Below the pieces are notes generated by a model. It had not been told where the DNA came from. It saw only the letters and a list, made by a program, of their open reading frames with translations, and did not search any database. Both the position numbers and the translations under genes were made by a program. From a virus, in the IMG/VR virus record IMGVR_UViG_3300030503_000220, positions 1 to 26,695 of that record: a stretch of 26,695 nt of DNA. One strand, given 5' to 3'. Shown here piece by piece: positions 1 through 26,695 of this stretch (positions are counted from its first letter, which is position 1; the number at the start of each line of letters is the position of its first letter).

Positions 1-10
1 AGGGCTACTA

Positions 11-859
11 ATGAAAAATAGATTTCTAGCGATATTTCTGGCGTTTGCGGCCTGGATGCCGATGGTTGGGCAGGTCAACGTGCAAGGGACTGGCATCCAG
101 ATCGGTGGAACGACGTCGACGGGTGGCTTGACATCGCTGAACGGCCTCGCGAACGCTGTGATTCTGGCTTGTAATCCGCCTTTCTCCTGCTCGGTTGCGG
201 GAAACACAATCACGATTGGGTCAGCGGCAGCATTCTCGATCACTTCTTTCACCGGGTGCTCAACAGTGGAGCTCGGTACTTCCTTGGTGAACCCGTCTTT
301 CACGGCCGGGTACTCAGTCACTCCAGTCAGTGCGCAGATCACCAACACTCAGGGCATAGGCTCTCCGCTTTACCTCACAACCCCATTTACTTCAGGGACG
401 GTGACCGGGACATTCGTCCATACAACCATCGCGAGTACAGTTTTCACGCTGTCAGCGACTCAGGGGACAACTCAGACTTCGAGCTGCACTGACTCCTGGC
501 AACCGCGGATCTTTGGTGGGTACGGAACGGTCGGTGCGACATCGAGCGTGACGGCTTCGGGCACTACAGCGGTTCTGAGCAATGGAACGTCGCTCGGTAG
601 CGTCCAGCTGGGCGCGGAGACGGTTGGACAGACGTTCGGGCCCTACTGCCCAACCTCGCAGGCGGTCTATTTGCTGCTTCAGGGCGGAAGTCACACGTTC
701 GTCGACGCCAATACGGGCTTCCCGTTCGCCATGAATGCGCCAATTACGGTGACTTTCACCAATTCTCAGGGCACGGTGGAGACCAAATATCTCTACCAGT
801 CGACAAATCCCCTCACCTGCGTAAGTGGTCCGGGCTTCGCGCCGAAGGTAGCCAGCTAG
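11..859 (+). CDS. Signal-peptide-bearing tail-associated protein with Ig-like region
   Basis: The 282-residue product starts with a Sec-type leader (K2 and R4, then a hydrophobic core to about residue 20, possible cleavage before Q21). The mature part is Ser/Thr/Gly-rich. From about residue 74 (SITSFTGCSTVELGT) it resembles the Ig-like domain of many metagenomic phage tail proteins, which typically read SITSF...VEIG followed by Asn/Thr-rich strands. Six Cys in the mature part (two spaced as CNPPFSC) would suit disulfides outside the cytoplasm. The ATG overlaps a TAA at 9-11, so an upstream gene probably ends there. It is the first of five co-directional leader-bearing genes. The family call comes from pattern recognition only; a virion role is inferred. 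Confidence 0.6.
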   Translation: MKNRFLAIFLAFAAWMPMVGQVNVQGTGIQIGGTTSTGGLTSLNGLANAVILACNPPFSCSVAGNTITIGSAAAFSITSFTGCSTVELGTSLVNPSFTAGYSVTPVSAQITNTQGIGSPLYLTTPFTSGTVTGTFVHTTIASTVFTLSATQGTTQTSSCTDSWQPRIFGGYGTVGATSSVTASGTTAVLSNGTSLGSVQLGAETVGQTFGPYCPTSQAVYLLLQGGSHTFVDANTGFPFAMNAPITVTFTNSQGTVETKYLYQSTNPLTCVSGPGFAPKVAS

Positions 860-3309
860 TGAAGCGGCTACTCGTCTTTCTTAGCGCTGTCGCTCTCTGT
901 TGCGCGGCTCGGGGGCAAATGATGCCGCCGCAGATTTCCTTTACTGGAAACTTTGGCTGTATCGGGTTCCCTTGCCAGAATGCGGGAACGCTGATCTTCC
1001 CCACAGATGCTAATTACACCGCAAGCGCGCTCGAAGGCAGCGTTCAGGTCATTAAATTGACCAGCAGTGTTAGCTTGACGGCGGCGCGCTCGCTCATCCT
1101 TCCGTCGGTCACGCTCGGCTGGGGCTATTGGTTTTATAACGAGACGACTGGCACCCAGACGATAAACATCTGTGGCCCCTCGGGAACCTGCGCGGCCATC
1201 CCCCATGACAGCTATGCACATTGGGCAGGGAGCGACGGCACAAATTTCTATACGTTGCCTGGAGCCGGCTGCACGCCGACCCTCACCACCACAGGCACAA
1301 GCGGTGCGGCAACGCTTACCGGCTGCGCGTTCAACATCCCCCAGTATGTGACGCCAAGCGGAGCTTATCTCCTACTGAATCCGAGCGCGACGCAGAACGT
1401 TGTGCAAGCCTCCGGTACGTCCTATGGCTTCAGTGAGCAGAACACTGCCAACGCCGGAATAAACTTCGACGGCACCTACCTCCAATCCCTGAACGCCGGG
1501 TGGAACAACGGCTATCCATTCGCCGGCAACTCAGACTGGACAACCGTTTCAGTCCATTCGGGTGCGGCTGGTTTTATGTCCGCAACGGCTGGGATTTCAC
1601 AGTATGAGCACTGCCTGATGACGCACACAGCGGAGGGAGACAGCCAGTGCGCCTACGATTATTTCCATTGCTTCGGAAATCTGGTCAACGGTAACGATGA
1701 GGGTTGCACTTATCGGGCAGCGCACGTCTATCAGCTCGGCATGTGGTGGGGTCCAGTCACCTCGGCTACCGCAGGAGCGAACGCGACAACGCTGCTGACT
1801 ACCTCGGGGCCGTACTGCTATGGCGGGACGATTTGCAGTGAGCTAGCCTACAACTCAACCCAGTTTGCCGTCGGTGGGTGGATGGTCGATCAAAGCACCG
1901 GCGTCTCGGGTCCCTATACCATCTCGGCCTATACCCCGAATATTGACGGGGCCGACGAATATACTCTTTCCTCTGGAACGGTTACACCCTCGACTGCACT
2001 GGGAACAGTCGTCAGTTGCACGAGTTCGGTGCAGGGCAAGTTTGGGGTCTACGGGACGCAGAACTGCACGGTAAATGTATTTGGCGGTACGAACGCAGGC
2101 GGCTTCACGACCTCCTCGCACATTGTTCGCATCGGGCCTGGCGGAACAACCACCGGCAAAGAAGAAGAAGACGTTGTTACCAGCGTGGGGACTATCGGCT
2201 CTCCTTCGGCTGGTGAGCAGACGATGGTGTTGCAGTCGCAATGGCCTTTCGCAGCGGGAGACTTCATCGGTCAGGGCGGCCCTGCTGGACAACTCGTAGG
2301 CCCCAATAACGCCAACATCAGCACTGTTGACCTGGTCGGTGGCGCGCTCGACTCCACGCACATTTTCTTCGGCCACTGCGTGAAGGGTGGGTGCGCTGGT
2401 GCGGGGGGGAATGTAATTCAACCTAACGCAGTAACGGCAGGGGTCAATCTCTCACGCAGTGGGGGTACGGTTACGGCTACTCCTACCTCCAATTTCAGCA
2501 GTCTGATCTATCTCGCAGTCGGAAGCACCATTACCGTGACGGGCGCAGTCCCTTCAGATCTGAATGGAACCTTCACTATTGCCTCTACGACGGGGAATTC
2601 ATTCAATCCCATCATCACCTGGACGCAGAGCGGATCGACTGAAACCAGCAGCACGGCGGGGACGATAGGGCTTCCTCTGCCAAAAGCTCTAATGTACTAC
2701 GGCGCAATGATCTGCGGCACCAACAACGGCACGACGGGCAACGCTAATTTATGCACCAACAGCGCCACATGGAATACCTCGGATGCTGCGATTGGGGCCG
2801 AGTCCAACGAAGTTTCCCTAAATGCCTACCAGATTTATATAGGCCAGATTTCCGGATTCGATTCGAGCTACCCGAGCGGTGGAATATCCGTCACGAATAC
2901 CCAGCCGCAAGGGATTGGCTGGGACTACCAGTGCGCCAACACCTACGCCGCGTTGGACGCGTCTTGCGTTGACATAGTCGGCAATTACGCGGATGACATT
3001 GTGCTCAACACCGACCCTATAAATAACGGGGCGATTATCTACGATGCGAATGGCGGTCACTCGACAATCCCGTTCTACCTATTCCAGCGCGGAAATTCTT
3101 ATTTCAACATGTTGGTCAATCCGGCTGGCGCTGGGACTCTGACATTCGGCAACGGCGGGTCAACCCTCGTGGCTGGCGGCTATACGGTGGGCGCTACGAC
3201 TTATACCGGAACGACGGTAGCGGCTACTAATTGCGGTTCTCTGAGCGGATCCGCAGGCTGCATTGAAGTGATTATCAGCGGCGTTACGCACTACGTCCCA
3301 TATTGGTAA
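859..3309 (+). CDS. Signal-peptide-bearing tail-fibre-like protein, paralogue of next gene
   Basis: The start is GTG, overlapping the TAG of the previous gene (857-859); this gives 816 residues. The leader (MKRLLVFLSAVALCCAARGQ) has a basic start and hydrophobic core. Residues about 25-135 form a module shared with the next gene: GNFGCIGFPC, then DAN at 50-52, a TSSVSLTAARSL stretch and a paired-Cys segment ICGPSGTC. The rest is a long Gly/Ser/Thr-rich beta-type sequence with scattered Cys and no catalytic motif I recognise. The C-terminus ends in repeats of the type GYTVGATTYTGTT. The likely role is a tail fibre or host-surface adhesin, inferred from neighbours and composition. The leader is unusual for a virion protein. 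Confidence 0.6.
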   Translation: MKRLLVFLSAVALCCAARGQMMPPQISFTGNFGCIGFPCQNAGTLIFPTDANYTASALEGSVQVIKLTSSVSLTAARSLILPSVTLGWGYWFYNETTGTQTINICGPSGTCAAIPHDSYAHWAGSDGTNFYTLPGAGCTPTLTTTGTSGAATLTGCAFNIPQYVTPSGAYLLLNPSATQNVVQASGTSYGFSEQNTANAGINFDGTYLQSLNAGWNNGYPFAGNSDWTTVSVHSGAAGFMSATAGISQYEHCLMTHTAEGDSQCAYDYFHCFGNLVNGNDEGCTYRAAHVYQLGMWWGPVTSATAGANATTLLTTSGPYCYGGTICSELAYNSTQFAVGGWMVDQSTGVSGPYTISAYTPNIDGADEYTLSSGTVTPSTALGTVVSCTSSVQGKFGVYGTQNCTVNVFGGTNAGGFTTSSHIVRIGPGGTTTGKEEEDVVTSVGTIGSPSAGEQTMVLQSQWPFAAGDFIGQGGPAGQLVGPNNANISTVDLVGGALDSTHIFFGHCVKGGCAGAGGNVIQPNAVTAGVNLSRSGGTVTATPTSNFSSLIYLAVGSTITVTGAVPSDLNGTFTIASTTGNSFNPIITWTQSGSTETSSTAGTIGLPLPKALMYYGAMICGTNNGTTGNANLCTNSATWNTSDAAIGAESNEVSLNAYQIYIGQISGFDSSYPSGGISVTNTQPQGIGWDYQCANTYAALDASCVDIVGNYADDIVLNTDPINNGAIIYDANGGHSTIPFYLFQRGNSYFNMLVNPAGAGTLTFGNGGSTLVAGGYTVGATTYTGTTVAATNCGSLSGSAGCIEVIISGVTHYVPYW

Positions 3310-3318
3310 GGAGAAATC

Positions 3319-5487
3319 ATGAAGAAGCTGCTAACCATCCTCGCGGTGGTTTTTTTGTGCGCGAAAATGCACCCGCAAGCCATCTCTGTCCCGCAGATCA
3401 ACGTCTCGGGCAACGTTGGTTGCGTGGGGTTTCCATGCCTTAATTCTGGCGCGCTCAACTTCACCGCCGACGCCAATCAGACCATGACGGCGCTGCAGAC
3501 TTCTGCCAACGGCGGAATTAAGATCACGAGCTCTGTAGCGCTGACGGCAACGCGCACACTTACTGTCCCAGCTGGAAACTTCCAGTTCATGGACATTGAG
3601 AACGCGACGACGGGCGGCCAGGCGGTGACCATTTGCAGTGCGAGTGGCGGCTCTTGTGTGACGATTCCGAGCGCCTCTACGGCGGCTGGCGTATGGTTTG
3701 ACGGTACAAACTTCGTAGTCGGCTCGACAGGCGGCGGCGGAAGCATGGTCTATCCGACCGGCACGGGCATCGCGGCGGTCGTGAGCGGTTCATCATGGGG
3801 TACGACCTACAACGCTTCGAACACGATTCCCGCCAACTTCGTCTCCACCCTGAATCAGAGCACGACAGGCAATGCTGCGACGGCTACCGCATTGGCTGCG
3901 ACTCCTTCGCAATGCTCAGGGAGTCAATTTGCCCAGGGCGTGGCGGCGAACGGCAATGCAAACTGCGCGACTCCCTCGGGGAGCGGCAACACCACGTCCA
4001 CTTCACTGACGACGAACGCCCTTCCCAAGGCGAACGGCGCAAACTCAATCATCAATTCATTGGCGTCCGACAACGGCACGACGCTTTCATACACCGGAAC
4101 CGGGGGCATCTCCTCGCCAAGTGGCCTCACTGCGGGGCCGGATGGCGTACACGCTGGCATCATGTCCGTCTACGGGAACACAGCGAACCCTACCATTCCC
4201 GCAAATGAGTTTGGATGGCTGGGATTCAACGCCGCGTCTGCGACGTCTTACTTCTTCCAGCCAAGCACGACAGCACCCGCAGCGAATCAAGTAATGGCTG
4301 TTGGCGCTCCCTCGAGCGGCGTTGTGCCTGTCAGCTATATTTCCAACGCCACCACCGTTAGCGGCGTCACCTGCTCGCTTGGAAGCACCTGCGCCCCTCC
4401 GCTAGTTTGCGCCGGATCTGCTTCCCCATGCTATCTCCAGCAAATCAATCCCACGACAGGCGCGACCACTACCACTACATCCTCGATCACCACCGGAGCG
4501 ACTTCTGTGCCCGTGGCGTCCTGCGCAGGCTTCACGTTCGCTCCCGGCGCAATTGTCGTCTTTGAGAACATCAGTCAACCGGAATGGACTGTGGCTACTG
4601 GTTGCACGGGTACGACGCTAACTCTCTCGACGCGGGCTTACTACGGCACTGCGGCTGGGGCATGGTCGAGCGGGACTAATGTAATCCAAATGACATCGGG
4701 ATACTCCACCAGTGCTTCGACCGCCCCATACTTCTATACTCTCGCCAATGGAGCGATAGGCTACAACGGCTCAGGGAACATCTTAGCCAATCAGACCGCC
4801 TTCAACACGTCAGTCACGTTCTTAGGTGGGCTCGTTGCTGGTGGAGGTCTGGTCCAATTGAACGGCGGAACGACGACAGCTCTTTACCAACCGCAAGCAA
4901 CTTTCTACAATGGAGACAGTGGCGGCTGCTATACGGGCGGTCCACTGTACGCTACGCTATCGGGGGGCACGCCGTGGTGGGCTGGCGTTACGGGGCAAAG
5001 CTGCACGACGGGCACAAACCTGATTCCCCCCAATGTATTCGCGTTGGTTCCTGGGGGTGTGTCGACCGCGCCTACCACGGGCTCAATCCCTGCGTTGACG
5101 GTTACGACTGCTGGCGTGGTCAATGTCCCGACAGGTGGAAACTTTGAGATCAACGGGGTTCCGATTGGCGGCGGCGGTGGGTGTTCGACCGTTACTACAC
5201 TAAGCGGAACAACACCTGTCATCACAGCTACCAATTGTCTCCAAACCATCACGCTAAGCGGCAACTCGACGCCTACGGTCACGGGTATTACGTCGGGCCT
5301 AACCATAGGCTTTGAAATTTGCCAGCCATCATCGGGTGGGCCTTATACGTGGACTTGGCCTGCGGCGTTCCACGGTGCAATCACCATCGGAACCACCGCC
5401 AACACTTGCTCAATTCAAAGCTTTACCTCCTTTAGCGGCTCAACGATGGTCGCTAGGGACACAGGAGTTATCAATGTCGCTCCGTAA
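3319..5487 (+). CDS. Signal-peptide-bearing tail-fibre-like protein with GNAATAT repeat
   Basis: The ATG has a good ribosome site (AAGGAG at 3308-3313); the product has 722 residues. After a leader (MKKLLTILAVVFLCA), residues about 26-136 match the N-terminal module of the upstream gene (GNVGCVGFPC, DAN, TSSVALTATRTL, ICSASGGSC). Residues about 181-216 contain STTGNAATATALA and QFAQGVAANGNANC. GNAATAT-type repeats are familiar from long tail fibres of T4-like and many environmental phages. The remainder is low-complexity Gly/Ser/Thr sequence ending in a compact domain (about residues 620-722). Tail fibre or receptor-binding function is inferred. The gene overlaps the next one by 14 nt. Confidence 0.65.
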   Translation: MKKLLTILAVVFLCAKMHPQAISVPQINVSGNVGCVGFPCLNSGALNFTADANQTMTALQTSANGGIKITSSVALTATRTLTVPAGNFQFMDIENATTGGQAVTICSASGGSCVTIPSASTAAGVWFDGTNFVVGSTGGGGSMVYPTGTGIAAVVSGSSWGTTYNASNTIPANFVSTLNQSTTGNAATATALAATPSQCSGSQFAQGVAANGNANCATPSGSGNTTSTSLTTNALPKANGANSIINSLASDNGTTLSYTGTGGISSPSGLTAGPDGVHAGIMSVYGNTANPTIPANEFGWLGFNAASATSYFFQPSTTAPAANQVMAVGAPSSGVVPVSYISNATTVSGVTCSLGSTCAPPLVCAGSASPCYLQQINPTTGATTTTTSSITTGATSVPVASCAGFTFAPGAIVVFENISQPEWTVATGCTGTTLTLSTRAYYGTAAGAWSSGTNVIQMTSGYSTSASTAPYFYTLANGAIGYNGSGNILANQTAFNTSVTFLGGLVAGGGLVQLNGGTTTALYQPQATFYNGDSGGCYTGGPLYATLSGGTPWWAGVTGQSCTTGTNLIPPNVFALVPGGVSTAPTTGSIPALTVTTAGVVNVPTGGNFEINGVPIGGGGGCSTVTTLSGTTPVITATNCLQTITLSGNSTPTVTGITSGLTIGFEICQPSSGGPYTWTWPAAFHGAITIGTTANTCSIQSFTSFSGSTMVARDTGVINVAP

Positions 5488-7276
5488 ACTCATCCCCATT
5501 TTTATTCTCTCGTGCCTGCCTTCGCTCGCGCAGAGCGTCAACGGAATTCCTTCCCAAAACGTGAACGTCTTCAACAAGAATGTCATTTACGCTTCGGCAG
5601 GCAATACTAATCTCGGCGTGGCCGCGTGCGCTCTCAACACCAACATCAATTCGGGTGGTGGCACGGCGGACGACTCATGCCTTCAGGCAGACCTCGACGC
5701 CCTCGGTACGGCAGGTGGTGGAACCCTCTACATCAACGGCTATGCACTTTTGACGTGCTCAAAATTCGGCACGACCAACACTGTCGATGGCAACACGCAA
5801 ACTACGGCTCTGCAAACTCATTCCAACGTGAAGATCGACGCGACCGGAGGGGGAGTCTTCCTTCAGGCCAACTCGAACTGTACGATGCTCGGAAACAATA
5901 TTCAGGGCAACCCCGCAGCTACATTCCAAACCAACATGACAGTTGTTGGCGGAGTCTGGAATGAGAATTGGCCTAATCAATCCGTGTATGAAAACAATGG
6001 CCCATCTACAAACTTTTCTGTGTTGGGTTTTTGGTTTGGCGGATTCAACGGGCTTACATTCAACAACGTAACCATACGCAATTCTGAGGCATTTTCCGCA
6101 CTACTTTCAAACGGCACGAATTTCGTTGCACAAAATGTGACAACTACCTGGGACACTCTTTGTACTACCACGTGCCACCATGATGGTATGCACCTGTGGG
6201 GAACACTTTCAAATCTCTACATCTCTAACTACACAAACGTCAATGGAGATGATGATAGTCTGCCATTCAATACGGATGAGGGGGTGGGGTCATACGCTAC
6301 CGCCACCGCATATCTGTATCAGCGAGCTCCTTGGTCTGGTGGCGGCATAAGCAACGTCACTTATGACACCGTGAATCTCATCAACGATGATGGACAAGTT
6401 AGATGGTATGGTATCACGGCGCCCGGTGGTGTTGCGACTTTGAGCAACATCACTCTGCGCAATTTGCACGGCGCTCCGCTATCCCTTGGAATGAACAACT
6501 CTGGCATCACAGCTTCCAGCAGCATCTCAATCAGCGATTGGTGGCTAACAGGAACGTTCGGTTCTATAACGATCCCAACATCGACTGTCGCAACCATTAG
6601 TTCCACGTCGGCTGTTACGGCAGGGGTAAACGGTTCTACCAGTTACTCAATCAATGAACCCGGTTCAACTGTCGTTCAGTCGAACGCCACTCAGACACAG
6701 ACATTTTCGTCTAATGCCACTTCCGGTCTCGTTTATCGATCGGAATTGGCTGGGAATTTGATCAACGCTAACGAGTTTCAAAACATCATTGGTCTCAGTA
6801 CATCGCAAGCGTTCTCTTATGGATGGTTCAAAACAGCCAGTGGAACAGGTATGGCGTATTTGACCACACCCGGGAACGCTTATGCTGTTGATCTTGGTGG
6901 TTTGTTTGTCGGTACGACTGCACCGGTGGCTGTACAGAATGGCGCTGGGGTAAGTACGCCTGGATTCACCTGCAACACTGGCATTCAGTTTTGCGTTGAG
7001 CCGTCCTCGAATACTACTGCTCCATTCGAGGTCAGTACTTCGGGTGCGCTTCTGTCTTCCACTAGAACGGGAACTTTCGTATGCACTAGTGGAGGGTCAA
7101 TTACCGTTGCCAATACCAATGCTGTGACTGCGTCTAGTATTATCATCACCACCAATACCCCTGGGGGAACGCAGACGTATCTTCCTAATCGAACTGGGGG
7201 CACTTCAGGTACTAACTTCATCGTGACCTGCGCGACGGCTGATACCTCGACGTATAACTACGACATTTTGAACTAA
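5474..7276 (+). CDS. Signal-peptide-bearing tailspike-like beta-helix protein (GH28/pectate-lyase type)
   Basis: The start is taken at ATG 5474, with AGGAG at 5463-5467. The frame is open back to 5312, but that extension would run deep inside the previous gene and hide the leader. The 600-residue product begins MSLRKLIPIFILSCLPSLAQ. Residues about 60-90 (DDSCLQADLDALGTAGGGTLYI) match the start of pectate-lyase-like tailspikes. Short N-rich turns follow, typical of a right-handed beta-helix. HHDGMHLWG (H235, H236, D237) and NVNGDDDS (D259-D261) resemble the catalytic Asp motifs of GH28 polygalacturonases (NTDG and GDD). A capsule or polysaccharide depolymerase role is plausible. The C-terminal 150 residues look like a separate fibre domain. 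Confidence 0.65.
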   Translation: MSLRKLIPIFILSCLPSLAQSVNGIPSQNVNVFNKNVIYASAGNTNLGVAACALNTNINSGGGTADDSCLQADLDALGTAGGGTLYINGYALLTCSKFGTTNTVDGNTQTTALQTHSNVKIDATGGGVFLQANSNCTMLGNNIQGNPAATFQTNMTVVGGVWNENWPNQSVYENNGPSTNFSVLGFWFGGFNGLTFNNVTIRNSEAFSALLSNGTNFVAQNVTTTWDTLCTTTCHHDGMHLWGTLSNLYISNYTNVNGDDDSLPFNTDEGVGSYATATAYLYQRAPWSGGGISNVTYDTVNLINDDGQVRWYGITAPGGVATLSNITLRNLHGAPLSLGMNNSGITASSSISISDWWLTGTFGSITIPTSTVATISSTSAVTAGVNGSTSYSINEPGSTVVQSNATQTQTFSSNATSGLVYRSELAGNLINANEFQNIIGLSTSQAFSYGWFKTASGTGMAYLTTPGNAYAVDLGGLFVGTTAPVAVQNGAGVSTPGFTCNTGIQFCVEPSSNTTAPFEVSTSGALLSSTRTGTFVCTSGGSITVANTNAVTASSIIITTNTPGGTQTYLPNRTGGTSGTNFIVTCATADTSTYNYDILN

Positions 7277-9720
7277 TGAGACGCCTACTCATCTTCGCGC
7301 TGCTGCTGTTCTCGGCTCATGCCTGGGCGCAGTTGGCAACGCCCTCATTCGGAACATCTAGCTACGGCACGGCGGGCTTCGCCGCCCCATCCCTGATGTC
7401 GATTAGTGGGCCTACGGGAGCTACGCTGTGCGTCGGGGCCGGGGTGACGCCCACAGCGACCACGGCAGGAACCTGCGACACCGGAACAAACCGCTTCACC
7501 TACAGCGCGGCATTCAATGTGTCTTCGGGGACGTTCAACGTCATCGCGACGCAGGTGGGGCAGACCAACAGTGCGGTCGCAACGCAAACGATCACCGTCC
7601 CTACGTTCTCTTATACGGCAGGGTCGTATTCGTTCTCGCCGGTGGTGACACTATATCCTGATTACATCCATGTAGGAGGAGTCGCTTGCACAACGCAGGA
7701 CGGTTCAACTCCTACTGAGACGGCCAACGTATGCACCCACGGCACAACCTACTCCACGCCCATTACCGTCTCTGCCAGCGAGACGCTCAAGGTGCTGTTC
7801 ACCAAGAGCGGACAGACCGATTCGTCAGTGCTGTCAGCAGCCTACGTCATCACCTCACCGCAGGTATGGTTCGTGCGTGCGGACGGCGGAACCTACTACG
7901 ATGCCAATGTGACTTCTGGGCAGTGTAACGGGAAATACGATGCAGCCTACCCCGGAACAGGTGTGAACCAGAACTGCGCGGTGAATGATGTGCGGTACCT
8001 CTGGGCCGACAACAGCGGCAACCCGAACGCATGGATCATTTCAGGTGGGGATACAGTTGTAATTCGCGGATGCGCGGCACTTGGGACTCAGCTCAATCCG
8101 TCGAATCCCAACTGCCGACTTGGCTACGACAACGCAACCAGCGGCGGCGGGGCTAATTCTTGGTGCGGCTCTGGTAACCCGAATGCCACCTGTTTCAACC
8201 CGCCTGTTCCGATGGGGTCAGCAGCACAACCTACTAAGATCCTTGGCGGCTGCGCCTACGGAACCTATACCTGCACGCCGATCAACAGCAACTACCCCTA
8301 CGGCACCACGAACGAAACGCAACTCTTTGGAGGCTTCGGGCTGGCCTGGGCATTCAATCTCCAATCCACAAATTACGTGCAGATGGAGGGACTAGAATTT
8401 ACGACCCACAACCTGTACAACGGCTCGGGCTCGGGCCAGTGTACCGCCTCGGTTGGAACCCCAGCTTATCCGCAGAGTTGCTCGACCGGGACGCCTTATA
8501 GTGACTTTGCTAACAGCGCACTTTTGCTTGGACTGAACGGCAGCGCGGCCTCGCAGAACATCACCCTTCAGGACATCTACATTCACGGCATGGCGAGTGC
8601 TGGAATCTACGGGCCTCTCGGCGGCCCAATCACCATGACACGCGTCTTCGTAGGCTACAACGCCTTCGCTGGTTGGAACTTCGACGATGGGTACGGCACA
8701 GAGAACGGTGCGGGTGCCAGCATTGCAGCCAGCTACGTCACGATGAACTTCAACGGTTGCTACGAGGAATATCCCATCTCACACACCTACCCGGCGCGAG
8801 TCTGCTATGACACGAACTCGGGGGGGTTTGGAGATAGCTGGAGCGGGCAAGGAAGCGGTGGGCAAGGCGCATACCTGGCCTCCTTCACCTGCAACTATTG
8901 TGTGAACGATTACAACACCAAGGACGGATTTATAGGCCCGCACATCATCATCCCGACCATCTCAATCACCAACTCGGTCTCGATTGGGAATATGGGGTCG
9001 AACTGGAAGTGGGGAGGATCCGACGGCTATCCAAACACGACGACCTTTGAGAACAATCTTACGGTGAACAACTGCACGCGCATGAAATTCTCTATGACGG
9101 GAGTCCCTTCTGCGTTCAACACATACCTCACTGGATTCTGCCGTGCGGGTGGAAACGGGATGGCCAGCGTCATACCCATTGGCTCAACATGGAACCTCAT
9201 CAACAACACATTTATTACAGCGCAACAGATCGCCCTGTTCGTGGCTTGCTCGGGTTCGGACGTAAGCTGCTCATCGACCATCAACTCCACCAACAATGTC
9301 TTCCTTGGATATGTCGATCCCAACAATCCATACGGAGGAAGCACAGTCCCGACGCTCTACTATCTCCCCACGGGAACCACGCTGAACGTCTCACACAACG
9401 ACGAGTATGGCATGCAGGGCGGTACATGCCCCTCGACCACAAACGGGACAAAGTGCGTGAGCCCGCTCCTGCTGAATCAGCCCTCGCAGACGTGGGTGAG
9501 CGAGGCCGCGCTCGACGTATTCAATCCCTTCGTGGCTAACAACTCGTTCTACCCGACCAGCGGGAGTCCCCTGCTCCTGGCTGGCACGACGGGAGGGCCT
9601 TCGACGGATTACTACGGCGTTTCCTATACGAACCCCGCGCCGATGGGTGGCGTTCAATATGTGGCATCCTCGCCCACCAGCTTCAACGGCGTGTTCCTTT
9701 CGGGTGGGAGTATTCACTAG
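7276..9720 (+). CDS. Signal-peptide-bearing protein with chitobiase-C-like domain and beta-helix
   Basis: The ATG overlaps the TAA of the preceding gene (TAATG), implying translational coupling. The 814-residue product has a clear leader (MRRLLIFALLLFSAHAWAQ). Residues about 110-192 (FSYTAGSYSF, then TQDGSTPT, then ITVSASETLKVLFTKSG) match the CHB_HEX_C_1 family found in chitobiases and many Acidobacteriota surface proteins. Residues 38-109 look like a more divergent copy. From about residue 200 the chain becomes a long right-handed beta-helix-type sequence with many Asn, Gly and paired Cys. No catalytic residues can be assigned. It is probably a carbohydrate-binding adhesin or spike of the same cassette, and the last gene before the endolysin. 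Confidence 0.6.
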   Translation: MRRLLIFALLLFSAHAWAQLATPSFGTSSYGTAGFAAPSLMSISGPTGATLCVGAGVTPTATTAGTCDTGTNRFTYSAAFNVSSGTFNVIATQVGQTNSAVATQTITVPTFSYTAGSYSFSPVVTLYPDYIHVGGVACTTQDGSTPTETANVCTHGTTYSTPITVSASETLKVLFTKSGQTDSSVLSAAYVITSPQVWFVRADGGTYYDANVTSGQCNGKYDAAYPGTGVNQNCAVNDVRYLWADNSGNPNAWIISGGDTVVIRGCAALGTQLNPSNPNCRLGYDNATSGGGANSWCGSGNPNATCFNPPVPMGSAAQPTKILGGCAYGTYTCTPINSNYPYGTTNETQLFGGFGLAWAFNLQSTNYVQMEGLEFTTHNLYNGSGSGQCTASVGTPAYPQSCSTGTPYSDFANSALLLGLNGSAASQNITLQDIYIHGMASAGIYGPLGGPITMTRVFVGYNAFAGWNFDDGYGTENGAGASIAASYVTMNFNGCYEEYPISHTYPARVCYDTNSGGFGDSWSGQGSGGQGAYLASFTCNYCVNDYNTKDGFIGPHIIIPTISITNSVSIGNMGSNWKWGGSDGYPNTTTFENNLTVNNCTRMKFSMTGVPSAFNTYLTGFCRAGGNGMASVIPIGSTWNLINNTFITAQQIALFVACSGSDVSCSSTINSTNNVFLGYVDPNNPYGGSTVPTLYYLPTGTTLNVSHNDEYGMQGGTCPSTTNGTKCVSPLLLNQPSQTWVSEAALDVFNPFVANNSFYPTSGSPLLLAGTTGGPSTDYYGVSYTNPAPMGGVQYVASSPTSFNGVFLSGGSIH

Positions 9721-9727
9721 GAGAAAT

Positions 9728-10159
9728 ATGACAATCCAGGATCAAGTCCTCACCGCGCTCACCGCGTGGAGGGAGAACCGTCAGTACGGCCAAGCCGGAC
9801 TCCAGAGCGTGATCAATGTGATCGTGAACCGAGCCGCGCGTGCGAGTCCCTATGCGGTTTGCACGCAGCACGCTCAGTTTTCGTCCATCTCCATGCCGGG
9901 GCCGGAGTCTTACCTATGGCCTGGCGACCAAGACCCGCAATGGCTGCTGGCGCTTGACTTGGCCTCGCATGCGGCGGCTGGCACGCTGGAGGACATCACG
10001 AACGGATCCACGCTATACTACGCCCCCCACTCTATCGTGACGAAGGCAACCATCGCACTGCCCACCGGGACGATCCCCTTCCCGCAGACGTGGAATCCAG
10101 CCGTGGTCAAGTATCAAACGACCATTGGCGGTCAGGTGTTTTTTACTCAATCCACATAG
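9728..10159 (+). CDS. SleB-type cell wall hydrolase (endolysin)
   Basis: The start is ATG 9728 (AGGAG at 9719-9723); the frame is open further upstream but only inside the preceding gene. The product has 143 residues. It matches the SleB/Hydrolase_2 peptidoglycan hydrolase family: E16 is the expected catalytic Glu (WREN, where the family has GEAR/GEN), followed by the Gly-x-x-x-Val-Ile-Asn-Arg region (G24 to R35), QFSS at 50-53, an Ala-rich helix at 71-85 and an aromatic/His segment LYYAPHS at 96-102. There is no signal peptide, so a holin or another release route would be needed. It sits at the end of the tail-fibre cassette and is followed by a terminator. Confidence is high for family and moderate for the lysis role. 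Confidence 0.82.
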   Translation: MTIQDQVLTALTAWRENRQYGQAGLQSVINVIVNRAARASPYAVCTQHAQFSSISMPGPESYLWPGDQDPQWLLALDLASHAAAGTLEDITNGSTLYYAPHSIVTKATIALPTGTIPFPQTWNPAVVKYQTTIGGQVFFTQST

Positions 10160-10191
10160 ACGGAAGACGCGGCGACTTGCCAGAGCCAGAT

Positions 10192-10226
10192 AACCCCCTT
10201 CACCTTCGCGGTGTTGGGGGTTTTTC
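10192..10226 (+). terminator. Intrinsic terminator after endolysin
   Basis: AACCCCC (10192-10198) and CACC (10201-10204) pair with GGTG (10210-10213) and GGGGGTT (10216-10222) around a TTCGC loop, with a two-base T-T internal mismatch. A T run follows at once (10221-10225). This is the standard form of a Rho-independent terminator and would close the tail-fibre/endolysin transcript. Confidence 0.8.
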
Positions 10227-10251
10227 TGTTTAACGAATCCGGACAAAGGGA

Positions 10252-10281
10252 TTGCTTCAACATAAGTCGCTGTCATATATT
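10252..10281 (+). promoter_or_regulatory. Candidate sigma70-type promoter
   Basis: TTGCTT (10252-10257) and TATATT (10276-10281) are separated by 18 nt, a fair match to the bacterial housekeeping promoter consensus. The predicted start of transcription, about 10288, falls at the first bases of the inverted-repeat leader. It lies directly after a terminator and before a new gene run, which is where a promoter is expected. Sequence-only prediction. Confidence 0.45.
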
Positions 10282-10286
10282 GATCT

Positions 10287-10478
10287 TTAGGCATCCGTAT
10301 GTCTCCTCGAAAGACTTTACGCCGGTAGGCTTTGATAGAGCGTATCGCGGCGGATGCCTAATAATAGCACCGAGAAAAGATTTCTGAAAATAGTTCTTGC
10401 ATTCTTTTCGGACTCGGTTCATAGTTGCTCCAGTTCAGAAACACGAAGTCAAATACGCTGAATAGGGCATCATTCAGC
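10287..10478 (+). promoter_or_regulatory. Structured untranslated leader (three inverted-repeat elements)
   Basis: This non-coding stretch holds an exact 11-bp inverted repeat, TTAGGCATCCG (10287-10297) with CGGATGCCTAA (10351-10361). Inside it are two more helices: GTCT/AGAC (10301-10304 with 10312-10315) and TACGC/GCGTA (10318-10322 with 10340-10344), giving a three-way-junction shape. A second imperfect hairpin joins AAAAGA (10375-10380) to TCTTTT (10403-10408). A third is an exact 7-bp hairpin, GCTGAAT/ATTCAGC (10457-10463 with 10472-10478), placed just before the ribosome site of the next gene. I do not recognise a known riboswitch or ribozyme class. Together with the terminator and promoter this accounts for the gene-free stretch 10160-10497. 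Confidence 0.45.
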
Positions 10479-10497
10479 AACCCAGAGGGTTGTCCCA

Positions 10498-10839
10498 ATG
10501 TCGAACCACCACCTACCGTATAGCGACTCAGATACTGAGTTTTTAGAGCGGCAGCAAGCGCTCTCCACAAACCCCACCTACCAGCTAAACGAGATCCCAC
10601 GCGCTGCAATTGAGCGCTATGCCGATCCCTCGCCTGAAATTCCACTCATGGAACTTGTCATCGGCATTCCTGTGCTGGTGATCACCGCGCTTTTATTGTT
10701 TGCCGGGGACTTCGTTCGTTTCTCATGGTCGCGACGGGTGAGCGTTGGCCGATTCATCGAAGACTGGTTCCTCGTTATCACAACGGTTGTCTGCCTGACT
10801 GCTGGAGTTGTGGCTGTCACGATTGGGATGGTGCGCTAA
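10498..10839 (+). CDS. Small two-helix membrane protein, holin-like
   Basis: The 113-residue product has a polar N-terminal half (residues 1-50) and two hydrophobic segments at about 52-70 and 91-111, separated by a basic loop (RFSWSRR). That size and layout suit a class II-like holin or another phage inner-membrane protein, but no specific family is recognised. A moderate ribosome site (AGAGGG, 10484-10489) precedes the ATG. It begins a new transcript after the endolysin terminator and overlaps the next gene as TAATG. Holin function is a guess from shape and closeness to the endolysin. Confidence 0.55.
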
Positions 10840-11426
10840 TGGATCTCAAAAACATCTGGGGCACAATCCTTTTCTCTGCGGCCGTGCAGACCGTGAAAGA
10901 GTTGCTAATCGCAGCGGTCAAGTCCAGAGCCGACCTGTCCGGAGCCGACCTGTACGGAGCCGACCTGTCCGGAGCCAACCTGTCCGAAGCCGACCTGTCC
11001 GGAGCCAACCTGTCCGGAGCCAACCTGTCCGAAGCCGACCTGTCCGGAGCCAACCTGTCCAGAGCCAACCTGTACGGAGCCGACCTGTCCGAAGCCAACC
11101 TGTACGGAGCCAACCTGTACAGAGCCGACCTGTCCGGAGCCAAAATCGACGGGGAGGATGTCGCGGGTATCCGGGTGTTCTCTGGGTTATACGACTACCA
11201 GATTTGGGCAATTCTTTACGCTGACGGCCGCCGTGCAGTGTGGATGGGATGCCTCCACTACTCACTCGAAAATTGGGAGTCTGTAGGCATCCGAAAGAGC
11301 AATCTATCCGAATTCCCCGACGACGGCTCGGACAAGTGTGAACAGCGCGTGCTGGCGTTTGAGTTCGCGAAAGCTACCGTTTTGCGGATGGCGCTTCCTG
11401 CCAAGAAAGAGGAGGTAGCCAAGTGA
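10839..11426 (+). CDS. Pentapeptide-repeat protein
   Basis: The start is ATG 10839, which shares its A with the TAA of the upstream membrane-protein gene; a longer frame back to 10725 lies inside that gene. Of the 195 residues, 1-29 form a mostly apolar or amphipathic helix, 31-105 are about fifteen A(D/N)LSG-type pentapeptides, and the rest is a globular C-terminal domain with W, C and Y residues ([20 protein letters not shown]). Pentapeptide repeats fold as a right-handed four-sided beta-helix. Some members mimic DNA and bind gyrase, but most have no known role, and nothing here decides it. Similar repeat-plus-tail proteins occur in many phages. The repeat DNA is strikingly uniform (see the repeat entry). 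Confidence 0.8.
10929..11153 (+). repeat. 15-nt tandem repeats encoding the pentapeptides
   Basis: About fifteen copies of a 15-nt unit close to GCCGACCTGTCCGGA occur in tandem. Variation is confined to a few sites (GAC/AAC, TCC/TAC, GGA/GAA/AGA). Leu is always CTG, and the Ala codon is GCC throughout. This uniformity keeps another plus frame and two minus frames open as spurious ORFs. It suggests recent expansion by slippage or unequal recombination. Confidence 0.85.
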
Positions 11427-11743
11427 GTATCCACGCCTTCATCTCCACCGAACGCGGCAACATGCCAGTTACCTTCCCTGAGCGCGGCAAAGACTTCTGC
11501 CATGACTGCACGGAAGAGTTTTACATCACTGACCTCCACTCCGCACGTCGCTACGACTCAATTCACCGCAGGATGAGCGACGTTCTTCTCTGTGAAGGCT
11601 GCGCGCCCAAATGCGGCTGGTCGATGAACGGGCAAAACTTCTGCACACACATTGCTATGCCTGGAAGTGAAGGCGGATGGTGCGAATTTCACGACGCTAT
11701 GGCTGAGGCGGAAATCGCTCAAGAGGAGGCTTCCAATGGCTAG
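11423..11743 (+). CDS. Hypothetical Cys/His-rich protein
   Basis: The start is GTG, overlapping the TGA of the pentapeptide gene (GTGA), with GGAGG at 11411-11415. The 106-residue product has CHDC near residue 26 and a second Cys cluster (CEGCAPKC at about 57-64) followed by further Cys and His (NFCTH, GWCEFH). This looks like a zinc-binding fold. The C-terminus is acidic and helical. No family is recognised. It overlaps the ERF gene by 8 nt, so it belongs to the same transcript as the recombination genes. Confidence 0.6.
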
Positions 11744-12488
11744 CACTCAACTGGAAATGCTTCCCGTAGAACCGCCGCGCCAGATAACGCCGATGGAGTT
11801 GATCCAATCGGCTATCCAGCAGGGTGCCGGCATCGACACGATTGAGCGCCTGGCGAAGCTGCAACGCGAGATGGTCGAGTATCAGGCCAAGGTCGAGTTC
11901 AATGATGCTATGCACCGCGCGCAGGACGCCATGAAGCCCATAGGGGCCGACGCGGTGAACCCCCAAACCAAGAGCAAGTATGCAACTTACGCGAAGCTGG
12001 ATAAGGCTCTGCGGCCAATCTACACGAATGAGGGGTTTGCTCTCTCATTCAACACCACCGACTGCCCCATACCTGATCACGTCCGGGTGTTGTGTGAGGT
12101 TACGCGCGGCGGCTACGCCAAACCCTACCAGATCGACATGCCGAACGATGGCAAGGGCGCGAAGGGTGGCGATGTTATGACGAAGACCCATGCCACCGGC
12201 GCCGGCGTTTCGTACGGCATGCGTTACCTGCTCAAGATGATCTTCAACGTAGCAGTTGGCGAGACGGACAAGGACGGCAACACGGAAGTACATCTGGCCG
12301 AGGAGAAGGTTGTCGAGTTCCTAGACTTTATCCGTGAGGCTCGCGATGAAGACGAATTGAAGCGGTTCTACATTGCGGCCCAGACTGAGGCCCAGCTTGT
12401 TGGAGATAGCGAGTCCCTGCGCGTCTTCGCTGAGGCTAAAAACAAGCGCTGGCGCCAGCTCCACCCGAAGCCGGAAGGTGCGCGATGA
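11736..12488 (+). CDS. erf: ERF-family single-strand annealing protein
   Basis: The start is ATG 11736 (AGAGGAGG just upstream), giving 250 residues; the frame is open to 11652 only inside the previous gene. Residues about 55-180 match the ERF (essential recombination function) superfamily: a helical entry (AKVEFNDAMHRAQ), then SKYATYAKLDKALRPIYTNE (about 80-99), a basic beta segment, and the hallmark ATGAGVSYGMRYLLKMIFNV (about 153-172) followed by DKDGN. ERF proteins anneal complementary single strands during phage recombination and genome circularisation, usually with a 5'-3' exonuclease partner, here the next gene. The residues after 185 are helical and probably species-specific. Confidence 0.88.
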   Translation: MASTQLEMLPVEPPRQITPMELIQSAIQQGAGIDTIERLAKLQREMVEYQAKVEFNDAMHRAQDAMKPIGADAVNPQTKSKYATYAKLDKALRPIYTNEGFALSFNTTDCPIPDHVRVLCEVTRGGYAKPYQIDMPNDGKGAKGGDVMTKTHATGAGVSYGMRYLLKMIFNVAVGETDKDGNTEVHLAEEKVVEFLDFIREARDEDELKRFYIAAQTEAQLVGDSESLRVFAEAKNKRWRQLHPKPEGAR

Positions 12489-13234
12489 ACATTATCGACT
12501 GCACCCAGGGGGATCATGAGTGGTTTTCCGCAAGGCTCGGTAAAGTCACTGCCTCAGAGGTTGCGGACGCTGTGCGCTTCCTAAAGCGTGGCGATAAGAA
12601 AGGGGAGGAAGGCAAGACGCGCCTCTCCTACAAAGCCGCCATCGTTTCTGAAATCCTCACCGGTGATCCCGCAGACACGTTCGTAAGCAAATACATGGAA
12701 CGTGGGACCGAGCTCGAACCCTACGCGCGCACTGCTTACGAAATCAAACGCAACGTGATGGTTGAGCAGGTTGGCTTTGTGGTTCACCCTTCTATTGATC
12801 GGTCTGGCGCTTCGCCGGATGGATTGGTTAGCGAAGACGGCGGTTTAGAAATCAAGTGCCCAAAGGTTGAAAACCACTTGGCCTATATGCTCGCCGGCAA
12901 ACTACCGCCAGAGTACGAGCCGCAGGTGATGTGGAACCTTGCATGCACCGGCCGCCAGTGGTGGGATTTTGTGAGCTACTGCCCCCCGCCGATGCCCGAA
13001 CGCCACCGCCTGTTCATTGTGCGCGTTCACCGTGACGAGCAGCGCATAGCGGAATTGGAGGCCGGCGTGGTGCAGTTCTTGGCCGAGGTAGACGAGATGA
13101 TTGCGCGGCTGAACGACCTCAACCCCGAAATAGAAAAGCTGTTAGATGCAGTGGAAGCAGGCTACGGGGATCTCGGCATAACAGACGCGGACATTCTGTT
13201 GTGCGACCCACATTACCAAGGAGCAAAAGCATGA
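12485..13234 (+). CDS. YqaJ/lambda-exonuclease-type recombination nuclease
   Basis: The ATGA overlap with erf implies coupled synthesis. The 249-residue product has the YqaJ fold signature: a W13xxARLGKVTAS entry (13-24), RGTELEPYA (73-81), and the PD-(D/E)xK core ASPDGLV (D112) and LEIKCP (E122, K124), followed by Q147. These residues bind metal and cleave 5' ends in lambda Exo-type enzymes. It should resect double-stranded ends to feed single strands to ERF, as lambda Exo does with Beta. The C-terminal 50 residues form a coiled helix with many Glu/Asp. The length is normal for the family. Confidence 0.88.
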   Translation: MNIIDCTQGDHEWFSARLGKVTASEVADAVRFLKRGDKKGEEGKTRLSYKAAIVSEILTGDPADTFVSKYMERGTELEPYARTAYEIKRNVMVEQVGFVVHPSIDRSGASPDGLVSEDGGLEIKCPKVENHLAYMLAGKLPPEYEPQVMWNLACTGRQWWDFVSYCPPPMPERHRLFIVRVHRDEQRIAELEAGVVQFLAEVDEMIARLNDLNPEIEKLLDAVEAGYGDLGITDADILLCDPHYQGAKA

Positions 13235-13470
13235 GCGAAGCAGCGGTAAAACCTGACCGCATGGCAGGAGTAGTGATCGGCATAAAGCCTGGTAGGGGGT
13301 TTGGACGTATTCGAACTCCCTTCCATAGGGATCACATTTTTCTGGAGGCGGAAATACGCGAGGGAGAGATTGGGCGAGACAGCGCAGTGACGTTTCTGCA
13401 CCAGCCGCGACCCGAAGAGACAACCGACTTGGCCTTGGATGTACGAATCGTTCGTAAGCCTACCAACTGA
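13231..13470 (+). CDS. Cold-shock-domain-like small protein
   Basis: The ATG at 13231 overlaps the stop of the exonuclease gene, with AAGGAG at 13218-13223. The 79-residue product resembles a cold-shock (OB-fold) domain: GVVIGIKPGRGFGRI (RNP1-like, where classic CspA has KGFGFI), DHIFLE (RNP2-like, where CspA has VFVH), and a late VTFLH strand before the final DVRIV strand. Some aromatic residues of the canonical nucleic-acid face are replaced, so binding may differ. Cold-shock proteins bind single-stranded RNA or DNA; placement between nuclease and replication genes suggests a single-strand-binding role. The family call is moderate. Confidence 0.6.
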   Translation: MSEAAVKPDRMAGVVIGIKPGRGFGRIRTPFHRDHIFLEAEIREGEIGRDSAVTFLHQPRPEETTDLALDVRIVRKPTN

Positions 13471-13488
13471 GTAATAAGAGGCGAGTAA

Positions 13489-14517
13489 GTGGACGCACTG
13501 CCGTACTACAAATGGCTATGGATTGACTACAGAGCAAACCGCAAGGTTCAGCGCATGCCCTGGCAAGCTAGAGGGCTGTACCGCGAACTGCTGGACGAGT
13601 TCTGGAGCGAAGGGAGCCTGCCGAATGACACGGCGGCCCTAGCGGAAGTCTGCGGCTGCACGAAGGAAGAATTTGAGCAGTACTGGCCCCTGATTCGGCC
13701 ATGCTTCACCGAGGAAGACGGAATACTGATCAACGCCAAGATGGACGAGCAGCGGACAGCGACCGACAAGAAAAGGACAGCGAACGCCAGAAATGGACGA
13801 GCGGGCGCTATAGCAAAGTTGGCGAACGCTAGCGAACGCCAGACACCTTCTAGCGAAGGCCATATAGCAGAGCAGAGCATGAGCAGAGCAGAGCATGAGC
13901 AAGAGCATGAGCAGAGCAGAGTAGTCGCGCCCCCCAAAGAGAACATCGCATCGCTGGTTTCCAAGATCGCGGTTGCCTTTCCGAAGAGCCGTCTTGTTGC
14001 TCTGACCGAAGCGGACGTTAGGCCCGAGCAGAGGGTGTCGATTATTCAGGCCGTCGACGCCGAGGTTGAACGGGTGGGTGTGACGCGCACCCAGGCGGCG
14101 CAAATGATTCTTGACAGGCTGGAGCTGCTGGTAAGCGCGGTGCCGAGCTCGGAGTGGAAGTTTTTTCAGAAGTTGCCAGAGTTCATGCGAGACCGTCAGT
14201 ACCGACTAGATCCGGAGGTATTCACAAGTGGAAGCAATCAGCAAAATCAAGTTGGACGAGTTAGCCCCGCAACAGAGCGAAAGGCTCACGCTGACCAGAC
14301 GACTAAGAACATCCTTGCCCGACGCTACGGTATTGACGTTGATGGCGCTCATGCGGCAAGTGGAGGCTCGGTATCCGGGTCAGGTGATCGAGGAAGTAAC
14401 CAAGGAGATGTACCTGGCGGAGTGGGAGGAGATGGCGGTCAAGTACGACCTCCTCATTCTGCTGGACGCGTTATTGAAGGTGATCGGGGTGAGCAAATTC
14501 TTCCCCGCGCCGGATGA
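13489..14517 (+). CDS. DUF1376 (YdaU-type) replication protein
   Basis: The start is GTG 13489 with AAGAGG at 13476-13481; the frame gives 342 residues. Residues about 4-90 match DUF1376: PYYKWLWIDYRANRKVQRMP, ARGLYRELLDEFWSEGSLP, then CTKEEFEQYWPLIRPCF. This domain begins many phage replication-initiation proteins. Next comes a polar linker containing a microrepeat (EQSMSRAEHEQEHEQSR). Residues about 150-245 are helical (VERVGVTRTQAAQMILDRLE; FFQKLPEFMRDRQYRLDPE), the kind of region that ends such proteins. The last 97 residues are Gly/Ser/Asp-rich and overlap the next gene by 290 nt; they may be real or only a read-on past the ancestral stop. Confidence 0.75.
   Translation: MDALPYYKWLWIDYRANRKVQRMPWQARGLYRELLDEFWSEGSLPNDTAALAEVCGCTKEEFEQYWPLIRPCFTEEDGILINAKMDEQRTATDKKRTANARNGRAGAIAKLANASERQTPSSEGHIAEQSMSRAEHEQEHEQSRVVAPPKENIASLVSKIAVAFPKSRLVALTEADVRPEQRVSIIQAVDAEVERVGVTRTQAAQMILDRLELLVSAVPSSEWKFFQKLPEFMRDRQYRLDPEVFTSGSNQQNQVGRVSPATERKAHADQTTKNILARRYGIDVDGAHAASGGSVSGSGDRGSNQGDVPGGVGGDGGQVRPPHSAGRVIEGDRGEQILPRAG
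13865..13921 (+). repeat. Short GAGCA-type tandem repeats in DUF1376 gene
   Basis: Repeated AGCAGAGC and CATGAGC units are arranged as two to four imperfect copies of a 15-18 nt motif. They encode the Glu/His/Ser/Arg-rich linker between the DUF1376 domain and the downstream helices. The repeat stays in frame and probably arose by slippage. Confidence 0.6.
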
Positions 14518-14668
14518 GATACGCGAGTGGTGCGCTTCCATCTCGCAAGCGCAGAAAAGCCGTCTGGACGCGCTGGAGCACATCAGGAAGCACGACGCAG
14601 CGAAGGCCCAATGGGAACGCGAACGCGAGCAGAGGACAAGGAAAGAGCGGAGGGCGCATGAACCCTAG
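14228..14668 (+). CDS. Replication-loader-type helical protein overlapping the previous gene
   Basis: The start is GTG 14228 with a well-placed GGAGG at 14214-14218. An in-frame stop at 14207-14209 shows it begins independently rather than by frameshift. The 146-residue product is helical and polar, with RYPGQVIEEVTKEMYLAEW followed by FFPAPDEIREW (about residues 94-104). That order is typical of phage proteins paired with replication initiators (loader-like; compare the P-x-EIR motif). It overlaps the DUF1376 frame by 290 nt in a different frame. Its more protein-like composition in the shared part suggests this frame is the functional one there. Loader function is inference. Confidence 0.6.
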   Translation: MEAISKIKLDELAPQQSERLTLTRRLRTSLPDATVLTLMALMRQVEARYPGQVIEEVTKEMYLAEWEEMAVKYDLLILLDALLKVIGVSKFFPAPDEIREWCASISQAQKSRLDALEHIRKHDAAKAQWEREREQRTRKERRAHEP

Positions 14669-15008
14669 AGCATTCCGAACGCATAGAGATGGCCGGGAAG
14701 TCTGCACCACGACAAAGCGAGGTCGGCACGAATACAAGTTGCGCATCGTCGAAATGCTTGTGCGCCAAGGCTACGCATGCCCGCTCTGTGGACGCGCAAT
14801 ATCAACCCAGGATGCGACGTTCGATCACGAAGTCCCGCGCGGTGCTGGAGGTTGTTTTCGTAATGATTCGATATTTCACGAAGACGGAAGCTGGCGCAAT
14901 GCTGCTGTGCATTTGATTTGCAATGGGCTCAAAGGATCACGCAGATTTCGTTGGAATGGGTTGGGTAAGTACGTTCCTAATATCAGAGAAGTTCAGGAGG
15001 CAGCATGA
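14658..15008 (+). CDS. HNH-type nuclease-like protein
   Basis: The start is ATG 14658 (GGAGGG at 14649-14654), overlapping the previous stop by 11 nt; the longer frame to 14514 is discarded because it lies within the neighbour. The 116 residues contain CPLC (C41, C44), TFDHEVP (D56, H57), N81 and HLICNGLKGSR (H85, C88, N89). This is an HNH core with a Cys4-like zinc site, though the second CxxC is incomplete (only C88 is clear). It may be a recombination-associated or homing-type nuclease. The gene is coupled to the next one through ATGA. The family call is fairly secure; substrate and role are unknown. Confidence 0.65.
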   Translation: MNPRAFRTHRDGREVCTTTKRGRHEYKLRIVEMLVRQGYACPLCGRAISTQDATFDHEVPRGAGGCFRNDSIFHEDGSWRNAAVHLICNGLKGSRRFRWNGLGKYVPNIREVQEAA

Positions 15009-15439
15009 AATGGATTGCGATGTTGATTTTGGGAGCTTCGATAGGTGCGCAGGCTCAATTGTCCTACAAGAATTTCCCGAGCAAAGTGCCTGAGCGCCGT
15101 ACCGAGTATTACGCGTGGTCAAAAGCGCGGGGCGGCGTCAAGCTCGTGATCGAAGCAAAATTCGACACCACGTTCACCTGCTATCCCGTTCAAGACTACG
15201 AGCACTATCGACCTTGTGAAGACGTATGGTCGCGACAATATGTAGGAACTCTCACGCAGAAGGATGGCAAGTTGATCGCATTTCTTCCCGACAATCCTGC
15301 CGACAAGATCATTGATCGCGACTTGATTGGCTGGGTGATTTTTGTGAGTAGGCAGGCGATTGCAGAAGATCAGCAATACATCAAGACAGCCAACGAATAC
15401 ACCGACGAGACTGGCCAGCGCTGGATTAAAAAGCTTTAG
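15005..15439 (+). CDS. Small secreted protein (signal peptide), unknown function
   Basis: The 144-residue product starts with a clear leader (MKWIAMLILGASIGAQAQ), with cleavage likely after AQA or just before Q18. The mature part has two Cys (FTCYP and RPCEDVW), giving a possible single disulfide, and a beta-rich pattern (KLVIEAKFDTTF, YVGTLTQKDGKLIAFL). No family is recognised. It sits in the middle of the recombination/replication operon, coupled to the HNH gene by ATGA. Exported phage proteins here could act in the envelope, for example in superinfection exclusion or host-surface change, but this is speculation. Its leader resembles that of the gene at 17832. Confidence 0.55.
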   Translation: MKWIAMLILGASIGAQAQLSYKNFPSKVPERRTEYYAWSKARGGVKLVIEAKFDTTFTCYPVQDYEHYRPCEDVWSRQYVGTLTQKDGKLIAFLPDNPADKIIDRDLIGWVIFVSRQAIAEDQQYIKTANEYTDETGQRWIKKL

Positions 15440-15449
15440 GAGGTATCCC

Positions 15450-15758
15450 ATGCATCCTGACATCACCAGCGGTAAACATAAGGGCAACCCAGCCTCTAAC
15501 TCAGCCTGGGAAAACAATCACGGAAGGCATGCCAACGCGCGCGAGCGGATCCTGCAGTTGATTACGGATGCGGCGGATGGGCTGACCTCCAAAGAAATAG
15601 CTGCGCAGCTAGGCTGGCCGCTTCACAGTCTGTCCGGCCGCTGCTCGGAGTTGAAGCGCGATGCCAAGATTCGCGGGACAGGCGTGCGGCGGTTTGGATC
15701 TGAGGTTTTGGTAGCTGTACGCAAGGCTGAGCAGCTTAGCCTTTTGGAGGTTGCGTGA
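15450..15758 (+). CDS. Winged-helix/HTH DNA-binding protein
   Basis: The start is ATG 15450 with a strong AGGAGGT at 15438-15444, giving 102 residues. Residues about 30-90 look like a winged helix: ARERILQLITDAADGLTSKE, then IAAQLGWPLHSLSGRCSELK as the helix-turn-helix, then a wing with KIRGTGVRRFGSEVLVAV. Similar small HTH proteins occur next to replication genes in many temperate phages, where they often act as regulators or as replication-origin binders. No operator is obvious nearby. The N-terminus (HPDITSGKHKGN) is polar. The fold call is moderately secure, the function unknown. Confidence 0.6.
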   Translation: MHPDITSGKHKGNPASNSAWENNHGRHANARERILQLITDAADGLTSKEIAAQLGWPLHSLSGRCSELKRDAKIRGTGVRRFGSEVLVAVRKAEQLSLLEVA

Positions 15759-16255
15759 TGCTTCTGCCTTTCGCCGAGGCCGCGGGGTTAGTGCGCACGA
15801 CTCACTTTGACAGTGAGATGGCAGAACTCGCGGACCGTCACTATTCCAGGCGAACGGTTGGAGCTCGGCAGTTCCTCTATTCGGGTAGGAAGCTGGTTTT
15901 ACGTAACACCGAAGGGACCGTTTTGTTCGCTTGGTTGTTCCCAGACCCCGCAATGCGCATGGATGGACAAACTGGATACAACTGCGCCATCTTTCGTAAC
16001 GAGTCAGACCGAAAAGCCAGCGAGATAATTTTAGAAGCCGAGCGAGCCGTATTTGCTAAGTGGGGCCCCGATCGGATGTATACGTATGTTGATCCGAACA
16101 AGACAAAGCCGATATTTCGCCGCGGTCAGCGCGTGATTGGTTGGACCTATCTGAAGGCGGGGTGGAAGCCGCTCGTTTACAAGAATGGCAAGCCCCGGAT
16201 AAGCAAAGCTGGGCAGCACCTTCTAGTGAAACTGCATAGGGAGCGTGCCGCGTGA
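15758..16255 (+). CDS. Possible GNAT/Mom-like phage protein
   Basis: The start is taken at ATG 15758 (7 nt after GGAGG at 15746-15750); GTG 15755 is also possible. The 165-residue product has RHYSRR (27-32), then alternating beta strands (FLYSGRKLVLRN; TVLFAWLFPD), then CAIFRNESDRKASEIILEAE and a YVDPNK segment with a W-rich C-terminus (GWTYLKAGWKPLVY). This pattern recalls GNAT-fold phage proteins, including relatives of phage Mu Mom, which modifies adenine in DNA. The link is weak and made by eye. A DNA-modification or anti-restriction role would fit its place beside RusA. It overlaps the neighbours at both ends. Confidence 0.4.
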   Translation: MLLPFAEAAGLVRTTHFDSEMAELADRHYSRRTVGARQFLYSGRKLVLRNTEGTVLFAWLFPDPAMRMDGQTGYNCAIFRNESDRKASEIILEAERAVFAKWGPDRMYTYVDPNKTKPIFRRGQRVIGWTYLKAGWKPLVYKNGKPRISKAGQHLLVKLHRERAA

Positions 16256-16617
16256 TCCGCATAGTCATCCCAATGGAGCCTCGCACGGTCAATCACTACG
16301 TCAAGCACACCCGCGCAGGACGGCACTACAAGACGGCTGAGGCAAAGGCTTTCGAGGAAGTGGGCGCGATGTGTTGCCGCGGCGTTGCGATCTCAGCAAA
16401 CGCCTACTCTGTGCGGATTGACGTGTACCAGGGAGCCGGGAAGAAGGGCGACATCGATGGATATGCGAAACAGGCGCTGGACATTCTAGCGACGAACGGC
16501 GTTCTGCTGGATAAGAAGGGCCACAGAAGCACCGACGCTCACGTAGTCGAGCTGCACATGACAAAGCAGAGAGACGCGAAGAATCCTAGAACCGAGATCA
16601 CCGTAACGGAGGCTTGA
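16252..16617 (+). CDS. rusA: RusA-family Holliday-junction resolvase
   Basis: The start is GTG, overlapping the previous stop by 4 nt (GTGA). The 121 residues show the RusA layout: a beta-strand start (IRIVIPMEPRTVNHYVKHTR), and KKGDIDGYAKQALDIL with D67, D69 and K73 in the places of the family metal-binding and lysine residues; then a late Asp-containing segment (VLLDKKGHRSTDAHV). RusA enzymes cut four-way junctions in late recombination. Together with ERF and the exonuclease this completes a phage recombination set. The length is normal (about 120 residues). Confidence 0.8.
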   Translation: MIRIVIPMEPRTVNHYVKHTRAGRHYKTAEAKAFEEVGAMCCRGVAISANAYSVRIDVYQGAGKKGDIDGYAKQALDILATNGVLLDKKGHRSTDAHVVELHMTKQRDAKNPRTEITVTEA

Positions 16618-16618
16618 A

Positions 16619-16915
16619 ATGTACCTAAGCAGCGCAATAGGAGTACCGACGATGCATTCATTCAAAGCTTTAGGAAATTGGGAGGATATAGACCTTCCAG
16701 CATCCATTCACGGACCTTGCATCTCCATTCCTATCACCGACGCAGTGCGGAGGTTGGATGCAGAGAAGAACAAGCTGGTGGGCCCGAGCGATTGGGAGAA
16801 GTTCAAGCTTACGCTTAGCGAGAATAACCTGCGGATCGCCAAAACTCCGAGCGTAGGGCCTGGGAGCATTCAAGAGGATCTGCACCACGTTCTACCGTCG
16901 GAGGGAAGCAAATGA
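16619..16915 (+). CDS. Hypothetical protein
   Basis: Two starts are possible: ATG 16619 (after ACGGAGG) or ATG 16652 (8 nt after GGAG at 16640-16643). The longer, 98-residue form is reported here. The product is mixed, with no Cys cluster or membrane segment. It has a helical centre (DAVRRLDAEKNKLVGPSDWE) and no recognised family. It ends in an ATGA overlap with the next gene. Confidence 0.5.
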   Translation: MYLSSAIGVPTMHSFKALGNWEDIDLPASIHGPCISIPITDAVRRLDAEKNKLVGPSDWEKFKLTLSENNLRIAKTPSVGPGSIQEDLHHVLPSEGSK

Positions 16916-17238
16916 GCGATCTACCATTCAGCGTCGGCAAGCCTGTTCCGATGCAATCTGTTCCACAGCCAGCGGCTAAGAACGAGCCTAGCAAGTATGC
17001 CGCGCTGTACGAACAGGTGAGTGATTGCAAGCGAGAGACTGCGCTTCCTGTGACATTCCCCGACGAGCGCGTGATGGGTGCTTGCCGCACGGCGCTGCGG
17101 AAGATCGCGAAGAACACTGGAGACTTCATAAGCAGCAGTCGCGAAGCCGACGCACTGACGGTCTACTTCTGGATCGAACCTAAAGAAGTGGCCGACGAGC
17201 TTAGGCGCCTAAAGGGGCTCACGAACCGTACCCAATGA
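16912..17238 (+). CDS. Hypothetical protein
   Basis: The ATGA overlap with the previous gene suggests coupled translation. The 108 residues have a Pro/Gln-rich N-terminus (SVGKPVPMQSVPQPAAKNEPS). A helical C-terminal half follows, ending in IEPKEVADELRRLKGLTNRTQ. There is no signal peptide, membrane segment or family that I recognise. Confidence 0.5.
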   Translation: MSDLPFSVGKPVPMQSVPQPAAKNEPSKYAALYEQVSDCKRETALPVTFPDERVMGACRTALRKIAKNTGDFISSSREADALTVYFWIEPKEVADELRRLKGLTNRTQ

Positions 17239-17393
17239 CCGAACTACTCCAACTCATCGCGGAACTGGAGACGTTCGCCAGGGACATGCGTTCAGAATCG
17301 GAGTTCATTAGGACACCACCGCTGACACGCGAAGAGATTGCAGTAGTCGCGTCGTATCGAAGGATGATGGAGGAGCAAGATGAGCGAAATTGA
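17235..17393 (+). CDS. Small hypothetical protein (52 residues)
   Basis: This short gene starts at an ATGA overlap (17235-17238) and ends 14 nt inside the next gene. The product is helical and acidic at first (TELLQLIAELETFARDMR), then REEIAVVASYRRMMEEQDER. No family is recognised. The tight coupling on both sides and lack of an alternative frame support it. Confidence 0.5.
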   Translation: MTELLQLIAELETFARDMRSESEFIRTPPLTREEIAVVASYRRMMEEQDERN

Positions 17394-17601
17394 GAAGCAG
17401 GACTCTGCCGAAGGCTTGGATGTTTACGAGCCGAGTCGCTGTGTCGGGATGATGGGTAAAGTTCGCTTCCTCGAACCTTCGTTTGCCTATCGCTACTACG
17501 TGAAACTGCAAACGTACCGGGACGCCCTACGCAGGGCCGCAGAAGCGGAAACAAAACTAGCCGCCCTACATGATTCAGAAGCAGCCAAAGGAAAGAGGTG
17601 A
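17380..17601 (+). CDS. Small hypothetical protein
   Basis: The start is ATG 17380, after ATGGAGGAG within the previous gene. The 73 residues include a central aromatic segment (FAYRYYVKLQTYRDALRRAA) and a Lys/Glu/Ala-rich helix. No domain is recognised. Confidence 0.5.
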   Translation: MSEIEKQDSAEGLDVYEPSRCVGMMGKVRFLEPSFAYRYYVKLQTYRDALRRAAEAETKLAALHDSEAAKGKR

Positions 17602-17604
17602 GAT

Positions 17605-17787
17605 GTGAGCGAAGAGAGGTTTGACATTCTGATAAAGGTCACGGACGCCAACGGAATCACGACGCAGATCGAGCATAGTGGCTGTCCGGAGTCCGCTCTG
17701 ATCCAAGCGCCCTTAGTAGGTTCCCTGATCGAAGAACACAAGCGCCTTCGCGCCCAAGGCATTCGGCATCTTGAAGTCACGCTGTAG
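17605..17787 (+). CDS. Small hypothetical protein
   Basis: The start is GTG 17605, three nt after the previous stop, with AGAGGTG upstream. The 60 residues have a beta strand (FDILIKVTDANGITTQIE) followed by a helix (GSLIEEHKRLRAQGIRHLEV). No family is recognised. A short non-coding gap follows before a new leader-bearing gene. Confidence 0.45.
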   Translation: MSEERFDILIKVTDANGITTQIEHSGCPESALIQAPLVGSLIEEHKRLRAQGIRHLEVTL

Positions 17788-17803
17788 CCAACAACTAAGC
17801 ATT

Positions 17804-17824
17804 AGGGGCGTTCGCCCTTGGAGG
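17804..17824 (+). promoter_or_regulatory. Short hairpin abutting a strong ribosome site
   Basis: AGGG (17804-17807) can pair with CCCT (17815-17818); an alternative GGGC/GCCC register is also possible. The helix ends two bases before GGAGG (17820-17824), the ribosome site of the secreted-protein gene at 17832, and may modulate its access. It is small, so confidence is low. Confidence 0.3.
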
Positions 17825-17831
17825 AACCACA

Positions 17832-18179
17832 ATGAGATGGATCGCAATGGTAGTAATGTTTAGCGCAACACTAGCAGCGGTTGGGCAAGCGGCGAAGCCT
17901 ACACCCGCGCCGTCTCCGTTCATTGGAACCGCAGGTACAAACACCTTCAACATCATTTCAGGAACGCCTCCCGAATTGATCTTCGAGAAGCAGCCGGGCA
18001 CAGACTTTTACAAAGTTTACAAGCTCTCCGTGTCGCATGATTGGAACTGCGCGATTACCAGCGATTTCAAATCGAACCTCTATTCCGACAAGGGATATAC
18101 GGTCAGCGTGGCGCAAATTACTTGCGTGCGCAAGGATGATGAACCGAAAACGAAAGTGCCCACTGCGCCTCACCAGTAG
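17832..18179 (+). CDS. Small secreted protein (signal peptide), unknown function
   Basis: The start is ATG 17832, 7 nt after GGAGG. The 115-residue product begins MRWIAMVVMFSATLAAVGQA, a clear leader very like that of the secreted protein at 15005. The mature part is Pro-rich at first (AKPTPAPSPF), then beta-type with two Cys (WNCAITSD and QITCVRKDD), again a likely single disulfide. No family is recognised. An envelope role is inferred only from the leader. The gene stands apart from its neighbours with short non-coding gaps on both sides. Confidence 0.55.
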   Translation: MRWIAMVVMFSATLAAVGQAAKPTPAPSPFIGTAGTNTFNIISGTPPELIFEKQPGTDFYKVYKLSVSHDWNCAITSDFKSNLYSDKGYTVSVAQITCVRKDDEPKTKVPTAPHQ

Positions 18180-18184
18180 CAAGC

Positions 18185-18197
18185 CCTGAGTAGCCCC
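18185..18197 (+). repeat. 13-nt direct repeat, copy 1
   Basis: CCTGAGTAGCCCC lies between the stop at 18179 and the purine-rich ribosome site of the gene at 18217. An identical copy lies at 18441-18453 before the next gene. Confidence 0.7.
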
Positions 18198-18216
18198 AGA
18201 AGAGAGGAAGAGAGAT

Positions 18217-18438
18217 ATGAGCGAGTGGTCGGTAGTATCCATATATGGAAAAAAATCAAGTGCTTCCGCGCAGGATCAGGCGATGGGTTCAGGGCAGGGA
18301 TCTAATAAAGGGAATGCGTCAAGGGAGATGCACCGCATTTCTTGTGGGCTAACACGAGAACAAGCCGAAGCCATCGCTTCCTATCTAAACAAATGGTTTC
18401 TGAACATCGACTATGCGACCGCAGAACGCATCCCGTAG
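18217..18438 (+). CDS. Small hypothetical protein
   Basis: The ATG follows a purine-rich ribosome site (GAGAGGAAGAGAG). The 73-residue product is polar and Ser/Gly/Gln-rich in its first half (KKSSASAQDQAMGSGQGSNK) and helical after that (REQAEAIASYLNKWF). No family is recognised. The gene is preceded by one copy of the repeated 13-nt leader. Confidence 0.45.
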   Translation: MSEWSVVSIYGKKSSASAQDQAMGSGQGSNKGNASREMHRISCGLTREQAEAIASYLNKWFLNIDYATAERIP

Positions 18439-18440
18439 GT

Positions 18441-18453
18441 CCTGAGTAGCCCC
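18441..18453 (+). repeat. 13-nt direct repeat, copy 2
   Basis: This second exact copy of CCTGAGTAGCCCC begins just after the stop of the gene at 18217 and precedes the gene at 18480. Both copies sit at the same place relative to a small gene. Confidence 0.7.
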
Positions 18454-18479
18454 TTACCCCAGCACCAGAAGGAGAGAGA

Positions 18480-18725
18480 ATGCTCTACAAGATTGATTAC
18501 ACGATAGCGAGCGAAGATGGGCGAAAGGTCGCCACGAAGTGGATCAACCATGCCGCCGATCAGACTCAGGCTGTGAAGAGAATGATGAACTGGTTCTTCG
18601 AGAACAATCCCAACAGTAAGATTCGGCTGGATTCGGTTATGGGGGTGGAGATAACAGGGGACATGTCGGCAGTTGATGTGATCGACGTTTTAGCCAAGCC
18701 CCACCCCATCCAGAAAGAGGACTGA
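18480..18725 (+). CDS. Small hypothetical protein
   Basis: The ATG follows AAGGAGAGAGA. The 81 residues resemble a compact alpha/beta protein: MLYKIDYTIAS strand, a helix (QTQAVKRMMNWFFENNP), then strands IRLDSVMGVEITG. The order is reminiscent of small phage proteins of unknown role. Confidence 0.5.
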   Translation: MLYKIDYTIASEDGRKVATKWINHAADQTQAVKRMMNWFFENNPNSKIRLDSVMGVEITGDMSAVDVIDVLAKPHPIQKED

Positions 18726-18728
18726 GCC

Positions 18729-18914
18729 ATGAGTGATTGTAGGTTGTGCGGGCAGCCGGTACGACCGAAGGGCGTGAAGAGGCTCCCTAACGAATACGAC
18801 CATGCGCGTGGATGCCCCTACGCGACGAAGGATAACGTACAGCGTAAGCGGAATCTCGACCTGACGATGCGTCGGCATAACCTGAATCTAGATGAACGGA
18901 GCAGCCATGAGTAA
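18729..18914 (+). CDS. Small Cys/His protein, zinc-binding-like
   Basis: The start is ATG 18729. The 61-residue product begins CRLCGQP and later has H-x3-C (HARGCPY), a possible CCHC zinc site, followed by a basic helix with many Arg, Asn and His. No family is recognised. It overlaps the next gene by 8 nt. Confidence 0.5.
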   Translation: MSDCRLCGQPVRPKGVKRLPNEYDHARGCPYATKDNVQRKRNLDLTMRRHNLNLDERSSHE

Positions 18915-19494
18915 CAAAGAGAACCAGAGCGAGCTAGGTGTAGAGGAGAAACAAAAGGCTGCACTAATTTATCTTCGTGATACTACGACTGATGAAGCTA
19001 GAGCTTATGTGGAGGTTCTATCCACAAGATTGGGATTCGGGCACGCAATTGATATTGAGCTTCCCTCCCCACCAGTAGAGAGAACGCAGGATGAGCCGGA
19101 GTGGGTGAAATGCTCACAATGTGGCAGGGAGAATTCTCTCGAAACGTGGGTAAAGTTCGGAGATAAATGTCCCAACTGCCAAGGGCTACATGACAAGGAG
19201 ACATCTTCTGAGCCAACAGCAGCAGGGAGCGAGCAGCCTTGCTCGACCTGCGGAAGCACTGAAGCCAAGATGAGTGCGGGCGGCTGGACGTGCAGCAACG
19301 CATGGCACTACGAACGGGCGGCTCCTGTGGCATCCCAAGCCCCAGCCCCGACACTCACGCAGGAAGAGATTCAGCGTCTACGCGATATTGCTGGTGAAGA
19401 GGACGATCCCCACTGCGACCCCTTATGCCGCGTCTGCATCGCTATACGAGGCGCACGTATTGCGCTCAAAATCATCGAGGCCAACCATGAGTAA
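18907..19494 (+). CDS. Double zinc-ribbon-like protein
   Basis: The start is ATG 18907 (GGAG at 18898-18901), preferred over the in-frame ATG 18892. The 195 residues hold CSQC (near residue 64) paired with CPNC about 20 residues later, then CSTC with a downstream Cys, then another Cys-rich segment (HCDPLCRVC) in the last helix. Three possible metal sites make this a strong zinc-ribbon-type candidate. Between them lie Pro/Ala and Glu-rich linkers. No specific family is recognised; nucleic-acid binding is possible. Confidence 0.55.
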   Translation: MSNKENQSELGVEEKQKAALIYLRDTTTDEARAYVEVLSTRLGFGHAIDIELPSPPVERTQDEPEWVKCSQCGRENSLETWVKFGDKCPNCQGLHDKETSSEPTAAGSEQPCSTCGSTEAKMSAGGWTCSNAWHYERAAPVASQAPAPTLTQEEIQRLRDIAGEEDDPHCDPLCRVCIAIRGARIALKIIEANHE

Positions 19495-19660
19495 GCCCCT
19501 AGACACACAAGAACCGCGGAAGGAGTTGAAAGCGAAGCTCCGACGCGCGGCCGCATACTTGCAAGGCGGCGAAACTCGATATTTCTCTGACCCGGCGCTC
19601 TTGGAGGCCATCTACACTCTCTACCGATTGGCCGATACGTTCACGGAGGCCAAACGATGA
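19487..19660 (+). CDS. Small hypothetical protein
   Basis: The start is ATG 19487, 8 nt inside the previous gene; an upstream extension of the frame lies within that gene. The 57 residues are basic and helical (RKELKAKLRRAAAYLQGG, then ALLEAIYTLYRLADTF). No family is recognised. It ends in an ATGA overlap. Confidence 0.45.
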   Translation: MSKPLDTQEPRKELKAKLRRAAAYLQGGETRYFSDPALLEAIYTLYRLADTFTEAKR

Positions 19661-19878
19661 AGGGTGGTCCTCAAAGAAAGCGCCGGCACTTGAACGGGGT
19701 AGACACGACGCGAATGAACGTGCAGATACGAGATGAAAACTATGCGCGGATCCAAGCTATTGCGGATGCCAGGGGAGTAAGTATGGGGCTTTGCGTGGAT
19801 GAGATGGTGGAGGCAGACTGGCGCCGGCGTCATGCGATTGTTCCCCGTGGAACAAATCAGGTGCAATTAGGGGAATAG
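19657..19878 (+). CDS. Ribbon-helix-helix-like DNA-binding protein
   Basis: The ATGA overlap couples it to the previous gene. The 73 residues begin with a basic arm, followed by MNVQIRDENYARIQAIADAR (strand plus first helix) and a second helix (SMGLCVDEMVEADWRRR). This fits a ribbon-helix-helix (Arc/CopG/MetJ-type) fold, a common small phage regulator. It is the last gene before a 116-nt gap with a candidate promoter, so self-regulation is possible but not shown. Confidence 0.55.
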   Translation: MKGGPQRKRRHLNGVDTTRMNVQIRDENYARIQAIADARGVSMGLCVDEMVEADWRRRHAIVPRGTNQVQLGE

Positions 19879-19904
19879 TTCTTTTAATTTCACAGGCATT
19901 TTCG

Positions 19905-19959
19905 TATAAACGTACTAGACCTTCTCGCGCTTGGTGTTACCCGAACACCTCCCTTCGGG
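19905..19959 (+). promoter_or_regulatory. Candidate promoter and competing hairpins in intergenic gap
   Basis: TATAAA (19905-19910) is a fair -10 element with only a weak -35 (TTTTAA, 19882-19887). Downstream, GGTGTT (19933-19938) pairs exactly with AACACC (19944-19949). CCCGAA (19940-19945) pairs exactly with TTCGGG (19954-19959). The two helices share 19944-19945 and so cannot form together in full. There is no T run, so a simple terminator is unlikely. Confidence 0.3.
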
Positions 19960-19994
19960 CCGACCTGAAACAACCCAGCCCTTGGTCCCTCTAC

Positions 19995-20300
19995 ATGCCA
20001 AACCCCCGAATCGTAAACCTCACAAATGGATGCAGGTTCAAGCGCGGCTACGTCGAGCGTGCTCTAGAAGCGTGCGCGGTGGAGTGGGTAGAGATAGGCG
20101 TTAGCATCCGCAACCTTACCCCGCAAGAATCGATCATCGCCCGCAACACGCGTGCAAGGCTTTTGGAGCCCATGCCTTACGCGGAGCTGCCTGGGATTCG
20201 CTTTGATCCGCCATCCCACGGAATCCCAGTCACCAGACGAGAGAACATCCTTGTGTGGGAGGCTCAGAACTTCTTTGCCGGCGTGCGGGGGATGCAGTGA
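19995..20300 (+). CDS. Hypothetical protein
   Basis: The start is ATG 19995. I see no strong ribosome site, which weakens the start choice. The 101 residues are of mixed alpha/beta type (YVERALEACAVEWVEIGVSI) with an Arg/Pro-rich centre. No domain is recognised. It overlaps the next gene by GTGA, and heads a group of small late genes running up to the packaging genes. Confidence 0.5.
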   Translation: MPNPRIVNLTNGCRFKRGYVERALEACAVEWVEIGVSIRNLTPQESIIARNTRARLLEPMPYAELPGIRFDPPSHGIPVTRRENILVWEAQNFFAGVRGMQ

Positions 20301-20551
20301 AAATCGACCTTCAGCACCTTCTATCCAACTGGAAGTCCACAGCCCAGTCGATCCTCACCACCACCTTTGCCCTAACCGGCGCTTTGATGGTATCGAACGT
20401 CATCTCGGCTAAGACCGCAGCCATCATGGGGACGGCAAACGCTGTGTGCAAGATCCTCGTGGGTGTCCTCCAAACCGACGGCATCCAAATTCCCGCAAAC
20501 TCGACGGTCAAGCAAACCACTACAATTCAGACCCCAGGAGATACAATATGA
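20297..20551 (+). CDS. Small membrane protein, holin-like
   Basis: The start is GTG 20297 (GTGA overlap); the longer reading to 20255 is inside the previous gene. The 84 residues have NWKSTAQSILTTTFALTGAL, then a second less hydrophobic helix (AAIMGTANAVCKILVGVL), and a polar Thr/Gln-rich tail. A short amphipathic start with W-K before a membrane helix is common in phage holins. The call rests on shape only. It lies in the small late gene group near the packaging genes. Confidence 0.5.
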   Translation: MKIDLQHLLSNWKSTAQSILTTTFALTGALMVSNVISAKTAAIMGTANAVCKILVGVLQTDGIQIPANSTVKQTTTIQTPGDTI

Positions 20552-20976
20552 GCCTTATCAGTGATTTGAAGTCGTTCGCTTCGAAGGTAGAGACCGCGTT
20601 TGAGAAGTTATTTCATGAAGCTCCATCATGGTTGACCATCGCACAAGAGGCGATCACGTACCTCGGCCCGGTCGCTGTTACGATCACCGGCTTAATCAAC
20701 CCGGCGTTGGGTACAGAGGCTGCGACGATTATTGCCGACATCAAGGGTAAGTTGGCGTCCGCGCTCGCGCTGACTGACTCGGTGGCGAATGCGACCTCGC
20801 TGGACACCGTATTGAGTGATCTGAAGGCGGACATCCCGCTCTTGCTTCAGACGATCCAGGTAAGCAATCCCACGCTGGTATCGAGCATAACGAATTACAC
20901 CAACGTCTTCATCACCGAGATTGAGGCAATTCAATCCGCTCTGCCTGCGCCCTCCGTCGCAACCCCCGCGGCCTAA
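20548..20976 (+). CDS. Hypothetical helical protein
   Basis: The start is ATG 20548, with AGGAG at 20536-20540; the longer frame to 20446 lies in the previous gene. The 142 residues are almost wholly helical and rich in Ala, Leu, Ile, Thr and Ser. There is a moderately hydrophobic stretch at about residues 38-58 (YLGPVAVTITGLINPALG), an amphipathic middle and an Ala/Pro tail. It could associate with the membrane, perhaps with the holin-like neighbour, but I recognise no family. Confidence 0.5.
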   Translation: MSLISDLKSFASKVETAFEKLFHEAPSWLTIAQEAITYLGPVAVTITGLINPALGTEAATIIADIKGKLASALALTDSVANATSLDTVLSDLKADIPLLLQTIQVSNPTLVSSITNYTNVFITEIEAIQSALPAPSVATPAA

Positions 20977-21212
20977 TGCCTGACTCAAAGGTCTATCCCA
21001 TCCCTGATCCGGTTGCTATCGCGATGAAGGTCAAAGCATCTGGTGGGCCCGCGCTTGACCCTTCTCAGCCATCGGGCCAAGCATCCGCGGATGGCGTGAC
21101 TCTATCCTGGGTCATTGAAGCTGGGAATATCACGATCACGCTGCTGAAAAAGCCATTCTTCGTCCCAGAATCAACGGTATGGAGCCATGTCGACCAACTC
21201 TTCACCGCTTGA
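20976..21212 (+). CDS. Small hypothetical protein
   Basis: The ATG shares its A with the previous TAA (TAATG), implying coupling. The 78 residues look beta-rich (SWVIEAGNITITLLKKPFFV) after a Pro/Ser-rich start. No domain is recognised. Confidence 0.5.
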   Translation: MPDSKVYPIPDPVAIAMKVKASGGPALDPSQPSGQASADGVTLSWVIEAGNITITLLKKPFFVPESTVWSHVDQLFTA

Positions 21213-21381
21213 TTGGGCATGCGGCCGCTGCGATTCCCAACCAGGCGAACAGTGTAAGGATATGCCCCTCAATACCTTCCACGACGAACGCTGGATGGCC
21301 TGGGGAGCGCACAACCAGGTAAGCGACCCGGTGAGCAAGGAAGACTTCGATAAAGCCGTAGAAGACTCAGGATTGGTTTAG
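21187..21381 (+). CDS. Small zinc-finger-like phage protein
   Basis: The start is ATG 21187, 26 nt inside the previous gene, after GGAGC. The 64 residues contain CGRC with a third Cys (GEQCKDMP), followed by TFHDERW. This resembles the small phage zinc-finger proteins of the form CPxCxAxPGxxC...H..R, which often lie near packaging genes. DNA binding is possible. The C-terminus is acidic. Confidence 0.55.
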   Translation: MSTNSSPLDWACGRCDSQPGEQCKDMPLNTFHDERWMAWGAHNQVSDPVSKEDFDKAVEDSGLV

Positions 21382-21383
21382 CG

Positions 21384-21800
21384 ATGGCGCGCAGACTGTG
21401 GCAAGACGATGAGGTAAAGAATTCATACCGGGCGCGACGGAATGAGGACGGGCAGAAGCTCTGCGAACTCCACTCATGCGACAAGGTTCTAGTAGGTCGC
21501 CAGCAGCGGTGGTGCTCCACCGCGCACGCCTTCGATGCGATGGCAACGTGGGATTGGAGTGTTTGTCGCAGCCGGGTTCTGAAGCGCGATAAGCTGACTT
21601 GCCAAAACTGCGGAGCGCAAGCAAACGCCGCGCCGTGTGTGGGTCTGGACGTGGATCATATTGTTCCGCTTTGCGAAGGGGGAAAGCTCTGCGACCCCGC
21701 AAACCTGCGAACTCTTTGTAAGGCCTGTCATAAGGTCGAAACGGCGGCACTCGCCAAACGACGCGCACTGGCAAGAAAGCAAGTAGCTGCAATGGTTTAG
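21384..21800 (+). CDS. HNH endonuclease upstream of packaging genes
   Basis: The 138 residues have an N-terminal Cys set (C27, C32, C44) and then a clear HNH core: CQNC (C73, C76), LDVDHIVPLCEGG (D91, H92), NLRTLCKACHK (N107, C112, C115, H116) and a basic tail. HNH proteins placed just before the terminase genes often work with the terminase in genome packaging in phages with cohesive ends, although the P22-type portal here does not by itself indicate such ends. The zinc and catalytic residues appear complete, so it is probably active. Confidence 0.78.
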   Translation: MARRLWQDDEVKNSYRARRNEDGQKLCELHSCDKVLVGRQQRWCSTAHAFDAMATWDWSVCRSRVLKRDKLTCQNCGAQANAAPCVGLDVDHIVPLCEGGKLCDPANLRTLCKACHKVETAALAKRRALARKQVAAMV

Positions 21801-21941
21801 GAGTTTGCAGTAGCGGGTTTCACCGGGAACTGGCAGTCCGCTTAGCGCGGGATGAAGCACGCAAGAACAACCAGTTTCTCTGCTACCGCCTAGAGCGTGA
21901 TTATGCTGCTGCAATTCGTTTTGGTTTAGGAGGGGGTGATC

Positions 21942-22094
21942 ATGTCTCTTGCTCTCGCGCAATACGGATTTGGCGTAATGACGTTCCTTGCCGGTGGATG
22001 CTGTGGCTGGATCGCAAGCGCCATCTACAACGCTTTGACCTCCCGCCGCAAGCACGACTCGCGTGGAAGATTCATCAAACAGCACGCAAAGTAA
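21942..22094 (+). CDS. Small single-helix membrane protein (50 residues)
   Basis: The strong AGGAGG site just upstream supports this small gene. The 50 residues start with one hydrophobic segment (about 4-28, AQYGFGVMTFLAGGCCGWIA), then a basic tail (SRRKHDSRGRF). The layout suits a one-pass inner-membrane protein with the tail in the cytoplasm, such as a holin-like or lysis-accessory protein, but it is too short to assign. The preceding 141 nt (21801-21941) hold no convincing gene. Confidence 0.5.
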   Translation: MSLALAQYGFGVMTFLAGGCCGWIASAIYNALTSRRKHDSRGRFIKQHAK

Positions 22095-22148
22095 CTCAAG
22101 AGAGGGAGCCAAACTCCTGAACGCAGATACAACCGGGGGTAGGCTTAC

Positions 22149-22382
22149 GTGGCTCAAACATATGGTGACAAGCTCGCGAAACTCTGGGAAGACGTATATG
22201 AGGGGCGAGGGAAGGATAATCCACCTATGACCGTACGCGTGGACAGGCTCGAACAATGTGTTGAGACAATCCTGGAGAACGGTAAAGCTACTCGCGCTAC
22301 CGTTTGGGGCGGAGTAATTACGACAATTGGCCTTTTGGTGGTGGCGTTTATCAGCTTCAAGCTGGGCTGGGTTCATCCGTAA
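22149..22382 (+). CDS. Small coiled-coil/membrane protein, XhlA-like
   Basis: The start is GTG 22149 after GGGGGTAGG. The 77 residues have an amphipathic helix with Leu/Val heptads (VDRLEQCVETILENG) and a single C-terminal membrane helix (GVITTIGLLVVAFISF). This matches the shape of XhlA-type phage proteins, which associate with lysis, and of other small tail or membrane proteins. The assignment is by shape only. It lies just before the small terminase gene. Confidence 0.5.
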   Translation: MAQTYGDKLAKLWEDVYEGRGKDNPPMTVRVDRLEQCVETILENGKATRATVWGGVITTIGLLVVAFISFKLGWVHP

Positions 22383-22384
22383 TT

Positions 22385-22723
22385 ATGAATGACGAGACTT
22401 CCACTGGAAACAGCGGCAAAAAGAGAGGGAGAATTGAGAACCTCAAGCCGTTCAAGCCAGGACAGAGCGGAAATCCGTCCGGGCGTCCTAAAAAGAAGCC
22501 TGTGACCGAGATGTACGAGGCCATTTTCAGCGACCCTGAGGCGATGAAGGATCTAAGTATCGCGATCAAGCGGGCGCTCAACAAGGGCTCTATGGCAATG
22601 GTTCTGCAGCTCAAAGAGATGACTGACCGCGTTGAGGGCAAGGTCACGCAGGCGATTGAGGCTGACATTACCGTGAACCTTGCCGATGCGATTGCACAGG
22701 CGAGGAAGAGGGCTGGACGATGA
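22385..22723 (+). CDS. DUF5681 protein, probable small terminase-type subunit
   Basis: The start is ATG 22385; the frame is open to 22304 but only inside the previous gene. The 112 residues carry FKPGQSGNPSGRPKKK (about 23-38), the hallmark of the DUF5681 family, then helices (AIKRALNKGSMAMVLQLKEM). DUF5681 proteins commonly sit directly before large terminase genes and are thought to act like a small terminase subunit. Here a J-domain gene lies between it and TerL. It overlaps the J-domain gene by ATGA. Confidence 0.75.
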   Translation: MNDETSTGNSGKKRGRIENLKPFKPGQSGNPSGRPKKKPVTEMYEAIFSDPEAMKDLSIAIKRALNKGSMAMVLQLKEMTDRVEGKVTQAIEADITVNLADAIAQARKRAGR

Positions 22724-23169
22724 AGAATTGGCGCGAAGTATTGCAGTTGCAATCTCCTTCCGTATCGAAGAATCAAGTCGAGTCTAGGTTTCGCATTCTC
22801 GCGAAGAGCGCCCACCCTGACGCTGGCGGAAGCACTGAAGCGATGACGGAGTTGAACCTGGCTAAGCGCGAGGCGCTGATGGAGATTTCGCGCCCACCGG
22901 CTCCTGTCGTGCAACACCCTCTTGGGCAGTTTCAGAATAACGCTTCACAGCAGCAGGCAATGAATGCCGGGATGGGACAACAGCAAGGTTGGTATGGGCA
23001 GGGTTTGGGCAATATGTATGGCTCTTCAGCCGGTGCTTCTGGCTACCAGTCTGTAAGAAATGAAGCCGTATATGTGGATGTTGCGCGTGAGGAATCAAAC
23101 GATCGCAAAGATGCAAGGACCGTGCGCACCTCCTCCGCTTGGCAAAAATTCTGGAATGCCATTACGTGA
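22720..23169 (+). CDS. J-domain (DnaJ-like) protein
   Basis: The 149 residues begin with a J-domain-like region: NWREVLQL, a helix (VESRFRILAKSAH), then HPD at 32-34 followed by AGGS and a helix with ELNLAKREAL. The HPD tripeptide is the residue set that stimulates DnaK ATPase. The remainder is a Gln/Gly/Met-rich linker (about 65-110) and a polar tail. The chain is far shorter than full DnaJ and has no zinc domain. A phage J-protein between small and large terminase genes may recruit host DnaK for packaging or capsid assembly; that link is inference. It overlaps the likely TerL start by 4 nt. Confidence 0.7.
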   Translation: MKNWREVLQLQSPSVSKNQVESRFRILAKSAHPDAGGSTEAMTELNLAKREALMEISRPPAPVVQHPLGQFQNNASQQQAMNAGMGQQQGWYGQGLGNMYGSSAGASGYQSVRNEAVYVDVAREESNDRKDARTVRTSSAWQKFWNAIT

Positions 23170-24623
23170 AGGGTGGATTGGCCGCCGACGAACTTGAGTT
23201 GGCGATGGACATTGGGAGCTTCAGTCTAGACCCTCCCGGCTTCATGAAGTACGCATTTCCGTGGGGGAGTGAGAAACTGCCTGCTCCTGGACCCCGGACG
23301 TGGCAGAATGACATCAACTCGCTGGTTGCCAGTCACTTCGGCAACCCAGAGACACGTTTCCAACCGCTGCAAATCGCTGTAGCCTCTGGGCACGGTATCG
23401 GTAAGTCTGCCGAGATTGGCATGCTGATCGATTGGGCGATGTCGACGTGCGAAGACTGCAAGGTCGTGGTCACAGCCGGCACAGGCACGCAGCTCGCTAC
23501 GAAGACGGCGCCAGAAGTGCAGAAGTGGTTTCGCTTGGGCCTAAATGTTCACTGGTGGGACATCAACGCGACGTCGATTCGCGTCAAGGACCCAAACCAT
23601 CAGGCAGGGTGGCGCGCAGACTTCATCACCTGGTCAGTGCAGAAGACGGAAGGATTCGCTGGCCTTCACAACCACGGTAAGCGCATCGTCATCATCTTCG
23701 ACGAAGCGAGCTCGATTGACGACATTATTTGGGAAGTCGCCGAAGGCGTCCTAAGTGATGAAAACACAGAGATTATCTGGATCGCATTTGGGAATCCTAC
23801 TCGGAATACGGGGGAATTCTATCGTGCAATCACCGGAGCCAACCGCTGGCATAAGCGTCAGATTAACTCTCGCACCGTCGAAGGGACGAACAAAGCTCTA
23901 CTGGACGCCCAGATTACGGAATGGGGAGAAGATTCAGATCGAGCTCGTGTCCGAATCCGAGGGGAGTTTCCGCGTGGTGGTTCTACGCAATTTATCTCGG
24001 GAGAGCTCGTAGCCCAGGCGCGCAAAAGGATCGTTGACGGCTACCAGGAGATGCCCAAGATCCTCGGGGTAGATGTGGCGAGGTTCGGTGACGACAGGTC
24101 CATCATTTGCCGGCGCCAGGGACGCAAAGCTGACTTCATCGGCAAGTTCTATGGGGTTGACACGCAGACCCTGGGCGGTAAGGTGCAGGAAGCCATTGAC
24201 CGCGAGCGTCCTGATGGCGTGGTGATTGACGGAGACGGAATTGGTGGGGCGGTGTTTGACTTCCTCAAGGCTCGGGGATATGACCGGAAAACGCTGTTGG
24301 TGGAGTTTCACGGTGGGGGCACCCCGAGCGATCCGCACAAGTATTTGAATAGACGCGCAGAGATTTGGGGTGGGATGAAGGAATGGCTTGAAGGCGGCCA
24401 GATCCCAGACGAGGCTGAAGTTGAGACAGACCTCACCGGGCCCGATTATGGCTATCACCCGACAAAGGGGTGTTTGGCGCTTGAGAAGAAGGACGAAATG
24501 AAGGCGCGCGGCGTGGATTCTCCAGACTTGGGAGACGCGCTGGCAATGACGTTTGCTGTGAAGATTGCACCACCGAAACCTAAACCGCAAGGACCAAAGA
24601 GACCAGTTTCACAATGGGGCTGA
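23166..24623 (+). CDS. terL: Terminase large subunit
   Basis: The start is taken at GTG 23166, giving a GTGA overlap with the J-domain gene; TTG 23139 in the same frame is the alternative. With the GTG start the product has 485 residues. The N-terminal ATPase has the Walker A SGHGIGKS (about 74-81) and Walker B IVIIFDEAS (D179, E180). The C-terminal RNase H-like nuclease shows GVDVARFGDD (D303), VVIDGDGIGG (D355) and SPDLGDALAM (D454, D457). All motifs seem complete. Its N-terminus (FPWG...GPRTWQ) resembles terminases of P22-portal podoviruses. It translocates and cuts genome DNA into proheads. Confidence 0.9.
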   Translation: MKGGLAADELELAMDIGSFSLDPPGFMKYAFPWGSEKLPAPGPRTWQNDINSLVASHFGNPETRFQPLQIAVASGHGIGKSAEIGMLIDWAMSTCEDCKVVVTAGTGTQLATKTAPEVQKWFRLGLNVHWWDINATSIRVKDPNHQAGWRADFITWSVQKTEGFAGLHNHGKRIVIIFDEASSIDDIIWEVAEGVLSDENTEIIWIAFGNPTRNTGEFYRAITGANRWHKRQINSRTVEGTNKALLDAQITEWGEDSDRARVRIRGEFPRGGSTQFISGELVAQARKRIVDGYQEMPKILGVDVARFGDDRSIICRRQGRKADFIGKFYGVDTQTLGGKVQEAIDRERPDGVVIDGDGIGGAVFDFLKARGYDRKTLLVEFHGGGTPSDPHKYLNRRAEIWGGMKEWLEGGQIPDEAEVETDLTGPDYGYHPTKGCLALEKKDEMKARGVDSPDLGDALAMTFAVKIAPPKPKPQGPKRPVSQWG

Positions 24624-24624
24624 C

Positions 24625-24831
24625 ATGGCAAAGCTGAACGCTGCAGCACGTAAGGCTATTCCGAAGAGCGAGTTTGGTGAGCCGGGTTCGCGCAAATATC
24701 CGATGCCCGATAAGTCTCATGCTGCTAATGCGAAGGCGCGCGCTACGCAGATGGTTGAGAAGGGCAAGCTGAGCAGTTCCGCAGCCGCAAAGATTCGCTC
24801 GAAAGCAAACCGCATCCTGGGAGAAAAGTGA
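24625..24831 (+). CDS. Small phage protein, DUF6582-like
   Basis: The start is ATG 24625, 1 nt after the TerL stop; a longer reading to 24565 lies inside TerL. The 68 residues read like a known small phage family: LPKSxF-GxPGxRKYPMPD (here IPKSEFGEPGSRKYPMPD), then SHAANAKARATQMVEKG and a basic helix (KIRSKANRILGEK). The match is from memory of family style. Its function is unknown. It is tightly coupled to both neighbours in the packaging operon. Confidence 0.6.
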   Translation: MAKLNAAARKAIPKSEFGEPGSRKYPMPDKSHAANAKARATQMVEKGKLSSSAAAKIRSKANRILGEK

Positions 24832-25088
24832 TGGCAAAGCATGAAGTACGCAGGGTAGAGATTGAGCCCGACAGCCACGGCGGCCACACCGTCACCGCTC
24901 ATCTGAAAGAGCGCCCCATGCATTCCAGCAAGAGCGGAATGGGGATGGAGTACCGCGAGCCTGAGAAGAAGGTATTTGGCAAAGGCCAGCATGAAGAGAT
25001 GATGGATCACGTCGCTGCGCACTTGGGCATTGAAGCTGGAATGGGCGAAGAGAACGAAGAGCATGGCAAGGAACAGGACTCCGAGTGA
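24831..25088 (+). CDS. Small hypothetical protein of packaging operon
   Basis: The start is ATG 24831 (GGGAG at 24819-24823), sharing one base with the previous TGA; GTG 24828 is also possible. The 85 residues are His/Glu/Gly-rich (EIEPDSHGGHTVTAHLKE) and end in an acidic stretch (EENEEHGKEQDSE). Small phage proteins of this kind often follow TerL. No function is assigned. Confidence 0.5.
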   Translation: MAKHEVRRVEIEPDSHGGHTVTAHLKERPMHSSKSGMGMEYREPEKKVFGKGQHEEMMDHVAAHLGIEAGMGEENEEHGKEQDSE

Positions 25089-25636
25089 TTGATCTAGCTC
25101 AGAACCAGGCCAGCGCGTCATTTATCAGTAAGTCCCTGAAGCGCTTAGGGATGCAGGATATTGGCTCGGCTATTGCAGCGCTGGCGTACACGATCAAGGA
25201 TCACAAGCATCTCGAGCGTGTGCTGACTGATTGCAGCGGGGAAGAGCGCCAGATGATCTATGACTCCATCGTTCCGCATCTGTGGTTCACGGCCAAACCT
25301 CTGGATGTTTATGTGGCGAACGTAGGCCAAAGAGCTGAGCGGGAGCAGTGGCCGGTGATGCTTGAGGGTCAATTGCGTGAGTTCCGGCCCGCTACCGACG
25401 TCTCGAGCATTGAGAAGGAAGCGGAGAAGCTGATTGCTGCTGATTTGGCGAAGCGCACTCTAACCATGACTTGCTCGAAATGTTTGAAACAAGAGAAGTT
25501 CCACCAGATTGGGGCTGAGACGAACGTCGACGTGATTATCAAGGCGCGTCAGGCTGGGTGGATCCACGATTATCTGTCGAATCCTGCGCGTGAGATTTGC
25601 CCGAAGTGCCCGAGCTCGCTGAGAACCAATGGCTGA
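25085..25636 (+). CDS. Hypothetical protein with C-terminal zinc-ribbon-like site
   Basis: The start is GTG, overlapping the previous TGA (GTGA). The 183 residues are mostly helical (KSLKRLGMQDIGSAIAALAY; HKHLERVLTDCSGEERQMIY). The C-terminal third has CSKC (near residue 130) and CPKC (near 174), a likely zinc ribbon. It lies between TerL and the portal gene, in the position of small accessory packaging or head genes. No specific family is recognised. It overlaps the portal gene by 8 nt. Confidence 0.5.
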   Translation: MIDLAQNQASASFISKSLKRLGMQDIGSAIAALAYTIKDHKHLERVLTDCSGEERQMIYDSIVPHLWFTAKPLDVYVANVGQRAEREQWPVMLEGQLREFRPATDVSSIEKEAEKLIAADLAKRTLTMTCSKCLKQEKFHQIGAETNVDVIIKARQAGWIHDYLSNPAREICPKCPSSLRTNG

Positions 25637-26695
25637 GAAGGAAACTACGGCTGATGATGATCTTCTGAAGCGGATACGCGAGCGCTATCGCTACGGCATG
25701 GATAAGTGGCGTCGCAACCGCGAGGAGGGTCAGAAGAACATCCGCTATGTCTCTGGCGACCCTTGGGACAACGAGGATAAACAGGCCCGCAAAGGCCGCC
25801 CCACTGTTTGCGCGGATGAGCTGAACCAGTACGTGAATCAGGTGGTGAACACCGCAAGGCAGAATCCCCGCGGCATAACGATTGATCCAGCCGGCGATGA
25901 GGCGACAGAAGAGCTGGCCGAGTATCGCGAGAACCGCATTCGGGCGATTGAGTATGCTTGCAACGCGTCTCGGGTGTATATCAATGGCCTCCAGGGTGCG
26001 GTCGAGCGCAACGTTGGTTACTGGAAGGTCAGCCGCAAGTACGTTTCCGATGAGAGCGATGATCAGGAAATCATCATCCTTCCGATCATGAATTCGGATG
26101 CAGTTGTTATGGATCCTGATTTCAAGGAAATGGACGGCTCAGACGCGAAGTGGTGCTTTGAGCTTGACCGTCTGACGATTGAGGAGTTCGAGCGGGAATA
26201 CCCCGAAGCTTCGAAGGTAAGTTTCAGCGCAGAAGACTTTGGTGGGGATGCGGACTACTGGTACGACGGCAAGAGCATTGTGATTGTGTCGTATTGGGAA
26301 GTTCAGACCGAAAAGAAGAAGGTGGGCAAGAAAGAGCGCGAGATCATCAAGCGCACCGGGGTCAAGCAGTGGGTGACCAACGGGATTGAGATTCTTCGCG
26401 AGGGCGCAAAGCAGCCTGGGCCCTACATCCCCATCGTGCCCGTCTTTGGCAAACAGTTATGGGTAGAAGAGGGCGGCGGCGCCGAGCGCATGGTGCTTTC
26501 CCTGGTGTCTCTGGCGAGGGATGCGCAGAAGGCTCTCGCCTATGTCATGAGCTCCATGCTGGAGAATATTGGGCAGTTGCCGAAGACGACGTTTATTGGG
26601 GCAGTGGGGCAGTTTGAGACGGATCAAGAGACTTGGGAGACGATCAACCAAACGTTTCACCCGTACGCGCAGTATGACAACGTGGTGGATGCTGA
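25629..26695 (+). CDS. P22-type portal protein (partial, runs off window)
   Basis: The start is ATG 25629, overlapping the previous stop (TGA 25634-25636). The frame stays open to the window end (about 355 codons seen, no stop). The N-terminus (LLKRIRERYRYGMDKWRRNREE, then NIRYVSGDPWDNEDKQARKGR) and the following VNQVVNTARQNPRGITIDPA match the P22-like portal family. Further on is a region typical of the portal wing (YINGLQGAVERNVGYWKVSR). Portal proteins form the dodecameric ring at the capsid vertex through which DNA is packaged by TerL. Full members run about 650-750 residues, so only half is seen. This is the best marker of morphology in the window. Confidence 0.85.
   Translation, partial: MAEKETTADDDLLKRIRERYRYGMDKWRRNREEGQKNIRYVSGDPWDNEDKQARKGRPTVCADELNQYVNQVVNTARQNPRGITIDPAGDEATEELAEYRENRIRAIEYACNASRVYINGLQGAVERNVGYWKVSRKYVSDESDDQEIIILPIMNSDAVVMDPDFKEMDGSDAKWCFELDRLTIEEFEREYPEASKVSFSAEDFGGDADYWYDGKSIVIVSYWEVQTEKKKVGKKEREIIKRTGVKQWVTNGIEILREGAKQPGPYIPIVPVFGKQLWVEEGGGAERMVLSLVSLARDAQKALAYVMSSMLENIGQLPKTTFIGAVGQFETDQETWETINQTFHPYAQYDNVVDA

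Follow-up and report, generated by a model that had tools for sequence, protein, structure and literature searches.

Predicted Sec leaders on the tail-fibre and tailspike genes of Terriglobia phages suggest a periplasmic stage in adhesin maturation

Textbook tailed phages build their virions, fibres included, inside the cytoplasm of the host. In P22, the tailspikes are added last, and they can also bind to heads in vitro. The coat proteins pIII and pVIII of Inovirus are made with signal peptides, and disulfide-bonded exported proteins tend to have even numbers of cysteines. Evenness has been used as a criterion for exported disulfide proteins (PMC7678975). The tailspike-like beta-helix enzyme WceF of Pantoea stewartii is exported by the Tat system and acts on exopolysaccharide (PMC7949094), and five phages of Tunturiibacter have been isolated (PMC11924767). 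We found no description of tail fibres with leaders in the open part of PubMed Central, an empty result that fits the suggestion, made in an earlier note on the DNA analysed here, that the arrangement is undescribed.

The window, i.e., the whole stretch of DNA under analysis, is a 26.7-kb IMG/VR virus fragment. Five genes in tandem occupy its first 9.7 kb, and the features of interest are as follows.

11..859, plus strand: gene 1, fibre-like, with predicted leader, 282 aa; mature part with 6 Cys
About 11-70, plus strand: leader of gene 1, MKNRFLAIFLAFAAWMPMVG↓Q, rule-based reading
859..3309, plus strand: gene 2, with predicted leader, 816 aa; mature part with 22 Cys
859-915, plus strand: leader of gene 2, MKRLLVFLSAVALCCAARG↓Q, rule-based reading
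3319..5487, plus strand: gene 3, with predicted leader and GNAATAT motif, 722 aa; mature part with 18 Cys
About 3319-3378, plus strand: leader of gene 3, cut ambiguous, after residue 20 or 23
5474..7276, plus strand: gene 4, with predicted leader, 600 aa; mature part with 10 Cys
5474-5530, plus strand: leader of gene 4, MSLRKLIPIFILSCLPSLA↓Q, rule-based reading
7088..7267, plus strand: K1-lyase_C-like C-terminal module of gene 4, E 6e-5, below the Pfam cut-off
7276..9720, plus strand: gene 5, with predicted leader, 814 aa; mature part with 24 Cys
7276-7329, plus strand: leader of gene 5, MRRLLIFALLLFSAHAWA↓Q, rule-based reading
7693..7845, plus strand: Fn3_assoc / CHB_HEX_C_1 domain of gene 5, domain match
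9728..10159, plus strand: cell-wall hydrolase (Hydrolase_2, endolysin), leaderless, directly 3' of the fibre cassette
23139..24623, plus strand: terminase large subunit, leaderless, which marks phage identity
25629..26695, plus strand: P22-type portal (P22_portal, E 4.8e-71), leaderless, truncated at the contig end

The five consecutive reading frames starting at 11, 859, 3319, 5474 and 7276, the adjoining endolysin and the GNAATAT motif, here located in gene 3, are all as the earlier note had described them. Most starts overlap the preceding stop; that of gene 2, a GTG, does so with gene 1 by 1 nt. Genes 2 and 3 have an N-terminal domain in common. Gene 3 had no match in a direct search of the phage database, and the terminase matched only distant cultured phages there, having 46-49% identity with its counterparts in Pseudomonas phage AF and epsilon15-like phages. 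The best explanation for the five genes is that they encode the adhesins, as a cassette of tail fibres or tailspikes, of a podophage that infects Terriglobia (Acidobacteriota).

Leaders were predicted not with SignalP but with a rule set of our own, based on the charge of the n-region, an uncharged h-region and an AXA-type c-region. Calibrated on a segment of E. coli K-12, it found 11 of 11 exported proteins and called 4 of 32 others. Genes 2-5 pass the stricter version of the rule, which composition-matched shuffles pass at 0.15-0.5%. In gene 1, whose predicted cut precedes QVNV, the n- and h-regions are good and the rule failed only at position -3, occupied by Met. The earlier claim of Sec leaders on all five proteins thus holds by a calibrated rule for genes 2-5 and is weakened for gene 1 by that residue; as predicted from these features, all five window genes begin with a Sec-type leader. 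Elsewhere in the window, convincing leaders were found only on two small proteins (at 15005 and 17832). A third hit (20484, minus strand) is probably a spurious antisense ORF.

It could be argued that such leaders are chance hydrophobic starts or that the genes are mis-binned host genes, as a rule-based prediction does give false positives, witness the four E. coli calls. However, shuffles seldom pass, leaders recur in isolates with known hosts, and a terminase and a portal of phage type lie on the same contig. The probability of an artefact is close to nil, and the leadered cassettes of the cultured isolates described below refute it.

The cysteines of the leadered proteins suggest what becomes of the leader. 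Among the 79 leadered proteins whose mature parts reach at least 250 aa, the residue at +1 is Gln in 51 and that at -1 is Ala in 58, i.e., an A-x-A↓Q-like cut motif. The mature parts of 75 of the 79 contain an even number of Cys (p 2.6e-18, a value that overstates certainty, as the sequences are related and clustering lowers the effect of kinship but does not remove it). With one representative per cluster, 59 of 63 are even, and 17 of 19 with the coarsest clustering; for leaderless genes of the same contigs, the figure is 166 of 382 (43%). The five window proteins, for which many paired Cys had been claimed, indeed have 6, 22, 18, 10 and 24 in their mature parts, all even. In the proteins with an odd number of Cys in the leader (n=28), the mature part is always even (28/28) and the full-length protein never (0/28). 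Evenness is maximal exactly at the predicted cut and drops on both sides. Since these numbers are otherwise hard to explain, they argue for a leader that is removed and a mature chain that is oxidised. Judging from sequence, export, cleavage and disulfides of the leadered proteins are strongly supported.

The same figures bear on the idea that the leader is not cleaved but serves as a hydrophobic anchor, or as a trimerisation or assembly segment, of a fibre that stays in the cytoplasm or is tethered to the membrane. Taken by themselves, hydrophobic N-termini would be compatible with such a role, and the earlier note had mentioned membrane-anchored assembly as an option. Yet neither the cut motif nor a parity that is even only without the leader and peaks at the cut is in keeping with it, and leaderless relatives begin where the mature chain starts. 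We therefore consider an uncleaved leader very improbable.

These relatives come from a family of proteins with one N-terminal domain, phrog_26190, that occurs both with and without a leader. Of 93 non-identical domain proteins, 61 are leaderless and 32 leadered, two of the latter having been assigned by eye after the rule missed them. The domain is preceded by 16-34 residues in the 32 leadered proteins and by 0-5 in nearly all of the 61 leaderless ones, and after the predicted cut the leadered chains begin like their leaderless relatives. The two kinds also differ in composition, with 1.98 Cys per 100 aa in leadered versus 0.49 in leaderless members, and a CxxC pair in 18 versus 0 proteins. 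By these alignments, the leader is cleanly appended to the N-terminus of a phage tailspike domain. On the tree, the trait shows about six changes, at least three of them forced by well supported branches, and it has thus been gained or lost repeatedly. Convincing domain matches are leadered in 7 of 7 cases in genomes of Terriglobales and in none in Pseudomonadota; one match in another acidobacterial genome (L221) is leaderless, and so is the domain in cultured proteobacterial phages.

It is conceivable that leadered genes yield two forms, one exported and the other cytoplasmic from an internal start, with the latter entering virions. An in-frame ATG is found near the mature N-terminus in 10 of the 32 leadered genes. 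None of the 32, however, has an internal start with a Shine-Dalgarno sequence at the mature N-terminus, nor does any of the five window genes, and an even Cys parity would be superfluous for a cytoplasmic form. Such dual products seem hardly probable.

As for the function of the phrog_26190 domain, a mature member of the leadered kind was modelled (pLDDT 83), and the model matches the head-binding domain of the P22 tailspike (1lkt, Z 10.8, 3.0 A across 88 residues), the tailspike of cyanophage Pam1 (Z 10.8) and the tail complex of Pan3 (Z 13.2). Tunturi rows were left out of an alignment for structure prediction. Profile searches recover the Pam1 and Pan3 chains from sequence as well, with E values of about 1e-12 with both kinds of members and 4e-9 with the leadered ones only. 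A leaderless protein of the gp10 type (phrog_578), the docking partner, is encoded nearby in prophage L260 (E 6.5e-94) and phage G003 (E 1.5e-101), the latter of which additionally encodes a DNA-ejection protein. Models and profiles identify phrog_26190 as a P22-type particle-binding domain. A protein with a domain for docking on the tail is thus made with an export signal. The leadered family includes a protein of G002, whose TerL is 85% identical to that of the window. The P22-type head-binding domain was not found on the five window genes, the upstream gene being lost at the contig end. The particle-binding domain is thus known from a related family, and the case for the five window genes themselves is built on leaders, parity, module sharing and synteny.

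Related soil podophages found through their terminases carry two to four leadered fibre or spike genes in tandem after the ejection-protein genes. The leadered cassette of G003 lies just before the endolysin, and in G002 one leadered gene is followed by the contig end, which breaks the cassette. Leadered tandem cassettes are also present in Terriglobales prophages, and the trait is seen in most of the examined phages of the bacterial group to which the host of the window belongs. In particular, a leadered homologue of gene 1 (L264:9645, E 4e-51) belongs to the tail cassette of an Acidobacteriaceae prophage, where it directly follows a phrog_26190-domain gene. Near-identical contigs aside, scans with genes 3 and 4 matched only their C-terminal modules, which they have in common with two unrelated large phage contigs where the proteins are likewise leadered. 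The C-terminal module of gene 3, of about 82 aa, is 62% identical to that of a leadered fibre of a 62-kb phage. The K1-lyase_C-like module of gene 4, named after the C-terminus of capsule-lyase tailspikes and a resemblance only at 23.8 bits versus a Pfam cut-off of 27, also ends leadered proteins of L106 and L108. A search for PF24146 in 396 Acidobacteriota genomes gave no match and is uninformative, as the controls were equally silent.

A head-region protein with weak PHROG matches to virion or tail proteins is also leadered in L087, L260 and L262, and is leaderless in G009-type phages.

Leadered tandem fibre genes with even mature Cys numbers are found in three cultured, plaque-forming phages, Tunturi 1 (podo), Tunturi 4 (sipho) and Tunturi 5 (jumbo myo), in which all long fibre genes have leaders. 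In Tunturi 1 these are gp12, gp13, gp14, gp16 and gp17, in a cassette just upstream of the endolysin; gp14 is annotated as a tail spike and gp17 as a virion structural protein. Leaders were predicted for 5/5 proteins of this cassette versus 1/28 of the proteins checked outside it. Tunturi 4 has leaders on gp113 and gp114, near the end of the record, and gp111 also has one if read from further upstream than the annotated start, which was placed too late. Leaders are present on gp337-gp342 of Tunturi 5, three of which are annotated as tail fibres, and sheath, head and protease genes are leaderless. No leaders were found on the fibres of Tunturi 3, whose host strain, X5P2, is also that of Tunturi 1. 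This rules out that leaders follow from the host alone, and it implies that X5P2 can be infected without fibre export. Neither signal peptides nor mass spectrometry of structural proteins appear in the main text of the report on these phages (PMC11924767).

Gene 5 has relatives on both sides of the phage-host divide. It is homologous to gp17 of Tunturi 1 (28% identity over 653 aa) and to gp114 of Tunturi 4 (26% over 551 aa); part of a chromosomal lipoprotein of an Acidobacteriaceae genome is 59% identical to it, and other secreted host proteins are related to it, one of them encoded beside glycosyltransferase genes. Its structure model, of low confidence (pLDDT 51) and too weak to build on, gives weak matches to lyases, epimerases and tailspikes. 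Gene 5 is probably a carbohydrate-active beta-helix protein. Together with a leadered domain protein that stands alone amid chromosomal genes of L127 and with the secreted tailspike-like enzyme WceF of Pantoea (PMC7949094), these host relatives speak for the main rival of our reading, namely that the leadered proteins, though exported, do not become part of virions and act instead at or near the infected cell, as secreted exopolysaccharide depolymerases, decoys or superinfection-exclusion factors. However, the leadered family found most often has retained a P22-type particle-binding domain, and its phages encode gp10 as well; whole genomes such as those of G003 and Tunturi 1 offer no other long fibre candidate, and in the three cultured phages every long fibre gene is leadered. 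We consider a non-virion role unlikely overall and most plausible for gene 5. As for the conversion factors evoked by the earlier note, single genes might be such factors, given the host relatives of gene 5, but the P22-type domain and the cassettes of cultured phages would be left unexplained. Its other proposal, exported phage adhesins, is strongly supported by the leaders, the cut signature, the even Cys numbers, the tailspike-type domains and the position in a tail cassette.

Our preferred reading, to which we give a probability of about two in three, is that export of the adhesins is followed by their oxidation in the periplasm and by their joining virions at or after lysis. Each window protein would be made with a Sec leader, exported to the periplasm and processed by signal peptidase, and the Cys residues of the cleaved adhesins would pair into disulfides there, steps for which the sequence statistics give strong support. 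Capsid, portal, tail hub and ejection proteins would remain cytoplasmic. When the cell lyses, or just afterwards, the oxidised fibres would then meet the released particles and bind to them by the particle-binding domains at their own N-termini, in the manner of the last step of P22 tailspike attachment. Virion incorporation, its timing and the docking are inferred. The advantage might lie in disulfide-stabilised adhesins or depolymerases, surplus soluble copies of which could also remove exopolysaccharide of the host. Some of the members, gene 5 for one, would have been exchanged with secreted beta-helix proteins of the host. More broadly, we lean towards the view that podo-, sipho- and myoviruses of Terriglobia mature adhesins through Sec export, periplasmic oxidation and late addition to particles, i.e., in a second, previously unrecognised assembly compartment. 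If so, virion assembly of tailed phages would gain such a compartment and disulfide-stabilised fibres would be possible in nature, soluble exported fibres may act before lysis, and adhesins in soil viromes may escape notice or be wrongly labelled as secreted enzymes of host type. Cys parity provides a cheap screen for the trait in any virome, and the three cultured phages, Tunturi 1, 4 and 5, make the export route directly testable.

How do the leadered fibres compare with known systems? Like them, pIII and pVIII of Inovirus are virion proteins with signal peptides, but they are different proteins, of non-lytic filamentous phages that assemble at the membrane and have no tailed particle. WceF is likewise an exported tailspike-like enzyme; it is bacterial, uses Tat rather than Sec and lies outside any phage cassette. 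P22 gp9 and the Pam1 and Pan3 tailspikes resemble the leadered family in the fold of the N-terminal domain and in the presence of a gp10/Hc3 partner in the genomes, but they are leaderless and cytoplasmic, whereas their relatives described here have a Sec leader and abundant, even Cys. The tail spike of Xanthomonas phage PBR31, the tailspike of Shewanella phage X14 and the protein of Rhodoferax phage P26218 have the same domain in the same register; unlike the leadered family, they start with it from Met1, without a leader, and have few Cys and no CxxC. Tunturi 1, 4 and 5 belong to different phage groups (podo, sipho and jumbo myo) but have the same tandem, leadered tail-fibre genes with even Cys numbers.

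A leadered head-region protein with weak PHROG matches to virion/tail proteins recurs at three loci and is possibly a second leadered virion family.

L087:8661-9404, leadered head-region protein
L260:13942 (prophage) and L262:14998, both minus strand, same family

Its homologue in phage G009 (L097:3651) is leaderless and lies directly after the coat gene.

Secreted or leadered proteins related to the leadered phage genes are also found in host chromosomes.

L255:4401-7445, minus strand, secreted beta-helix protein, gene 5 relative
L258:8183 and L259:7996, secreted beta-helix proteins, gene 5 relatives
L127:9998-11728, lone leadered protein with the tailspike domain, Acidobacteriales genome

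One of the gene 5 relatives has 59% identity and a lipoprotein-type leader, and glycosyltransferases adjoin one of them; we read gene 5 and these relatives as genes exchanged between phage and host. The lone protein lies amid ordinary chromosomal genes, and no phage genes were seen near it.

The window itself encodes further proteins, all on the plus strand.

10839-11426, downstream of the endolysin, protein with pentapeptide repeats (Pfam E 2e-29)
15005-15439 and 17832-18179, small proteins with predicted Sec leaders, among replication genes
22720-23169, protein whose N-terminus weakly resembles DnaJ, adjoining the terminase gene

The leaders predicted for the two small proteins are convincing, and their mature parts contain two cysteines each.

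Three further loci belong to cultured phages.

L242:30076-33171, Tunturi 4 (PP885687) tail fibre gp111, as read from an upstream start
L282:28138-28921, Tunturi 5 gp339 and gp340, small leadered proteins within the leadered fibre cassette
L284:24808-25830, AF_025, 340-aa hypothetical protein of Pseudomonas phage AF, after the lysis genes

The N-terminus of AF_025, from a proteobacterial phage, is leader-like. The cysteine-free gp339 and gp340 are possibly accessory or chaperone proteins. As for gp111, its start seems to be annotated too late, at L242:30433: an in-frame start upstream yields a leader resembling that of gp113.
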